Source: Bacteroidota bacterium (GTDB taxonomy: Bacteria; Bacteroidota; Bacteroidia; B-17B0; Aurantibacillaceae). Taken from it: DNA of 64,000 nt. The stretch spans positions 1 to 64,000 of the forward strand of contig JANYGK010000048.1 of assembly GCA_025362395.1 (NCBI GenBank), written 5' to 3'. The notes under the pieces are model-generated. The model ran no database searches and had not been told where the DNA came from. It worked only from the letters and a program-made list of their open reading frames with translations. The position numbers and the translations under genes are program-made. This document shows, one piece after another, positions 1 through 64,000 of the stretch; the first letter of the stretch is position 1, and each line of letters starts with the position of its first letter.

Positions 1-6
1 ACTAAT

Positions 7-38
7 AAAGCCAAACAAAAGCAATGTTTGGCTTTTTT
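7..38 (+). terminator. Rho-independent terminator of a gene left of the window
   Basis: An 11-bp perfect stem (7-17 pairs with 25-35) with a 7-nt loop is followed by a T-run. It would end a plus-strand transcript entering from the left; that gene is outside the window. Confidence 0.75.
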
Positions 39-132
39 AATTCTCACCCCTATTTAGATGCTATTTTAAAAGTTACTAACAGTAAAAAATCCTATAAATG
101 AATTATGCCCCCAAGCTTGACCCCGAAACTAA

Positions 133-160
133 AAAAGCCCTGTAAACACAGGGCTTTTAG
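133..160 (-). terminator. Terminator downstream of tRNA-Ser
   Basis: A perfect 11-bp stem (133-143 with 148-158) with a 4-nt loop lies 14 nt past the tRNA 3' end. Read on the minus strand it ends in a run of T (131-136 on the plus strand are all A). Confidence 0.75.
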
Positions 161-171
161 AAGCATTTTCG

Positions 172-256
172 CGGAGAAATAGGGATTCGAACCCCAGGAA
201 CCTCACGGTTCAACAGTTTTCAAGACTGCCGCAATCGACCACTCTGCCATTTCTCC
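172..256 (-). tRNA. tRNA-Ser (anticodon UGA)
   Basis: The acceptor stem pairs GGAGAAA (256-250) with TTTCTCC (179-173), followed by discriminator G at 172. The T-arm contains GGTTCGAATCC, the anticodon loop CTTGAAA gives UGA (complement of 220-222), and a long variable arm of the serine type is present. The 85-nt size and long variable arm fit class II tRNA-Ser. CCA is not encoded, as is common in this phylum. Confidence 0.96.
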
Positions 257-264
257 GGAGATGG

Positions 265-293
265 CAAAATTAGTATTTTTTTTTATTCCACAA
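265..293 (-). promoter_or_regulatory. Putative promoter of tRNA-Ser
   Basis: On the minus strand TTG (293-291) is followed after 18 nt by TAATTTTG (272-265), matching the Bacteroidota -33 TTG and -7 TAnnTTTG pattern. The -7 box ends 8 nt before the mature tRNA 5' end, so the primary transcript would start almost at the tRNA. Confidence 0.5.
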
Positions 294-367
294 GTAATTT
301 TTATAAAATATTTTTTATCCGTAACTTTATTGTGATTTACGTCCCCAAACATGTAAATTTTAACCTC

Positions 368-1846
368 ATGAAACACTTTTTTTCATTTATCTTAATTATT
401 ATAGGTCAATCCGTTTTTGCAAATGTTACGGTTTATTTTAATTATAATGTTTTTAATACGCTTAATTCAAAGCCCTATCTAGAAACGTCATTAACCATTG
501 TAGGCAATAGTGTAAAGTTTTTGCCGGTTGCAGGCGGAGAGCAAGCCAGTGTTAATATTTCATGGCGTATTTTAAAAGGGACGGAGGTTGTTAAAAGTTC
601 AAATTATAATTTAATGAGCCCTAAAACAACGGATACGCTGAATTTTCCTTCTTTTATTGACAATCAGCGTTTTTCATTAGATAACGGAATTTATGAGCTT
701 GAATTAATCATTGCCGATAACGCTTTTCCTGATAAAAAGACCAATCATACTCAAAAAATAGTGATTGATATTAAACGTGAAAAAAAAATCTATTCAGCCG
801 AAATTCAAATTCTTGAATCTTTTTCTAAAGCTACAGCGCAAAGCGTTTTCACTAAAAATGGTTACGACCTGGTGCCTTATAATATTAATTACTTTCAAAA
901 AAATCAAAATTCTCTTAAATTTTACCTTGAAACTTATAATACGGACAGCGTGTTAGGAAAACGGTCTAAATTTTTATATTCCTATTATATAGAAAACAGT
1001 GAATCGTTTCGTAAAATCCCTTCATGGAACGGATACCAAAAACAAACTGCACAAAAAATTAACTCATTGCTCGCACAATTTGATATTTCACTCTTGCCAA
1101 CCGGTAATTATAATTTAGTGATCGAGGTAAAAGATTCTCTCAATAAAATTCAATTACAAAAAAAATGGTTCTTTCAACGCCAGAGTAATGCGCCCGTTAT
1201 TCCTGATGAAATGACTGACCGAAATATAAAAACAATAGAAGATTTTTTTAACGCATTTCAAAATAAAGATTCTTTAAAACAATTTATAGAATGCTTATGG
1301 CCGCGCTCCACTACTAAAGAACGTGAATGGCAACAAATAGAAACGTCTAAAAAAGATCCGAACTTAATGAGAAGCTATTCAGTGGATTATTGGAAAAAAG
1401 AAGCGGGAGACAGCTTAAATCCTTTAGTTATATGGCTTGAATATTATAAACAAGTATTGGAAGCAAACGCCTTAATGAAATGCGGTAAACAAAAAGGATA
1501 TTATACAGACAGGGGACGCGTGTATTTACAATACGGTAAACCTGACAAACGAAGCCAATATAACAGTGAGCCAAATACTTATCCTTATGAAATATGGCAA
1601 TATTACCGCATTCATGATAAAACCACGGGACGTTTTTTTACCAATAAACGATTTGTGTTTGCCAATTTCGGCATAGCGGATGATTGCTACACGCTGATCC
1701 ATAGCGAGGTGCGCGGGGAGATGTATGATGAACGTTGGAAATTTAGGTTGGTAGAAAGAACGCAGCAATCACAAAACATTGACGATACCAAGCCTGCCGC
1801 TACCTATGGTAATAATATTGACGATAATTATAATAACCCGCGTTAA
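368..1846 (+). CDS. GWxTD domain-containing secreted protein
   Basis: The 492-residue protein starts with an N-terminal signal sequence (charged MKH, then a hydrophobic run ending in SVFA). An in-frame GTG at 332 would add 12 residues before this signal, so ATG 368 is preferred. Around residues 376-392 the motif DRGRVYLQYGKPD followed by PYEIWQYY is the hallmark of the GWxTD family, known in Bacteroidota and related phyla. Its function is unknown; exported or periplasmic location is inferred. The glycosyltransferase gene begins 3 nt after its stop, so the two are probably cotranscribed. Confidence 0.85.
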   Translation: MKHFFSFILIIIGQSVFANVTVYFNYNVFNTLNSKPYLETSLTIVGNSVKFLPVAGGEQASVNISWRILKGTEVVKSSNYNLMSPKTTDTLNFPSFIDNQRFSLDNGIYELELIIADNAFPDKKTNHTQKIVIDIKREKKIYSAEIQILESFSKATAQSVFTKNGYDLVPYNINYFQKNQNSLKFYLETYNTDSVLGKRSKFLYSYYIENSESFRKIPSWNGYQKQTAQKINSLLAQFDISLLPTGNYNLVIEVKDSLNKIQLQKKWFFQRQSNAPVIPDEMTDRNIKTIEDFFNAFQNKDSLKQFIECLWPRSTTKEREWQQIETSKKDPNLMRSYSVDYWKKEAGDSLNPLVIWLEYYKQVLEANALMKCGKQKGYYTDRGRVYLQYGKPDKRSQYNSEPNTYPYEIWQYYRIHDKTTGRFFTNKRFVFANFGIADDCYTLIHSEVRGEMYDERWKFRLVERTQQSQNIDDTKPAATYGNNIDDNYNNPR

Positions 1847-1849
1847 TAT

Positions 1850-2872
1850 ATGTTACCCGAAAAAGTAGCGGTTGTTATTCTTAACTGGAATGGAAAAAAG
1901 TATTTAGAAACATTTTTACCGGGTGTTTTAAACTATTCTTCCGGTGCTGCAATATATGTTGCAGATAACCAATCAACCGATGACAGTATAGCATTTCTAA
2001 GAACTCATTTCCCTTCTGTACACATTATCATTAATCCCACTAATGAAGGTTTTGCAAAAGGTTACAACACTGCTTTAAAACAAATTGATTCCCGGTATTA
2101 CATATTGCTTAATTCGGATGTAGAAGTAACGGAGCATTGGCTTGATCCTCTTATTGCATTAATGGACAGGGACATTAATATTGCAGCCTGCCAGCCTAAA
2201 ATAATGGACTATTACAATCGCCATACATTTGAATATGCAGGCGCTTCAGGCGGCTTTATTGATACTTACGGTTATCCTTTTTGCAGGGGACGCTTATTTA
2301 ATGAGCTTGAAGAAGATAAAGGACAATATGATAACAGCATTGAAACCTTTTGGGCAACGGGTGCCTGCATGGCTGTAAGAGCTGAAACGTTCCGGCAAGC
2401 AGGCGCGTTTGACGATGATTATTTTGCACACATGGAAGAGATCGATGTTTGCTGGAGAATGAAAAATTTGGGTTATAAAATTTACGTTGAGCCAAAGTCT
2501 TTGGTATATCATGTTGGCGGAGGAACTCTAAATAAATTAAGCCCCCGGAAAACATTTTTAAATTTCAGGAATAATTTAATAACGCTTACTAAAAATGCAC
2601 AGGCCCGTTTTTTATTTTTTAAAATTTTATTCCGGATGGTACTGGATAGTGTAGCTGCGTTTAAATTTTTACTTGAAGGCAGCGTTTCACATTTTCTTGC
2701 CGTTATAAAGGCCCATTTTTCTTATTATGCCCACTTACCTTCCACTTTAAAAAAAAGAAAGGCAATGAAACGTATGCCCGGTTTTAGACACACAAATTCA
2801 GGGATTTATCAAAAAAATATTGTGTATTTACATTTCATTAAATCTTTAAAAAAATATTCTGACCTGAGTTGA
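1850..2872 (+). CDS. Glycosyltransferase family 2 protein
   Basis: The 340-residue protein has a GT-A fold N-terminus: VVILNWNGKKYLE (about residues 8-20), ADNQSTDDS, and LLNSDVEV near residue 88 as the likely nucleotide-sugar/metal site. The later WATGACMAVRAETF and DDDYFAHMEEIDVCWR blocks are typical of rhamnosyltransferase-like GT2 enzymes. The C-terminal third is hydrophobic and basic, suggesting peripheral membrane attachment. Substrate cannot be told from sequence; a role in surface polysaccharide or lipid glycosylation is inferred. It probably shares a transcript with the GWxTD gene upstream. Confidence 0.88.
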   Translation: MLPEKVAVVILNWNGKKYLETFLPGVLNYSSGAAIYVADNQSTDDSIAFLRTHFPSVHIIINPTNEGFAKGYNTALKQIDSRYYILLNSDVEVTEHWLDPLIALMDRDINIAACQPKIMDYYNRHTFEYAGASGGFIDTYGYPFCRGRLFNELEEDKGQYDNSIETFWATGACMAVRAETFRQAGAFDDDYFAHMEEIDVCWRMKNLGYKIYVEPKSLVYHVGGGTLNKLSPRKTFLNFRNNLITLTKNAQARFLFFKILFRMVLDSVAAFKFLLEGSVSHFLAVIKAHFSYYAHLPSTLKKRKAMKRMPGFRHTNSGIYQKNIVYLHFIKSLKKYSDLS

Positions 2873-2916
2873 GTCTGCCATAAACCATAAGAAGTCTTGC
2901 ATTTATGGGGTTAAAA

Positions 2917-4467
2917 TTACGCCTTGGGGCTCACAATCGTAAATTCTTTTTTATACGTCTTTGTAATTAATTTAGCAACATCCCTTCCCTGCTGTATCGC
3001 CACAGGAATACCGCCTCCCGGCCTGCCCCAATGGCTTGCATAAAAAAAGTTTTGCAGGTTTGGCAATTTAAATTTTACAGGTGAAGGCGCGATGATGTTT
3101 TCTCCGGGCAACCAACCCTGTGCGCTTCCCTGCCAGTTATTAGTATAACGCAATACGGTTGCAGGTGTAGCAAAATCAACCACTTCAACATCTTCTTTAA
3201 TTCCCGGAAATTTTAATTCCAATAAATCAATCAATGTATCTGTAAATTTTTTCTTCTCTTCCCTGTATTTTACCCTTTCGTTTTTACGAAGGTTTATCCA
3301 ATAGTTACCATTAGTGGTATAAAAACTGCATGCCATTACCGTTTTACCTTTAGGGGCCATGGTAGTATCGTAGCTGTAAAAATGCACTTCCAACCTATCC
3401 CAACTTGTTCCGCAAGGCGATTGCAGCCTCACCTCGGTGGGAAAACGATAAAAATGAGGGTATTCCTTATAATCTTTTTTTAAACCAAACGATGCCAATA
3501 AAATAGAGTAATACACATCTATCACTTTTTCATCCTTCAGGCGGATAATTTTATCGTTTATATATTTACCGTCTAAATAATCGAATACCGTTTTATACCA
3601 ATCAGCTGTAGAGAGCACTGCATCGCAGTTATGAGTTACATCATTTCTTACCAAAAGGCCTGATGCTTTGCCGTTTTCAGTAATTATTTTTTTAACCGGT
3701 GTATTATAATTTATTTTTCCGCCAAGCTTTTCATATCGCTCCGCCAAACGTTCTGCCCATTTTAAGGAGCCGCCAATCGGATAACCGGCGCTTTTTTTAT
3801 CAAACACGGCTTGCGGAAAATTAAACACCAACATCTTTACTTCCTGGCCGTCATACAGCAATTCAAAACTCTCCCGTAAAAAAGGATTTTTAAATTTTTT
3901 AGCCAAGTCGTAGTTGCTTACTTTCCGTTGGCGGTTAAGTGTTACTAAAAACTTCAGGTATTTGGTCATTCTAATTGACCTGATAATAGACGGAATTAAA
4001 GGGAGCTTATTCATTACCGGCGGCAATTCATATTTTTGCAATTCACGAATATCGTTTATAAAAGCATTGGTCACACCGGCATCTTCAGGCGAAAGATCGT
4101 GCATGTATTCTCTTAATTTATTAAGGTCATTATACACTTTAAAAATTTTGTTCCCGTATTTATCAGCGCTATTTTTAACTTCAACATGTATACGAATCTC
4201 ATGGTGATGAAATGGAATTGATTCAAGATCTAAAAGCTCAGACCACATATAGTAAAATCCACTTCCTTTATCAGAGCCCAGTATCCAATGGGCGCAGCCG
4301 TCGATGGTAAATTCTCCTTTGTCCCAACTGGTACATAAACCGCCCGGGATCGAATGCTTTTCAAAGATTTGTGTTTCAAACCCGTTCATCTGCAAGTAAC
4401 ATCCTGAGCATAAACCGGAGATCCCGGCGCCGATAATATTGATTTTAATCTTTTCCCGCACACCCAA
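2917..4467 (-). CDS. FAD-dependent phytoene desaturase/retinol saturase-like oxidoreductase
   Basis: The 516-residue protein opens with a dinucleotide-binding motif, INIIGAGISGLCSG (residues 9-22), followed by FEKHSIPGGLCTSW, the FAD-contacting block of the CrtI/carotene isomerase/retinol saturase group. The C-terminal part has the second FAD block (FYASHWGRPGGGIPVAIQQGRDVAK). Length fits the family. The reaction may be desaturation, isomerisation or saturation of an isoprenoid or other lipid; the sequence does not decide. No other carotenoid genes lie nearby. It is convergent with the glycosyltransferase gene and separated from hpf by a terminator. Confidence 0.8.
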   Translation of the reverse strand: MGVREKIKINIIGAGISGLCSGCYLQMNGFETQIFEKHSIPGGLCTSWDKGEFTIDGCAHWILGSDKGSGFYYMWSELLDLESIPFHHHEIRIHVEVKNSADKYGNKIFKVYNDLNKLREYMHDLSPEDAGVTNAFINDIRELQKYELPPVMNKLPLIPSIIRSIRMTKYLKFLVTLNRQRKVSNYDLAKKFKNPFLRESFELLYDGQEVKMLVFNFPQAVFDKKSAGYPIGGSLKWAERLAERYEKLGGKINYNTPVKKIITENGKASGLLVRNDVTHNCDAVLSTADWYKTVFDYLDGKYINDKIIRLKDEKVIDVYYSILLASFGLKKDYKEYPHFYRFPTEVRLQSPCGTSWDRLEVHFYSYDTTMAPKGKTVMACSFYTTNGNYWINLRKNERVKYREEKKKFTDTLIDLLELKFPGIKEDVEVVDFATPATVLRYTNNWQGSAQGWLPGENIIAPSPVKFKLPNLQNFFYASHWGRPGGGIPVAIQQGRDVAKLITKTYKKEFTIVSPKA

Positions 4468-4497
4468 ATGTATTAAAAAGATCGGGCTTTATCTAAC

Positions 4498-4526
4498 AAA
4501 AAAGGAGCATAGTTTTATGCTCCTTT
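4498..4526 (-). terminator. Terminator downstream of hpf
   Basis: The perfect core stem ggagcat/atgctcc (4504-4510 with 4517-4523), extended by A:T pairs, gives on the minus strand a hairpin followed by TTTTTTG. It lies 19 nt past the hpf stop codon. Confidence 0.8.
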
Positions 4527-4545
4527 CATCTATGTAGTCCTGTAT

Positions 4546-4872
4546 TTATTCAGGTAATTCGCTCATTCCTAAGTTTGTTTCCTGAACCTTTTCTTTATAC
4601 TTTTTAATTTGTGTTTTTAACGCTTCGCAAGCCAAGTCAATAGCTTCTTCGAATGAAGCAGACTGCTTTTTAGAAAATAACTCCTGCCCTTTTGTATGAA
4701 TCTTAATTTCAACCACTTTGTTTTCACTGTTGGATGATTTATCTAACCGCATAATTATTTCACTGTTAATTAAGCCGTCGTAATACACAGTTAATTTATT
4801 TGTTTTGTCTTTTGCAAAATCAATTAATTTTTTGTCTGCATCAAAATGCACTGTTTGAATGTTCGTTGTCAT
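4546..4872 (-). CDS. hpf: Ribosome hibernation promoting factor (short HPF/RaiA type)
   Basis: This 108-residue protein has the HPF/RaiA fold pattern: a beta strand with IQTVHFDAD, KLTVYYDGLINSEIIMRLD, then VVEIKIHTKGQELFSKKQSASFEEAIDLACEALKTQIKKYKEK. The family binds the 30S decoding region and dimerises or inactivates ribosomes in stationary phase. The length matches the short form, with no C-terminal dimerisation domain. It lies downstream of xerC (61-nt gap) and rpsU, a conserved Bacteroidota order, but here the tRNA-tuf-secE cluster often seen next is absent. A perfect AGGAGG stands 7 nt before the start, exceptional in this phylum. Confidence 0.9.
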   Translation of the reverse strand: MTTNIQTVHFDADKKLIDFAKDKTNKLTVYYDGLINSEIIMRLDKSSNSENKVVEIKIHTKGQELFSKKQSASFEEAIDLACEALKTQIKKYKEKVQETNLGMSELPE

Positions 4873-4879
4873 AATAAAT

Positions 4880-4885
4880 CCTCCT
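4880..4885 (-). promoter_or_regulatory. Strong Shine-Dalgarno site of hpf
   Basis: On the minus strand AGGAGG occupies 4885-4880, inside AAGAGGAGGAT, with 7 nt between it and the ATG of hpf. Bacteroidota mRNAs generally lack such sites because the anti-Shine-Dalgarno sequence of their ribosomes is occluded by bS21 and neighbours, so this is likely regulatory. Confidence 0.75.
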
Positions 4886-4933
4886 CTTGTTTTGTGTTTA
4901 GTTGTTAAGTAAACGGGTTTATACTTTATTTAA

Positions 4934-5827
4934 TTACGAGTCGCCTCGTGGATGCGCCTGTTTATAAGATTTTTTTAATTTATCGATGGTGTTGTGCGTG
5001 TAAATTTGTGTAGCGGCTAAGCTTGCATGCCCCAACAGATCCTTTACCGCGTTTATATCCGCGCCATTGTTGAGTAAATGCGTAGCAAATGTATGACGTA
5101 AAACGTGTGGACTTTTCTTTTTAAGTGTTGTTGTTTGGGAGAGATAGTGTTTTACGGAATTATAAATATAGCTTTCACTTAAACCGTTTCCTTTCTTATT
5201 AACTAACAACATAGGGTTTGATATCTTTAGTTCCTTTTTTACTTGTAAATAATGTTTAAGGTTACGCACAAGCTCTAAAGAAATAGGAATAATTCGTTCT
5301 TTATTTCGTTTGCCCAATACTTTAATATTACCGGTAAACAAATCAACATCCGATTCTCTTATGTTAGCCAATTCAGAACGCCTTACCCCGGTTTGATAAA
5401 ATAGATTTATAAGTAATTGATCTGTCATCCCTTTAAAGCTGTCTTCAAACTCTGAGCCATCCAGCAACTCATTCATTTGCGCTTCTTCTACAAAAACAGG
5501 TAGGCGCTTAGGTATTTTAGGCCCTGTAATTTTAGACATAGGATTAATAGTTATGACCTCATCCCGTTGCAGAAATTTAAAAAAAGATTTTAGAGAGGAT
5601 AATTTGCGGTTAATTGATTTTGCGGAAATTTTAGCATCCATCAACTGCGTGATCCATTTTCGTATTTGCTGATAATTTACCTCATCTATCGTAAATGCCT
5701 CAGAACAAGGATTTATGAACTCCAAGAACTGTTCTAAATCTTTTTTGTAGGAAGTTATGGTATGGCGGGAATACTTTTTCTCATAGGTGAGACAATCAAG
5801 AAACTGCGATAGATGTTGTTCAAACAT
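4934..5827 (-). CDS. xerC: XerC/XerD-type tyrosine recombinase
   Basis: The 297-residue protein has an N-terminal SAM-like core-binding domain (1-100) and a catalytic domain with the full set R149 (TGVRR), K173 (LGKRNKER), H241 and R244 (HVLRHTFATH), H267 (LGHAS) and nucleophile Y276. Length fits chromosomal XerC/D, which resolves chromosome dimers at dif. Its position between rpsU and hpf supports a housekeeping enzyme rather than a mobile-element integrase. The terminator after rpsU ends directly at its start codon, so transcription depends on readthrough or a promoter within that hairpin region. Confidence 0.9.
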   Translation of the reverse strand: MFEQHLSQFLDCLTYEKKYSRHTITSYKKDLEQFLEFINPCSEAFTIDEVNYQQIRKWITQLMDAKISAKSINRKLSSLKSFFKFLQRDEVITINPMSKITGPKIPKRLPVFVEEAQMNELLDGSEFEDSFKGMTDQLLINLFYQTGVRRSELANIRESDVDLFTGNIKVLGKRNKERIIPISLELVRNLKHYLQVKKELKISNPMLLVNKKGNGLSESYIYNSVKHYLSQTTTLKKKSPHVLRHTFATHLLNNGADINAVKDLLGHASLAATQIYTHNTIDKLKKSYKQAHPRGDS

Positions 5828-5881
5828 AAAAAACCTAAGAGTATTACGAATTTACTTTTTAAAATCCGTAATCCTCTTAGG
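5828..5881 (-). terminator. Long hairpin terminator between rpsU and xerC
   Basis: A 19-bp nearly perfect inverted repeat (5834-5852 with 5863-5881, two mismatched positions, 10-nt loop) is followed on the minus strand by six T (5833-5828), which abut the xerC ATG at 5827. It has the form of a rho-independent terminator for rpsU, 27 nt past its stop, and leaves xerC no untranslated leader downstream of it. Confidence 0.8.
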
Positions 5882-5907
5882 TGAGCTATAATTTTTGTGA
5901 AAAAAGA

Positions 5908-6105
5908 CTAACTGTCAGCTAAACCCATTTGCATTTTTTGCTTATAAACAGCTTTAATGCGAGTTTGCCTGTGCGTTATAGATGGTTTTTCGAAGTTTTT
6001 ACGAGAACGCAACTGTTTTACAACACCTGTTTTTTCAAATTTCTTTTTAAACTTTTTTAAAGCTTTTTCAATGCTTTCACCTTCTTTTACTGCTACTATT
6101 AACAT
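5908..6105 (-). CDS. rpsU: 30S ribosomal protein bS21
   Basis: The 65-residue protein begins MLIVAVKEGESIEKALKKF, as other Bacteroidota bS21 proteins do. An upstream in-frame ATG at 6141 would add 12 unrelated residues and overlap the predicted -7 box, so ATG 6105 is chosen. The C-terminal part is basic. bS21 sits on the 30S platform and in this phylum helps occlude the 3' end of 16S rRNA. No Shine-Dalgarno sequence precedes it here, in contrast to hpf two genes downstream. A strong promoter lies upstream. Confidence 0.95.
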   Translation of the reverse strand: MLIVAVKEGESIEKALKKFKKKFEKTGVVKQLRSRKNFEKPSITHRQTRIKAVYKQKMQMGLADS

Positions 6106-6138
6106 TTTATATTTTAGTTTAATTTTTAAATTGGGTGG

Positions 6139-6170
6139 CAAATATATAGCCTTATCGCTAATTATCCAAA
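6139..6170 (-). promoter_or_regulatory. Promoter of rpsU
   Basis: On the minus strand TTTG (6170-6167) and TATATTTG (6146-6139) are separated by 20 nt, a full match to the Bacteroidota consensus. The predicted transcript start would give a leader of about 25-30 nt before the rpsU ATG at 6105. Confidence 0.75.
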
Positions 6171-6218
6171 TTTAATAAACAAATTATTGTTTATTTTAGC
6201 ATGATTAAACTTAAGACT

Positions 6219-6407
6219 ATGAAATTTATTACAATTCTTTCTTTATTCTGCTTTTTAACACTCCTTTCTTGTAAAAAGAACCGCACCTGCGAGTGCAGTA
6301 ACGCTTATGCAACCTATGATGCCGGGGATGTGGATAAAACAAAAGGCCGGGCTAAAAAGTATTGTGAGAGCTTATCGGCCGGTGAAACAAAATGTAAGCT
6401 TAAGTAA
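6219..6407 (+). CDS. Small predicted lipoprotein
   Basis: The 62-residue product starts MKFITILSLFCFLTLLSC, a lipoprotein signal with Cys18 as the lipidation site, followed by a short Cys-rich tail (CECS, YCES, TKCK). An ATG at 6201 would add six residues ahead of the signal, so 6219 is preferred. The four cysteines after the lipobox could form two disulfides. I do not recognise a family. It is divergent from rpsU. The 239 bases after it hold no convincing gene. Confidence 0.6.
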   Translation: MKFITILSLFCFLTLLSCKKNRTCECSNAYATYDAGDVDKTKGRAKKYCESLSAGETKCKLK

Positions 6408-6646
6408 TGTAATTTCAATGCTATTTAGTCGCCCTTCAAAAAGTCAATTTCAGCCCTTGATTATAAAACAAAGTTTCAAAAACGATTTTTAATATAAAGT
6501 TAATGAGCCTCTGTTTCCGGAGGTTCATGACTCGTTGTAGATTATTTGAGGAAAGACTAAATATGTAGTACCGATTAACTCTTAACGAAATGGCATGAAG
6601 TTTACGGGCTGTACCATTGAGCCCTGCAATTGATAAGATGAATTTA

Positions 6647-7897
6647 CTACTGTTTTACACCGTTTAGGTAAACACTTTCAATCACGTTACTACCGAACGC
6701 GTAAGGAATAAACCCGTAAGAACTGATGGGCTTCGTTATAAAAAAATTCGCTTTCTTACCAATGGTAATGCTTCCTACTTCGTGTGATAATTGCATAGCA
6801 TAAGCCGAGTTTATGGTGCAGGCATTAATCACTTCTTCGGGTGTTAATTTATATTGTACGCAGCCAAGGCTCATCATAAAATTCATGTTACCGCTAGGGC
6901 AGCTTCCCGGGTTAAAGTCGCTGGCAAAAGCAATGCCTAAGCCGGCGTCAATCATTTTACGAGCCGGCGGTAAAGGTAAACTTAAAAAGAAAGCAGCTCC
7001 CGGTAATACGGTTGGCATGGTGCCTGCGTTTTTTAATAACTCAATATCTGCATCATTGCAATATTCTAAATGATCCACGCTAATAGCGCCGCATTCAACG
7101 CCGGCTTGTATGCCGCCAAAATGGCTCATTTGTTCTGCATGCACTTTACCGGTTAAACCATACTGTTTACCTGCTTCTAAAATATGTTTGGTTTCTTCTG
7201 CCGTAAAGTAATGTTGTTCACAGAACACATCAATGTAATCCGCTAACTTTTCTGCTGCAATTTTTGGCAACATTTCATTAATAATTAATTGAATATAACC
7301 CGCTTTGTCATTTTTATATTCAAGCGGCAAAGCATGCGCGCCAAGGAAAGTTGCTTTAACGGGAATTAAATTCAGGTCTTTTATCCGTTTAATAACCCGC
7401 AGCATTTTTAATTCGCTTTCCACGCTTAAACCGTAACCGCTTTTAATTTCAATGCTGCCTGTCCCCTGCCCTATTACTTCTTTTAAACGAACCATGGCCT
7501 GTTCAAACAAGTCGTCTTCCGTTGCTTCACTCACCCGCTTAGCTGAGTTTAAAATACCGCCTCCTCTTGCAAAGATCTCGTCGTAGCTTAACCCGTTTAT
7601 GCGGTCTACAAATTCACCTTCCCGGTTACCGGCGTAAACAATGTGTGTATGACTATCGGCATAGCATGGCAAAATTAATTTACCGTCGCAATCCATAATT
7701 TCTAAGCCCTTCCAATCTTCAATGCCCGGAAAATCAATCATAGACCCATAGTCGGCAATAAGCCCGTTATCAATAGCCATCCAAGCATTATCAATACAGG
7801 GAAGCTCTTTCATGGCAGCGCCGCTCACTTTTAAAATGCCGGCATCACGCACCTGCACTAAGCTTTTTATGTTTTTAATTAGAATTCTGTTCGCCAT
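6647..7897 (-). CDS. hutI: Imidazolonepropionase
   Basis: The 416-residue amidohydrolase has H83 and H85 (DSHTHIVYAG) as metal ligands, HAEQMSHFGG (substrate and metal site), SVDHLEYC, and FASDFNPGSCPSGNM with the catalytic Asp. It hydrolyses 4-imidazolone-5-propanoate to formiminoglutamate, the third step of histidine degradation. Length and motifs match HutI throughout. The other hut genes are not in this window, so it appears as a single gene. It is divergent from the beta-barrel gene at 7942 across 44 nt. Confidence 0.95.
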   Translation of the reverse strand: MANRILIKNIKSLVQVRDAGILKVSGAAMKELPCIDNAWMAIDNGLIADYGSMIDFPGIEDWKGLEIMDCDGKLILPCYADSHTHIVYAGNREGEFVDRINGLSYDEIFARGGGILNSAKRVSEATEDDLFEQAMVRLKEVIGQGTGSIEIKSGYGLSVESELKMLRVIKRIKDLNLIPVKATFLGAHALPLEYKNDKAGYIQLIINEMLPKIAAEKLADYIDVFCEQHYFTAEETKHILEAGKQYGLTGKVHAEQMSHFGGIQAGVECGAISVDHLEYCNDADIELLKNAGTMPTVLPGAAFFLSLPLPPARKMIDAGLGIAFASDFNPGSCPSGNMNFMMSLGCVQYKLTPEEVINACTINSAYAMQLSHEVGSITIGKKANFFITKPISSYGFIPYAFGSNVIESVYLNGVKQ

Positions 7898-7941
7898 ACT
7901 AATTATAGTTCTTTACCGTTATTGACAAAACACAAAACTAC

Positions 7942-8733
7942 ATGAAAAATTTAAGTGTTGCATTAATTATCGGAATACTTTTGTGTAAACCCGGCTTTAC
8001 TCAAAGTATGCATGACAGTATTATTCCTAAGAAAAATGAACTAAGTATTGATCTGATCCCTGCTATAAAATTATTAAGCGACTTAACTAAAAACCACATG
8101 TATGATTACAAGGGAACGGTTCAGTATAAAAGGCGGCTGACTAAAAATATATTTCTTCGTTTTGGAGCAACTGTTATTCTTGAAAGAAGCCCTAAAAAAT
8201 ATACCAATATCACAAGCACTTACAGCGATTCGCTTAGTGTAAATTATCAGCAGCACCAACATAAGCCCGAACTGCAGCTCAATACAGGTATTGAGTACCG
8301 TTGGGGCAAAAAAAGAATAAAACAATTTACGGGTTTGGATATCGGGTACATTCACACTAAAACCATTACAAGCCTTTATCATGAATTGTTACCTTATTAT
8401 AATATGACTTATGATCCTAACACTTATGATCCTGATGTCAAAATCGGGCAAAGCTCATCAAACAATGATCCGCACAGCAATGCTATTATTTATTCTTATT
8501 CCTCTACAGCCAACGGTATTTCTATTACTCCGTTTTACGGTGTTCAATATCATTTCTCAAGCCGTTTTTTCTTTTCTATGCAACTGGGTTTTCAGATTCG
8601 ATTATTGTCGGTAATAAATAAACCTATTATTAATAACCCTGTATATAGTATATATAATTCAGGGAAAATACATGAAATCAATGGCAACTCCCAAGGCATC
8701 TTAAACAACTTTTCAATTGCGTATCGTTTTTAA
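7942..8733 (+). CDS. Predicted secreted outer-membrane beta-barrel protein
   Basis: The 263-residue protein has a signal peptide (MKNLSVALIIGILLCKPGFTQ) and then alternating polar/hydrophobic strands ending in an aromatic residue (NNFSIAYRF), the pattern of small Bacteroidota outer-membrane barrels. Strand-like runs include IKQFTGLDIGYIHTKT and FFFSMQLGFQIRLL. No catalytic motif is visible. It starts 44 nt from the divergent hutI gene and ends 29 nt before aroC. Specific function unknown. Confidence 0.6.
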   Translation: MKNLSVALIIGILLCKPGFTQSMHDSIIPKKNELSIDLIPAIKLLSDLTKNHMYDYKGTVQYKRRLTKNIFLRFGATVILERSPKKYTNITSTYSDSLSVNYQQHQHKPELQLNTGIEYRWGKKRIKQFTGLDIGYIHTKTITSLYHELLPYYNMTYDPNTYDPDVKIGQSSSNNDPHSNAIIYSYSSTANGISITPFYGVQYHFSSRFFFSMQLGFQIRLLSVINKPIINNPVYSIYNSGKIHEINGNSQGILNNFSIAYRF

Positions 8734-8749
8734 GCTACGGGTAATTTAG

Positions 8750-8757
8750 TATATTTG
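8750..8757 (+). promoter_or_regulatory. Possible -7 element just before aroC
   Basis: TATATTTG matches the Bacteroidota -7 box and ends only 5 nt before the aroC ATG, which would make the mRNA leaderless. No convincing -33 TTTG lies 17-23 nt upstream, so the call is weak. Confidence 0.3.
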
Positions 8758-8762
8758 CTTTT

Positions 8763-9854
8763 ATGGCAGGTAATACATTCGGCACGTTATTTCGATTAAC
8801 TACTTTCGGTGAAAGTCATGGCGCAGCCATTGGTGGCATTATTGACGGTTGCCCGGCCGGTTTGGAAATTGATCTTGATTTTATAACCAACGAACTCCAA
8901 CGCCGAAAGCCGGGGCAATCGCACATTACCACACAGCGTAAAGAAGAAGATACCGTCACTTTTTTGTCGGGTATCTTTGAAGGAAAAACAACCGGGCACC
9001 CTATTGGTTTTACAATTGAAAACGCCAATCAAAAAAGTAAAGACTATGAGCATTTAAAAGAAACCTTCCGGCCTTCGCATGCCGATTATACATACCAAGA
9101 AAAATATGGCATCAGGGATCACAGAGGGGGCGGCCGTTCATCGGCGCGTGAAACAGCCTGCCGTATTGTAGGCGGAGCCATTGCTAAATTACTTTTAAAG
9201 CATTACAACATTTCCATACAAGCTTATGTATGCAGGGTTGGCCCGGTTATACTGCACACATCATATAAAGAACTGGACCTCTCAAAAACAGAAACTTCTA
9301 TTGTGCGTTGCCCGGACGATACTGTTGCCGAGGAAATGATCACTTATATTGAAGAGATCCGCAAGCAGGGCGATACTGTTGGAGGAGTGGCAAGTTGCGT
9401 CATTACGGGTGCGCCCGCAGGCTTGGGAGAACCTGTATTTGATAAGTTGCATGCCGAGCTTGGAAAAGCCATGTTAAGCATTAATGCCGTAAAAGGATTT
9501 GAATACGGAGAAGGATTTAATTCAGTAAATTTTAAAGGCTCTGAATTAAATGATGTTTTTTCACCCTTCGATGCTCAGGGTCAGAAAAAGATAACAACCG
9601 CAACAAACCATAGCGGTGGCATACAAGGCGGCATCAGTAACGGAGGAGATATTTATTTTAATGTTGCCTTTAAACCGGTAGCTACCATTATGCAGGATCA
9701 GCAAAGTGTTGATACGGCGGGTAATGAAGTTACTTTAAAAGGTAAGGGCCGCCACGACCCTTGTGTGTTGCCGCGTGCAGTGCCTATTGTAGAAAGCATG
9801 GCAGCCTTGGTGTTGGTTGATTTTTTATTGAGGAACCGAGCGGCGAAGATTTAA
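8763..9854 (+). CDS. aroC: Chorismate synthase
   Basis: The 363-residue protein carries all family signatures: [19 protein letters not shown] (residues 16-34), then [10 protein letters not shown] (about 121-130) in the FMN/substrate site, and the C-terminal [15 protein letters not shown]. It converts EPSP to chorismate using reduced FMN, the last step of the shikimate pathway, in the cytoplasm. Length is normal for the bacterial enzyme. No other aro gene is adjacent. A copy of an intergenic repeat element begins 28 nt after its stop. Confidence 0.97.
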
Positions 9855-9881
9855 CATGATATATTTACTGATAGTTATTTT

Positions 9882-10031
9882 ATTTTCTCTTTTCTTTTTT
9901 CTTAACAAAAAAGAAACAAAAAGTCAAAACGAAACTCCAACTGCAAGTGACCCCGCTCATGCTCTACAAACCTGCAGTTCGCACCGTTTCATTAAAGCAG
10001 CCGCACTATTACCAACATACACGGTGACGTA
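9882..10031 (+). repeat. Structured intergenic repeat element, copy A
   Basis: This about 150-bp element aligns end to end with 29961-30107 in the same orientation. Hairpin 1 pairs 9894-9900 with 9907-9913. Hairpin 2 has an outer stem GAAAC/GTTTC (9931-9935 with 9986-9990) and an inner stem AACTGCA/TGCAGTT (9939-9945 with 9973-9979), separated by a 3-nt and a 6-nt bulge. The outer stem differs from copy B but pairing is kept. A 14-nt block CGCACTATTACCAA (10002-10015) is identical in both. It occupies the aroC to symporter gap and explains the short ORF there. Confidence 0.75.
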
Positions 10032-10065
10032 CCTAAACTTATTTTTCAATTTATAAACTTCCTCT

Positions 10066-11412
10066 ATGTTCAGCAAAAAAAACAGGCTCATCACCATTAT
10101 CATCCTTTCTATGATTGTTGGTATCATAGTGGGCTATGCCATCAATAAATCCATTACTAATAATGTCTACCACACAGAACAAGCATACATTCAAAAAATA
10201 GCTAAAGGAAATCCGGCAGTTGAAAAACAACTTACCATAGCCTGCGCTAAAATGGATAAAGACAATTTAAAACAAGCCAAGAAAAAAGTAGCTTCCAACT
10301 ATTCCATATTAAGCGAGTTGTTTTTACGCCTCATTAAAATGATCATTGCTCCTTTGGTGCTGGCAGTGTTAGTAATGGGCGTGGCTAAGGTTGGCGATTT
10401 TAAATCGGTGGGACGCATTGGCGGAAAAACCATTTTGTACTTTACGTTTGCTACCCTGCTTGCTTTAAGTTTAGGTTTAGTAATAGTAAATGTGTTTGAG
10501 CCGGGTAAGGTTATGCACCTCGATTTGCCTGCCGCCACAGCCGATGCCGGCGTGAAAGCGAACGCTCAGGATGCCAAAAACTTTATAGCTCATCTAGTAC
10601 CGGACAGTATTATAAAAGTAATGGCAGAAAATGAGATCCTTCCCATTGTTGTGTTCGCGTTGTTTTTCGGAATAGCAGCCGCAAGCGTCGGTGAGCAAGG
10701 CAAACCCATTATCAGGGCAATGGATAGCCTCTCGCACGTGATGTTTAAGGTTACTAATTTTGTAATGAACTTTGCCCCCATTGGTGTATTTGGCGCCATC
10801 ACAGCGGTGGTAATACAACAAGGCCTTGATGTACTGGGTGGTTATGCTTATTTAATAGCCTGCTTTTTCGGCGGCTTACTGTTCTTTGTATTCGGTATCT
10901 TATTTTTAATTTGTACAGTATTACGAATTAAATTTTTCTCATTACTCTCTCATGTCAAGGAACCCATACTGTTGGCATTCAGCACGGCAAGTTCAGAAAG
11001 TGCTATGCCTAAAACCATTGAACAGCTCGAAAAATTCGGCATCAGTAACCGCATCGTTTCTTTTGTATTACCGTTGGGCTATTCATTTAACTTAGACGGT
11101 TCTATTATGTACATGACCTTTGCCACAGTTTTCATTGCACAATCCTACGGGATAGACATGAGCATGGCCGATCAAATAAAAATGATGCTGATCTTGTTAA
11201 TTACAAGCAAAGGAATGGCAGGTGTGCCGCGTGCCTCGTTGGTTGTAATTGCAGGCATGCTGAGCATGTTCCATATACCGGGGGAAGGCTTATTATTATT
11301 ATTGGCAGTTGATCAAATTTTAGATATGGGCCGTTCTGCTACTAACGTTATAGGTAATGCCGTTGCAAGCGCGGTAGTAGCTAAGTGGGAAGGTGAGACG
11401 CTGCGAGAGTGA
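10066..11412 (+). CDS. Dicarboxylate/amino acid:cation symporter (DAACS family)
   Basis: The 448-residue membrane protein is of the GltP/DctA class. It has N-terminal transmembrane helices (residues 8-25 and 85-150), a long polar insert at 28-75, the re-entrant loop AFSTASSESAMPKTIEQL (HP1 serine-rich motif), SYSFNLDG-type NLDGSIMYM in TM7, and a C-terminal VDQILDMGRSATNVIGNAVA block with the substrate-binding Asp and Asn. It is likely to import glutamate, aspartate or C4-dicarboxylates with Na+ or H+. Which substrate is not decidable here. Confidence 0.92.
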   Translation: MFSKKNRLITIIILSMIVGIIVGYAINKSITNNVYHTEQAYIQKIAKGNPAVEKQLTIACAKMDKDNLKQAKKKVASNYSILSELFLRLIKMIIAPLVLAVLVMGVAKVGDFKSVGRIGGKTILYFTFATLLALSLGLVIVNVFEPGKVMHLDLPAATADAGVKANAQDAKNFIAHLVPDSIIKVMAENEILPIVVFALFFGIAAASVGEQGKPIIRAMDSLSHVMFKVTNFVMNFAPIGVFGAITAVVIQQGLDVLGGYAYLIACFFGGLLFFVFGILFLICTVLRIKFFSLLSHVKEPILLAFSTASSESAMPKTIEQLEKFGISNRIVSFVLPLGYSFNLDGSIMYMTFATVFIAQSYGIDMSMADQIKMMLILLITSKGMAGVPRASLVVIAGMLSMFHIPGEGLLLLLAVDQILDMGRSATNVIGNAVASAVVAKWEGETLRE

Positions 11413-11482
11413 TAAGTTATAAGTTTTTATTTTTAAGAAAGCAGGGACAGTAAGCAGTAGCAGGTAGCAGAATGAAAAAGCC

Positions 11483-11600
11483 CTACACAGTCTTACTATA
11501 AAATACATTGTACAACTTAACAAATCAACAACTATCTACACAGTCTTAAATACAATGGACAAAATACATTGGACAATTGAACAAAATACATCACACAACT
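11483..11600 (+). repeat. Degenerate direct repeats in the symporter-TRIC gap
   Basis: CTACACAGTCTTA occurs at 11483-11495 and 11536-11548, and AAAATACAT followed by a CACAA/GACAA-type tail occurs near 11500, 11561 and 11583. The units are about 53-60 nt apart and imperfect. The remaining gap (11413-11661) shows no gene. Nothing indicates function. Confidence 0.5.
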
Positions 11601-11661
11601 TTTCCAAACTTTCCTAACTTTGTAACTTTCTAAACTGAATACAACTTTCTAAACTCACCGC

Positions 11662-12288
11662 ATGCTCTTCTATTGGCTTAACCTCATCGGTATTTTTTTC
11701 TTTACCATTTCCGGTTCGTTGGCGGCACGCGATAAAAAACATTACCACGATTATTTTGGCGTATTCTTTACAGGTTTTCTTACGGCCATAGGCGGCGGCA
11801 CCTTAAGGGATATGATGCTGGGTTCTTTTCCAATATCTTGGCTTAGTGATAAAAATATACTAATTTCCATTATCGTTGCTTTTTTAATTACGCTCTTATT
11901 TAAGAGTCATATTATAAAACTACGCCGCACTTTGTTTTTATTTGATACTGTTGGCGTAGGAATTTACACCATACTCGGAGTTCAAAAAAGTTTAGAATAC
12001 CATGTTAATCCTTTTGCCGCAGTTATATTAGGACTGGTATCTGCCGTATTTGGAGGCGTTATAAGAGATACCTTATTAAATGAGATCCCGCTTATTTTTG
12101 CCAAAGAAATTTATGCCACGGCTTGTATTGCAGGCGCTGTGCTTTATACTTTATTACTATATTTAAAAATAGATTCTAACATTGCCGCCCCGGTTTGCAT
12201 GAGCGTTATTATCATTATAAGAATTATAGCCGTAAAATATAAGCTTGCTTTACCTAAATTTGATTCGGGAAACGAAACCATTGATTAA
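11662..12288 (+). CDS. TRIC-type cation channel family protein (UPF0126/YicG-like)
   Basis: The 208-residue protein has about seven hydrophobic helices arranged as two repeats, each with the diagnostic glycine triplet motif: GFLTAIGGGTLRDMMLG in the first half and VFGGVIRDTLLNEIPLIF in the second. Prokaryotic TRIC homologues form trimeric monovalent cation channels; glycine transport has been proposed for some relatives. The start ATG follows the repeat-rich gap. Its stop is 2 nt before rimM, so both are probably on one transcript. Confidence 0.88.
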   Translation: MLFYWLNLIGIFFFTISGSLAARDKKHYHDYFGVFFTGFLTAIGGGTLRDMMLGSFPISWLSDKNILISIIVAFLITLLFKSHIIKLRRTLFLFDTVGVGIYTILGVQKSLEYHVNPFAAVILGLVSAVFGGVIRDTLLNEIPLIFAKEIYATACIAGAVLYTLLLYLKIDSNIAAPVCMSVIIIIRIIAVKYKLALPKFDSGNETID

Positions 12289-12290
12289 AT

Positions 12291-12803
12291 ATGACGACAG
12301 AAGAAATTGGGTACATCAGTAAAACACATGGTATAAAAGGACACGTTATTTTACGACTGAATGAATTAGTGCAAATAAATGACACAGCTATAAAATCGGT
12401 ATTCCTTGAATTGAACGGCTCGCAGGTACCTTATTTTATTGAAGACTGCCGCCCCAATAATACCGGCTACATTTTAAAGCTCGAAACAATAGAGACCATC
12501 GATACGTCTAAAAAACTGATCGGCAAAAAAGCGTTTGCACTGACTGATTTTATTTTAGAAGAAGAAGAATCTTTAAATGAATTTGTAGGATACGCCATCC
12601 TTGACTCGAAATTAGGAAACATAGGCAACATAGCGGAGGTGGATGAAAAAACGGAAAATGTGATTATAAAAGTAATCCACCCGACGGGAGTTGAAATTAT
12701 TCTGCCCTTTAACGACGATTTTATCATTGAAATAGACGATGATATGAAAACCATTGAATTTAATGCTCCCGAAGGTTTAATCGAAATGTACCTCCAATCC
12801 TAA
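12291..12803 (+). CDS. rimM: Ribosome maturation factor RimM
   Basis: The 170-residue protein starts with EIGYISKTHGIKGHVILR, the RimM N-terminal barrel motif, and has the PRC-barrel domain in the second half (FVGYAILDSKLGNIGNIAEV, EIILPFNDDFIIEID). RimM binds uS19 and assists 30S head maturation. It is usually next to rpsP or trmD; neither is here. The gene follows the TRIC-type gene by 2 nt. The divergence from proteobacterial RimM is normal for the phylum. Confidence 0.9.
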   Translation: MTTEEIGYISKTHGIKGHVILRLNELVQINDTAIKSVFLELNGSQVPYFIEDCRPNNTGYILKLETIETIDTSKKLIGKKAFALTDFILEEEESLNEFVGYAILDSKLGNIGNIAEVDEKTENVIIKVIHPTGVEIILPFNDDFIIEIDDDMKTIEFNAPEGLIEMYLQS

Positions 12804-12824
12804 TATAGTTAATAGAGCTCTTTT

Positions 12825-12865
12825 CACAGCCCCAAATCCTGGTTTTGATCTGTGTCAGTTTTTTT
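12825..12865 (+). terminator. Possible terminator of the TRIC-rimM transcript
   Basis: CACAG (12825-12829) pairs with CTGTG (12850-12854), with extra CAAA/TTTTG pairing inside, and a run of T follows (12859-12865). The stem is interrupted, so the call is moderate. Confidence 0.4.
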
Positions 12866-13047
12866 AGGGCTCAAGTAATGTTGTTCCAGAGCTCAGCAAC
12901 GTTGTTCCGGTGCTCGGCAATGTTGTTCCGGGGCTCAGCAATGGTGTTCCGGAGCTCAGTAATGTTGTTCCGGAGCTCAGCAATGTTGTTACGGGGCTCA
13001 GCAACGTTGTTCTGGAGCTCAGCAAAGTTGTTCCGGGGCTCAGAAAG
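12866..13047. repeat. 21-bp tandem minisatellite, eight full copies
   Basis: Eight consecutive 21-nt units begin at 12880, 12901, 12922, 12943, 12964, 12985, 13006 and 13027, preceded by a partial unit. The consensus is GTTGTTCCGG-n-GCTCAGCAAY, and most copies carry the palindrome GAGCTC or a one-base variant. Because 21 is divisible by three and no stop occurs, several frames on both strands stay open, giving apparent 60-70 residue ORFs. On the minus strand the translation is a seven-residue repeat (NNIAELR-like), but no start context or homologous domain supports a gene. The 13048-13181 stretch after it looks empty. Confidence 0.95.
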
Positions 13048-13181
13048 AACATTTGGCAAGTAATCTCCACTTATCTGTGTAAATTATAGCTACCCTTTAT
13101 CGTAGCGTCACTTATAAACCTGCTTAACCCTTTACCCATATCAGTAAGGCACGTAATATTACTTAACTGTTTGAAAATTAA

Positions 13182-13214
13182 TTTGGTACATAATCAATTT
13201 ATTTTATATTTTTG
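13182..13214 (+). promoter_or_regulatory. Promoter of the 1718-aa T9SS cargo gene
   Basis: TTTG (13182-13185) and TATTTTTG (13207-13214) are 21 nt apart and match the Bacteroidota -33/-7 consensus. The leader to the ATG at 13262 would be about 40 nt. Confidence 0.6.
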
Positions 13215-13261
13215 ATTGCGATTAACTCCCTCTTCAAAAATTAATTTCTACAAAAATAAGA

Positions 13262-16200
13262 ATGAAAAAAATCTACAACATAAATATGCTATGGAAAACA
13301 AGTAAGCTGCTGAATTTAGTGATGCTAAGCTTGTTGCTGTGTTTTTTTACTTTTAACGGTAAGGCGCAATATTGTTACCCTACATACAACAATGGAACCG
13401 GTTCAGGCGATTATATATCACTTGTAAACATTGCCGGTACAACGTTAAATAATTCCTCGCTCGGTGCGGGAAACCCATATTACACTCTTTTCCCTGCCAC
13501 AGGAAATTCAACAGGAACTTTAACGATAGGATCTTCCTATACCATAAATGTTGCCGGTGGCACATTTGGCACTTCTTACATCAGCGCATGGGGCGATTGG
13601 AACCAGGATGGAGTGTTTGATGCAAGCGAGTACATTGCAACTTCTCCAAATGCAGGAAACCAAACCAATGTCGTGTTAATTTCAGGATTTACTATTCCCG
13701 TTTCGGCTGTGGCAGGTGCAACCCGAATCCGTTTCAGGGAAAATGATACCTATCCCGGCCCCGGTGCAACTGAGGCATGCGGACCTACATCGCTTTCTGC
13801 TTATGGTGAAGGAGAAGATTATACCGTGTATTTAGCTTCTTCTGTAAACTGTGCCGCGGTTCCCGCAGCCGGTAATGCCACAGCAAGCCAAACGCTTGTA
13901 TGTGCTGGTGCCTCTTTTAATCTTGGACTTATAGGTAACTCTGCTAATACGGCGGGACTTAGCTACCAATGGCAGTTTTCACCAACCGGTACTGTATGGA
14001 CGAACTTAGGCACCGCGCAAAGTAATGCTTTGTATTATATTAATAATTTACCTTCAACTACTTATTATCATTGTGTTATAACTTGTACAGGTACCGCACA
14101 ATCGGCAACCTCAACAGCGGTTAATGTAACTTTTAATCCACTTATTAACTGCTATTGCACACCGTCTTACAGCTGGAATTGCAGCGGTGATAATTTTACA
14201 AGCTTTTCTCTGGCTAATCTTACCGCACAAACTACAAGCTGCACACCCGGAACAGGCTATACTGATATGACAACTGATGTGCCTTCGCATATTAATTTAA
14301 ACGCCGGCGTTACTTATACATTAAACGCAAATACTTCATACAGCGGTAGTGGCGGTGCAGCCGCCGTAGGCGTATGGATCGATTATGACCATAACGGCGT
14401 GTTTGCCTCCAATGAATTTACATATTTAGGATATGGCCAACCAAGCTATACCACTTCATTAACTGTTCCGTTAACATCGCCTTCGGGAGCAGTAAGAATG
14501 CGTTTAAAGATGGATGCCAATTTTGCAAATTCAGGTACGCAATTAGATCCATGCAACAATAATAACCTCAGCAACTACGGTCAAACAGCCGATTATTTAG
14601 TAAACATTACATCTGTGCCGTCTTGCTCGGCTGCACCTAATGCAGGCAATGCAACATCAACCCAAACATTGGTTTGCCCTATGGTATCGTATGTACTTGA
14701 TGTAGCGGGCAGTTCACTTGCTACAGGCTTAAACTATCAATGGCAGGTATCTCCTAACGGACCAGCCTGGTCAAACATAGGAACCGCACAAAATACAACT
14801 CAATTAAGTGTAAGTACACAATCATCTACTCAACACTACCGTTGTATTGTAACATGCACAAGCAGCGCTTCTTCAGGAACATCGACCCCGGTGGTAGTTA
14901 CCTCTAACGTTTTAGTTAATTGCTACTGTACGCCCGGCTACACTTGGAATTGCAGCGGTAATAATTATGTAAACTTTTCTTTGGCAAACCTTTCTACACA
15001 AACTAATACTTGCAGTCCGAGCGGGTTTACAGATATGACCGCAACCGTGGCATCCAATATAAATATGACCTCGGGTATTACATATACATTAACCGCGGTT
15101 ACGGCAAACAATAACCTTGGCGGAAATGCTTCTATGGGAGCTTGGATCGATTACGATCATAACAGTGTATTTGATGCCAATGAATTTATATTTTTAGGGT
15201 ACGGTGCTGCGGGTACTTACACTAATACAATAACCCTCCCTTTAACCACTGCCGCAGGTCCTGTAAGAATGCGCCTCGTACTTGACGCGAATAATTCTCC
15301 TACTTATATCTATCCTTGCAGTAATACGAATTCTTCCGCATACGGACAGATCCTGGATTATCTTGTAAACATTTCAGCCGCGCCTCTTTGCACAGGCTCA
15401 GCGGTTGCCGGAAATGCTACCTCAACCCAATCTACAGTTTGCACCGCACAAGCTTTCACCCTTGACCTTTTAAATAATGGTGCCGTACTCGGTGTATCTT
15501 ACCAATGGCAATCATCACTAAACGGCACAACCTGGTTAAACCTGGGCAATGCTTCTACAAGCCCTACTTATTATATGACCTCCCAAACAACTGCAGCACA
15601 ATACCGTTGTGTATTAACGTGTACAAACAGTGCAGGTACTTCTACATCAACACCGGTAAGCGTAAATCAAAATTTATTCAGTACATGCTATTGCGCTCCC
15701 GCTAATATATATTGCGGCAATACTCATTTAACGGATGCTACACTTGCAGGTACATCAAACACAGGCCTTACGTGCAATACCGGGTACGAAAACCTGACGG
15801 CTACGGCAACTACCGCAACCATAACGGCGGGCAATACTTATACTTTGGCAGCCGGAGTAAGCAGCACTATGAATGCTTCTTTAATAGGCGCCTGGATCGA
15901 TTTTGATCAGAATGGAATTTTTGATTCGTATGAATATACAACTATAGGAACATCAACCGTAAACGGCACATACACTGTTAGTAATGTTATTCCGGTACCA
16001 TTTACGGCAATAGCGGGTATAACTACCATGCGTTTACAACTGGAGTCGGATAACTCTTTGGTACCGGCTATATTAGATCCTTGTGCAACGCCTACAGGTA
16101 ACGGTCATATCCTTGATCTGCCCGTTTTTGTAGTTGGTGCACCGAGCTGTTCAGGAACACCGGTTGCAGGAACTACTGTGGCAGATGTAGCAACCACATG

Positions 16201-18418
16201 CTTTAACACCTCTTTCGGGTTAAACCTTACCGGTAACGGGCAGGTGAGCGGTGCTACATATCAATGGCAATATTCACCGAACGGTACATTATGGACAAAC
16301 CTTGCTCCTGCACAAAATCATGTACCGTATACGGTTACAGGACAAACCTACGCTACGTATTACAGGTGTGTGATTACGTGTGCCATAAGTACCTTATCTC
16401 AAACATCTACCCCGGTAAATGTAGGCCAAAATGCTGCTACTGCCTGCTACTGCATTCCTACAGGAATGGATTGCAGCCTTAATGATGAAATTGACCGTGT
16501 TGTTTTTGGGACAATCAATAACCTGTCGGGATGTACCCCTAACGGTTACGCGGATTATACTGCCACATCGTTTACACCCGCAACCACAGCAACTATTGTA
16601 GCAGGTACAGCTTATTCAATGACTGTAACCTTAGGGTCTTATATTACTGAAAATGTGAGCGTGTGGATAGATTACGATCATAACGGTTCTTTTGACAATT
16701 CTGAATATACTTTTATCGGCAGCTCTGTAGGAAGCGGTAACTTTACTATTACGGGTAATATTAACATTACTCCCTCAGCTTTAAACGGTTTAACACGAAT
16801 GCGCGTGCGTAATGTCCGTAATACTCCTTTTGTTTCGGGTGACGCTTGTTTAATTCCAACCGGGCCCCCTTTAAGACAAATGGGACCCGGTAGTTCCGCA
16901 AACGGTGAAACAGAAGATTATTCGGTTTACATTTTACCGGCTGATTGCAGCGGCAATGCTATTACCGGTGGCTTAAACGTATCTGCAAGCTCTCCTACGG
17001 TTTGCCCGAGTGCTTCGTTAACATTAGATATTACGGGCACCGTACCCGGCTATACCGGTTTAACGTACCAATGGCAAGAATCACCTACGGGCAGTGGTTA
17101 TACAAATACCGGAAGTGCCTCGTCAACTACGTCTGTAACTACCTTCCCTACACAGAGCAACTATTACATCTGTAATATATTATGCCATGGTTCGCCTGCG
17201 GCAACAACCTCAACAGTTTATGTTGCTATAAGCGCGCCAACCATTACTACAACAGCAAGCGCTTATACCGTATGCCCTGCCGAATCGGTTACGGTAACGG
17301 CAAATGGCGCAACAAGCTATACCTGGACTACCAACAACGTTACAACGGCTTCAACCGTTTTTACACCGACCGTAACTTCTATTTTCCCTGTTAAAGGTTT
17401 GGGAACAGGCGGCTGTATCGGTAATGGCAGCATCCTTATTACCGTGAAACCGGCAACAAATATTTCGGGAACCATTACTACCGGCGGTTCAACCGCTGTA
17501 GCAGGCAACGCAATACTTTATAAATACGAGCCGTTCTTTACAAAATTCGACTCGGTAGCCTTTCAACCTATAGCAGGTAACGGCGCTTATAATTTTCCTA
17601 CTATTAATTACGGAATTTATATTGTAAAAGCAGTTCCTGTAACAAGTACCTTACAAGTAACTTACGGTAGCAGTTCCATAAGTTGGTTATCGGCTGCCAC
17701 TATCACACACAGCTGTAGTACAGCCGATGTACAAAACATAAATGTTATTCCTTTAACGATACTACCTCCGGGACCGGGTACCTTAAGCGGAACAATTTAT
17801 GAAGGTAACGGATTTGGTCACAGGCCTGATTCACCCTACAGTCCGTTGGCTCCCGGCCAACCCATTGGCGGTATAGTGGTTAAAGGCGGTAAAAACCCCG
17901 GTGGCAGTATGTTTACGCAAACTACTACGGGTGCAAACGGTACTTACACCTTGTCGGGATTACCGATTAATACAGGTGGTGCAGGCGATAATTATTTTAT
18001 CCTGGTTGATATTCCGGGACTTGATACTAATCATACTTATTACAGGCAAATTACCATTTCGAATAATGCATTTATTAACCTTGACTTTGAAGTAGATTCA
18101 GCAAAAATTAATCCTATACAAGGAGGTTTTACGGGTATTCTTACTTTAGCCGGTGTAGCAGGTGGTGTTAGTATCTACCCTAACCCTGCAAACCAAAAAG
18201 TAACAGTCTCTTATAATCTTATGGAGAACTCAACTGTTAAAATAGAATTATATGACCTGTTAGGCAGATCAGTAAAGACAGTTGTGCAACAGGGAGAACA
18301 GTCTTCGGGCCAACATACGTATTCTGTTTCTTTAAGCGACCTCACTGCGGGAATGTATTTTGTGAAGCTCAGGATCAATAATTCGGAAACCTTGGTTAAA
18401 TTATTCGTCACAAACTAA
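13262..18418 (+). CDS. Giant secreted GEVED/Ig-like repeat protein with T9SS sorting domain
   Basis: The 1718-residue protein has a signal peptide ending near GKAQ (about 36), then five tandem modules of about 255 residues. Each has a GEVED domain with a 12-residue EF-hand-like loop (WGDWNQDGVFDASEY near 112; WIDYDHNGVFASNEF near 372; then near 628, 878 and 1136) and an Ig-like domain with YQWQ (near 234, 488, 746, 999, 1269). A further Ig/PKD-like unit, a prealbumin-like region and a type A sorting domain (SIYPNPANQKVTVSYN, about 1635-1718) follow. It is exported across the outer membrane by T9SS and probably cell-surface attached. Ligand is unknown; adhesion is inferred. Confidence 0.9.
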   Translation: MKKIYNINMLWKTSKLLNLVMLSLLLCFFTFNGKAQYCYPTYNNGTGSGDYISLVNIAGTTLNNSSLGAGNPYYTLFPATGNSTGTLTIGSSYTINVAGGTFGTSYISAWGDWNQDGVFDASEYIATSPNAGNQTNVVLISGFTIPVSAVAGATRIRFRENDTYPGPGATEACGPTSLSAYGEGEDYTVYLASSVNCAAVPAAGNATASQTLVCAGASFNLGLIGNSANTAGLSYQWQFSPTGTVWTNLGTAQSNALYYINNLPSTTYYHCVITCTGTAQSATSTAVNVTFNPLINCYCTPSYSWNCSGDNFTSFSLANLTAQTTSCTPGTGYTDMTTDVPSHINLNAGVTYTLNANTSYSGSGGAAAVGVWIDYDHNGVFASNEFTYLGYGQPSYTTSLTVPLTSPSGAVRMRLKMDANFANSGTQLDPCNNNNLSNYGQTADYLVNITSVPSCSAAPNAGNATSTQTLVCPMVSYVLDVAGSSLATGLNYQWQVSPNGPAWSNIGTAQNTTQLSVSTQSSTQHYRCIVTCTSSASSGTSTPVVVTSNVLVNCYCTPGYTWNCSGNNYVNFSLANLSTQTNTCSPSGFTDMTATVASNINMTSGITYTLTAVTANNNLGGNASMGAWIDYDHNSVFDANEFIFLGYGAAGTYTNTITLPLTTAAGPVRMRLVLDANNSPTYIYPCSNTNSSAYGQILDYLVNISAAPLCTGSAVAGNATSTQSTVCTAQAFTLDLLNNGAVLGVSYQWQSSLNGTTWLNLGNASTSPTYYMTSQTTAAQYRCVLTCTNSAGTSTSTPVSVNQNLFSTCYCAPANIYCGNTHLTDATLAGTSNTGLTCNTGYENLTATATTATITAGNTYTLAAGVSSTMNASLIGAWIDFDQNGIFDSYEYTTIGTSTVNGTYTVSNVIPVPFTAIAGITTMRLQLESDNSLVPAILDPCATPTGNGHILDLPVFVVGAPSCSGTPVAGTTVADVATTCFNTSFGLNLTGNGQVSGATYQWQYSPNGTLWTNLAPAQNHVPYTVTGQTYATYYRCVITCAISTLSQTSTPVNVGQNAATACYCIPTGMDCSLNDEIDRVVFGTINNLSGCTPNGYADYTATSFTPATTATIVAGTAYSMTVTLGSYITENVSVWIDYDHNGSFDNSEYTFIGSSVGSGNFTITGNINITPSALNGLTRMRVRNVRNTPFVSGDACLIPTGPPLRQMGPGSSANGETEDYSVYILPADCSGNAITGGLNVSASSPTVCPSASLTLDITGTVPGYTGLTYQWQESPTGSGYTNTGSASSTTSVTTFPTQSNYYICNILCHGSPAATTSTVYVAISAPTITTTASAYTVCPAESVTVTANGATSYTWTTNNVTTASTVFTPTVTSIFPVKGLGTGGCIGNGSILITVKPATNISGTITTGGSTAVAGNAILYKYEPFFTKFDSVAFQPIAGNGAYNFPTINYGIYIVKAVPVTSTLQVTYGSSSISWLSAATITHSCSTADVQNINVIPLTILPPGPGTLSGTIYEGNGFGHRPDSPYSPLAPGQPIGGIVVKGGKNPGGSMFTQTTTGANGTYTLSGLPINTGGAGDNYFILVDIPGLDTNHTYYRQITISNNAFINLDFEVDSAKINPIQGGFTGILTLAGVAGGVSIYPNPANQKVTVSYNLMENSTVKIELYDLLGRSVKTVVQQGEQSSGQHTYSVSLSDLTAGMYFVKLRINNSETLVKLFVTN

Positions 18419-18438
18419 GATAACATACTAACTAAATT

Positions 18439-18469
18439 AAGCCGGATGTTAAATACAGCCGGCTTTTTT
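18439..18469 (+). terminator. Terminator after the 1718-aa gene
   Basis: The stem AAGCCGG/CCGGCTT (18439-18445 with 18459-18465) is followed by TTTTT. It lies 20 nt after the stop and separates the two T9SS cargo genes. Confidence 0.8.
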
Positions 18470-18558
18470 ATGAAATAACATACACATTATTCTATGTTAA
18501 AAGAATAAATGAGTATATTAGTCTCTCAATTTTACTAATCCGGCTAAAAATATAATTC

Positions 18559-21054
18559 ATGAAAAAAAACATCTACTTATCAATTTGCATTGCAGTTGTT
18601 ATGTTATGTACAAACATAACGGCACAATGTGTGTGGTCATCTGTAGGCACAGGTACAGCCTCAACAGGCACAATTACCACCGCGTATAATGACATAGCCA
18701 TGTCGCCGGCCGATGTGCCTTATGTATCACACACCGAAGCGGGTGTGCTTACCGTAAGAACATTCAGCACAGGTGCGTGGACAACCTTAGGCTCATTAAG
18801 TACCTATACAAATACAGCTTATACAAGCATTGCGTTTAACGGTGCTGTGCCTTACGTCGCTTTTTCCGACGGTTTGGCAAGCGGTAAAGCAACCGTTAAA
18901 ATGTATTCGGGAGGCAGTTGGGTCAACGTCGGGACCACAGTTTCAACAGGCAACGCTTCATTTATTTCACTTGCCGTGCAAAGCGGAACCCCTTATATAG
19001 CTTATGTTGACGGCAGCGCAGGAAACAAAGCCGTAGTAAAAAGCTACAGTGCCGGTGTATGGACAGCTTTAGGGGCAGCCGTTTCTACAGGCAGCGCTTC
19101 TTACACCTCTTTATCGGTTGATAATACAGGCACACCTTACATTATTTACAATGATATTGCAAACAGTAATTTTGCTACCGTAAAAAAATATAACGGAACT
19201 TCTTGGGTGGCTGTTGGCACAGGAACTGTTTCCGCGGGTACTGTAACAGAAACACAAATTGACGTGAGTTATAATAATATTCCCTACGTTGCTTTTATGA
19301 ATAATGGAAGCTATACCTGTTATATTAAAGCATTTATTGCGGGGGCATGGCAAGCTGTAGGTACAGGAACATTCAGCAGCTGTTACCAGGCAATAGGCCT
19401 CGCTGTTGACCCTGCAGGAACACCGTATGTAAGCTACTATGACTTGGGGCCTTACAAGGCCAGTGTAAGGAAATTTGACGGTACTGCCTGGCCTTATGCC
19501 GGTAATTCAGCATTTTCGACCGGTGGGCCTGCCTTTACATCCCTTGCCATTACAAGCATGGGAATTCCTTATATTGATTATGCTAATGGAAGCGCTTATG
19601 TAAAAAATCTTTTTTCGCCAACCATTATTACGCTACAACCTTCTGCTACAGCGGTTTGTGCAGGCTCAGGCACAAGTATATCTGTGGCAACAAACACAAC
19701 AGGTATTACTTACCAATGGCAGGTGAGTTTTGGAGGAGCGTTTGCAAATGTTGTTACAGGCGCAACCTACAGCGGAGTTAACACGGCAACTTTATTAATC
19801 AACAATACGCCTATAGGCTTTAACGGTTACCTGTACAGGTGTGTTATTAACGATGGCTGTATAAATATTATATCGAACAATGCTATACTAACGGTTAATC
19901 CCTTACCCGTTATAACCGTAAACAGCGCTACCGTATGTGCAGGGGGCTCAAAAATATTAACTGCCGGCGGTGCCGTAAATTATTTATGGAACACCGGTTT
20001 ACAAACTGCTACTATTACCGTAACCCCAACTGCTACTACAAATTATACCGTTACAGGTATAAGCGCCACAGCCTGCTCAGCAAACGCTACGGCTTCCGTA
20101 ACGGTAATATCGTCTAAAACGATTAGTGGTAATGTAACAAGCACGGCAGGCGCGGTAAGCGGCAATATGATCCTTTATAAATACAGCCCCGTATTAAGTA
20201 AATGGGATTCGGTAGCTTTTACACCATTCAGCTCTATTTACTCGTTCGGTTTAGTTGACAGCTCTTTATATGTTATAAAAGCAGTACCTACTACTACCAA
20301 TAATGTGCAGGTTACTTACGCCGCCAATGCTATCAGCTGGCAGGGAGCAACTGTATTGTCGCATAAATGCAGCTCTAATTTAACACAAAACGTTGCGGTT
20401 ATGCCTTTAACAAGTATTGGTACGGGTGCCGGTATGTTAAGCGGAAGAATTACGGAAGGTGTAGGCTTTGGCTTAAGACCAAGCTCTCCTTACAGCCCTT
20501 TATCACCCGGCCAACCTATTGGCGGTATTGTTATTAAAGGCGGCAAAAACCCGGGCGGTAATATGGTAGTTCAAACTACTACATCAGCCAACGGAACGTA
20601 TACACTATCAGGCTTACCAACCAACAGCGATTCTTATTTTATATTGGTTGATATACCGGGATTGGATACTAACCGAACCTATCACAGAACGCTTACTTTA
20701 ACAGATACTCAGTATACAGGGCTTGACTTTACGGTTGATTCCGCAAAAGTGAACCCGGTAATGCCGGTAAGTGTTCATGATTTAGATGCCATAAAAAACC
20801 AACTGTTAATGTATCCCAATCCTGCTAAAAACACGTTTATCATTACTTATAATTTAGAGGTAAATGCGGCGGTAGCTATTGAAATGGTTGACTTATTAGG
20901 AAATGTTGTAAAAATAATCGCGGCAAATAACCGCCAGTTAGCGCAACAACACACTTACACAGTGGATATAAGCGATACAAAACCCGGAATTTATTTTATA
21001 AAAGTGAACATGAACGGTTTGGAAAGCACGGTTAAGCTTTTTATAACGGATTAA
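18559..21054 (+). CDS. Secreted beta-propeller-like protein with T9SS sorting domain
   Basis: The 831-residue protein has a signal peptide (to about residue 22, NITAQ). Residues about 25-355 form six or seven repeats of the form YTSIAFNGAVPYVAFSDG...GGSWVNVGT, suggesting a beta-propeller. An Ig-like YQWQ domain (near 381), a second Ig/PKD-like unit (TVNPLPVITVNSATVCAGG) and a C-terminal part follow. From about 515 to the end it closely matches the last 315 residues of the neighbouring 1718-aa protein, including YKYSP...WDSVAF, SPYSPLSPGQPIGGIV(I)KGGKNPGG and LVDIPGLDTN. The final about 80 residues (LMYPNPAKNTFIITYN) are a T9SS type A sorting domain. Function unknown. Confidence 0.88.
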   Translation: MKKNIYLSICIAVVMLCTNITAQCVWSSVGTGTASTGTITTAYNDIAMSPADVPYVSHTEAGVLTVRTFSTGAWTTLGSLSTYTNTAYTSIAFNGAVPYVAFSDGLASGKATVKMYSGGSWVNVGTTVSTGNASFISLAVQSGTPYIAYVDGSAGNKAVVKSYSAGVWTALGAAVSTGSASYTSLSVDNTGTPYIIYNDIANSNFATVKKYNGTSWVAVGTGTVSAGTVTETQIDVSYNNIPYVAFMNNGSYTCYIKAFIAGAWQAVGTGTFSSCYQAIGLAVDPAGTPYVSYYDLGPYKASVRKFDGTAWPYAGNSAFSTGGPAFTSLAITSMGIPYIDYANGSAYVKNLFSPTIITLQPSATAVCAGSGTSISVATNTTGITYQWQVSFGGAFANVVTGATYSGVNTATLLINNTPIGFNGYLYRCVINDGCINIISNNAILTVNPLPVITVNSATVCAGGSKILTAGGAVNYLWNTGLQTATITVTPTATTNYTVTGISATACSANATASVTVISSKTISGNVTSTAGAVSGNMILYKYSPVLSKWDSVAFTPFSSIYSFGLVDSSLYVIKAVPTTTNNVQVTYAANAISWQGATVLSHKCSSNLTQNVAVMPLTSIGTGAGMLSGRITEGVGFGLRPSSPYSPLSPGQPIGGIVIKGGKNPGGNMVVQTTTSANGTYTLSGLPTNSDSYFILVDIPGLDTNRTYHRTLTLTDTQYTGLDFTVDSAKVNPVMPVSVHDLDAIKNQLLMYPNPAKNTFIITYNLEVNAAVAIEMVDLLGNVVKIIAANNRQLAQQHTYTVDISDTKPGIYFIKVNMNGLESTVKLFITD

Positions 21055-21430
21055 TAATTAAAAGAAAACACCGTCCTATCTTGAGCGAAAAAAAAACTTT
21101 GTGCAGACTAAAGCATAATAGCAGGTAAGCTTAAGCCGTAGGTCATTGCTCAAGTTATTTTCATACTTCGGCAGAGAGAAAATATTTGCAGCTTTCGCTA
21201 AAAAACTTTTATCGTTAAATTACCTTTTTCGGTATAGTGCCTACCTGTAATGCGGGCGTACATCAAATATTTTGAAAAAATTAATCCCAAAAGCTTTGGG
21301 ATTAATTTTTTCTTTTCAAATACCTAACAACACGGTATCTTTATTTAAACATTTTCGATAGACAAAGGTTCCAAAACAGCAATATGCAAAACGTTATGGA
21401 CAATTCTAAGAAGATATATTATGCCAACAA
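21055..21430. other. Intergenic region with a terminator and no recognised gene
   Basis: This 376-bp gap carries a strong palindrome at 21275-21311. The 21070-21270 part has no ORF with coding signs and no resemblance that I can name; the last 100 bases must hold the Crp/Fnr gene promoter, where TATCTTTA (near 21338) is a partial -7 match. Confidence 0.5.
21275..21316. terminator. Perfect 17-bp palindromic (bidirectional) terminator
   Basis: The left arm 21275-21291 and right arm 21295-21311 are exact reverse complements around a 3-nt loop; A-run before and T-run after make it able to terminate in either direction. It is 220 nt past the stop of the 831-aa gene. Confidence 0.7.
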
Positions 21431-21997
21431 ATGACTTCATACATTGACAAAATAAACCTATATATCAAGTCCCTTGACAATGATACTTTAATTGGACTAC
21501 AAAGTATCGCTTCAATTAAAACTTATAAGAAAGGTGAATTACTGTTACGACAAAATGAAGTATGCACTAAAAGTTATTTAATAATTAGCGGTACTGCCCG
21601 TAAATATTATTTGAATGACGGAAAGGAAATAACCACTGAACTTTTTTTTGAGAATGATTTAGCTGTTTCCTTTGATAGTTATACACTTCAACAACCAAGC
21701 AGGGAGTTCATTGAAGCCTTAACAGCTATTTCGGTTTCAGTAACCAAGTATCAAACTTTTGAAGATGCTAAAAAAAAATACCCTAAATTGATAACTCTTG
21801 ACTTAATGCTTGCTGAATATTACGCCATGTGGGTTGAAAAACGGTTGTTTGAATTTCATACTATGACTGCAACACAACGCTACTTACATATTCTTAATAA
21901 AAGCCCTCATATTATTCAAACTATTTCACTCACCATCATTGCTTCTTATTTGGGCGTTTCGCTTGAAACATTAAGTAGGATAAGGGCTAAAATCTGA
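21431..21997 (+). CDS. Crp/Fnr family transcriptional regulator
   Basis: The 188-residue protein has a cyclic-nucleotide-binding-like beta-roll (YKKGELLLRQNEVCTKSYLIISGTARKYYL, about residues 33-62) and a C-terminal helix-turn-helix region (ISLTIIASYLGVSLETLSRIRAKI, about 165-188). The wing after the recognition helix is missing or very short, as in many Bacteroidota members of this family. The signal is unknown. It lies 81 nt before the SMR exporter gene in the same direction, suggesting it controls that exporter. Confidence 0.88.
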   Translation: MTSYIDKINLYIKSLDNDTLIGLQSIASIKTYKKGELLLRQNEVCTKSYLIISGTARKYYLNDGKEITTELFFENDLAVSFDSYTLQQPSREFIEALTAISVSVTKYQTFEDAKKKYPKLITLDLMLAEYYAMWVEKRLFEFHTMTATQRYLHILNKSPHIIQTISLTIIASYLGVSLETLSRIRAKI

Positions 21998-22078
21998 TCT
22001 ATTTCATTATTTGACCTAAGTCAAATTTCTTGTGTTTTACTTATCCGAACTTTACAGGGAAATAAAACTTAGAGAAAT

Positions 22079-22399
22079 ATGAATTGGATTTATCTTTTAT
22101 TAGCAGGTGTTTTTGAGATTGGCTGGACGATTGGGCTTAAACAAATGAATGATCATAAAAATTTATTATGGACTGTCATTTTTTACATCAGTATTATTAC
22201 AAGCTTTTATTTTTTGAAACTGGCTCTGAAGGCAACTCCAATTGGAACAGCCTATGCTATCTATACAAGCATTGGAGCAATTGGTACAGTAATAATCGGT
22301 ATGCTTTTTTTTAAAGAACCCGCAACCTTAATTCGTATAGGTTTTATTCTTTTAATAATTACAGGCGTTATAGGACTTAAAATAACTTCAATACACTAA
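22079..22399 (+). CDS. Small multidrug resistance (SMR) family transporter
   Basis: The 106-residue protein has four transmembrane helices and the conserved membrane Glu13 (LLAGVFEIGWTIGLK) that binds cation and proton. The second-helix-to-third-helix block GTAYAIYTSIGAIGTVIIGMLFFKEP is typical of the SugE/Gdx branch, whose characterised members export guanidinium, although quaternary ammonium exporters are similar. It functions as a dual-topology or antiparallel dimer in the family. It follows the Crp/Fnr gene and is followed after 3 nt by a gene remnant. Confidence 0.88.
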   Translation: MNWIYLLLAGVFEIGWTIGLKQMNDHKNLLWTVIFYISIITSFYFLKLALKATPIGTAYAIYTSIGAIGTVIIGMLFFKEPATLIRIGFILLIITGVIGLKITSIH

Positions 22400-22402
22400 A
22401 AG

Positions 22403-22576
22403 ATGAAAAACAGGATTATAGGATTTAATTTAGCAAGAGCTTACGCCATTTTTGGGATGTTTATCGTAAATTTTAATACTGTTTTTGGTAATCATACAAA
22501 CCATAATGGCGTAAGCGGATATGATATTGCGTGTATTTTACCAAAGTTTATCAATAAACAAATATTGAAAATATAG
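22403..22576 (+). pseudogene. Truncated N-terminus of a DUF418/acyltransferase-like membrane protein
   Basis: The 57-codon ORF begins MKNRIIGFNLARAYAIFGM followed by FIVNFNTVFGNHTNHNG, resembling the start of DUF418/DUF1624-type membrane proteins (RxxGFDxARAxAIxGMxxVN). After about 35 residues similarity ends and the frame stops at 22576, whereas full family members have over 350 residues with many transmembrane helices. It starts 3 nt after the SMR gene, so it was probably the third gene of that operon. An internal deletion or the loss of the 3' part is inferred. Confidence 0.6.
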
Positions 22577-22646
22577 ATCACAAATAATGTCATTTTAACT
22601 TAAAAACACCTTTAAAAAGGCGACTAGTTTAAGCCGGGTTTTTTAT

Positions 22647-22654
22647 TATATTTG
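22647..22654 (+). promoter_or_regulatory. Possible -7 element before the PP2C sensor gene
   Basis: TATATTTG matches the -7 consensus and ends 9 nt before the ATG at 22664. A direct repeat GACTAGTTT (22622-22630 and 22654-22662) brackets it. No good -33 box is seen. Confidence 0.3.
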
Positions 22655-22663
22655 ACTAGTTTT

Positions 22664-25600
22664 ATGACTAAATTTTTTAAAATTATAATGATTATATGTT
22701 GCCCGGTTTTTGCCGGAACAGCGTTATATTGCCAAACCTATAGCTTTAAAAATTACAATACTAAAGAAGGTCTTCCGCAATCGCAGGTACTTGCCATATT
22801 TCAGGACCATAACGGTATTATGTGGTTTGGCACCAACAGCGGTGGAGTCGGTAAATTCGACGGAAATAAATTCATTACTATTTCTGATAACGAAGGCTTA
22901 ATAAATAACAATGTATATACCATAGCCGAAAATACAAAACATGAGCTGCTGTTCGGCACAGCCAAAGGTTTAAGCATTTACAACGGTTTAACCTTTAAAA
23001 ATTATACCGAAAAAGATGGGTTACGGAACAGTTGGGTCTTTAAGCTTTTAAAAGATAACGATAACATTTGGATTGGAACACAGGAAGGTGTTTTTATATT
23101 AAAAGACGGGAAAATAGAAGCATTTAAAAGCGATGAAACATTAAATAAGAGCTCGGTGTATTCCATTTTTATGGATGCCGACAATAATATATGGTTTGCC
23201 ACTTTACAAAACGGTGTCATTTACTATAACAAAACTACTAAGGAATTTAAGCATTTTACAGTATCCAATGGTTTAATGAATGATTTTATTTTTTCGATAG
23301 GACAAAGAACTACAGGCGATATTTTAATAGGGACAAGGACCGGCCTAAACTGTATTAATAAGAAATTTGAAGTAAGACAAGCCCATGAAATTGTCAAAAA
23401 TGAAAACATTTCTTACAGTTGCATTTTACCGTTGGGTAACGACAATTTATTGTTCGGGTCGCATACCGAAGGCGTTATCGGGTTCGATTTTAATTTAAAA
23501 GGCCGCACCGCTCAATATGATATTACTAATGGTTTAACCAGTAATCCAATACAATGCCTGTATAAAGACAGGGAGGGTAATTTATGGATAGGCACCGACG
23601 GTGCAGGTGTTTTTAAATACAAGAACAACAAATTTGTTTATTTCACAAAAGCCAACGGGTTGCCCGATAACTATATAAATGCTGTTGCGCAGGACAAAAA
23701 AGGACGGTATTGGGTTGCCTTAAAAAGTAACGGACTTTGCAAAATAGAAGGAAAGAAAATCACCAATTATAAATTTGATGTAAAGCACCCTCACGAATTA
23801 CCCGATAATGATATTAACGCTATTTTACCTTACGGAAACGATAAAGTATTTTTTGGTACTAAAGACGGACTTGCTGTTTTTGAAAATGAAAGCTTCAGCA
23901 CCATTAAAGAATTCGGATTTCGAAATAAATATATTTTGTCGTTGTATGTAGACAGCAAAAAAAACATATGGATAGGAACCAACGTGGGTGTATACAAATA
24001 CACAAACGGCATTATCGCGCCCGTAACCGTTATTAATAAATTTAACCGGGAAGGACTCCAGTTTTTAATTAATTGTATTGTTGAAGATAAAGCGGGAAGC
24101 ATTTGGTTTGGGACTGAAACAGGGCTTATAGAACTTGATAAACAGGGAGGATGTACTTTGTTGAACGAACAAAACAAATTTCATAACGTTAATGTATTAT
24201 CTGCGACAATTGACCGGCAAAAAAATTTATGGTTCGGTACCAGCGAAGGATTATTCAATTACGATTATAAAGCGTTCAGTAAAATATCGCAAAAAAACGG
24301 GCTCTCCTCCAACAATATTTTATTTTTACAAATTGATAATTTGAACCGTCTTATCATCGGCTTAAATACAGGCCTGGATGTGCTTGATCTTAATGAATTT
24401 AACCGGAACAAAATAAGCGTAAAACATTTCGGTAAAGACGACGGCTTGCTGGCGTTAGAATCTAATTTTAACGCTTCATTTAAGGATAACACAGGCCGCA
24501 TATTAATTGGCACAACCGACGGGCTTGAAATTTATAATCCGAAATTTGATACAAAAAATGTGCTGGAGCCTCTTACTAAAATTAACATGGTAAATTTATT
24601 TTTCGGTCAGGAAGATATTTTTAAATATGCTAAAGTGGATTCATCTACTTTATTACCTAAACACCTTGTTCTTCCTTTCTCAAAAAACCATATAACCTTT
24701 CAGTTTATCGGTGTAAGCTTGTCGGCACCCGAAAAAGTAATGTACCAGTATAAACTTGAAGGCATTGATAATGACTGGACCCCTCCAACCTCTAAAACTG
24801 AAGCCACCTACCCTTCTCTACCTCACGGTAAATACCGTTTTTTGCTAAAGGCAATGAATAACGACGGCGTTTGGAATAAAGAGCCTACTGTATTTGAATT
24901 TGAAATTTCTCCTCCTTGGTATAAAACATGGTGGTTCTATACCTTATGCGCTATTATTTTAATAAGCGGCATCAGTATTTACAACTATGTAAGAACAAAA
25001 AAATTAATAGCCGATAAGCAAAAGCTTGAACGCATTGTAGATGAGCGAACGCGTGAGCTAAGGGACGAGAAAGAGAAGGTAGAATTTATTAATAAAGAAG
25101 TTACCGAGCAAAAAACAATTATTGAACATAAAAATATTGAAATCACGGACAGTATTAAATACGCTAAAAATATACAGGAAGCGTTATTACCGAACCTCAA
25201 CAATATAGATGCGTTATTTGATAAAAGCTTTGTACTGTATCTACCTAAAGATATTGTAAGCGGCGATTTTTATTGGTTTGCCAAAAACGGCGATACACGC
25301 TTTATTGCAGCAGTTGATTGTACAGGACATGGCGTACCCGGCGCTTTTATGAGCATTGTGGGCAATACATTATTAAATGAGATAGTTAATGAGAAAAAAA
25401 TTACGCATCCCGGCGACATTTTACTGGAGCTGCATAAAGGCGTAAAAATTGCCCTTAACCAAAACGCACAGGAGTTTGAAAGAAGGGATGGAATGGATAT
25501 TACCTTATGCTCGTTGAGTAACAACACAAACCAAATTGAATATGCAGGCGCTAACAGGCCATTATGGATATACAGGAAAGATAGAAATTACGAACTGGAG

Positions 25601-25903
25601 ATTGTTAAGGCAACTAAATTTCCTATCGGCGGCTTAGAACTGGAAGAAAACAGGGCCTATGAAAACCATGTGATCACTGTAAATAAAGGTGATTGCCTGT
25701 ATCTTTTCAGCGACGGTTACGCAGATCAGTTCGGCGGGCCTAAAGGCAAAAAATTTATGCTGACCAATATGCAAAAAACCATTTTGGAAAACATCCAATA
25801 TCCTATGGAAGTTCAAAAGCAAAAACTTATGGATGCCTTTATAGCCTGGAAAAGTGATACAGAACAAATTGATGATGTGTTAGTGATTGGCATTAAAATT
25901 TGA
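22664..25903 (+). CDS. Two-component-regulator propeller sensor with SpoIIE/PP2C phosphatase domain
   Basis: The 1079-residue protein has a signal peptide, then about a dozen Reg_prop repeats (DHNGIMWFGTNSGGVGKFDG type; residues 30-660) forming two propellers, a Y_Y_Y domain (about 675-750), one transmembrane helix (about 756-777), a coiled coil (785-840) and a C-terminal SpoIIE-like PP2C domain (about 866-1079) with SGDFYWF, VDCTGHGVPGAFMS, GMDITLC and LFSDGYADQFGG, which carry the metal-binding Asp residues. It likely senses a periplasmic ligand and dephosphorylates a cytoplasmic partner, such as an anti-sigma antagonist; the partner is not in the window. ATG 22664 is chosen over an upstream TTG at 22652. 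Confidence 0.9.
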   Translation: MTKFFKIIMIICCPVFAGTALYCQTYSFKNYNTKEGLPQSQVLAIFQDHNGIMWFGTNSGGVGKFDGNKFITISDNEGLINNNVYTIAENTKHELLFGTAKGLSIYNGLTFKNYTEKDGLRNSWVFKLLKDNDNIWIGTQEGVFILKDGKIEAFKSDETLNKSSVYSIFMDADNNIWFATLQNGVIYYNKTTKEFKHFTVSNGLMNDFIFSIGQRTTGDILIGTRTGLNCINKKFEVRQAHEIVKNENISYSCILPLGNDNLLFGSHTEGVIGFDFNLKGRTAQYDITNGLTSNPIQCLYKDREGNLWIGTDGAGVFKYKNNKFVYFTKANGLPDNYINAVAQDKKGRYWVALKSNGLCKIEGKKITNYKFDVKHPHELPDNDINAILPYGNDKVFFGTKDGLAVFENESFSTIKEFGFRNKYILSLYVDSKKNIWIGTNVGVYKYTNGIIAPVTVINKFNREGLQFLINCIVEDKAGSIWFGTETGLIELDKQGGCTLLNEQNKFHNVNVLSATIDRQKNLWFGTSEGLFNYDYKAFSKISQKNGLSSNNILFLQIDNLNRLIIGLNTGLDVLDLNEFNRNKISVKHFGKDDGLLALESNFNASFKDNTGRILIGTTDGLEIYNPKFDTKNVLEPLTKINMVNLFFGQEDIFKYAKVDSSTLLPKHLVLPFSKNHITFQFIGVSLSAPEKVMYQYKLEGIDNDWTPPTSKTEATYPSLPHGKYRFLLKAMNNDGVWNKEPTVFEFEISPPWYKTWWFYTLCAIILISGISIYNYVRTKKLIADKQKLERIVDERTRELRDEKEKVEFINKEVTEQKTIIEHKNIEITDSIKYAKNIQEALLPNLNNIDALFDKSFVLYLPKDIVSGDFYWFAKNGDTRFIAAVDCTGHGVPGAFMSIVGNTLLNEIVNEKKITHPGDILLELHKGVKIALNQNAQEFERRDGMDITLCSLSNNTNQIEYAGANRPLWIYRKDRNYELEIVKATKFPIGGLELEENRAYENHVITVNKGDCLYLFSDGYADQFGGPKGKKFMLTNMQKTILENIQYPMEVQKQKLMDAFIAWKSDTEQIDDVLVIGIKI

Positions 25904-25959
25904 ACCACTTTTTAATTTTTATCTCTCGTTATTATGTTTAAATTAGTGTTTTATTATTT

Positions 25960-27048
25960 ATGAAAAATCAGTACTGCATTATAATGGCCGGGGGAATAGG
26001 GTCTCGTTTTTGGCCTATGAGCACCACAAGTCATCCTAAACAATTTTTAGATATTTTAGGTACCGGGAGAACACTTCTTCAACAAACATTTGACCGATTT
26101 ACAGAACTATGTCCCATTAACAACATATATATTGTTACTAATGATATGTATGAAAAAATGGTAATGGAGCAATTACCGCTTATTCCCAAAGAAAATATTT
26201 TATCGGAGCCCGCTCGTAAAAATACGGCACCTTGCGTGGCTTACGCTTCTTACAAAATTCATAAAATAAACCCTAACGCGTTAACCGTTGTTGCACCTTC
26301 CGATCATTTAATTACAAAGGAAGATACATTTGTAAAAGCAATTAAATCGTGCTTTGCAAAAGCCAAATCGGAAGATTGTTTGGTAACGCTTGGCATTAAG
26401 CCTTCACGGCCTGATACAGGCTACGGTTACATTCAATTTATTGATTCCCCCAACAAGGAAAAAGACAAACGTATTTTTAAGGTAAAAACGTTTACTGAAA
26501 AACCGGATCACGATATGGCTAAGTTTTTTATGGAAAGCGGTGACTTTTTATGGAACTCCGGCATTTTTATCTGGAGTACTAAAAGTGTTATTAAATCGTT
26601 TGAAGACAATGACCCTGAATTAGCCAATGTATTTAGAGACGGAATAGAATTTTATAATACGCCGAAGGAAAAAGAATTTATTAAGCGTGCCTATAACGTT
26701 TGCAAAAACCTGTCGGTTGATTATTCGCTTTTAGAAAAAGCGAATAATGTGTATGTACGTTCCTCCATTATAGGCTGGAGCGACCTGGGCACCTGGGGTT
26801 CTTTATTTACACATATTAAACACGATAAAGGTAATAATGCATTGGTAGGTAAAAACATTATGGAATATGATTGCCACGATTGCATTGTGCACGTCCCTAA
26901 TGATAAGTTGGTGGTTTTACAAGGCTTAAAAGATTATATTGTAGTAGAATCTGAAGGGGTTTTAATGGTATGTAAAAAACAGGATGAGCAGCAAATCCGG
27001 AATTTTGTGAATGATGTAAAAGTAAAAAAGGGCGATAAGTTTGTTTAA
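25960..27048 (+). CDS. manC: Mannose-1-phosphate guanylyltransferase
   Basis: The 362-residue nucleotidyltransferase begins IIMAGGIGSRFWPMSTTSHPKQF, the GTP-binding signature of GDP-mannose pyrophosphorylases. VVAPSDHLI holds the metal Asp, FTEKPD and GDFLWNSGIFIW complete the mannose site. It makes GDP-mannose from mannose 1-phosphate and GTP for polysaccharides and GDP-fucose. The C-terminal phosphomannose isomerase domain of bifunctional enzymes is absent, as is usual in Bacteroidota. The MFS gene begins 3 nt after its stop. Confidence 0.93.
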   Translation: MKNQYCIIMAGGIGSRFWPMSTTSHPKQFLDILGTGRTLLQQTFDRFTELCPINNIYIVTNDMYEKMVMEQLPLIPKENILSEPARKNTAPCVAYASYKIHKINPNALTVVAPSDHLITKEDTFVKAIKSCFAKAKSEDCLVTLGIKPSRPDTGYGYIQFIDSPNKEKDKRIFKVKTFTEKPDHDMAKFFMESGDFLWNSGIFIWSTKSVIKSFEDNDPELANVFRDGIEFYNTPKEKEFIKRAYNVCKNLSVDYSLLEKANNVYVRSSIIGWSDLGTWGSLFTHIKHDKGNNALVGKNIMEYDCHDCIVHVPNDKLVVLQGLKDYIVVESEGVLMVCKKQDEQQIRNFVNDVKVKKGDKFV

Positions 27049-27051
27049 CGA

Positions 27052-28380
27052 ATGTCGCCGGGGACCAATGCAGCTAAAGGTCTTTATACTTATCTTAAAA
27101 CTTCAAATCAAATGCTTCCCGACAAACAACGTAAAAATCTCAACAAATTAATTATTGTTGCCGCGCTCGGCTATTTTGTCGACATCTACGATCTGTTACT
27201 GTTCGGTGTTGAAAGAACCCAAAGTCTGAAGGAAATTTTACCCGAACAGTTTCCCGGGATTTCAGAAGCTGTTTTAAAAATTTTAAATCCTGTGTACGGC
27301 AAATTATTACTGAACTGGCAAATGGCCGGTATGATTATTGGAGGCATTTTTTGGGGAATATTAGGTGATAAAAAAGGTCGCCTCTCCGTCTTATTCGGCT
27401 CCATACTCACTTACTCTATCGCTAATATTTTAAATGGAATGGTACACAGTACCGATTCGTATATGGTGCTGCGTTTTGTTTCGGGCTTTGGCCTGGCGGG
27501 CGAATTAGGCGCCGGTATTACCCTAGTGAGTGAAAGCATGAGCAAGGAAAAACGCGGCTACGGAACAATGATCGTAGCCACCGTAGGTGTATTTGGCGCA
27601 GTGGTAGCGGGCTTTATGGGAGAAATTATTCCAAACTGGCGTTATTCTTTTTATTTAGGAGGCGCCATGGGCCTGGCATTATTGGTATTACGGATTGGCA
27701 TCTTTGAATCGGGTATGTTTGCCCATGTCAAAAAAGAAAAAGACGTGAAGCGTGGAAATATGCTGCAGTTATTTTCAACCGGCTACAATTTTAAAAAATA
27801 CTTATGCATTATTTTTGTAACGGTTCCCGTATGGTATGTTATGGGCACTTTGGTTTTGTTTTCGCCCGAACTAAGCGAGAGTCTTGGTTTAAAAGCGGGG
27901 TCAATTTCTGCCGGTAAAGCTATTATGTTTGCGTATGCGGGCATAACGGTTGGTGATGTTGCCTCCGGTTTAACGAGCCAGTTTTTAAAATCAAGAAAAA
28001 AAGCGTTAGGTGTTTTCCTATCGCTGACTACATTGGGTATTATATTATATTTTGTGTTAGGGAAAAATGCTTCAGTGTCTACCTTTTACGGTATTATTTT
28101 ATTTATAGGCTTTGCAACAGGCTATTGGGCTGTGTTTATCAGCACCGCTTCCGAATTGTTCGGTACTAACATCAGGGCTACGGCAACTACTACAGCGCCA
28201 AATTTTGTAAGAGGATCAACCATTTTAATTTCTCTGTTGCTTAACTTTATTGTTTCCGCTTTTAGCGTCGATAAATTATTGGCTACACAAATTACCGGAG
28301 CCATAATTATTACTATAGGATTTTTAGCGCTCTATTACTTAGAAGAAACATTTCATAAAGATTTAGATTATGTTGAATAA
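27052..28380 (+). CDS. MFS transporter
   Basis: The 442-residue protein has about 12 transmembrane helices. MFS motifs are visible: GILGDKKGRLSVLFGS after TM2, RFVSGFGLAGELGAGITLVSESM around TM4, and a weaker copy in the second half (SRKKALGVFLSL). The pattern is that of the sugar/metabolite:H+ symporter branch. The substrate is unknown. ATG 27072-type internal alternatives exist (MLPDKQRKN, at 27112), and the first 20 residues are poorly conserved in appearance, so the start is uncertain. It sits between manC and a CoA-binding protein whose start overlaps its end by 11 nt. Confidence 0.85.
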   Translation: MSPGTNAAKGLYTYLKTSNQMLPDKQRKNLNKLIIVAALGYFVDIYDLLLFGVERTQSLKEILPEQFPGISEAVLKILNPVYGKLLLNWQMAGMIIGGIFWGILGDKKGRLSVLFGSILTYSIANILNGMVHSTDSYMVLRFVSGFGLAGELGAGITLVSESMSKEKRGYGTMIVATVGVFGAVVAGFMGEIIPNWRYSFYLGGAMGLALLVLRIGIFESGMFAHVKKEKDVKRGNMLQLFSTGYNFKKYLCIIFVTVPVWYVMGTLVLFSPELSESLGLKAGSISAGKAIMFAYAGITVGDVASGLTSQFLKSRKKALGVFLSLTTLGIILYFVLGKNASVSTFYGIILFIGFATGYWAVFISTASELFGTNIRATATTTAPNFVRGSTILISLLLNFIVSAFSVDKLLATQITGAIIITIGFLALYYLEETFHKDLDYVE

Positions 28381-28738
28381 CAAACGCACCGTAGTAATAG
28401 GAGCCTCGCCTAACCCGGCCAGGTACAGTAACAGGGCAACCCTAAACCTTCAAAAACACGGACATACAGTGTTTCCTGTAGGCTTAAAAAAAGGAACCAT
28501 TAATGGTTTAGAAATGATTACAGGCAAACCTGCTTTAGAAGACATTGATACCGTTACCATATATGTAGGTCAAGCCAATCAGCCATTTTGGTATGACTAT
28601 ATTTTATCATTAAAGCCAAAGCGTATTATTTTTAATCCCGGTGCAGAAAATGCTGAATTTGAGAAAATGGCTTCCGATAAGGGCATACACGTAGAAGAAG
28701 CTTGTACACTGGTGTTATTATCCATAAATCAATATTAA
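28370..28738 (+). CDS. CoA-binding domain protein (YccU-like)
   Basis: The 122-residue protein is a single Rossmann-like CoA-binding domain: TVVIGASPNPARYSNRATLNL (residues 8-28), GHTVFPVGLKKG, then DTVTIYVGQANQP and KPKRIIFNPGAENAEFEKMA. The fold is that of the succinyl-CoA synthetase alpha N-terminal domain, and these small stand-alone proteins have no assigned reaction. Its ATG lies inside the end of the MFS gene (11-nt overlap), so translation is probably coupled. Confidence 0.85.
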   Translation: MLNNKRTVVIGASPNPARYSNRATLNLQKHGHTVFPVGLKKGTINGLEMITGKPALEDIDTVTIYVGQANQPFWYDYILSLKPKRIIFNPGAENAEFEKMASDKGIHVEEACTLVLLSINQY

Positions 28739-28779
28739 AAATCTCTTTTAGCTTTAAGACTAAACCTTCACATTACTAT

Positions 28780-29226
28780 ATGATCGGCTTTATTACAAAA
28801 ACTTTTCCGGAACTTACTACTACAGAGTTGTATCAACTCTTAAAATTAAGGGCCGAAGTATTTGTGGTGGAACAAAACTGTGTGTATTTAGATGCGGACG
28901 ATAAAGATCATTCCTCGTTTCATGTATTGGGATATGATAACGACCTGCTTGCTGCTTATTGCCGTTTAGTGCCTGCCGGAGTTTCTTACAAAGAACCTTC
29001 CATAGGCCGTGTTGTAACAGGCTTTGTATTTCGTAAAGCGGGATATGGAAAATTATTAATGGAATACAGCATTCCTGAAATTAAAAACAGGTTCAATACA
29101 AATAATATTGTTATTTCCGCGCAACATTACCTTGAAACATTTTATGTAAACCTTGGCTTTGTTACAGAAGGCGATGTATATTTAGAAGACGGTATTCCGC
29201 ACATAAAAATGAGGCATTTACACTAA
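28780..29226 (+). CDS. ElaA-like GNAT family N-acetyltransferase
   Basis: The 148-residue protein starts MIGFITKTFPELTTTELYQLL, and shows the ElaA signature LKLRAEVFVVEQNCVYLDADDKD (about residues 19-41) and the acetyl-CoA loop GRVVTGFVFRKAGYGKLLM. An upstream in-frame ATG at 28702 overlaps the previous gene and adds 26 unrelated residues, so 28780 is preferred. Acceptor substrate unknown. It follows the CoA-binding gene by 41 nt. Confidence 0.85.
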   Translation: MIGFITKTFPELTTTELYQLLKLRAEVFVVEQNCVYLDADDKDHSSFHVLGYDNDLLAAYCRLVPAGVSYKEPSIGRVVTGFVFRKAGYGKLLMEYSIPEIKNRFNTNNIVISAQHYLETFYVNLGFVTEGDVYLEDGIPHIKMRHLH

Positions 29227-29267
29227 CAAATCTTATCTTCATATTATAAATTTTACCGCTTACATTT

Positions 29268-29873
29268 ATGAAACTACTCCTCATACTTTCCCTGTTTTTT
29301 ATAAGCACAAACATACACGCCCAGGATTACCTCGATAAAATTGCACAACAAACCTGCGACTGTACTACTAAATTATCAGATACATTACAAACCGAACAAA
29401 TGTATATGGAGCTTGGCGTATGTATGATAAGGGCTTCGGAGCCTTATAAAAAACAATTAAAAAAAGACCACGGTATTAATTTCGATAACATTGACAAAGA
29501 AGCTGAAAAACTCGGGAAACTTGTAGGGTTCAGGATGGCAACCATTTGCCCTGATGCCCTAATTAAAATGACAAACCGTACCAATGAGAAAAAACCGGTA
29601 GAAGCTGCCTCAATAGAGCTGTTTACGGGGCGTGTGACTAAAATAGAAAAAGAGTATTTCGTCGTTTTTTCAGTAAATGATAATGCCGGCAAATCCCTTA
29701 AATTTTATTGGTTAACCAATGCCGAGTCAAACATTGAGCTTATTAATAAATACGATGCATTATTTGATAAAGACGTAAAAGTAAAATACCGCATCACTGC
29801 TTTATTTGATCCTAAGGTGGGTGATTACCGCAACTTTAACGTGATCGAAAAGATAGAGCAGCTGAGTCGGTAA
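29268..29873 (+). CDS. Secreted protein of unknown function
   Basis: The 201-residue protein has a signal peptide (MKLLLILSLFFISTNIHAQ). The mature part begins DYLDKIAQQTCDCTTKLSD, with Cys-x-Cys and two further cysteines (GVCM, TICPD), a pattern seen in several small Bacteroidota secreted proteins. Residues 110-201 look like an OB-like beta domain (FTGRVTKIEKEYFVVFSV ... VKYRITALFDPKVGDYRNFNVIEKI). No enzyme motif is visible. The long gap after it carries repeats. Confidence 0.6.
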   Translation: MKLLLILSLFFISTNIHAQDYLDKIAQQTCDCTTKLSDTLQTEQMYMELGVCMIRASEPYKKQLKKDHGINFDNIDKEAEKLGKLVGFRMATICPDALIKMTNRTNEKKPVEAASIELFTGRVTKIEKEYFVVFSVNDNAGKSLKFYWLTNAESNIELINKYDALFDKDVKVKYRITALFDPKVGDYRNFNVIEKIEQLSR

Positions 29874-29882
29874 GTGTGTTTT

Positions 29883-30205
29883 TAACCACACAGTCACATA
29901 GAAGCGAGAAGGTTTAAAATATAAACCTATGTTTCTATATTTAGTATATATTTTTTCATGATTTTCTCTTTTTCTTTTGACTGAACAAAAGAAACAAAAT
30001 TCAATCCAATTCGCCAACTGCAAACGGCCCCGCACATTCTTACCTAGCTTGCAGTTCGCACCGAATTGGAAAAACAATCGCACTATTACCAAGATATGAG
30101 AGACGTATTAAACTCCGATCTTATGTCTCTAAGGTCAAAATAGTCTCTAATCCCTTTGTTCCTTCAGTCTCTTTAATCTTCTCTCTATGCTTCTATGTGG
30201 TTTAT
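29883..30205. repeat. Inverted repeats flanking repeat copy B
   Basis: CACATAGAAGC (29895-29905) and its exact complement GCTTCTATGTG (30189-30199), extended imperfectly by AACCACA and GAGAAG, lie on either side of copy B of the structured element. The enclosed span is about 320 bp with no ORF of note. This resembles either a MITE-like unit or two independent repeat families placed together. The rest of the gap 29874-30360 holds T-rich low-complexity sequence (30115-30185) and the promoter of the next gene. Confidence 0.55.
29961..30107 (+). repeat. Structured intergenic repeat element, copy B
   Basis: It aligns end to end with 9882-10031. Hairpin 1 is CTTTTG/CAAAAG (29974-29979 with 29986-29991). 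Hairpin 2 has an outer stem CCAATTC/GAATTGG (30006-30012 with 30063-30069) and inner stem AACTGCAA/TTGCAGTT (30016-30023 with 30049-30056), with the same 3-nt and 6-nt asymmetric bulge as copy A. CGCACTATTACCAA is at 30079-30092. The outer stem sequence is different from copy A although both pair fully. Confidence 0.75.
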
Positions 30206-30300
30206 TAACAGGCCTTCTTTAAACCTAAAAGGTTTTGCAGACTCTCATACCCGCAAAACCCCTTGGCAACAAACAAAATAATAAAAATTAACAAAAACTC

Positions 30301-30342
30301 TTTGCAAAATTACTATCTTATGTAGTATATTCGTGCTACGAA
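30301..30342 (+). promoter_or_regulatory. Promoter and overlapping palindromic operator of the S24 repressor gene
   Basis: TTTG (30301-30304) is followed after 21 nt by TATATTCG (30326-30333), one base off the -7 consensus. The palindrome TTCGT-GCT-ACGAA (30330-30342) overlaps the -7 box, the expected place for a self-binding repressor site. Confidence 0.5.
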
Positions 30343-30360
30343 TCATAGCAATTTAAAATT

Positions 30361-31146
30361 ATGAGCAAAGTTTTTAGTAATCTCAAATACCTGCGCACGC
30401 AAAAAGGCCTGTCGCAGGAGCAATTAGCAGACAATTTAGGCATTACCCGTTCACGCCTCGGCGCCTACGAAGAAAACCGCAACGAGCCGTCTATTGACTT
30501 GCTCATTGCAATTTCCGATTTTTTCCATGTGGCAGTAGATGCTTTGGTAAGAGGTGACCTAAGTAAAACGAGCCTCGACGGTTTAATGAAGATCGGTAAA
30601 AACCGTATGTTGTTTCCCATTTTAATTGATGATGACGGCAGGGATATGGTGGAACTGGTTCCGTTAAAGGCCAGTGCCGGTTATTTAAAAGGATATGCCG
30701 ATCCTGAATACATGGAGCGCTTACCGCGCATGAAGCTTCCGTTTTTGCCTACAGGCAAGCACAGGGCTTTCCCTATTAAAGGAGACAGTATGCCGCCTAT
30801 TAAAGAAGGTTCGTTTGTGGTAGCAAAATACCTCGACCGGATTGAAGATGTGAAAAATGGCCATACATATATTGTGGTTACTAAAGACGACGGCTTATCT
30901 TACAAACGGATCTTTAATTTAAATACAAAAAAAGGCTTTATGGAATGCCATTCCGATAATAAAATTTACCAACCCTATAAAGTAAATTTAAAAGATGTGC
31001 TCGAAATGTGGGAATACACCTGCTGCATTAATATGACCGATTACAAAGAGGAAGAGTTAAATGTGGGAAGCATTATGAGTATGCTCAGGAATCTTCAAGT
31101 AGAAATGGAAGTAATCAAAAAACAAGGCATTAAAAAGGTGAATTAA
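30361..31146 (+). CDS. XRE-family repressor with S24/LexA-like peptidase domain
   Basis: The 261-residue protein has an N-terminal helix-turn-helix (LRTQKGLSQEQLADNLGITRSRLGAYEENRNEPS, about residues 11-44) and a C-terminal S24 domain with the catalytic serine S143 in KGDSMPP and lysine K182 in SYKRI. An Ala-Gly pair in VPLKASAGY (about residue 102) is placed like the self-cleavage site of LexA/CI proteins. It is likely a DNA-damage-responsive or stress-responsive repressor, probably autoregulated. No phage genes lie near. A short tail after the S24 domain (residues 220-261) may be a coiled coil. Confidence 0.9.
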   Translation: MSKVFSNLKYLRTQKGLSQEQLADNLGITRSRLGAYEENRNEPSIDLLIAISDFFHVAVDALVRGDLSKTSLDGLMKIGKNRMLFPILIDDDGRDMVELVPLKASAGYLKGYADPEYMERLPRMKLPFLPTGKHRAFPIKGDSMPPIKEGSFVVAKYLDRIEDVKNGHTYIVVTKDDGLSYKRIFNLNTKKGFMECHSDNKIYQPYKVNLKDVLEMWEYTCCINMTDYKEEELNVGSIMSMLRNLQVEMEVIKKQGIKKVN

Positions 31147-31197
31147 GCGCCAATGCAACACAGAAAAAAGTATTTTTATTATTAAAACAGTTGGCGC
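31147..31197 (+). terminator. Possible hairpin after the S24 repressor gene
   Basis: GCGCCAA (31147-31153) and TTGGCGC (31191-31197) are exact complements with a long 37-nt loop. It begins right at the stop codon and lacks a good T-run, so it is only a weak terminator candidate. Confidence 0.3.
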
Positions 31198-31311
31198 CTT
31201 AATAGATAACATTAAATATTACTCTAAAAAAGAGTAAATGTTGAAACAGTATTTACAATATCTGAACTTAAAATATGTGCAGAAAAAATATTAATAGAAA
31301 TATTTATTTAA

Positions 31312-31653
31312 TTACTGCTGTACAATAATATATCCCTGTTCAGCACTCTCTGTAGAATGGTAGTTACAATAAAAGCTGAAAGTACCCACCTTAGAAAACG
31401 TGTAAGTGTAAGAATTTCCGCTGGTTATTTTCCCACTGTCAAATAAACCATTAATATTAGTAGCAGAATGGTTAGCATTATCCTTATTAGTAAACGTAAC
31501 TGTAGTACCTACTTTTACAACCAATTGCCCCGGGTTAAATAATTTATACTCAAGCCATATTTCATTTGGCCCGCGCGTGCCGGTAGGTTTTTTACTGCAA
31601 GTTGTAAATAATAAGCAAGAGCTCAGTAAGCAAAAAGTAAAAAATAGTTTCAT
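31312..31653 (-). CDS. Cupredoxin-domain lipoprotein
   Basis: The 113-residue protein has a lipoprotein signal (LLFTTC, Cys19) and one plastocyanin/azurin-like domain: PGQLVVKVGTTVTFTNKDNANHS with copper ligand H62, and FSFYCNYH with C96 and H99. The usual axial methionine is missing; E104 or Q106 stands near that place. It is probably an outer-membrane- or periplasm-anchored copper protein for electron transfer, with Gln or Glu as the fourth ligand. It is convergent with the S24 repressor gene. Confidence 0.85.
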   Translation of the reverse strand: MKLFFTFCLLSSCLLFTTCSKKPTGTRGPNEIWLEYKLFNPGQLVVKVGTTVTFTNKDNANHSATNINGLFDSGKITSGNSYTYTFSKVGTFSFYCNYHSTESAEQGYIIVQQ

Positions 31654-31825
31654 GATGGTAATGTTTACGTTATATAAATGTACAAAATAAACTATTATAT
31701 GCCCAACTGTTCGAACCGATAAAGATGTTAAGACCTTTTTTGTTAGTTAAAAAAAGTAAAATAGGTTTAAGGTATTGCTATAGATTATACTTTTAGAAGA
31801 ATATTCCCTCTCAATAAAAAAATGT

Positions 31826-33145
31826 ATGAAAAGATTCTTATCCTCAAAACTATTCCGCGCCATCTGGTCGATTGGCTTAGCCGTTTTTTTATTTTATGTT
31901 TGCCCCCCATGCTTTAGTAAAACAACCATTGCTATTGTATTGGGCATACTGGTAATACTGGTAAACGGCTCCGGTTTTATCAGTAAATTTGCAGGCATAA
32001 CCCATATTGCCCGCTTTTTAGTAGGAGGATTATTTATTTTTTCGGGGTTTATTAAAGCCAATGACCCTTTAGGGTTCAGCTATAAATTAAAAGAATACTT
32101 TGAAGTATTTAAAGCAGATTCAGGCTTGTCTGTTTTTGAAAGCTTTGCTCACATTGCACTTCCGTTGGCCATATTATTATGTGTAAGCGAAATGGCCTTA
32201 GGTTTTATGTTGTTGGCAGGCTATAAAGCAAAATTAACATTAGGCTTATTATTTGCGCAGATAGCATTCTTCACGTTCCTTACTTTTTATTCGGCCTGCT
32301 ACAATAAAGTAACCACCTGTGGCTGTTTCGGCGATTTTTTAGTATTAAAACCATGGACAAGCTTTTGGAAAGATGTTGTATTACTGATCTTAATTACATT
32401 GCTCATATCCGGAAAAGATAATATCACAGAACTTTTCTCCCCATTAATTACCACTTCCTTAACATTAATAGCAATTATTTTATCATTCGTTTTTCCTATT
32501 TATGCTTACAGGAACTTACCGCCTTTAGATTTCAGGGCTTACAAGATAGGTGACAACATTAAAGAAAATATGAAAGCGGGGGCCGACTATAAACCGGCAG
32601 AATACGAATCGGGCTTTATATACGAAAATTTAAAAACAGGAGAACAGAAGCATTTTGATATGAAAAATTATCCGTGGCAAGATACCTTAAATTGGAAATG
32701 GGTTGCTACAGATAATATTTTAATTCACGATGCCATTCATCCTCCAAAAATTGTTGACTTCTCTATTACTTCGTTAGACGGGCATGACATTAAAGACAGT
32801 GTATTGAATGTAAAAAACTATATGTTTTTATTAATTTGCTGGGATATTAATGAAACGGATAATGATGCTACTTTACATGCTAAGATTAATGACCTTTATA
32901 AATTAGCGTCTACAGATAAAATAGGCATGCTAGCCTTAACGCAAAGCGATGCTAAATTAATTGATAATTATAAGCACGGCCACCAAGCATTATATGATTT
33001 TGCTAATGCAGACGGGGTAGTTTTAAAAACAATGGTGCGTTCTAACCCCGGATTAATACTTATAAAAGACGGTACTATTATTATGAACTGGCACCATAAT
33101 AATTTCCCTACTTACAGTGAAGTGAAGCAAAAATACATGAAGTAA
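31826..33145 (+). CDS. BT_3928-like DoxX/MauE membrane protein with thioredoxin-like domain
   Basis: The 439-residue protein has four or more helices in residues 10-230 and the family block GGLFIFSGFIKANDPLGFSYKLKEYF, followed by TTCGCFGDF, a Cys pair of the MauE/DoxX type. A periplasmic C-terminal domain (about 320-439, YMFLLICWDIN...SNPGLILIKDGTIIMNWHHN) has a thioredoxin-like fold pattern but no CxxC. It probably takes part in quinone-linked or disulfide redox chemistry at the inner membrane. The next gene starts 8 nt after its stop. Confidence 0.82.
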   Translation: MKRFLSSKLFRAIWSIGLAVFLFYVCPPCFSKTTIAIVLGILVILVNGSGFISKFAGITHIARFLVGGLFIFSGFIKANDPLGFSYKLKEYFEVFKADSGLSVFESFAHIALPLAILLCVSEMALGFMLLAGYKAKLTLGLLFAQIAFFTFLTFYSACYNKVTTCGCFGDFLVLKPWTSFWKDVVLLILITLLISGKDNITELFSPLITTSLTLIAIILSFVFPIYAYRNLPPLDFRAYKIGDNIKENMKAGADYKPAEYESGFIYENLKTGEQKHFDMKNYPWQDTLNWKWVATDNILIHDAIHPPKIVDFSITSLDGHDIKDSVLNVKNYMFLLICWDINETDNDATLHAKINDLYKLASTDKIGMLALTQSDAKLIDNYKHGHQALYDFANADGVVLKTMVRSNPGLILIKDGTIIMNWHHNNFPTYSEVKQKYMK

Positions 33146-33153
33146 TTACTGCT

Positions 33154-33465
33154 TTGAAAACCAGCCGATCCGTACTAACATTTTATAAAGGATTTACAGC
33201 AACCGGCTTAGCCATTACATTTCTCTGCGCCATAGTTTACCTGAGCTGGAAAACCGGTGCTTATGTAATAGTACCTTTGTTTTGGTTTAAGGTAGTGACT
33301 TACGTCCTCATTTGGTATTACATAAATAACGCAAAAAGAAAAGAATTTTATTATTACCATGCCTTAGGTATTTCTAAAGCTAAACTCTGGGCAGGTTCCA
33401 TAGCTATCGATTTTTTACTGTATGTTATAATTATGGTAATAACCAATATATACTATCATGCATAA
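33154..33465 (+). CDS. Small membrane protein upstream of an ABC ATPase
   Basis: The 103-residue protein has three hydrophobic segments (about residues 13-32, 38-57 and 81-100) joined by basic loops (NNAKRKEFYYYHALGISKAKLW). The frame has no ATG; the first usable start is TTG at 33154. It overlaps the following ATPase start by 8 nt, so the two look translationally coupled and it may be a reduced permease partner. I do not recognise the family. Confidence 0.6.
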   Translation: MKTSRSVLTFYKGFTATGLAITFLCAIVYLSWKTGAYVIVPLFWFKVVTYVLIWYYINNAKRKEFYYYHALGISKAKLWAGSIAIDFLLYVIIMVITNIYYHA

Positions 33466-34122
33466 ACTCGAAATAGACAACATTTATTTAGAATTCGACT
33501 TGCGAAAAATACTATCGGATGTATATATTAAATGCGAAACCGGTAAAATAACAGGCTTGCTGGGAAGAAATGGCGATGGCAAATCATGCTTAATGAATAT
33601 TATTAACGGCAGCCTCGAACCTCAAAGTAAGTCGATCCGTTTCGATAGTGTTTTTACACCATTCCCATTTAAAAAGCCGGGGCTGCTTTTGTATTTACCG
33701 CAGTTTAATTTTATTCCGGGCCATTTAACGTTAAGAAGAATTTTAAAGATTTCAATATTGCCTTTGAAGAATTTGAAAACAGGTTTCCTGATATCGGCTT
33801 CAATTACAAAGCACCTATAAACCAATTATCGGGTGGACAGCGACGTATTGTAGAAATAATGATTATTGTGAAATCAAAAACACAATTTGTTTTATTGGAT
33901 GAACCCTTTTCACATATTATGCCTTTACATATAGAGAAAATAAAAGAACTATTAACGGAAGAAAAACAACACAAAGGCATCCTTGTAACAGACCACATGT
34001 ACAGGCACATTACATCCATAAGTGATAACCTCTATGTTTTAACCAATGGCAAAACACATCTTACAAAAAGTATTTCTGATATTGAACGGTTGGGATATGC
34101 AAAGATTGATACAAACCTATAA
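33458..34122 (+). pseudogene. ABC transporter ATP-binding protein, disrupted by a frameshift
   Basis: The first frame (33458-33820) encodes the Walker A motif GLLGRNGDGKSCL, then loses coherence after FIPGHLTLRRI. From about 33742 the -1 frame continues sensibly (KDFNIAFEEFENRFPD), with signature LSGGQRR and Walker B FVLLDEPF, to the stop at 34122. One missing T in the run at 33741-33744 would explain it. The intact product would be about 220 residues with all ATPase motifs. Either a real pseudogene or a homopolymer sequencing error. The Q-loop region LYLPQFNF precedes the break. Confidence 0.8.
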
Positions 34123-34165
34123 GTGTGAGGCGACACTAACGCGATTTCAGCAACACTAATTGTAT

Positions 34166-34228
34166 TTTAAAATCAACTCACTCATTTAAAAGCGTATTTC
34201 ACTTATTTAAAATCAACTTTCACTCATT
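34166..34228. repeat. Direct repeat upstream of the sigma factor gene
   Basis: TTTAAAATCAACT followed by CACTCATT appears at 34166-34186 and again at 34206-34228, 40 bp apart (the second with two extra T). It lies 130-190 bp before the sigma gene start, possibly a regulator site or chance in AT-rich DNA. The rest of 34123-34357 shows nothing else. Confidence 0.4.
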
Positions 34229-34357
34229 GTAATGAAAAAATTCACCCTTGAGGATCAAATGCTTAAGTGCAATTGGTAATTTATTTTGTTTTTGAGTGTA
34301 ACTATTTATCGGATTTTGTATTATAACCTCATAATGCTTTTAAACGCAGCTTATTAT

Positions 34358-34933
34358 ATGGATTTTTCACCGCGATACCATCATACCGCCGAAATGTTGC
34401 AAACCGAGCAACAAATTATTGAGGCTGCGAAACAAAACCCCGAACACTTTGGGCCTTTGTACGATAAATATTACAAACAAATTTTTGGTTATGTATACCA
34501 ACGTATGGAAGATAAGGAAACCGCCTTTGATTTAACTGCCCAAGTATTTTTAAAAGCGCTTACCAATATCGAAAAATACGAATATAAGGGTGTGCCTTTT
34601 GCAAGCTGGTTATATCGTATTGCTCATAGCGAAGTCATGCAGCTATTCAGAACTAAAAAAAATTTGAAAACAGTTAATGCAGACATTAGCGATTTAAGAA
34701 ATATTTGTGAGGAAGTGGAAGAGGAATACATGGAACAATACAAAGGAATTTTAATGACAGTTATTAAAGAATTGCCTGAAGATGACCTACAATTGGTAGA
34801 AATGCGTTTCTTTGAAAAAAGGCCCTTTAAAGAAATTGCAGAAATATTAAATATTACTGAAACCAATGCTAAAGTAAAACTGTATAGAATACTGGAACGG
34901 GTAAAAAAAACGCTGACAAAAAAATCTAAATAA
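34358..34933 (+). CDS. ECF-type RNA polymerase sigma factor
   Basis: The 191-residue protein has region 2 (FGPLYDKYYKQIFGYVYQR ... FDLTAQVFLKAL, then PFASWLYRIAHSEVMQLFR; about residues 30-100) and region 4 (LPEDDLQLVEMRFFEKRPFKEIAEILNITETNAKVKLYRIL, about 145-185). MDFSPRYHH is chosen as the start; ATG 34334 would add eight residues and TTG 34286 more. It directs RNA polymerase to a stress or envelope regulon, probably including its own operon. The next gene, a single-pass membrane protein, starts 6 nt later and is the likely anti-sigma factor. Confidence 0.9.
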   Translation: MDFSPRYHHTAEMLQTEQQIIEAAKQNPEHFGPLYDKYYKQIFGYVYQRMEDKETAFDLTAQVFLKALTNIEKYEYKGVPFASWLYRIAHSEVMQLFRTKKNLKTVNADISDLRNICEEVEEEYMEQYKGILMTVIKELPEDDLQLVEMRFFEKRPFKEIAEILNITETNAKVKLYRILERVKKTLTKKSK

Positions 34934-34939
34934 GAGATA

Positions 34940-36721
34940 ATGGAACCAAACTTTAACCTTAACAGGCCGCCGATTAGTGATGAAGAAATAAATTCTAAAA
35001 AAGATTTTGGGGAACTCGTCAATAAATTTAAAAAGCAGAGTATTGAAAAGGCCCGAAGCGATGTTAACTTTTTTAAAAAGAAAAAGGTCACGTACTCGGC
35101 CATTATAGCAGGTGTAGCTGTTATTTGCACCATTACATATTTTTCAGTATTTAAAAAAAATCCACCAAAAGAAACATCAAATGATAAAATAATTACTATA
35201 CAACACCAGCATACAAATTTCAAAAACACTAAGCTTAATAAAGCTTTTATTGCGCCACCTATTGCTAAATTAAATATTCCCTACACTGCTTATAAAATAA
35301 ATGCGGACCAAGGCGCAACCATTACACATAAAACACATTCAAAAATTATAGTTCCTAAAAAAGCTTTTATTAATAAGCAAGGGCAGGATATTGTCGGCGA
35401 TGTGGAGATCCGCTACAGGGAATTTCATAATCAGGCAGATATTATTGTAAGCGGCATTCCTATGGCTTATGACAGTGCGGGCATTAAAACATATCTCGAA
35501 AGCGCCGGTATGATAGACATCAGGGGGTACCAAAATAATGAACCTGTTTTTATTAAACCCAATAAAACTATTACTGTTGAATTTGAATCAGAACACACCG
35601 CCGATAAATATAATATGTATGTATTAGATACGGTTGCGAGAAATTGGGTGTATACCGGAAGAGACAATTCTTTGAAGAGACCTGATGGAGATAAAAAGAT
35701 AATGGGATTAAAAAGACAAAAAGAGCAGGAAGTAGTTGAGTCGCCTAAAACAAAAGAGTTGCAAAAACAGATCGATGCCATTCCTCCCAAAATTGAAAAT
35801 GAGAAAATAGGCTATGAGAAAAAAGTAAAGCAACTGTGTAAAATTTCTGCTCCTTTAAAACCTACGAAGGCCACATCGGGCAGACAGCAATTTCAGTTGG
35901 ATGTAAATTATAAAGAGTTTCCTGAGCTGGAAGCCTTTAAAAATGCCATGTTTGAGGTAGGTACAGAAAACAAAAACTATACTGCGGATTTTGCAAAGAT
36001 AACTTGGACCAGTGCGGAGATAAAAGAAGGTCCTCAAAAAGGAAAAAACTATTTATTGATCTTAACGCAAATAAACAGGGTTGAACAACTGGTTGTGTAT
36101 CCTGCTTTAACGGGTGCTAATTATGATAACGCCTTGAAAGCATACGAAGCTAAATTTGATGCTTACAAAAATTTAGCGACAAAACGCGAAGCCAACGAAA
36201 AGAAACTAAAAGAAGAATTTGAAGAAAGACAAGCTAAGTTTATTGCAGAGAATAAAAAGTTATACGAAGAGCTCACGAAGGAACGTATTCGCCTTAATAT
36301 AGCGCAAGAGCAGAGACAAAATGAACAAATGGCTTCGTTTACCAATTCACAAAAAGTAACACGCATTTTTCAAATAAGCAGCTTTGGTATTTGTAACTCC
36401 GACTGCCCCGCTAAAATGCCCCAAGAAGCAAAGATGAATCCTGTATTCTTAGTAAACGACGGGGCCTCTTTTATTACACCGGGGGCAGTTTATTTGGTTT
36501 GTCATACTAAAAACCTTGTATACAATTTTTCTTATGAGCCTATATCATATAATCCAAGGGAAGAATATACAGTTTGTGTAATGTCGAAAGGTAAACTGTT
36601 TATTTGTGATAAAGTAACTTTCAATAAATGTATAGCGGATAACCAAAATAAAATTCCGGTGAAAGAATTAGGTGAAGATGCAAATGACGCACACGACTTA
36701 AAAATAGCATTAGGAATTTAA
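34940..36721 (+). CDS. Single-pass membrane protein, candidate anti-sigma factor
   Basis: The 593-residue protein has an N-terminal cytoplasmic segment of about 50 residues (SDEEINSKKDFGELVNKFKKQ), one transmembrane helix (about 51-71), and a large extracytoplasmic part. This part has a beta-rich domain (about 110-235, KIIVPKKAFINKQGQDIVGDVEIRYREF), a charged linker and a coiled coil (about 390-460). The arrangement and the 6-nt distance to an ECF sigma gene suggest a sigma regulator, but no zinc-binding anti-sigma motif is seen. Family not recognised. Confidence 0.6.
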   Translation: MEPNFNLNRPPISDEEINSKKDFGELVNKFKKQSIEKARSDVNFFKKKKVTYSAIIAGVAVICTITYFSVFKKNPPKETSNDKIITIQHQHTNFKNTKLNKAFIAPPIAKLNIPYTAYKINADQGATITHKTHSKIIVPKKAFINKQGQDIVGDVEIRYREFHNQADIIVSGIPMAYDSAGIKTYLESAGMIDIRGYQNNEPVFIKPNKTITVEFESEHTADKYNMYVLDTVARNWVYTGRDNSLKRPDGDKKIMGLKRQKEQEVVESPKTKELQKQIDAIPPKIENEKIGYEKKVKQLCKISAPLKPTKATSGRQQFQLDVNYKEFPELEAFKNAMFEVGTENKNYTADFAKITWTSAEIKEGPQKGKNYLLILTQINRVEQLVVYPALTGANYDNALKAYEAKFDAYKNLATKREANEKKLKEEFEERQAKFIAENKKLYEELTKERIRLNIAQEQRQNEQMASFTNSQKVTRIFQISSFGICNSDCPAKMPQEAKMNPVFLVNDGASFITPGAVYLVCHTKNLVYNFSYEPISYNPREEYTVCVMSKGKLFICDKVTFNKCIADNQNKIPVKELGEDANDAHDLKIALGI

Positions 36722-36742
36722 ATTAAACTTAAAAACAATTTT

Positions 36743-37525
36743 ATGAAAACACTATTTACAACAATAGTCTTAGCATTGCTATGCTTATCGTTTATCAAAA
36801 CAAAACGATTTATTCCACCGGGGACAGTGCAGATCAGCGATACCTTGTTTGCCGATAAAACAGAAGTTACTAACTCTAGCTGGCAGGAATATGAATTCAG
36901 CATTAAAAAAATGTACGGTGCAAATTCGAAAGAACATTTAGCAACCTTACCCGATACTGTATGTTGGAGAGATAAATTATCTTACAATGAGCCTTATGTA
37001 CACTATTATTACAGGCACCCGGCATACAAAGATTTTCCTATTGTAGGTATAAGTTATGAGCAGGCCGTAGCATTTTGTAAATGGCGGACTGAAAAAGTAA
37101 AAACATTTTTATCAATAAAAAAAGATTTTAAAGATCAAAGCTTCTATTACAGGCTGCCTACAAAAGTTGAATGGAAATTCTTTGCAGAATCATCTGACAT
37201 ATTTTTAGATAATGACGGTAAAGACGCAAAAGGCAATGCCCGTTCAAATTTCATATGCCTGCAAAGTAACAGGGATGCCGCCTCACCTAACGGTCGTTAT
37301 GCAGATGTAACAGCACCCGTATATTCATATCTCCCCAATGCTTTAAAAATTTATAATACTGTTGGTAATGTAGCCGAAATGATCTCTGAAAAAGGAATTT
37401 GTAAAGGCGGTGGTTGGAGGAACATGCCGGAAGAGTGTAGGATCGGGAAAGATATGGAGTACACAAAACCTGCTTCATGGATTGGGTTTAGATGTGTATG
37501 CATTGTAAAGGGCAGTACATTTTAA
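36743..37525 (+). CDS. SUMF1/FGE-like protein, probably non-catalytic
   Basis: The 260-residue secreted protein has a signal sequence (MKTLFTTIVLALLCLSFI) and one formylglycine-generating-enzyme-type domain: FADKTEVTNSSWQEYEF, PIVGISYEQAVAFCKWRTEK, YYRLPTKVEWKFFAES, VGNVAEMISEKGICKGGGWR and SWIGFRCVCI. The paired active-site cysteines of true FGE enzymes are not in the usual places, so it is likely a structural or binding relative, like GldK of the T9SS. It is the third gene of the sigma factor operon (21-nt gap). Confidence 0.82.
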   Translation: MKTLFTTIVLALLCLSFIKTKRFIPPGTVQISDTLFADKTEVTNSSWQEYEFSIKKMYGANSKEHLATLPDTVCWRDKLSYNEPYVHYYYRHPAYKDFPIVGISYEQAVAFCKWRTEKVKTFLSIKKDFKDQSFYYRLPTKVEWKFFAESSDIFLDNDGKDAKGNARSNFICLQSNRDAASPNGRYADVTAPVYSYLPNALKIYNTVGNVAEMISEKGICKGGGWRNMPEECRIGKDMEYTKPASWIGFRCVCIVKGSTF

Positions 37526-37526
37526 T

Positions 37527-37581
37527 GTCATACTAAACTTGATTCAGGATCTAATGAGATGCTGAATCAAGTTCAGCATCG
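37527..37581. terminator. Large imperfect palindrome with two alternative hairpins
   Basis: AACTTGATTCAG (37536-37547) pairs with CTGAATCAAGTT (37562-37573), 12 of 12. The right half also pairs with itself: GATGCTGAA (37558-37566) with TTCAGCATC (37572-37580). The two foldings exclude each other. It sits between convergent genes, so it may serve as a two-way transcription stop; it also resembles dispersed palindromic repeats. Confidence 0.5.
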
Positions 37582-37595
37582 TAACAATTAAGGGT

Positions 37596-38714
37596 TTAAT
37601 TTTCAAGCAATTCCACCAGTAACTCAATTTCCTGTTTTGTATTGAAAGAATGTAAACAAATGCGAACTCGCTCTTGACCTTCTTTAACAGTAGGGCTTTT
37701 AATGGCTTTTACAAATAAGTTATGCTCACTGCATTTCTCTTCCAATAGTTGTACGGCTTTATTACCTTGGATCAATTTACAGTGAATGGAACTCATACTG
37801 TTTATAAATGAAGGTTGAGAGTTTATGAGCGTATTAAAATAATGAATGTTTATTTTTAATTTTTCAATTTCCGGTGTATGTTCAAGTAAACTATATCCTG
37901 CTTTAACAGCCGCCAAACCATGCTCAGGCATAGCAGTAGTATAAATAAAGGAACGCGAAAAATTAATTAAATAATTTCTTAATTCTTCACTTCCAACAAT
38001 TGCTGCACCGTGGCAGCCCATCGCTTTTCCATAAGTATAAATGCGTGCAAAACAATCCGATTCGATATCCAACTCTTCACATAAGCCACGTCCGTTTTTA
38101 CCAAACACACCAATGGCATGGGCTTCATCAACTATTAAATGCGCGCTGCTTTCTCTGCAAAGATCTACAATCTCTTTTAAAGGAGCACAGTCTCCGTCCA
38201 TAGAATAAACACTTTCCACCACCACATAAATTTCTTTATACGTATTTTTATGTCTTGCAATAAGCTCTGTTAATGCAGGTATATCATTATGTTTAAATTT
38301 ATAATTAACAGCGTAACTTAAACGGATACCGTCAATTAAAGACGCATGAATTAACTCATCGCTTAAGATGAGATCTCCTTTTTGCGGCACACACGATAAT
38401 AAGCCAAGGTTGGCATCATAGCCTGAATTGTAAATTAATGCTGCTTCAGTATTATGAAACAATGCGATTTGTTTCTCTGTTTCTTCATACAAAAAAGAAT
38501 TCCCGCTGATTAAGCGCGAACCTGTAGAGCCTGTTTTTTTTGATAATGAAAATTTATTGAAATCAGATAATATACCGGTTGATGAAAATCCTAAATAATC
38601 ATTGCTTGCAAAATCAATAGAGGGAACGTTTATTTTAAGCGAACGGAGAAATCCTTTTTCCCTGCGTTGCTCAAGAAGTGCCGTCAATGCATTAGGAAAA
38701 TGGGAGTGAAGCAT
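37596..38714 (-). CDS. bioF: 8-amino-7-oxononanoate synthase-like aminotransferase
   Basis: The 372-residue PLP enzyme of the alpha-oxoamine synthase family has IDFASNDYLGFSS near the start, FHNTEAALIYNSGYDANLGLL, VVESVYSMDGDCAPL, LIVDEAHAIGVFGKNGRG with the PLP Asp and His, and YTYGKAMGCHG with the Schiff-base lysine. In biotin synthesis it joins pimeloyl-ACP/CoA and alanine. The bioB gene two positions upstream supports bioF over other oxoamine synthases. Its ATG overlaps the stop of the WG-repeat gene by one base (TAATG), implying coupled translation. Confidence 0.9.
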   Translation of the reverse strand: MLHSHFPNALTALLEQRREKGFLRSLKINVPSIDFASNDYLGFSSTGILSDFNKFSLSKKTGSTGSRLISGNSFLYEETEKQIALFHNTEAALIYNSGYDANLGLLSCVPQKGDLILSDELIHASLIDGIRLSYAVNYKFKHNDIPALTELIARHKNTYKEIYVVVESVYSMDGDCAPLKEIVDLCRESSAHLIVDEAHAIGVFGKNGRGLCEELDIESDCFARIYTYGKAMGCHGAAIVGSEELRNYLINFSRSFIYTTAMPEHGLAAVKAGYSLLEHTPEIEKLKINIHYFNTLINSQPSFINSMSSIHCKLIQGNKAVQLLEEKCSEHNLFVKAIKSPTVKEGQERVRICLHSFNTKQEIELLVELLEN

Positions 38715-39187
38715 TAATTATTCGGTTTAATCAGAACTTCTGTTTTATCAGGATTAATTGCTTTGATTACTCCGTTATTCTCCACTTTTAATTTTTCGTA
38801 TTTCATATCAACAACCACTTTTCCTTGCTTGTTAACCACACCGCAGAGACCTCCTTTCCTTATAACAGCGTTATTTCCGTGAAAGTGACTGATGTAATCG
38901 TATTGGTTATCAACGATCACTTTTCCTGTATTATCAATAATTCCTACCAAATCTTTTTTGCGCGTAAAAGCAACGCCGTCTTTCATAAAATCTGAAATAT
39001 GATCATACTCAGGCTTAACAATTTCTTTGCCTTCCATATTAATAACACCGGATAAACCACCTTTATGCACAACAGCCATGCCTTGGCTGAACTTCCCTAT
39101 TTTATCATATTTATTTGATATTTCAGCTGACTGTGCAAATGCAAACCGTGTCGTTAAAACTATAAGAAGTAAACAAATTTTTTTCAT
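38714..39187 (-). CDS. WG-repeat secreted protein
   Basis: The 157-residue protein has a signal peptide (MKKICLLLIVLTTRFAFAQ) and three WG-type repeats: KFSQGMAVVHKGGLSGVINMEGKEIVKPEYD, then FMKDGVAFTRKKDLVGIIDNTGKVIVDNQYD and HGNNAVIRKGGLCGVVNKQGKVVVDMKYE. The repeats form a beta-rich structure of unknown role in exported proteins. It lies between bioB and bioF on the same strand; bioF begins on its stop codon. No biotin-related motif is seen in it. Confidence 0.82.
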   Translation of the reverse strand: MKKICLLLIVLTTRFAFAQSAEISNKYDKIGKFSQGMAVVHKGGLSGVINMEGKEIVKPEYDHISDFMKDGVAFTRKKDLVGIIDNTGKVIVDNQYDYISHFHGNNAVIRKGGLCGVVNKQGKVVVDMKYEKLKVENNGVIKAINPDKTEVLIKPNN

Positions 39188-39215
39188 AGCAGAGATTTTA
39201 ATTTTGAATAAATGA

Positions 39216-40193
39216 TTACACTAATTCTTCTTTTAATGTATCGGTAAACGCTTTTTTGGTGGTTAACCCTAAAATGCTAAACATCTCCATATCCTGATTA
39301 TACAAAGGGTTTGGAGTCGTTAATAATTTTTCTCCGGCAAAAATTGAGTTAGCGCCCGCCATAAAACATAAGGCCTGCCCTTCCATGCTCATATTTAAAC
39401 GCCCTGCCGATAAACGAACCGCAGTTTTTGGTAATATGATACGCGTGGTAGCAATCATACGAATCATATCCCAAATTGGAACAGGAGGCTGATTTTCCAT
39501 CGGTGTCCCTTCTACAGCCACTAATGCGTTAATAGGAACTGATTCGGGTTGAGGACGAAGGATACTTAAGGTATATAACATTCCTACCCTGTCTTCAATT
39601 TTTTCTCCCATACCTATAATACCTCCCGAACATACTGTTAAACCTGCTTTGCGCACATTATTAATGGTATTTAAACGGTCGTCGTAATTACGGGTTGAGA
39701 TAATAGTGTTATAATTTTCTTCGCTTGTATCAATGTTGTGGTTGTAGGCATACAGTCCTGCATCCGCCAGTTTGCGAGCCTGCTCTTCTGTAACCATACC
39801 CAATGTAGCGCATACTTCCATGCCTTTGCTGTTAATGGTTTTTACCATATCCAACACCGTATCAAAATCCCGGTTATCACGTACTTCACGCCATGCCGCT
39901 CCTAAGCACATACGGCTTGCACCACCTGCCTTGGCATTATCCGCTGCATCATTTACTTCAGTTACACTCATTAATTTATGCACTTTTACTTCTGTATGGT
40001 AACGCGCCGCTTGAGGGCAATATGCGCAGTCTTCAGGACAACCGCCTGTTTTAATAGACAGTAAAGAGCTAACCTGAACCTCACCTACCGTATGGTGTTG
40101 TTTATGTACTTCTGATGCTTTATACATTAATTCCATTAATGGAGTGTTGTAAACATCCAAAATTTCCTGTTTTGTCCAATCTTTAATAGCCAT
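39216..40193 (-). CDS. bioB: Biotin synthase
   Basis: The 325-residue radical SAM enzyme has C52, C56 and C59 ([12 protein letters not shown]) for the [4Fe-4S] cluster, [27 protein letters not shown] and [10 protein letters not shown], and the C-terminal arginine region that binds the [2Fe-2S] cluster ([17 protein letters not shown]). It inserts sulfur into dethiobiotin. Length is normal. It appears to be the first gene of bioB-WG-bioF; bioA, bioC and bioD are not in the window. A full consensus promoter precedes it. Confidence 0.96.
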
Positions 40194-40212
40194 ATATGTT
40201 TTGTAGTTCTAA

Positions 40213-40243
40213 CAAATTTAATATAAATGGTACATATTACAAA
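40213..40243 (-). promoter_or_regulatory. Promoter of the bioB operon
   Basis: On the minus strand TTTG (40243-40240), a 19-nt spacer and TAAATTTG (40220-40213) match the Bacteroidota consensus completely. The leader to the bioB ATG would be about 15 nt. Confidence 0.7.
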
Positions 40244-40323
40244 ACCATAATTTTACAGAAAATCTGTTAGTAAATTCTGATTCCTAAAATGTGTCTTTTT
40301 AATATAAATCCGTTATTTGTTGT

Positions 40324-40599
40324 ATGATTAAAAAGCTTGCATTTATTCTATTAGTCTTATTTCTCGGTACTTTACCGGTAAAAGCTCAATTCAGCGAAAG
40401 TAAAGAGCGTAAAAAGATGTGGCGTAAGTCGAAACACCGCGGTAAAAACCGTGAAGCCTTTAATCCGTATCTGGAAAAAAAACAAAAAGATAAGCCAAGT
40501 TCAATTGAAGCTAAGTCAGAAAAAAAAGGATCAGAGAAAATGCGCAGTACTTATAAAAGAGAAAACAAACGCAAAAAGAAAAAGATGGGAACAAAATAA
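40324..40599 (+). CDS. Small secreted lysine-rich protein
   Basis: The 91-residue product has a signal peptide (MIKKLAFILLVLFLGTLPVKAQ) and a very basic mature part (SKERKKMWRKSKHRGKNREAFNPYLEKK, then many Lys) with the AFNPYL block that I recall in similar short Bacteroidota proteins. No function is known; it could bind polyanionic surfaces. It is divergent from bioB and convergent with the zinc-ribbon gene. Confidence 0.65.
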   Translation: MIKKLAFILLVLFLGTLPVKAQFSESKERKKMWRKSKHRGKNREAFNPYLEKKQKDKPSSIEAKSEKKGSEKMRSTYKRENKRKKKKMGTK

Positions 40600-40643
40600 C
40601 AATGATGCGGTAACTCTCATCATACAGTTCCTGTTCGAATACA

Positions 40644-41756
40644 TTACCTTTTCTGAAAAAAGAAAATAACAGTTCCCACCGCCGCTAATACAGCAATAAC
40701 CAGCAATACAATTTTTATGGCAGAATAAGGTCTTTCGCCCTGAACTTCACCGGTTCGCGCGTTTACTAAAAAACGATATACTTTATCTTTATACCTGTAA
40801 GAGCTTAACCACACCGGTAATAAAATATGCTTAAAGGTTATATCATTATACGTTGAATTTATGCTTTTAACTTGCTGCACATCACCCCCAATATCACTTT
40901 GCACAGTTGATCTTATAACAGGTTGGATCCGTTCTTTTGCTTTTTCGAATCCGGTTGTTAGGTCAACCTGATAGCTTTCAGTAATAAAACCGCTTAAGTA
41001 TTTATCATTATAAGATACTAACTCAGGCAAATCCCAAGGCTCTAATTCATTGGCCAGTTTTTCGGGTAACGATTTAGAAGAAACCACCAATACATCGTCA
41101 AACTCATTATGTACAGTTCCGCTTGCCGGATACCAATTGGTACGTTGTACCTGACGGGTTTGTGTTTTACCTTCGCTGTCCCTGTAAGTTTCTGTTACAT
41201 AATAATGTACGCCACGCATTCCTGTGTAATCAGACACTGTAGTGGTATCGTAAGTCCAGTAAGGCATGTAAAGCCCATTCAGTTTTTCGGCAGACTGTTG
41301 TGCGTATACTTTTAATTTATTGGGGGCAAACCATAATCCACCTGCCCAACTAATAAATTTTTGAGTGGCCTCTTTCCTGTCAACTTTAAAAGGCAATATA
41401 TAGGATGGCTTTATGACTGTAGAGGTTGACGCATTAGTTACCACTAAGGGCGTATCGCAATATGGGCAGGTGCTTGATGTTACATTTGGTTGTAAGGTGG
41501 TAGATGCTGCACAGTTAGTGCATTTTACGGTAACAATTTCCTGCTTAGCTTCTAAATGCGATCGCTCATTTAAAAAGCTTTCAAAATCATTTTCAATAAT
41601 CTCCGTTTGTTGTTTGGATTCTATTTCATTTTTAGCTCCGCAATATTCACAATTTAAATAGGAGGTTCCCGGTAAGTATTTTAAATTGGCACCGCAATCT
41701 TTACACTTAATAAAATTGCCGGTTTCAGCTGTTACTTCGTTAAAATCGTTTGCCAT
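40644..41756 (-). CDS. Zinc-ribbon membrane protein
   Basis: The 370-residue protein has two zinc ribbons: CKDCGANLKYLPGTSYLNCEYCGAKN (residues 18-43) and CTNCAASTTLQPNVTSSTCPYCDTPLV (about 79-105). A middle domain (about 120-330; LNGLYMPYWTYDTTT, YLSGFITESYQVDL) follows, and one transmembrane helix sits at the extreme C-terminus (about 345-365). Such proteins are common but uncharacterised and sometimes annotated as replication-factor-Y-like; no helicase motif is seen here. A membrane quality-control role would be speculation. Confidence 0.75.
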   Translation of the reverse strand: MANDFNEVTAETGNFIKCKDCGANLKYLPGTSYLNCEYCGAKNEIESKQQTEIIENDFESFLNERSHLEAKQEIVTVKCTNCAASTTLQPNVTSSTCPYCDTPLVVTNASTSTVIKPSYILPFKVDRKEATQKFISWAGGLWFAPNKLKVYAQQSAEKLNGLYMPYWTYDTTTVSDYTGMRGVHYYVTETYRDSEGKTQTRQVQRTNWYPASGTVHNEFDDVLVVSSKSLPEKLANELEPWDLPELVSYNDKYLSGFITESYQVDLTTGFEKAKERIQPVIRSTVQSDIGGDVQQVKSINSTYNDITFKHILLPVWLSSYRYKDKVYRFLVNARTGEVQGERPYSAIKIVLLVIAVLAAVGTVIFFFQKR

Positions 41757-41842
41757 ATAAAAATTATAATTGTTAAACTAATGTAAACATTTTTTTAAAT
41801 ACAATTAAAAATATAATTTTTACAAATAATATACAACGGTTT

Positions 41843-42853
41843 ATGAAAACGCCTATAAGATTATACTCTATACTTTTAATATTATGTGCAGCCCATATAG
41901 GGTTTACTCAAAATGGCAAGCCGGCTGCCGAGCCCTACTCATACTGCGGTTGGAACAATATGATCTTAAATAAAACATATCAATTTACAAATGAGGATTC
42001 GTGCCTGTTTGTTGTATCTACCCGGCATTATAACGATACCTTTAGAGAATTTGTAGATTATGATTACGACACCACCGGTACTTTAAAATATTTTGCTGTT
42101 TATTTTAAAGGTAATAATTGGACGACTGTTCCCTACCCTACTTTAGAAAAACTATTAGAACTAAAAGAAAGCTTTAAAGATTTTGTAGTGTTTACGGAAG
42201 GCCTTGGTAAAACTTTTACATCAGGCGTTGACAGGGGCACCAAGTTAATGCGGATCTATAACATTGATGAATTGTTTTTTGACTGGCCAACACAACGGCC
42301 TTATATGAAACGGGGGAAGAATATTAAAACAACCTATTTAGTTTCCGCTAAAGTGGCAAAGCCTTACGCAGCGTTTTTAGAAGAGTTTCAAAATTATAAA
42401 AACACACATGCTTCAAAATTTAAAACCACTACCCTGTTCTTTCACAGTATGGGAAACTTAATTTTAATGTATGACTTAAAGAGTGAACTTTTTAAAAACA
42501 TAAAACCCGGGCTGGCAGATAATGTATTGCTGAATGCGGCTTGTGTACCTCAGCACAAACATGCGGAATGGTTAAACAAATTAAGCTTTTCAAAAAACAT
42601 TTTTGTAACCGTTAATAAAAGAGACCGGAACCTTAACGGTGCAAGGCTCATTTTTTTCAGGCATCAACTCGGCGAAAAAGTGAAACAGCCTCTTTGTCCT
42701 AATGTACATTACATTAACTTTTCGAAAGTATTGCACAAGGAACATAACTATTATTTGATCCGTACTTTGCTGGCTCAAAAGCCTTTTTTAAAACAATTTT
42801 ATGCAGATATGTTTAAAGGTAAAATGCCCGTGTTGGAATATCCCAAGAGGTAA
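41843..42853 (+). CDS. Alpha/beta-hydrolase-like secreted protein (DUF900-type)
   Basis: The 336-residue protein has a signal peptide ending IGFTQ (about 23). FFHSMGNLILMYDL (about 205-218) fits a nucleophile elbow HSMGN, with the serine preceded by His as in lipase-like DUF900 proteins. A conserved Asp/His can be placed in NKRDRNLNG and HYINFSKVLHKEHNY. The residues near VVSTRHYND resemble the oxyanion-hole strand of DUF900. The substrate is unknown and hydrolase activity is inferred. Confidence 0.6.
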   Translation: MKTPIRLYSILLILCAAHIGFTQNGKPAAEPYSYCGWNNMILNKTYQFTNEDSCLFVVSTRHYNDTFREFVDYDYDTTGTLKYFAVYFKGNNWTTVPYPTLEKLLELKESFKDFVVFTEGLGKTFTSGVDRGTKLMRIYNIDELFFDWPTQRPYMKRGKNIKTTYLVSAKVAKPYAAFLEEFQNYKNTHASKFKTTTLFFHSMGNLILMYDLKSELFKNIKPGLADNVLLNAACVPQHKHAEWLNKLSFSKNIFVTVNKRDRNLNGARLIFFRHQLGEKVKQPLCPNVHYINFSKVLHKEHNYYLIRTLLAQKPFLKQFYADMFKGKMPVLEYPKR

Positions 42854-42880
42854 AATCGAGGCATGACATTACCTCGATGG

Positions 42881-44116
42881 TTAATTAAATGACTCCAATG
42901 TTTTTTTAATAATGGAAGCGCATTCTAAAATTTGCTCGTTAGTAATAACCAAAGGCGGTGCAAACCTAATAATATCGCCATGCGTAGGTTTAGCCAACAA
43001 TCCGTTTTCAGCCAGCTTTAAACACACTTCCCAGGCAGTAATGCCATTTATTTCTTTAATAACAATGGCGTTTAATAATCCTTTTCCACGAACCGTAGTA
43101 AGCCTTTCAGAATGAATAGCCCTTAATTCCGTTCTTAACACTTCACCGAGTTTTTCAGAATTCTCCGCAAGCCTTTCATCAATTACCACATTCATGGCAG
43201 TAATGGCAATTTTACAACCTAAAGGATTGCCTCCATAAGTTGAGCCGTGCTGTCCCGGTTTAATACACATCATTACCTCATCGTTAGCTAATACAGCAGA
43301 TACGGGGTACATGCCGCCGCTTAAAGCTTTTCCTAAAATAAGCATGTCAGGTTTTACCGACTCATGGTCGCAAGCCAGCATTTGGCCTGTACGGGCAATG
43401 CCTGTCTGAATTTCATCTGCTATAAACAGTACGTTAGCTGCTTTACACATTTCTGAACAGGTTCTTAAGTAACCTTCATTCGGCACCAATACTCCTGCTT
43501 CGCCTTGTATAGGCTCCACTAAAAACCCCACTACCGATGTATCTTTTAAGGCTTCCGCTAATGCTTCAATAGTGTTATAAGGAATGGTGATATAACCAGG
43601 GGTATAAGGCCCGAAATTTTTGCGGGCATCCGAGTCGGTGCTGGCAGATACAATAGAAATAGTACGGCCGTGAAAGTTGCCTGAGCATACAATAAGCTTA
43701 GCTGCATTCTCGGCAACGCCTTTTTTTTCGTAACCCCATTTACGGGCCAGTTTAATAGCGGTTTCAACGGCTTCGGCACCCGTGTTCATTGGCAATACTT
43801 TATCAAAGCCGAATAAACCGGTAATAAATTTTTCGTATTCTCCCAAAACATTATTATGAAATGCACGCGATGTTAAACTTAATTTTTGTGACTGTTCAAC
43901 TAATGTTTGAACAATTTTAGGATGACAGTGCCCCTGATTTACCGCACTGTATGCAGATAAGAAATCATAGTATTTTTTGCCGTCCACATCCCATACAAAC
44001 ACGCCCTGGCCGCGTTCCAAAACTACAGGTAAAGGGTGGTAATTATGCGCTCCGTATTTGTCTTCTAAGTCAATTATTTGTTGGCTTTTAACGGATAAGT
44101 TTGTTTCTGCGATCAT
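42881..44116 (-). CDS. rocD: Ornithine--oxo-acid transaminase
   Basis: The 411-residue class III aminotransferase has [56 protein letters not shown] with the PLP Asp, and [19 protein letters not shown] with the Schiff-base lysine. It transfers the delta-amino group of ornithine to 2-oxoglutarate. An in-frame ATG at 44137 would add seven residues, but a -7 promoter box overlaps it, so ATG 44116 (MIAETNLS) is preferred. No arginase gene is next to it. Confidence 0.93.
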
Positions 44117-44134
44117 AACACTAAGTTTAGTATA

Positions 44135-44142
44135 CAAAGATA
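44135..44142 (-). promoter_or_regulatory. -7 element of the rocD promoter
   Basis: TATCTTTG (minus strand, 44142-44135) is an exact TAnnTTTG match, giving a leader of about 13 nt to the ATG at 44116. A clear -33 box is not seen. Confidence 0.45.
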
Positions 44143-44252
44143 GAAAAAGCCACTTAAACCACCTAATACATAAAACCCATTATAATAGTGTGTGGTATTA
44201 AGCTATAACAGGCAATACCATTATTCTGTTACGCAGGCGGTTAAGAAACTAA

Positions 44253-44275
44253 AATAGTGTTCATTTCACTATTTC
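44253..44275. other. Small inverted repeat in the rocD-CDGSH gap
   Basis: AAATAGTG (44253-44260) pairs with CACTATTT (44268-44275) around a 7-nt loop, and TTTCACTATTTT recurs at about 44339-44350. The gap 44138-44435 has no ORF with coding signs; this repeat could be an operator or part of the divergent promoters. Confidence 0.3.
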
Positions 44276-44435
44276 TGTTTTCTGCCATTCATCTTGCTCC
44301 GTCAACTTTACTCATCATGGGTAATTAATAATATAAAGTTTCACTATTTTCAATTTATATTTTCTCTTATTATGCTAAATATGTATTTTAGTACTGAGTT
44401 AATGATGTAAGATATTACAAAAACATACAGTAACG

Positions 44436-44855
44436 ATGAGATCACAAGTTGTATGGAGACCTGTAGCGTGTATTCAATCTACCCTTTGCAGGAAGGGAGA
44501 AAAAGGATTAAAGGAAGTGTTTAACTCTATGGCAAAACCCCGAATAAAACCTACAGGCGCTCCCACGGATCATATTATTGAGCGCTTAAAGACTTGTCCT
44601 TCGGAAGCTTTAAGTTTTTATCATAATAATAAAGCGCCTGATACTGTTACAGCAGAGTACAAAGAACCTGTGATAGAAGTGTTACCTAACGGGCCTTTAC
44701 TTATACATGGTCATATACAGGTGAAGCATAAAGATACCTGCACCTCATTAAAAAATAAAGTAACCGTTTTTTGCCGTTGCGGCGCATCATCCAATAAACC
44801 CTATTGCGACGGCTCACATAACTCAAGTGGTTTCAACGGTATTAAATTTAATTAA
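44436..44855 (+). CDS. 4Fe-4S mono-cluster and CDGSH iron-sulfur protein
   Basis: The 139-residue protein joins an N-terminal divergent [4Fe-4S] domain (RPVACIQSTLC, then VFNSMAKPRIKP, TCPSEALSFYH) with a C-terminal CDGSH finger (FCRCGASSNKPYCDGSH). The latter holds a [2Fe-2S] cluster through three Cys and one His, as in mitoNEET. The N-terminus is 10-15 residues shorter than I expect; upstream in frame is a stop with no earlier ATG. A role in electron transfer or cluster handling is inferred. It sits 58 nt before a hydrolase gene. Confidence 0.88.
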   Translation: MRSQVVWRPVACIQSTLCRKGEKGLKEVFNSMAKPRIKPTGAPTDHIIERLKTCPSEALSFYHNNKAPDTVTAEYKEPVIEVLPNGPLLIHGHIQVKHKDTCTSLKNKVTVFCRCGASSNKPYCDGSHNSSGFNGIKFN

Positions 44856-44913
44856 TTTACTAAACTTTATTTACCTAATCCTGTTTTAATCTTAAAATCT
44901 AAAATCACTACTT

Positions 44914-45687
44914 ATGAAACATTTTATTTTTATTCTCATGGCTTCTTTATTCATTTCAATTTCCGCTTTTGCACAGGTAAAGCAGGTAAATTATACTGAC
45001 GGCGCTCAAAAATTAATAGGTTTTGCAACCGCTCCATCCGCCGGTGGAAAGGGTAAACCGGGCGTTTTAATATTACCCGCATGGATGGGAATTAATGACC
45101 ATTTTAAAAAGATAGCCGAAAAACTTTCGGCATTGGGTTATAACGTTTTTGTAGCAGACATTTACGGTGAAGGCAATTATCCGAAAGATAAGAAAGAAGC
45201 GGGAGAACGCTCAGGCTATTATAAAAGCCATACCGACGATTATAAAAGAAGAATAAAGCTTGCCATGGAAGAGTTGATAAAACAAGGGGCCGATCCTAAA
45301 AATATTGCAGTAACAGGATATTGTTTTGGTGGAGCGGGAGCGCTTGAAGCAGCAAGAGCTAATTTCGACGTAAGGGGAGTCATATCGTTTCACGGAAGCT
45401 ACGGCAAAGATACTACTCAAGCCTCGCAGGTTATTATTCCGAAAGTATTGGTATGCCATGGCGCCTTGGATCCTTACTCTTCGGAGGCACAAATAAAAGC
45501 ATTTCAAAAAGAAATGAATTCTGCTAAGGCTGATTGGCAAATGATCTATTATGCCAACGCGGTGCATTCGTTTACCGAACCGGCGGCGGGTAATGATCCT
45601 AATAAAGGAGCTGCTTATGATGAAAAAGCAGACAAGCGTTCATGGCAAGCTATGAAAGATTTTTTAAAGGAAGTTTTCAGTGAATAA
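44914..45687 (+). CDS. Exported dienelactone hydrolase family protein
   Basis: The 257-residue protein has a signal peptide (MKHFIFILMASLFISISAFAQ), then an alpha/beta-hydrolase domain with ILPAWMGINDHFKKIAEKLS, the Cys nucleophile in GYCFGGAGAL, LVCHGALDPYSS with the Asp, and NAVHSFTEPAAGND with the His. The Cys-Asp-His triad is that of DLH. Export to the periplasm is unusual for the original enzyme but common in this subgroup. Natural substrate unknown. Confidence 0.88.
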   Translation: MKHFIFILMASLFISISAFAQVKQVNYTDGAQKLIGFATAPSAGGKGKPGVLILPAWMGINDHFKKIAEKLSALGYNVFVADIYGEGNYPKDKKEAGERSGYYKSHTDDYKRRIKLAMEELIKQGADPKNIAVTGYCFGGAGALEAARANFDVRGVISFHGSYGKDTTQASQVIIPKVLVCHGALDPYSSEAQIKAFQKEMNSAKADWQMIYYANAVHSFTEPAAGNDPNKGAAYDEKADKRSWQAMKDFLKEVFSE

Positions 45688-45793
45688 TCAGAACCATAAG
45701 TATCAACGGTGTCAGTGAGAACATTTATGGATAATAGGATGAACAGATTTGATAAACTTTTTTTACAGCATCAAATTATATATCTTTAGCTGT

Positions 45794-46771
45794 ATGAAAA
45801 AAAATACTATTCTCAAAATCAGATCTTTCCTTATCCTCTTCGCCCTTTATTTTAGTTCAACGGCTTTTGCAACAAAAACCGCGCCTGATACGGTTTATAC
45901 AGGGATTTATATTACCAGTATTCACGATATTGATTTTAAGCAAAAGGAATATACCGTTAATTTGTGGTTATGGTTAACCTATAAAAACCGTGATTTTGAT
46001 TTTTTGCAAAACCTTGAAGTGCCGCAGGCAAAAACAGTAACTAAATCATATTCTACTTTAGATACCTCCGGTGAACACATTTATATATTGATGAAATTAC
46101 AGTGCGTGATGAAAGATTCCTGGAAAATCGATAACTTTCCGTTTGACAGCCAGAAGCTGCGTTTTGCTATTGAAAATTCACAATTTGATTCTCATTCACT
46201 TGTGTTTTCCGCAGATACTATGGGTAAACATTATGATCCTAAATTTACATTGAACGGTTGGGATATCGGGCGTTTCAATATAAAGACAGGCACAAAAGCG
46301 TATGAAACCGCATTCGGCGACCCTGAGCTTAGCAAGCCGCATTCAGAATACGGCACGTTTAAAGTTACCATGGAGCTTACCAGGAAAGCTATTGGCTTGT
46401 TTTGGAAAATGTTTATCGGCATGTACCTGGCATTTTTTATTGCCTTTGTTTGTTTTTTTATTCATGCCGAAAGTGTGGAATCGCGCTTTGGATTAAGTGT
46501 GGGCGCGCTGTTAGCGGTAGTAGGCAATAAATATGTGATCGATTCTTCGTTACCGGAGTCTACCACCTTTACCTTGGTTGACAGCCTGCATGGGCTTACC
46601 CTGCTTTTTATTTTTGGAATTATAGTTTCAAATATTTACGCCTTACATCTTATAAAAAGAGAGGAAATAAAAACTGCAAAGCGGTTTGATAACATAGCAT
46701 GGAAGATATGTTTAACAACTTATGTTCTTTTGAACAGTTACTTTATATACGTGGCAATCACAGGACGTTGA
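45794..46771 (+). CDS. Pentameric ligand-gated ion channel-like (Cys-loop superfamily) protein
   Basis: The 325-residue protein has a signal peptide (to about residue 26), an extracellular beta domain (30-195) with the superfamily signature DSWKIDNFPFDSQKLRF (FPFDSQ at 115-120), and four helices: M1 about 200-223, M2 about 232-249, M3 about 259-287 and M4 about 302-322. The M2-M3 linker with SLPEST resembles the LP motif of GLIC/ELIC. The Cys-loop disulfide is absent, as in known bacterial members. ATG 45794 is chosen since an upstream ATG (45749) adds a non-signal prefix. Ligand and ion selectivity unknown. Confidence 0.68.
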   Translation: MKKNTILKIRSFLILFALYFSSTAFATKTAPDTVYTGIYITSIHDIDFKQKEYTVNLWLWLTYKNRDFDFLQNLEVPQAKTVTKSYSTLDTSGEHIYILMKLQCVMKDSWKIDNFPFDSQKLRFAIENSQFDSHSLVFSADTMGKHYDPKFTLNGWDIGRFNIKTGTKAYETAFGDPELSKPHSEYGTFKVTMELTRKAIGLFWKMFIGMYLAFFIAFVCFFIHAESVESRFGLSVGALLAVVGNKYVIDSSLPESTTFTLVDSLHGLTLLFIFGIIVSNIYALHLIKREEIKTAKRFDNIAWKICLTTYVLLNSYFIYVAITGR

Positions 46772-46844
46772 TTGATATTATACTCTTTTCCTTCTGTGAT
46801 TTTATATGTTTATGTGATTAATTAAGCTTCCAAACTAATAAACG

Positions 46845-47228
46845 TTACAACACCAATTCTTCAAATAAGCGTTGCGCGGTCTGCTCCAGGTCATCACACA
46901 AGCCGGGATGCGGTCTTGATGTTTGAATAGCGGAGCTGCGCACGGCGGTTAACCAACGAAACCGCGAAGGAATATCCATTAGAGCAATAGAGCCGCATTT
47001 TTCCGCACCTGCTGCTATTTTTTGGAACGCATCTAAATTCGATTGAATTTGTTCCATGTCCAATTCTTTAGAAAATGATCCAAGCTTTGTTTCATTAATT
47101 GTAAAGTACACTTTAATAAACTTTGCTTTTTTACAAAAAAGAATGATACCTACATTCAGAAACTCTTCACGTTCCACAACCGGCAAGATCTGGATTACTG
47201 CATATTCATATAAGTGCTTTTCTTGCAT
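46845..47228 (-). CDS. DUF3037 protein paired with a HipA-like kinase
   Basis: The 127-residue protein reads MQEKHLYEYAVIQILPVVEREEFLNVG, then IILFCKKAKFIKVYF, matching DUF3037. An ATG at 47240 would add MKHN. It overlaps the 3' end of the HipA-like kinase gene by 23 nt, so the pair is translated together. The two families are neighbours in many genomes, which suggests a shared function, but none has been assigned. The protein is small, soluble and has no enzyme motif that I recognise. Confidence 0.82.
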   Translation of the reverse strand: MQEKHLYEYAVIQILPVVEREEFLNVGIILFCKKAKFIKVYFTINETKLGSFSKELDMEQIQSNLDAFQKIAAGAEKCGSIALMDIPSRFRWLTAVRSSAIQTSRPHPGLCDDLEQTAQRLFEELVL

Positions 47229-47997
47229 GTTGTGCTTCATTTATAAACGTGTCGGAATGTTCCAATCTCAAAGTCAAAAATTCGGAGTATATTTCACGGA
47301 GTGAATCGGGTGATTCGTCTGTTCCCTCCCAAAGCAGCCATTCATCGGGAATAAGTGATACAATGTGCCTGAGGTTTTGTTCATTTAAAATTTTTTTAAA
47401 CTCACTGTTTACCTCTTCCAATAACGAAGCCTGCGGTAGCAGCACATGATCTTTTATTAACGTGAATGGACTTTTTGCAGTAGTTTCCCAATTAGTCCAT
47501 GAATGATGAAAATATAAACAGGCCCCATGGTCGATGAGCCATAATTCCTTATGCCAAATCAGCATATTGGTATTTTTAAACGTACGGTCAACATTTGTAA
47601 TAAAAGCATCAAGCCACACAATTTGTGAAGCAAGCTTGGCATTTACGATCGTAACAACGGGATCGAAAGTGATAGCACCCGATAAAAAATGTAAGGCCAA
47701 GTTGAGTCCTTTACTTCCCTGCAACAAATCCTGAATTTCTTCGTCAGCTTCCGTGCGCCCAAAGGCTTCATCTAAATTAGCAAACACCAATTCAGGGATT
47801 TGTAACCCTAAAGTACGGGCAATTTCCCCGCCTATTAATTCTGCAATCAATGCTTTTGGCCCGTGTCCGTTTCCTTTAAATTTTAATACATATTTAAAAC
47901 CATCGTCAGCCTCGGCCAATGCAGGCAAAGAGCCGCCTTCGCGTAAAGGTGCAATATAACGCGTTATGTTTACGGTTCTTAAAAGCGGGTGTTGCAT
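47206..47997 (-). CDS. HipA-like kinase (HipA family)
   Basis: The 263-residue protein has the HipA kinase core without the usual N-terminal subdomain: K39 (YVLKFKG) for ATP, the catalytic loop LDAFITNVDRTFKNTN (D137 with Asn residues), and the metal Asp D156 (LIDHG). It is much shorter than HipA toxin (about 440 residues) and no HipB-like antitoxin gene is adjacent; the partner is the DUF3037 gene downstream. Kinase activity is inferred from the kept residues; the target (GltX in classical HipA) is unknown. Confidence 0.85.
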   Translation of the reverse strand: MQHPLLRTVNITRYIAPLREGGSLPALAEADDGFKYVLKFKGNGHGPKALIAELIGGEIARTLGLQIPELVFANLDEAFGRTEADEEIQDLLQGSKGLNLALHFLSGAITFDPVVTIVNAKLASQIVWLDAFITNVDRTFKNTNMLIWHKELWLIDHGACLYFHHSWTNWETTAKSPFTLIKDHVLLPQASLLEEVNSEFKKILNEQNLRHIVSLIPDEWLLWEGTDESPDSLREIYSEFLTLRLEHSDTFINEAQHARKALI

Positions 47998-48040
47998 AAT
48001 TTAAATTTAATGTATCAACAAAATGTATAATAAAAGTAAC

Positions 48041-48664
48041 TTATTTTATTTCCACTATTTCTTTTCCGTTTTCATTAATGAAAAATGTTTTACCGTTAAG
48101 CTTTACCTGCGCCCAATTATCATGCACAGCTCCAAAGGCTTCAATTTTATCATATAATGGCTTTACTACTTCCTTACCTGTATTATCAATAAAACCAAGC
48201 TTATCGTTTAATTTAACCAATGCTAAATTATCACGGTAGCTTCCAAAAGCTCCTATGTTATCATAAACAGGTTTTACTATTTCCTTACCTGTATTATCAA
48301 TAAAACCAAGCTTATTGTTTAACTTAACCAATGCCAAATTATCACGGTAGCTTCCAAAAGCCCATATATTGTCGTAAATAGGTTTTACTACTTCCTTACC
48401 TGTATTATCAATAAAACCAAGCTTATTGTTTAACCTAACTAATGCTAAATTATCACCATAGCTTCCAAAAACTCCTATCTCATCGTAAATAGGTTTTACT
48501 ACTTCATACCCTTTACTGTCAATAAAACCATATTTTTGATTTAAGGTAACTTTGGCCCAAGCATCATTATATATCCCGAAGGCGTCCACTTTATCGTACG
48601 ATTTTTGTGAAAAGAATGTCATTGAGATACACAACATGATTAAACTTATTATTGCTTTTTTCAT
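48041..48664 (-). CDS. WG-repeat secreted protein with recent tandem repeats
   Basis: The 207-residue protein has a signal peptide (MKKAIISLIMLCISMTFFSQ) and five WG repeats. Three consecutive units are 37 residues (111 bp) long and almost identical, e.g. FGSYRDNLALVKLNNKLGFIDNTGKE, including at the DNA level, which points to recent duplication. The repeat is of the KWG type known in exported proteins of unknown function. It has its own gap on both sides and no operon partner is obvious. Confidence 0.85.
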   Translation of the reverse strand: MKKAIISLIMLCISMTFFSQKSYDKVDAFGIYNDAWAKVTLNQKYGFIDSKGYEVVKPIYDEIGVFGSYGDNLALVRLNNKLGFIDNTGKEVVKPIYDNIWAFGSYRDNLALVKLNNKLGFIDNTGKEIVKPVYDNIGAFGSYRDNLALVKLNDKLGFIDNTGKEVVKPLYDKIEAFGAVHDNWAQVKLNGKTFFINENGKEIVEIK

Positions 48665-48832
48665 TATAGTATTACAGGTTAAGATTATTAAAAACTCCTT
48701 GTATTATATAGCAAAGCTAAATGTTTATTGGCCATCTGCAAAGCGAAAATTAATTAATTGTCTACCGCTTTTGCAATGCTTTGCCGAATGCCCGCATTTT
48801 TGGTAGGTGCTGTTATGGGCTGGTTTTATTAG

Positions 48833-49489
48833 CTAATTGCAGTAATCCTTTACTAACACTATGCCTGGCGTAAAACCATACTCAATTGATTTTCTTAAGT
48901 CTTCACAAAATATTTTGCCTTTATTCATTTGCATTTTTGCGAAACCACGCATTAAATAACCAAAACCTAAGGTGTGGTAATTCCAGTCTTGTTTGTTCTT
49001 CGGAGATTTTATTAGCGCTTCCATAAAATCAATGCCCCTTGTTAAATCCATTTCTGCGCCATTTACATCTTCTAATTTACTTTTACAAAATCCTCTTTGT
49101 ATTAAATATTTTCCAATGAATTGATTAGTTGAATTTACTTTTTCGATTTTTATTGTTGTTAGTTCATTAGGGTTAAAATAGTTAATGTATTTAGTTAAAT
49201 ATGGTATTGCTCCTTGGTAGTCTTGTGTTTGTGATAGACAGTAACCTAAGTCACCATAAGCAGAATGCTTTAATTCTTGATCATAAATCTTAGAAATGAA
49301 TAATTGGTAATTTTCTATTGCTGGTTCATAATTTTCCATTAGCATTTGAGCAGTGGCAGTTTGTAATATTTTCCAATTTTCGTCTGTTGTTTGGAATTTT
49401 TGGGGTTTAGGCTGTGTTGACTTAGTTTGTGCGTTTAAATTCACAGAATAACTAAATATTAAGAATAAAATAAAAGCTTGAATTTTCAT
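48833..49489 (-). CDS. Secreted TPR-like protein
   Basis: The 218-residue protein has a signal peptide (to about NLNAQ) and two or three TPR-like helical pairs: MLMENYEPAIENYQLFISKIYD, LKHSAYGDLGYCLSQTQDYQGAIPYLTKYI and FCKSKLEDVNGAEMDLTRGIDFM. TPR proteins are scaffolds; the partner is unknown. It lies 23 nt after a gene for a short hypothetical protein on the same strand. Confidence 0.7.
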   Translation of the reverse strand: MKIQAFILFLIFSYSVNLNAQTKSTQPKPQKFQTTDENWKILQTATAQMLMENYEPAIENYQLFISKIYDQELKHSAYGDLGYCLSQTQDYQGAIPYLTKYINYFNPNELTTIKIEKVNSTNQFIGKYLIQRGFCKSKLEDVNGAEMDLTRGIDFMEALIKSPKNKQDWNYHTLGFGYLMRGFAKMQMNKGKIFCEDLRKSIEYGFTPGIVLVKDYCN

Positions 49490-49512
49490 ATTTATTGTTT
49501 TTTAATTAAGGA

Positions 49513-49872
49513 CTATTTTTCGCAACTTATTTTAAAATTCATCTTTGATAAATCGAGTTCGTTTGATTTTAAAATAAATTTAAGTGGCGGGATAGCTGCA
49601 CGATGATCTTTTGAGTGGATTTCACAACGGAATTCTTCACTCTCGCCGGTTTCGTTTGAAAACAGATTTGCTAGATTATCTGTATTAAATTCTCTATCTG
49701 ATTTGTCAATTATACAAAATTGAATAGATTGATAATTTTCTTTATTTAAGCCGTTATTGTCTATTATTTTTAGTTTTGCAGTCGGTGTTATATGCTCGAT
49801 GGTTACCTCATGTTGACTAGAAGAAGTATTATATGTAGTTGATAAAAATGCTGGGCGTCTTGGTAATTCCAT
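49513..49872 (-). CDS. Hypothetical protein
   Basis: The 119-residue protein has no signal peptide or transmembrane segment. It contains short beta-like stretches (EVTIEHITPTAKLKII, FCIIDKSD, FKISCEK) and a polar composition. I do not recognise the family. Its stop is 23 nt before the TPR gene start, in the same direction, so they may be cotranscribed. The region 49873-50098 before it shows no gene. Confidence 0.5.
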   Translation of the reverse strand: MELPRRPAFLSTTYNTSSSQHEVTIEHITPTAKLKIIDNNGLNKENYQSIQFCIIDKSDREFNTDNLANLFSNETGESEEFRCEIHSKDHRAAIPPLKFILKSNELDLSKMNFKISCEK

Positions 49873-50098
49873 TGTTTACTTTTTTTATAATTTAAATATA
49901 AAATATAACTTTAATATAGGTGCTATTTTCTGAGGTTATTTTTCTAAACTTGCTTATAACGGATTGCAGCTAAATTTTAGTTTGGGCTTTGAAACTATTT
50001 CTACCGAAATATTACTGACAAAGCTAAATGTTTTACGGAGATGACAACAAATAATAAATCTTTAAGAACTTATAAGAGTTTTTAACTAATTATTCTGT

Positions 50099-50677
50099 TC
50101 ACCGGGTATTAATATTTTGATAACGCAACGTCACTACACCCGATTTAAATGTTTTTGTATCTGTTAATTTTAATCCTTGTATTTCATTAAGCTCCACTTT
50201 TTCAAATAACCGTTTTCCTTTACCTCCAAGCATAGGGTGTACCGAAAAATAATACTCGTCTATAAAGTTAGCTTTGGCAAGCTCTGCCAAAACACCGGGA
50301 CTTCCTAATAACAGAATGTTCTTTTTTGAACGTAGTTTTAACTCTGCAATTGTTCCTTCTGTTAAATCATTGATGCCGGTAGTATTGTGCCATGCGGCTT
50401 TATGAATTTTACCTGACACCACTACTTTTTCAACCGAATTAATAAGCCGTGCAAATTCCTGTATAGGCTCCGGTAATGTGAGGTCTTTTAAAGCAAGTGG
50501 CCAGTAGCTTTCAAACAATTCATAGGTTACCCTGCCTAACAATACCATGTCGGCATTCTTTAGCAATTCGTTTATAAATTGATGGTGTTCTTCGTCTTCA
50601 ACAACCTGTGTATGATTACAAAAGCCGTCGGGCGTTATATTTATGGCTGAAATTAATTTGCTCATCGGGAATATCAT
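50099..50677 (-). CDS. Dihydrofolate reductase family protein (RibD C-terminal type)
   Basis: The 192-residue protein has the DHFR/RibD-C pattern: SAINITPDGFCNH near the start, DMVLLGRVTYELFESYWP, VVVSGKIHKAAWHNTT, NILLLGSPGVLAELAKANFIDEYYFSVHPMLGGKGKRLF. It probably binds NADPH. It is not the folate enzyme proper. Its ATG shares one base with the stop of tex (TAATG); an in-frame ATG at 50665 (MSKLISAIN) is a plausible alternative start. Substrate unknown. Confidence 0.85.
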   Translation of the reverse strand: MIFPMSKLISAINITPDGFCNHTQVVEDEEHHQFINELLKNADMVLLGRVTYELFESYWPLALKDLTLPEPIQEFARLINSVEKVVVSGKIHKAAWHNTTGINDLTEGTIAELKLRSKKNILLLGSPGVLAELAKANFIDEYYFSVHPMLGGKGKRLFEKVELNEIQGLKLTDTKTFKSGVVTLRYQNINTR

Positions 50678-52923
50678 TACTTCTTAAACTTTCCTTTTAA
50701 AGCCGCTAATGCAGATTGCATATCGTTGGGATCGTAGCTTGCCGTTTCTTCTTTTTTTGTTGTCGGTTTTTTAGAAGACACAATGCCCTCTCCTTTCATG
50801 GATAAAGCGATCCGCTTCCGCTTTACATCGCACTCCGTTACATTTACCCACACCTGTTGTCCTACTTTTACTATTGTATTGGGATCATCGACAAATGAAT
50901 CGCTCAATTGCGAAATATGTACCAAGCCATCCTGGTGCACACCAATATCAACAAAGGCACCGAAGTTGGTAACGTTGGTAACAATGCCCGGTAAACGCAT
51001 GCCTTCATGCAGATCTTCCATACTATGCACGTGATCGTCGAAGCTGAATACTTCAAAAGATTTACGGGGATCACGCCCCGGTTTTTCCAGTTCGCTTACT
51101 ATATCTTTTAATGTAGGGATACCAATAGTTTCAGTTACATACGAATTTAAATTTATTTTTTTACGAAGCTCTTTGTCTTTGATCAGATCGTCGATGCCCG
51201 CATTTAGGTCGCTTGCCATTTTCTCGACAATATGATACGCTTCCGGATGCACGGCACTTTTATCAAGAGGATGAATGCCGTCCCTGATCCTTAAAAATCC
51301 TGAACATTGTTCAAATACTTTATCTCCCATACGGTTTACTTTCAATAACTCTTTACGCGATTTAAATGCTCCGTGTTCATTACGATAATCCACAATATTT
51401 TTTGCCAGTGTTTCACCAATGCCTGATACGTATGACAATAGTTGTTTGGAAGCCGTGTTCAGCTCTACGCCTACTCCGTTTACGCAGCTCATCACTACCA
51501 CATCCAATTTGTTTTTTAAAGCGGTTTGGTCAACATCATGCTGGTATTGGCCTACTCCAATGGATTTAGGATCAAGCTTCACTAATTCGGCTAAAGGATC
51601 GGATAAACGGCGACCGATAGAAACGGCTCCCCGCACAGTAAGATCATAGTCTGCAAATTCTTCGCGAGCCACATCTGATGCGGAGTAAATAGAAGCGCCT
51701 GCTTCACTCACCATAATAACCGGAATTGTTTTCGGCAATACATCAATATTTTTTATAAACTGTTCTGTTTCGCGCGATGCGGTACCGTTACCAATGGCAA
51801 TGGCTTCCAGCTCATACTTAGCGCATAAAGCCATAACTACGTGCTGCGAATCCATGACGCGGCGTTGTGGCTCATGCGGATAAATAACGGTTTCTTCCAA
51901 TAATTTTCCCTGTGCATCTAATGCTACCACTTTACATCCGCTTCTAAAACCGGGGTCAATGGCCAGCATAGATTTTTGTCCTAAAGGCGAAGCCAACAGT
52001 AGCTCGCGCAGATTATCGGCAAATACCTGTATAGCTTTTTCATCGGCAGTTTGCTTGGTTAGCATCCGCATTTCGGCTTCTATGCCCGGTTGCAGCAAAC
52101 GTTTGTAGCCGTCTTCAATAGCAAGGTTAATCTGCTCGGCGCATTCATTGCGGGTTTTAATAAATTGTTTTTTTAATTGCTCATGTGCGGCTTCATCATC
52201 TATGACTATATCCAGTATTAAAAAATCTTCTTTCTCTCCGCGACGCATCGCTAACATACGGTGGCTCGGGCATGTCATTAAAGCCTCTTCCCATTCAAAG
52301 TAATCTTTAAACTTTTCGCCTGCTTCTTCTTTTCCTCTTATCACTTTACTTTTAATGATGCCCGAACGCTTAAATAATACACGCATCCCTTCCCGCGCAA
52401 CGGCGTCTTCACTTACTATCTCCGCAATTATATCGCGCGCGCCCTGCAAGGCATCATCCGGGTGTTCAACGCCTAATTCTTTATTTACATATTTTAAAGC
52501 TTCAGGGAAAAGTTCTTTAGTTTCTTGTGCTAAAATTAAGTGTGCCAAAGGCTCCAATCCTTTTTCGCGGGCGGCAGTAGCTTTGGTACGACGTTTTGGT
52601 TTATAGGGTAAGTATAAATCTTCAAGCGTAGAAAGCATTTCAGCGGCTAAAATTTTATCGGAAAGTTCCGGCGTTAATTTACCTTGTCCTTCAATGGATT
52701 TCAAAATGCTCTCACGGCGTTGCTCCAACTGGCGTAAACGCTCTATCTCATTTTTAATTGTAATTACCTGCACCTCGTCAAGGCTGCCTGTAACCTCTTT
52801 ACGGTAGCGGGAAATAAAAGGAACCGTAGCGCCTTCATCCAATAATTCAACGGTGGCTTTTACCTGTTTTACGTCAACGTTAAGCTCTGCGGCGATTTTA
52901 AAAAATAAGGAAGCATCTGTCAT
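50677..52923 (-). CDS. tex: Tex-family transcriptional accessory protein with S1 domain
   Basis: The 748-residue protein has the Tex N-terminal helical domain (VPFISRYRKEVTGSLDEVQV), the YqgF-like nuclease fold (LAIDPGFRSGCKVVALDA), helix-hairpin-helix units (LSYVSGIGETLAKNIVDYRNE) and a C-terminal S1 domain (PGIVTNVTNFGAFVDIGVHQDG). It binds nucleic acid and acts on transcription and RNA. Length is typical. It is followed by the DHFR-like gene with a one-base overlap. Confidence 0.94.
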   Translation of the reverse strand: MTDASLFFKIAAELNVDVKQVKATVELLDEGATVPFISRYRKEVTGSLDEVQVITIKNEIERLRQLEQRRESILKSIEGQGKLTPELSDKILAAEMLSTLEDLYLPYKPKRRTKATAAREKGLEPLAHLILAQETKELFPEALKYVNKELGVEHPDDALQGARDIIAEIVSEDAVAREGMRVLFKRSGIIKSKVIRGKEEAGEKFKDYFEWEEALMTCPSHRMLAMRRGEKEDFLILDIVIDDEAAHEQLKKQFIKTRNECAEQINLAIEDGYKRLLQPGIEAEMRMLTKQTADEKAIQVFADNLRELLLASPLGQKSMLAIDPGFRSGCKVVALDAQGKLLEETVIYPHEPQRRVMDSQHVVMALCAKYELEAIAIGNGTASRETEQFIKNIDVLPKTIPVIMVSEAGASIYSASDVAREEFADYDLTVRGAVSIGRRLSDPLAELVKLDPKSIGVGQYQHDVDQTALKNKLDVVVMSCVNGVGVELNTASKQLLSYVSGIGETLAKNIVDYRNEHGAFKSRKELLKVNRMGDKVFEQCSGFLRIRDGIHPLDKSAVHPEAYHIVEKMASDLNAGIDDLIKDKELRKKINLNSYVTETIGIPTLKDIVSELEKPGRDPRKSFEVFSFDDHVHSMEDLHEGMRLPGIVTNVTNFGAFVDIGVHQDGLVHISQLSDSFVDDPNTIVKVGQQVWVNVTECDVKRKRIALSMKGEGIVSSKKPTTKKEETASYDPNDMQSALAALKGKFKK

Positions 52924-53084
52924 GATATACTAAAGAAATTAAATTTTGTAGTTAAATAAATAGAATTAATACTCTCAAATATAAAATTATAAAAGTGTTG
53001 AAACCATTGATTTTATTAACAAATCAAAAGATAATAATTTGAAAATCAATAACTTTAGCAACAGGAGTATTAAAAGAATAAAAA

Positions 53085-53969
53085 TTACTTCGGGAACAAA
53101 TCTTCCCGGTCCGTATTTAGTTTTTCATTGATCGATTTCCCTTCCGAGTGAAAATCTTTTCCGTGATTAACGGATTTTAAGCTCCTGTCAAAAATATTAC
53201 TCTCTTTACTTATTACTGATATAAAATAGTGATTCAACAACACCTCATTAAAGGAAACGGGCATATCGGCATAAGAACTGTTAACATCAAAAGCAGAAAA
53301 TAATTGTTTCCATTCAGCGTAGTACAACCAAAACAAAGGCATTGTTTTTTGTTGTTTAGCATCATAAACCACCGGTGCTATCCCAATGATACGCTTCTCT
53401 ATTTTACCGCTATAGCTATTGATCAGCCAATCTTCCTTTAATAAAAAACTTTTAACGTCGCTCCCGTATAACACGCGGTTATCAATTAATGTTTCCGTTG
53501 TTTTATCCCCATTAGCATCAAATACATCTACCACCGAAGTATCGTGTACCGAAATACTTTTCAGGATCTGCTCATTGCTGAGCCTGTGTTGTTTAACATC
53601 ATTAAAATCGTCGGATGAAAAAGCATTTAGGTGTTTTGCAAATAAGCCGTATTTCATAACTTCAAACAACCCTACCTCCGAACATTTGGCACCGGTATTA
53701 AACGATTGTTGATTTTGTTTATTTTCTAAGTTGATCGTACTCCATATCTTTTCACCTTTTAAAACATAATTTGACTTTATGGTATCCGCTCTAAATTTTA
53801 CAAGGACAATTGTTTTTTTAAAGCAATCACTTACGGTATATTCTCCCGAATAGCTGCTGTTATCCATAATACCCTGCGAATAAAAATTGCGGGCCATTAG
53901 ACTGACACATATAAAAATAAAATTTCTGATACTTAAATTTAATAAAAAATATTGGCTTATAAACCACAT
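53085..53969 (-). CDS. GldN-family protein (divergent, not in a gldKLMN cluster)
   Basis: The 294-residue protein matches the GldN/PorN family in its second half: VLYGSDVKSFLLKEDW, KIEKRIIGIAPVVYD, LFWLYYAEWKQLFSAFDV and ISVISKESNIFDRSLKS. The N-terminal part contains IWSTINLENKQNQ (cf. the IWRTIDLREKQN block of GldN). A signal-like segment (FIFICVSLMARNFYSQG) is present. GldN is a periplasmic ring component of the T9SS bound to GldK. Here gldK, gldL and gldM are not beside it, so it is a stand-alone copy. ATG at 53969 is used; ATG 53897 (MARNFYS) is an alternative. Confidence 0.82.
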   Translation of the reverse strand: MWFISQYFLLNLSIRNFIFICVSLMARNFYSQGIMDNSSYSGEYTVSDCFKKTIVLVKFRADTIKSNYVLKGEKIWSTINLENKQNQQSFNTGAKCSEVGLFEVMKYGLFAKHLNAFSSDDFNDVKQHRLSNEQILKSISVHDTSVVDVFDANGDKTTETLIDNRVLYGSDVKSFLLKEDWLINSYSGKIEKRIIGIAPVVYDAKQQKTMPLFWLYYAEWKQLFSAFDVNSSYADMPVSFNEVLLNHYFISVISKESNIFDRSLKSVNHGKDFHSEGKSINEKLNTDREDLFPK

Positions 53970-54038
53970 ATAAAACGAGTAAAAATCAAAAGAAACTAAT
54001 ATATTAGATCAGTTTTACAATTTCGATAAAACAATAGT

Positions 54039-54437
54039 ATGACACAAACTATCACACAAAAAGTAATCTTTAAAAATACAACTCCTAAAGTTCTGTATGA
54101 GTTATATATGAACGCGGAAAAGCATAGCGAGATCATAGGAGATGCCGTAAAAATTTCAGATAAAGAAGGCACTGTGTTTAGAGCTTACGACACTTATATA
54201 ACCGGCAAGAATTTACAATTGATAAAAGACAACCTGATTGTACAATCCTGGAGAGCGGACGATTGGGATAAAGAAGACATGGATTCTACCTTTATTATTA
54301 AACTCGAAACAAAAGGCAAAGATGTAGTGTTGAAAATGACGCATGCCAATGTTCCCGAAACGCAAGCGGAAGGGCTTAAAAGGGGGTGGAATGATTTTTA
54401 TTGGGAGCCGTGGAAAGAGTATATTAAAAGAAAATAA
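54039..54437 (+). CDS. SRPBCC/AHSA1-family protein
   Basis: The 132-residue protein has the START/AHSA1-like pattern: ITQKVIFKNTTPKVLYELYMNAEKHSEI, FRAYDTYITGKNL, QSWRADDWD, STFIIKLETKGKDVVLKMTHANVPE, then GWNDFYWEPWKEYIK at the C-terminus. The fold forms a hydrophobic ligand cavity. The role is unknown; Aha1-like cochaperone function is not implied. It is divergent from the gldN-like gene. Confidence 0.85.
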   Translation: MTQTITQKVIFKNTTPKVLYELYMNAEKHSEIIGDAVKISDKEGTVFRAYDTYITGKNLQLIKDNLIVQSWRADDWDKEDMDSTFIIKLETKGKDVVLKMTHANVPETQAEGLKRGWNDFYWEPWKEYIKRK

Positions 54438-54456
54438 ACCACTGTTATATCTTCCT

Positions 54457-55104
54457 TTATATTTCCTTTTCAAACGCTTCCACCTCAGCCAAAGGACTAA
54501 ACAAATAAATAGTACCGCTGCTTATTTCCCTGCACCTGTAACGCTTCCTGAGTTTCTCTCCTTTTTCAAAAATACGCGAACCGTTATATAAGAATTGGGT
54601 ACGGTATGGCAAATGTTCCAACAAAATAAGATGTCCGTTCGTGTCATGCGCATCATATAATTTTAGTGTACGCATTAAGGTAGCATCGCTACAACTTGCC
54701 GCGGCAGGATTTTGCAGGTATTTCCGAATCGCGTATAATATATCCAAAGGCAAATGATCGGGATTTAAAAACGGAACCATTAATTCTCTGAAAGATTGTT
54801 TCCATTCTTCGCCGTGAGGCATTACCCTGTGCTTATATGTATTATACGTTTTTAAATGCGCAATTTCATGCACCAGGGTTACAAAAAAAGAATATTCGTT
54901 TAAATTATGATTAATAGTAATGGTGTGGTTTAGCCCGCTGTGCGGCGAAGTGTAATCACCAAGCTTTGTACTGCGTTCTTTAGTTATTTTTAATTTAAAA
55001 TCCATCTCAATAATCCACCTTGCAATAGTAGGTACAGCAAATGCCGGGATGTATTTTTTAAGTATTTCCGAATTACGCTGTATTTGTTGTTCTCTGAGAT
55101 CCAT
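54457..55104 (-). CDS. SprT-like zinc metalloprotease domain protein
   Basis: The 215-residue protein has HEIAHL (LVHEIAHLKTY) as the zinc/catalytic motif, followed at the family distance by HGEEWKQSFRELM with the third ligand His. A C-terminal zinc ribbon expected in SprT is represented by LRKRYRCREISSGTIYLFSP, where only one Cys is left. Mature bacterial roles are unknown. It lies downstream of gldB on the same strand. Confidence 0.82.
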   Translation of the reverse strand: MDLREQQIQRNSEILKKYIPAFAVPTIARWIIEMDFKLKITKERSTKLGDYTSPHSGLNHTITINHNLNEYSFFVTLVHEIAHLKTYNTYKHRVMPHGEEWKQSFRELMVPFLNPDHLPLDILYAIRKYLQNPAAASCSDATLMRTLKLYDAHDTNGHLILLEHLPYRTQFLYNGSRIFEKGEKLRKRYRCREISSGTIYLFSPLAEVEAFEKEI

Positions 55105-55185
55105 TTGCAGAGCAAAAAAGATTAAGGATGCAAGACTAAAGATTGATCGATCTTATGTCTTTTATCTTACTTCTTTTATCTTTTA

Positions 55186-56226
55186 TTACGGTTTATATTT
55201 CGATTTTGATAAAATTTTCTGTGCGTCTTTTTCGTTCATCAGGTCATCAAAACTTGTTTCCTCATTATGCTCCATGTACGATTTTACAATTTGTTTCCCC
55301 AGCCACATAGCAACCCTCGGCGGACACTCCTTGCTGATAGAACCTGTAAAAGGCCCGTCACTTGTATATTCACCGATTATTTTAAGGTCGTTATCGTACA
55401 ACTTATTATCCTTCACGAAAAAACCCCATAATTTTTTCTCGTATGCGTTACAATAATTTAATTGCGCTTGCGTATATCCCATCTTTAACGAATCAGGCAC
55501 CTTCGGCAATAACACATCACATATATAAAAAATCTTCCCGTAAAAAATCATATGGTTCAGCAAATTATTTACGGGATCCGCGTTATCAAATTCGGTCATT
55601 ACCATACCTCTTACAGCATCCGGTAAAAGGTGTGGCTTATTCATGGTACGCGTTCTGAATTTCGGGAATTGCAAAGCATTGTAATATTTATAATCTTCAC
55701 CCAGGTACATTTCAAGCCCTATAGCCAAAGTGGAATCAACATACACAATGTTATAATTAAAACCGCTCATAAACGTAACATATTGCTTAGGGGTTTTTCT
55801 TTTAGGAAATAATACTTTAAACCGTTTTAAAGCCTCTGTTAAATCATCGCCAATCAATTCAACATCGTTATCAGAAAAAGTTTTTGTGATATCGGTATAA
55901 GTCGTGCTCATATCTTTATCGGTAATAAATTTTAAAAGGCTTTCAGAATATAAAGAATCCAGCGTTCCTCCTTTATTAATAATAGAAGAAACATAACGGT
56001 TATAAAAAATAGGGCCGTATTTGTTTTTCAAGGTATTCGTTTGATTATTAATCAAATTAGGTGCCAACGAAAAAATATCTTTATCAAGCCTTTTAAATAC
56101 AACAGGTTCCATACTAACCCCGCTTGTATCTATATCAGCGCGATTGTGCTTACAGGAATAAGAAAAAAATAGTGTAAGAAATATTAAGAAGAGACTGCCG
56201 TTTTTTAAATTTAAAATTTTGTGCAT
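55186..56226 (-). CDS. gldB: Gliding motility lipoprotein GldB
   Basis: The 346-residue lipoprotein has the lipobox FFSYSC. The body has LDKDIFSLAPNLINNQ, GFNYNIVYVDSTLAIGLEMYLGEDYKYY, MVMTEFD and PPRVAMWLGKQIVKSYMEH, typical of GldB, required for gliding and T9SS-linked functions in Flavobacterium. ATG 56262 adds 12 residues before the signal (MLKQLIINKQNS), so 56226 is preferred. gldC is not adjacent here; nadE, a frequent neighbour, lies about 1 kb away beyond a barrel gene on the other strand. Confidence 0.88.
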   Translation of the reverse strand: MHKILNLKNGSLFLIFLTLFFSYSCKHNRADIDTSGVSMEPVVFKRLDKDIFSLAPNLINNQTNTLKNKYGPIFYNRYVSSIINKGGTLDSLYSESLLKFITDKDMSTTYTDITKTFSDNDVELIGDDLTEALKRFKVLFPKRKTPKQYVTFMSGFNYNIVYVDSTLAIGLEMYLGEDYKYYNALQFPKFRTRTMNKPHLLPDAVRGMVMTEFDNADPVNNLLNHMIFYGKIFYICDVLLPKVPDSLKMGYTQAQLNYCNAYEKKLWGFFVKDNKLYDNDLKIIGEYTSDGPFTGSISKECPPRVAMWLGKQIVKSYMEHNEETSFDDLMNEKDAQKILSKSKYKP

Positions 56227-56328
56227 GCTGTTCTGTTTATTAATTATTAGTTGTTTTAACAATCTTCAAGGTTCTATATTAATATTTATATTAATTTTAC
56301 AATGTTAAATTATAAAAAAACAGATCAC

Positions 56329-57207
56329 ATGAAAAAAATTTTATTGATAGTTTCAAGCAGTTTATTGTTAGCTAATTCGTTTTTAGCACAAGATGATGAC
56401 GATAAATTTGATAAAAAATTCAGGTTTGGTTTAAGGGTAGCCGCGCAACCGACATGGCTTGCTTCAGGCGACAATTTTACAACTAAAGACAAAGCAGGTT
56501 TCGGCTATGGTTTTGGATTGGTAACAGAGTTTAAGCTTTCTAATATTATTCATTTTCAAACCGGTATCGGTGGGGATTTTGAAAGAGCGAGCATAAATTA
56601 TAAAAACACAGCGTTTTCTTCCTTTAACGGAGCAAGCGCTTTTTATAATTTAGATGCTAACGGGGATTTAGTGGAAGCAAAAGACGGTGTAAATAACACC
56701 ACTTATAATTCTTCGACCAATAAAACATTTTTAGTAACTCAAAGAAAAATAAAAGCAACTTACATTACCATTCCTCTATTATTAAAAATGATGACAAAGG
56801 AAATCAGTGGTTTTAGGTATTTTGGTATGTTTGGCGGAGAATTAGGAATAAGAACCGCTTTAAAAGCAGATGATAAAGTGGAGCAATTAACCTCTATACC
56901 AACCCTGCCTTATTATAATTTATCATACCAAACCAATAACGGATTAAATATTGGTAAAGACGGTTCATTAATTCCTTTACGCTTTGGTTTAAATGTAGGT
57001 TTAGGCGCGGAATACAGGTTATCAGGGTCAACCGCGTTTTTTATTAATGTAAATTATTTTCATTCATTCACTAATACCATGCGCAACGAATCAAAATACA
57101 TTTCTACAAATGCTGTTCAAGATGCAAACGGCAATATTACATTTACCAACTTAAAACAAAATTTATTGATGAATGCCATACGCATTAACATTGGTATCAT
57201 GTTTTAA
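56329..57207 (+). CDS. PorT-family outer-membrane beta-barrel protein
   Basis: The 292-residue protein has a signal peptide (MKKILLIVSSSLLLANSFLAQ) and the pattern of a small barrel: FRFGLRVAAQPTWLASGD, GFGYGFGLVTEFKLSN, HFQTGIGGDFERAS, KIKATYITIPLLLKMM, and RFGLNVGLGAEYRLS, ending NIGIMF. The TYITIPLLLK block is the PorT-like hallmark. ATG 56329 is used; ATG 56302 would add nine residues ahead of the signal. Function is unknown. A terminator follows. Confidence 0.78.
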   Translation: MKKILLIVSSSLLLANSFLAQDDDDKFDKKFRFGLRVAAQPTWLASGDNFTTKDKAGFGYGFGLVTEFKLSNIIHFQTGIGGDFERASINYKNTAFSSFNGASAFYNLDANGDLVEAKDGVNNTTYNSSTNKTFLVTQRKIKATYITIPLLLKMMTKEISGFRYFGMFGGELGIRTALKADDKVEQLTSIPTLPYYNLSYQTNNGLNIGKDGSLIPLRFGLNVGLGAEYRLSGSTAFFINVNYFHSFTNTMRNESKYISTNAVQDANGNITFTNLKQNLLMNAIRINIGIMF

Positions 57208-57228
57208 CGGGTTCATTAATTTTTTATA

Positions 57229-57257
57229 AAATCCCGGTTTATACCCGGGATTTTTTT
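57229..57257 (+). terminator. Terminator after the barrel gene
   Basis: AAATCCCGG (57229-57237) pairs with CCGGGATTT (57245-57253) around a 7-nt loop and is followed by T residues. It separates the barrel gene from nadE. Confidence 0.85.
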
Positions 57258-57295
57258 ATGTTTACTTTATAATAATACCTTATAAAATTATATTA

Positions 57296-58075
57296 ATGGG
57301 AAAAAAAAAGATCATTGATCATTTGGTAAAATGGCTTACAGATTACTCAATAAGCTCGGGTACCGAAGGCTTCGTTATCGGCATTTCGGGAGGAATTGAT
57401 TCTGCGCTTACCTCAACGCTCTGCGCGCTTACGGGCAAAAAAGTGATTTGCTTAAATATGCCCATCAGGCAAATGAAAAATGAATACGATCGCGCGCATG
57501 CTCACATAAATTGGTTAAAATACACCTTTAAAAATGTAAGCAGCGCTGAAGCTGACCTAACCCCTATATTTGAACAAATGGAAAAAACCTATGATAAAAA
57601 TATACAGGATTTTTTAACAATGGCAAATACAAGAGCCCGTTTACGGATGACAACACTCTATGCTTATGCAGGGCATCATAAATTATTGGTGGCGGGCACG
57701 GGTAATAAAGTGGAAGATTTCGGGATCGGGTTTTTTACTAAATATGGCGACGGAGGCGTTGATATAAGTCCGATAGCAGACCTCATGAAATCACAGGTAT
57801 ATAGTTTAGCGGCGGAACTCGGAGTAATTAATGATATTTTACAGGCCCGCCCTACCGACGGGTTATTTGCAGACGGAAGAACGGATGAAGACCAGATAGG
57901 CGCAACATATGATGAGTTGGAATGGGCTATGTTATACATAGAAAATAACGAAACGTACACATTAAGTGAATCACAAACAAAAGCCTTAACCACTTATAAA
58001 AGTCGCCACAATGCTAATAAGCATAAGATGGGCGCTATACCGATTTGCAATATCCCGAAAGAATTTTTAACTTAA
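57296..58075 (+). CDS. nadE: NH3-dependent NAD(+) synthetase
   Basis: The 259-residue enzyme has the ATP-pyrophosphatase loop GISGGIDSALTSTLCA (about residues 28-43), ANTRARLRMTTLYAYAG, LLVAGTGNKVEDFGIGFFTKYGDGGVDISPIADLMK and the C-terminal RHNANKHKM. It amidates deamido-NAD using ammonia; no glutaminase domain is present. It is divergent from gldB across the barrel gene, consistent with the gldB-nadE association seen in the phylum. The next gene starts 7 nt later. Confidence 0.94.
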   Translation: MGKKKIIDHLVKWLTDYSISSGTEGFVIGISGGIDSALTSTLCALTGKKVICLNMPIRQMKNEYDRAHAHINWLKYTFKNVSSAEADLTPIFEQMEKTYDKNIQDFLTMANTRARLRMTTLYAYAGHHKLLVAGTGNKVEDFGIGFFTKYGDGGVDISPIADLMKSQVYSLAAELGVINDILQARPTDGLFADGRTDEDQIGATYDELEWAMLYIENNETYTLSESQTKALTTYKSRHNANKHKMGAIPICNIPKEFLT

Positions 58076-58082
58076 ACGTTCA

Positions 58083-58442
58083 ATGGAAAAAAGAACGTGT
58101 ATAGAATGCAATGAAGTATTTCACGGACGCGCCGATAAAAAATTCTGCAGCGACATGTGTCGTAACGCTTATAACAATAAATTAAACAGCAGCAGCAATA
58201 ATTACGTCAGAAATATAAATAATATTTTACGAAAAAACAGGCGCATTATTGAAGAACTCATCCCTGATGAAACCGCTAAAGTTTCTCAACAAAAACTAAT
58301 AGATAAAGGATTTAATTTTTCTTATTATACAAACACGGTAACTACTAAAACCGGTAAAAACTACTTGTTTTGTTATGAATACGGCTATCTTCCTATTGAA
58401 GGAAATTATTATTTATTAGTTAAACGAAAAACAGAGAATTAA
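58083..58442 (+). CDS. Small zinc-ribbon protein
   Basis: The 119-residue protein starts with a C-x2-C/C-x3-C zinc finger (CIECNEVFHGRADKKFCSDMC, residues 5-25), followed by a basic helical part (AYNNKLNSSS, LRKNRRIIEELIPD) and a beta-rich tail (YYTNTVTTKTGKNYLFCYEYGYLPI). The finger resembles those of small bacterial nucleic-acid-binding proteins, but the family has no known role. It follows nadE by 7 nt and ends with a 4-nt overlap with the convergent folB gene. Confidence 0.72.
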   Translation: MEKRTCIECNEVFHGRADKKFCSDMCRNAYNNKLNSSSNNYVRNINNILRKNRRIIEELIPDETAKVSQQKLIDKGFNFSYYTNTVTTKTGKNYLFCYEYGYLPIEGNYYLLVKRKTEN

Positions 58443-58792
58443 CTCTCTATTACAACAGAAACCTTATCAACAGGGCCATGCATAGGAGGCAGCAGTTTGG
58501 TGACCACTACTTTTGTGTAAATTAATTGCGGAAATGTTTCCGTTAAGGCATCAAAGATACGTTTAGCCGCGTGTTCAATTAACTTAGAACGAATGACCAT
58601 TTCCGCTTTACAAATATTAAATACAGTGCAATAATCTATCGTTAACAATAAATTGTCTTTAGCTGCGGCTTCCATAAAATCAATCTGCATATACACGTCT
58701 ACAATATATTCTCCGCCTATAATCCCTTCTTCTTCCAAGCAGCCGTGGTAAGCGTATAACCTTATGCCTTCAACTGTTATATGATTTTTCAT
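58439..58792 (-). CDS. folB: Dihydroneopterin aldolase
   Basis: The 117-residue protein has ITVEGIRLYAYHGCLEEEGIIGGEYIVDV with the pterin-binding YHG motif, IDYCTVFNICKAEM and the C-terminal KLLPPMHGPVDKVSV. It makes 6-hydroxymethyl-7,8-dihydropterin in folate synthesis. Length is normal for FolB. No other fol genes are adjacent. It lies 83 nt downstream of ansA's neighbouring gap, reading away from it, and overlaps the zinc-ribbon gene end by 4 nt. Confidence 0.92.
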   Translation of the reverse strand: MKNHITVEGIRLYAYHGCLEEEGIIGGEYIVDVYMQIDFMEAAAKDNLLLTIDYCTVFNICKAEMVIRSKLIEHAAKRIFDALTETFPQLIYTKVVVTKLLPPMHGPVDKVSVVIES

Positions 58793-58875
58793 AATTTATT
58801 TATTTTTAACCGCAGAGTGGGCCGAGTATTACGCAAAGTTAAAAAAGAGTTTTTCTTAAAACTCAAAAACCGTAA

Positions 58876-59901
58876 CTAAATACTGATCTCTCCTCTTAAA
58901 TTAGTTTTGAGTAATTGTTTTACTTTTGCAAGAGGTATTTTTTTACCCAGCACATACATTAATTTGGTAACAGCGCTTTCAAACGTAATATCAGAACCGC
59001 TCACCACACCTATCTTTTTAAGCATGCTGCTTGTTTCATACATACCTTGTATGACCTTACCTTCCGAGCATTGCGTGACATTATAAATAAGTATTCCTTT
59101 ATCAATCGCTTCTTTTAATGCATCAATAAACCAGTCTTCCGTGCTTGCATTACCGGCACCGAATGTTTCAAGAATCACTGCTTTTATGCCTTCCGTATTT
59201 AAAACAGACAACGTTATTTTTTTACTTAAGCCCGGAAATAATTTTAAAACTACAATATCATTTTCCAATTCACGGTGAACAACAAATTGTTTTTTTGAAG
59301 GCTTTAATAAAGCGGAGGCATTATACTGTATATCAACGCCCGCTTCCGCTAAAGCAGGGTAATTTGGCGATTTAAACGCGTCGAAATGTGCTGAGTTGTA
59401 TTTATAAGTTCGGTTGCCGCGGTATAATTTATATTCAAAATAAATACATACTTCGGTTACAACAGGTTTATTGTTTTTTTGAGCAGACGCTATTTCAATA
59501 GCAGTAATTAAATTTTCTTTACCGTCTGTTCTTATAATTCCTATGGGTAATTGCGAACCCGTTAATATAACAGGCTTTGCTAAATTCTCCAACATAAAGC
59601 TTAAGGCACTTGCAGTGTACGACATGGTATCAGAGCCGTGCAGTATTACAAAACCATCATGCTTATTATAATTTTCTTTTATGATCCCCGCTAATTCTAT
59701 CCATATCCGAGGATGCATGTTGGATGAATCAATGGGTTTTGAAAAGGAAATAGATGACAGGTCAATGTCAAATTTTTCAAGTTCAGGAATTTGTTTAGTT
59801 AATGCTTTAAAATTAAAAGGCTTTAATTCGCCGGTACGAACATCCTGCATCATGCCAATGGTACCGCCTGTATAGATAAGAAGAACTGAAGGTTTTTTCA
59901 T
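58876..59901 (-). CDS. ansA: Type I (cytoplasmic) L-asparaginase
   Basis: The 341-residue protein has the two threonine motifs of the family: LLIYTGGTIGMM (residues 7-18) and FVILHGSDTMSYTASALSFML (about 85-105), plus LTGSQLPIGIIRTDGKEN and the C-terminal GVVSGSDITFESAVTKL. It hydrolyses asparagine to aspartate and ammonia. No signal peptide, so cytoplasmic. The gap to DUF3127 holds an AT-rich hairpin. Confidence 0.93.
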   Translation of the reverse strand: MKKPSVLLIYTGGTIGMMQDVRTGELKPFNFKALTKQIPELEKFDIDLSSISFSKPIDSSNMHPRIWIELAGIIKENYNKHDGFVILHGSDTMSYTASALSFMLENLAKPVILTGSQLPIGIIRTDGKENLITAIEIASAQKNNKPVVTEVCIYFEYKLYRGNRTYKYNSAHFDAFKSPNYPALAEAGVDIQYNASALLKPSKKQFVVHRELENDIVVLKLFPGLSKKITLSVLNTEGIKAVILETFGAGNASTEDWFIDALKEAIDKGILIYNVTQCSEGKVIQGMYETSSMLKKIGVVSGSDITFESAVTKLMYVLGKKIPLAKVKQLLKTNLRGEISI

Positions 59902-59929
59902 ACAAACAGGATATGAGAGGTTAGACTAT

Positions 59930-59957
59930 GAGATATGAGATAGAATTCTCATATCTC
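59930..59957. repeat. 11-bp hairpin between ansA and DUF3127 gene
   Basis: GAGATATGAGA (59930-59940) pairs with TCTCATATCTC (59947-59957) around a 6-nt loop; further TATGAGA-like copies lie at 59911-59935. No T-run follows on either strand, so it is more a palindromic repeat than a terminator. Confidence 0.55.
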
Positions 59958-59979
59958 AAGTCTTTTTTCTCAAATCGTA

Positions 59980-60366
59980 TTAAAATGGTAAATCGTCGTT
60001 ATCAGATACACTGCTATTAAATACCGGTGCCTTGGTGCTTTCGTTCATTCCTAAATTTGTGTTTTGTGCGGGTGCACTTGTTTGGCCTCCTACAGCTTTT
60101 TCTAAACGCCATGCTTCTAATGTATTAAAATATTTAATGCCTTGCGGCCCGTTCCATTCACGGCCTCTTAAATTAAATTGCACTTTAATTTCTTCTCCTT
60201 CGTTGAACTGATCCAACATAGAGCATTTATCCTGTGTTACTTGAAAACTCACGTATTGAGGATATGGGGTGCTTAGGTCGGTTGCTAATACAAAATCTCT
60301 TTTCTGAAATTTATCGCTTACTTTTTGTGTATCGAATTTTACTTTTAATTGTCCGGTTACTTCCAT
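59980..60366 (-). CDS. DUF3127 protein, SSB-like
   Basis: The 128-residue protein is an OB-fold-like domain (VTGQLKVKFDTQKVSDKFQKRDFVLATD, QVTQDKCSMLDQFNEGEEIKVQFNLRGREW) with a disordered tail ending SDNDDLPF. This ends like the DDDIPF tip of single-stranded DNA-binding protein, which docks partner proteins. DUF3127 proteins have no established function; the tail suggests involvement in DNA replication or repair. It has its own short gap before the M23 gene terminator. Confidence 0.85.
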   Translation of the reverse strand: MEVTGQLKVKFDTQKVSDKFQKRDFVLATDLSTPYPQYVSFQVTQDKCSMLDQFNEGEEIKVQFNLRGREWNGPQGIKYFNTLEAWRLEKAVGGQTSAPAQNTNLGMNESTKAPVFNSSVSDNDDLPF

Positions 60367-60507
60367 GATATATATTTGTTTTTAATTTCTCGCTTCCCCC
60401 AAATTTACAACAATAACAAACCTCTTCTTCAAAACTTAATTCACAAAACAGACAATGTTTTAACAATGCAAATGACCGTAATAAATACCACTAAAATAAT
60501 TCCACAA

Positions 60508-60538
60508 AAAAAACCTCCCGGCTAATTGAGAGGTTTTT
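60508..60538 (-). terminator. Terminator after the M23 peptidase gene
   Basis: AAACCTC (60511-60517) pairs with GAGGTTT (60530-60536). On the minus strand this hairpin is followed by TTTTTTTG, 25 nt past the M23 stop. It separates that gene from the DUF3127 gene. Confidence 0.75.
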
Positions 60539-60562
60539 GTTTTAAAACTTTCATTAAAAGGA

Positions 60563-61597
60563 TTATACTTTTATTTTTTGTCCTAAACGCAACATTTTTG
60601 TTTGTTTTATCCTGTTTTTCTTACAAATAGAAGAAATAGTTGTATGATTTTTTTGAGCTATTCTGCCTAACGTATCGCCTTTTTTAACTGTATAAAGTCT
60701 GCCTTTTCCGGTTGCTTTACCCGTACTTACATGTGCATGAGAATAATTAAGGTCTCTTCTTTGACGGGTATGTAAAGCTCTGAGGTCGTATTTAGTTTCT
60801 ACGTCCGCTTTTGTGATCATGCATTCATTCTTTTTAAGAGTGCCTGTTGCGTAATCAATAAAGTCTTCAGTATCCATTGCCTGACCTAAATAACGTATTT
60901 CAAAATGCAAATGTGAACCAAATGAATGCCCTGTATTACCGCCTAACCCAATATTTTGGCCTGCTTCCACCATCTGACCGGCTTCTACATTTATTTTTGA
61001 TAAGTGCGCATAAACCGTTTCCAATCCGTTTGCATGTCTTATAATAACCACATTCCCATAGCTCCTGTTAAGTTTAGCAATACGTACCATCCCGTCAAAA
61101 GCAGCTACTACATTGTCTCCTGTTTCTAAATTAATATCGGTGCCATAATGCGGGCGTCTTTTTCTCCAACCGAAAACAGAGGTAAGCCCTCCTTTAAACG
61201 GTAAAACAAATCCACAATCTGTAGGCTCCGTTAAACGGATCATTGCAGAATCCTGTTTAAATTTTTCTACAAAAGAATAAGGATGTATGGTTGTAGTATC
61301 CCAGGAGGCGTATAAGTCATTTGAAGGAAAAGCCAATAATGAGTCCACTTCCTCTTCTTCATGTTCTTCATTAAGGGCCAGTATTGAAGGATTAATGCTT
61401 ACTTTAGTTGTGTCGTCTCTTTTTACCGCCTTCTTTTTACCGTCATCTTTCACCGGTTTTTCATCCAGGTTAACTGCTACAGAAAACTTTGGCTTAATAA
61501 TTGAATTAATTGTATTAGAATTAGCGGAAGTAAAAGCACTTAGGATTAGTGATGTATTCACTAAAACTGAAGTTAATATTACTTTTGCTTTTTTCAT
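60563..61597 (-). CDS. M23 family metallopeptidase with LysM domain
   Basis: The 344-residue protein has a signal peptide (MKKAKVILTSVLVNTSLILSAFTSA), a linker, the LytM/M23 domain (GGLTSVFGWRKRRPHYGTDINLETGD with the zinc His and Asp, VYAHLSK, SHLHFEIRYLG) and a C-terminal LysM (YTVKKGDTLGRIAQKNHTTISSICKKN). All zinc ligands are present. It cleaves peptidoglycan cross-bridges or activates amidases in cell division. An upstream ATG at 61645 adds MLYSKKRTNLQNLRLT before the signal, so 61597 is chosen. Confidence 0.92.
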   Translation of the reverse strand: MKKAKVILTSVLVNTSLILSAFTSANSNTINSIIKPKFSVAVNLDEKPVKDDGKKKAVKRDDTTKVSINPSILALNEEHEEEEVDSLLAFPSNDLYASWDTTTIHPYSFVEKFKQDSAMIRLTEPTDCGFVLPFKGGLTSVFGWRKRRPHYGTDINLETGDNVVAAFDGMVRIAKLNRSYGNVVIIRHANGLETVYAHLSKINVEAGQMVEAGQNIGLGGNTGHSFGSHLHFEIRYLGQAMDTEDFIDYATGTLKKNECMITKADVETKYDLRALHTRQRRDLNYSHAHVSTGKATGKGRLYTVKKGDTLGRIAQKNHTTISSICKKNRIKQTKMLRLGQKIKV

Positions 61598-61742
61598 TGT
61601 TAATCTTAAGTTTTGCAAATTTGTTCTTTTTTTTGAATAAAGCAAGTGTTAATAGCTGTTAACACCTTTAAAGTTATTAACAATTCTTTTAATCGAATTT
61701 ATAAAACAATATAATTAATTGTTTATCAAACACTTAAAGTAT

Positions 61743-62198
61743 TTACAGAAGTTTACTATATTCCGGAAATTCATTTAAGATGTGGGGAATTTGATCCGTT
61801 ATTTTAATGCAGATGTGTTTATTACCGTTACTTATAAATATGTAAGGAACGTTTAATGTTAAATTGTAGCGCAAACTTTGGTTAATTACTTTTTGATCCA
61901 ATACCACTTCAGGTGCTTTGCATTCAATAATTACCCGAGGCTTTAAAGCACTGTTGTAAATAACCGCATCCGTCCTTTTTTTAGTTCCGTTCAACAGCAT
62001 CTGTTTTTCTACGGCTACCATCGATAAAGGTACGTCTTTATAGTTTACAAGGTAATGCAGAATGTGCTGCCGTACCCATTCTTCGGGTGTTAATACCACA
62101 AATTTTTTTCGTACCATATCAAAGATTTGCAAAACGCCTCCTTCATTTTTTTGAAAGCGGGCGTCTATCACCGGTAAATTTAAATTGGGTAAAGGCAC
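61743..62198 (-). CDS. Stand-alone HsdR N-terminal (type I restriction R-subunit-like) domain protein
   Basis: The 151-residue protein is almost only the HSDR_N nuclease-like domain: LTPEEWVRQHILHYLVNYKDVPLSMVAVEKQM, and KKRTDAVIYN followed by RVIIECKAPEV, giving the D-x(n)-ExK catalytic pattern of PD-(D/E)XK nucleases. No HsdM or HsdS genes are near. Such single-domain proteins are frequent in Bacteroidota and not part of a restriction system. Role unknown; the acid-lysine triad suggests it could still be a nuclease. Confidence 0.85.
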   Translation of the reverse strand: MPLPNLNLPVIDARFQKNEGGVLQIFDMVRKKFVVLTPEEWVRQHILHYLVNYKDVPLSMVAVEKQMLLNGTKKRTDAVIYNSALKPRVIIECKAPEVVLDQKVINQSLRYNLTLNVPYIFISNGNKHICIKITDQIPHILNEFPEYSKLL

Positions 62199-62321
62199 AG
62201 AATAATAATTAAATGATAAAGATAAAGTAAAATAATTATGTTATACCAATCATAAATACTTGTTACCTTTATTCTTTAATTAGCCGGGAGTACATAGCTA
62301 AATTACAAAAAACACATTTAT

Positions 62322-63092
62322 ATGAAAACAAAAGAAGAGATCGTAAACAATTGGTTACCGAGGTATACAGGCAAAAAAATAGAAGACTTTGGTAAATATA
62401 TTTTATTGACCAATTTTAGCGGTTACGTTAAAACATTTGCAGAATGGAATAACGTGGAAATAGAAGGATTGGACAGGCCAATGCAAACCGCTACTTACGA
62501 AGGCATTACCATTATTAACTTCAGCATGGGAAGCGCCATGGCAGCTACCATCATGGATTTGCTGACTGCTGTAGCGCCCAAGGCTGTTTTATTTTTAGGA
62601 AAATGCGGGGGTTTAAAAAAGAAAAATCAAATAGGTGATCTGATCTTACCCATTGCCGCTATAAGAGGAGAAGGCACATCAAACGATTACTTACCGAGCG
62701 AAGTACCAGCGTTGCCGTCGTTTAATTTACAAAAAGCTATTTCCTACACAATCCGTTTAAGCGGACGAGATTATTGGACGGGTACGGTATATACAACCAA
62801 CCGAAGGGTATGGGAACACGATGATAAGTTTAAAGAATATTTAAGAACCATTCGCACCATGGCTATTGATATGGAAACCGCTACTATTTTCAGTGTAGGT
62901 TTTCATAACGAAATCCCGGTTGGCGCTTTATTATTGGTAAGCGATCAGCCGATGATACCCGAAGGTGTAAAAACAGAAGAGAGCGATAAAAAAGTAACCG
63001 GCGATTTTGCAGGTGATCATTTACGGATCGGGATCGACTCTTTGAAAGAGCTTCAGAAAGCAGGGATCTCTGTAAAACATTTAAAGTTTTAA
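62322..63092 (+). CDS. amn: AMP nucleosidase
   Basis: The 256-residue protein is of the short AMP nucleosidase form: IINFSMGSAMAATIMDLLTAV, LFLGKCGGLKKKNQIGDLILP, AIRGEGTSNDYLPSEVPALPSF and TMAIDMETATIFSVGFHNEIPVGALLLVSDQP, the phosphorylase-superfamily core with the catalytic Met-Glu-Asp region. It hydrolyses AMP to adenine and ribose 5-phosphate. The N-terminal regulatory domain of the E. coli Amn (about 480 residues) is missing, as usual for Bacteroidota. Confidence 0.92.
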   Translation: MKTKEEIVNNWLPRYTGKKIEDFGKYILLTNFSGYVKTFAEWNNVEIEGLDRPMQTATYEGITIINFSMGSAMAATIMDLLTAVAPKAVLFLGKCGGLKKKNQIGDLILPIAAIRGEGTSNDYLPSEVPALPSFNLQKAISYTIRLSGRDYWTGTVYTTNRRVWEHDDKFKEYLRTIRTMAIDMETATIFSVGFHNEIPVGALLLVSDQPMIPEGVKTEESDKKVTGDFAGDHLRIGIDSLKELQKAGISVKHLKF

Positions 63093-63176
63093 CTTCAGTA
63101 CATTCTACGGATACCTTCCAACATCAAATTCAAGACATACTCCTGAAAGAGTAAATTATTTACTATCAAAGCGTTT

Positions 63177-63207
63177 ATTGCTTCTCCGCCAAAAGCGGCT
63201 CGCAATG
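63177..63207. repeat. Palindromic repeat remnant after amn
   Basis: ATTGCTTCTCCGCC and GGCTCGCAATGACG face each other around AAAAGC (63176-63210 region), an imperfect palindrome like the dispersed GCAATGACG-type repeats found in many genomes. It lies between convergent amn and the DUF4421 gene and may also act as a transcription stop. Confidence 0.4.
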
Positions 63208-63216
63208 ACGTAGCCG

Positions 63217-64000
63217 TCAAATCAGCCTGTAAAGCTTCGTCTTTTGAAATTTTTGATACGCTTTCGTTTCTTTTACATGAAAGCGATAGCCTATAGAAAA
63301 GTTGACAGCGCCGTATTTTGAAAAGTATTCCATTACGTTACTATTATAATAACTAAAATCAGAGCTTGAAGTTACCATGACAAAAAACTTTTTAAAATTT
63401 AAGCCGATAGAGGATCTGAAATCTCCTGACAGGGACGTATAAAATAAGGTGGCAGGAGCTGCATTTAAAGAATGGTACGTTCGCCATTGCTCTTCAGGGC
63501 CTATAATGAGCGTTAAATTTAAAAAGAACGCTTTCCATAAAACCAGGTTAAAACTTCCGCCGCCGTAAATAGAAAAAGCTGCTACGTTTAAGCCATTAAT
63601 GTTTTGGTGCGTATCGTAATAACTCCTCACGGGAGCAGGAATAAACGAGCTGTCAGAATTTAAACGGTTATAATAAATATTGGCCGTCAGTATAAAACTA
63701 AATGCTGATTTTAACTGCCGTTGATCACAGGAGTAGCCCGATTTAAAAGAAAATTTATTGGCATTGGTAAAAAACAAAAACTTCGTTTTAAACGCTTGTG
63801 ATCTCAAACTCGGTAATTGAGTATAGATCCCATCATGCTTAAATGTAGTATCGTAAAAAGGTGTATTATTATTATAAAACCCTGTATAGTTCCTGTAGCT
63901 GTTTTCAAGCCTCCAACGATCGCCACCAAAATTAAGTGCAAGGTTCGTATACTTTGTATTACCTTTTTGTTTTTGGTTAGCAGGCGGAGTACTTTTAAAA
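63217..64000 (-). CDS. DUF4421 family outer-membrane protein (N-terminus outside the window)
   Basis: Reading continues in frame from the right edge of the window, with no stop, to 63217; the interior TTG at 63807 is not the start. The visible 260 residues include YTNLALNFGGDRWRLENSY, FYNNNTPFYD, GIYTQLPSLRSQAFKTK, ANKFSFKSGYSCDQRQLKS, YGGGSFNLVL, SSIGLNFKKFFVMV and FSIGYRFHVKETKAY: strand-rich and matching DUF4421. It is predicted to be a barrel in the outer membrane. Function unknown. Confidence 0.8.
   Translation of the reverse strand, partial: FKSTPPANQKQKGNTKYTNLALNFGGDRWRLENSYRNYTGFYNNNTPFYDTTFKHDGIYTQLPSLRSQAFKTKFLFFTNANKFSFKSGYSCDQRQLKSAFSFILTANIYYNRLNSDSSFIPAPVRSYYDTHQNINGLNVAAFSIYGGGSFNLVLWKAFFLNLTLIIGPEEQWRTYHSLNAAPATLFYTSLSGDFRSSIGLNFKKFFVMVTSSSDFSYYNSNVMEYFSKYGAVNFSIGYRFHVKETKAYQKFQKTKLYRLI

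Follow-up and report, generated by a model that had tools for sequence, protein, structure and literature searches.

A covarying intergenic repeat in a Bacteroidota genome is probably a mobile DNA element, possibly with a folded single-strand end

Two intergenic segments in a 64,000-nt stretch of Bacteroidota DNA (referred to here as the window) can be drawn as the same pair of hairpins built from different bases. What kind of element is this, and at which level is its pairing kept? The original prediction, made from these two copies, offered three options: a non-coding RNA, a 3'-UTR element, or a REP-like mobile unit. Both copies are present where they had been placed, in the same orientation, and they align end to end (Table 1). 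Hairpin 2 has the inner stem AACTGCA/TGCAGTT in both, and its outer stem differs, being GAAAC/GTTTC in copy A and TCCAATTCG/CGAATTGGA in copy B. Hairpin 1 also varies and yet pairs (TTTCTTTTTT/AAAAAAGAAA in A, TTTCTTTTG/CAAAAGAAA in B). The downstream 14-nt block CGCACTATTACCAA is exact in both copies, at 10002 and 30079; a pair of matches to it at ≤2 mismatches also occurred in 11 of 100 shuffles, so the block alone is not rare. In DNA folding, copy B was lower than all 200 shuffles (z = -3.0) and copy A was modestly low (z = -1.9). The predicted limits, 9882-10031 and 29961-30107, were right as to location, and a flank conservation profile of 81 to 88 copies, in which conservation ends sharply at both borders, corrected the ends to approximately 9878-10030 and 29958-30107.

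Table 1. Positions of the two copies and their parts in the window.
Feature	Position	Strand	Details
Copy A, whole element	9878..10030	+	intergenic, with aroC (chorismate synthase) on one side and a dicarboxylate symporter gene on the other; ends from conservation profile
Copy A, head hairpin (pseudoknot stem 1)	9891..9916	+	TTTCTTTTTT-CTTAAC-AAAAAAGAAA
Copy A, pseudoknot stem 2, 3' strand	9923..9927	+	GTCAA, imperfect pairing with loop TTAAC; helix supported family-wide
Copy A, body hairpin	9931..9990	+	outer stem 9931-9935/9986-9990; inner stem 9939-9948/9970-9979; asymmetric internal loop separates the stems
Copy A, conserved tail	10002..10030	+	CGCACTATTACCAAC...; family consensus CGCACTATTACCAACGTATGAGAGACGT
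Copy B, whole element	29958..30107	+	ends from conservation profile
Copy B, head hairpin (pseudoknot stem 1)	29971..29994	+	TTTCTTTTG-ACTGAA-CAAAAGAAA
Copy B, pseudoknot stem 2, 3' strand	30000..30003	+	TTCA with loop TGAA; helix supported family-wide
Copy B, body hairpin	30005..30070	+	outer stem 30005-30013/30062-30070; inner stem 30016-30023/30049-30056
Copy B, conserved tail	30079..30107	+	

Judged by sequence, the two window hairpins are members of one repeat family, ~150 to 160 bp long with sharp ends. A DNA search of the genome with copy A returned copy B at E = 2.9e-17 and about 20 more places below 1e-8. Across the 4.1 Mb of this genome, a covariance model built from 18 of the own copies gave 30 hits at E ≤ 2.5e-4. 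Together, these searches exclude the possibility that the genome holds no further copies. The model also detected the element in every one of 19 congeners (1 to 38 copies per genome), and its spread across the class is patchy (19 of 295 sampled genomes positive at E ≤ 1e-4, this one included). With a separate model for the 40-nt 5' head alone, matches were obtained in 59 of 395 genomes of the phylum, often with other bodies behind the head. Same-strand arrays of heads occur in relatives; at four loci (L351, L352, L356, and L358, in genomes G150, G103, G317, and G493), heads with other bodies are arrayed in tandem at a spacing of ~290 to 385 nt amid ordinary genes. The sole match in plasmid and phage collections was one 41-nt head on a Persicobacter plasmid. 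No earlier description of the repeat was found in the literature searched, literal head sequences included, a search that covered few subscription journals.

Alignment of the copies indicates that one strand can fold into two parts, a pseudoknot head and behind it an imperfect hairpin in two tiers, with the pairs kept as Watson-Crick. The head is an H-type pseudoknot that consists of a stem 1 of ~10 bp, nearly all A/T; the loop CTTGAN; an A-rich linker that tends to echo the A-tract of stem 1; and a strand that pairs with the loop to form stem 2. Both hairpins of the original prediction are real, and what it overlooked is a fourth helix, in which the hairpin 1 loop pairs with bases right after that hairpin. 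Stem 2 variants include CTTGAA/TTCAAG, CTTGAC/GTCAAG, CTTGAT/ATCAAG, CTTGG/CCAAG, TGTCC/GGACA, TGGCC/GGCCA, and TGGGC/GCCCA. The mean loop-partner length was 5.35, a value reached in none of 200 shuffles of the partners between heads (4.57 when shuffled). In the window, stem 2 is degenerate, copy A having 4 of 5 pairs and copy B 4 pairs, and it is strong family-wide. The body consists of an outer stem, a conserved asymmetric internal loop (RCC versus CGCACC), and an inner stem that carries a mismatch at one position in 25 of 36 copies; the tail, CGCACTATTACCAACGTATG, comes next.

These helices were examined in two alignments, whose covariation and wobble counts include related copies, so that the cells are not independent. 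Among the own copies (alignment A2), 90.7% of cells were paired, with 82 two-sided changes (0 of 500 shuffles as high), and sliding the partners cut pairing to 32 to 51%. The 36 congener copies (alignment A5) were aligned by sequence only. Because the model had been used to find them, their pairing, at 91.9% with 147 two-sided versus 16 one-sided changes, is not wholly model-independent; sliding the partners here cut it to 35 to 60%. All four helices covary in the congener alignment, and stem 2, which lay outside the search model and had first been recognised by eye in the own copies, holds at 94%. The idea that pairing is kept while bases change is thus confirmed on many copies as a pairing-preserving process.

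How did the copies come to lie where they do? We compared two own loci, aroC-symporter and eamA-rplU, at which only this genome has the element. The aroC-symporter order is kept without the element in 17 congeners, mostly with spacers of 18 to 50 nt; in one further congener (L284), no symporter gene turned up in the locus. The eamA-rplU order is kept in 18, all without the element. Since these orthologous spacers are element-free and gene order is kept, both loci hold what is, on this comparison, a lineage-specific insertion. Neither an exact empty-site junction nor a target-site duplication could be fixed. In the aroC-symporter spacer, other congeners hold different short palindromic repeats (L285, L290, and L291), as if insertions were readily accepted there. 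The rplU spacer has a conserved promoter that we take to be of the Bacteroidota type, in agreement with the phylum. Copies are intergenic and occur in either orientation relative to neighbouring genes (28 same-strand versus 25 opposite; p = 0.78), and they lie in convergent spacers more often than in divergent ones (28 versus 7; p = 0.0005), so that divergent promoters are avoided. On a tree of 94 copies, the own copies cluster, with 5 changes versus at least 19 in 200 shuffles. The element-free congener spacers, the indifference to orientation, the avoidance of divergent spacers, and the clustering together argue for copying within the lineage. Of the three options, the REP-like mobile unit is therefore the one that stood, although not as a strict REP, and we consider it highly probable that the family is mobile DNA, leaving the folded-end step aside. 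Elements that use single-stranded DNA at the replication fork are often biased in orientation; here no bias relative to GC skew was seen (p = 0.22), in a genome where the skew is weak.

Strong covariation alone is no proof of an RNA, and a wobble test separates the two levels. RNAs tolerate G-U, and G-T pairs would therefore be expected to exceed A-C on the transcribed strand. With mismatch-rich columns excluded, the element has 35 G-T (1.4%) and 49 A-C (1.9%) in 2575 cells, and the congener alignment has 15 and 11 of 997. A small control set of 19 tRNAs from the same loci gave 32 G-T in 415 cells (7.7%) and 0 A-C (Fisher p = 4e-10 versus the element). Because G-T is no commoner than A-C, unlike in the tRNAs, the pairing appears to be maintained in DNA rather than in RNA. 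A structured non-coding RNA, or a cis-acting 3'-UTR RNA element whose fold acts after transcription, would suit the strong covariation of pseudoknot and hairpins and the frequent position of copies directly downstream of a gene. However, the absent wobble tolerance and absent orientation preference disfavour both of these originally proposed options, as do the varying copy number, the orthologous spacers that lack the element, and the lack of a match to any curated Rfam family; we regard an RNA as distinctly improbable. Without the wobble test, such repeats could be annotated as non-coding RNAs. The convergent excess, together with a T-rich tract on the minus strand behind the body stem, might instead reflect a repeat that terminates transcription in both directions or stabilises mRNA ends and that spread through its usefulness at gene ends. 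Selection against promoter damage would give the same pattern, though, the head stem is almost wholly A/T, and the same spacers are element-free in congeners that keep the gene order, which makes such a role very unlikely. Still less can be said for a degenerate coding fragment, which has next to no credibility: some copies are open through the tail, in a frame ending ...TITNV-stop, and by eye a few changes fall at third positions, but lengths between fixed points are distributed evenly over the three remainders modulo 3 (15/19/19), and none of the frames stays open throughout the copies. A coding origin was rejected by this frame test.

We propose that the copies are short mobile repeats of a REP/MITE-like kind, non-coding and non-autonomous, that each carry a folded single-strand end and are moved in trans by an enzyme, and we give this reading a probability of roughly 0.6. 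The fold would form in single-stranded DNA, its unpaired asymmetric features would tell the strands apart, and a trans-acting enzyme, perhaps by way of the pseudoknot, would read it. The likeliest kind would be a handler of folded DNA ends of the HUH/tyrosine type known from IS200/IS605 and REP systems. Selection against promoter damage may then leave copies mostly beside gene 3' ends. Taken alone, the reading of a folded single-strand end in trans is tentative, at somewhat less than an even chance. The missing wobble favours DNA-level pairing and template-switch homogenisation of inverted repeats alike, and template-switch repair could explain it without any reader of the fold. The folded-end mechanism is weakest in three respects: no enzyme was found, no junctions were fixed, and double-headed forms exist. 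Of 20 genus genomes, 10 have no Y1 transposase gene, G016 (37 copies) and G014 (25 copies) among them, and no element copy lies near the matched Y1 loci; on both grounds a Y1/RAYT-linked repeat was rejected. A DDE enzyme would account just as well for the double-headed forms of some relatives. Heads in G016 and G130 stand in outward inverted pairs ~220 to 490 nt apart and look like elements with terminal inverted repeats, as expected if the family were MITEs belonging to a cut-and-paste (DDE) transposon, in which the head served as terminal inverted repeat and the window copies were solo ends. Yet the window copies and nearly all others in this genome are single-headed with a different, conserved 3' end, no clear target-site duplication was seen by eye at ten double-headed units, and where an autonomous version was sought, in the intervals of paired heads and alongside arrays, the parts checked contained only ordinary genes or non-coding filler, with no transposase among their ORFs. 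We therefore consider a DDE origin unlikely. A broader extension of the folded-end proposal, conceivable but rather doubtful, is a phylum-wide class of mobile DNA in which a single-stranded H-type pseudoknot is the mobility signal for a family of enzymes so far unconnected with ends of this sort, with varied body modules behind a common head. If the folded-end proposal is true, a common Bacteroidota intergenic repeat would belong to the mobile elements and carry a folded end that is unusual and supported by covariation.

Several copies form part of composite arrangements. Copy B sits inside another inverted repeat (window 29884-29905/30189-30202; CACATAGAAGC/GCTTCTATGTG), and sequence like this enclosing repeat is also found downstream of other copies (L007 and L029). 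At L008, L011, L012, L016, and L020, a second, CGTC-REP-like palindromic repeat, GTCATTGCGAACGAAGTGAAGCAATCTCAC, lies directly upstream of the element. Double-headed units at L253 and L254 in G016 carry an extra outer hairpin, GATACTTTT...AAAAGTATC, beside the heads, and one unit is nested in another.

Like REP elements, the repeat is intergenic, multicopy, and palindromic, and its stems vary with pairing kept. It differs from them in being ~150 bp long with a pseudoknot head and a two-tier body rather than a short stem-loop. CGTC-tagged repeats without a dedicated transposase have been reported in Bacteroidetes, and G-T pairs are often seen in GTAG stems (PMC3733652). In our element, by contrast, G-T pairs are not favoured, there is no association with a Y1/RAYT transposase, and neither a GTAG nor a CGTC tag occurs in the conserved columns or flanks. 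Strict membership among GTAG/CGTC REPs was rejected for want of a tag and of a Y1/RAYT link. With MITEs the element has in common that it is short, non-coding, dispersed, and multicopy, with lineage-specific insertions; unlike MITEs, the window copies are without a terminal inverted repeat, and double-headed forms occur in some relatives only. IS200/IS605 ends and integron attC sites are imperfect hairpins with unpaired, strand-marking features that are read as folded single-stranded DNA. We know of no counterpart to the head pseudoknot in either. Although no associated recombinase was found for the element, and its outer-stem sequence is not conserved and thus provides no attC core, it shares with these ends and sites the imperfect hairpins and the unpaired features that mark the strand.
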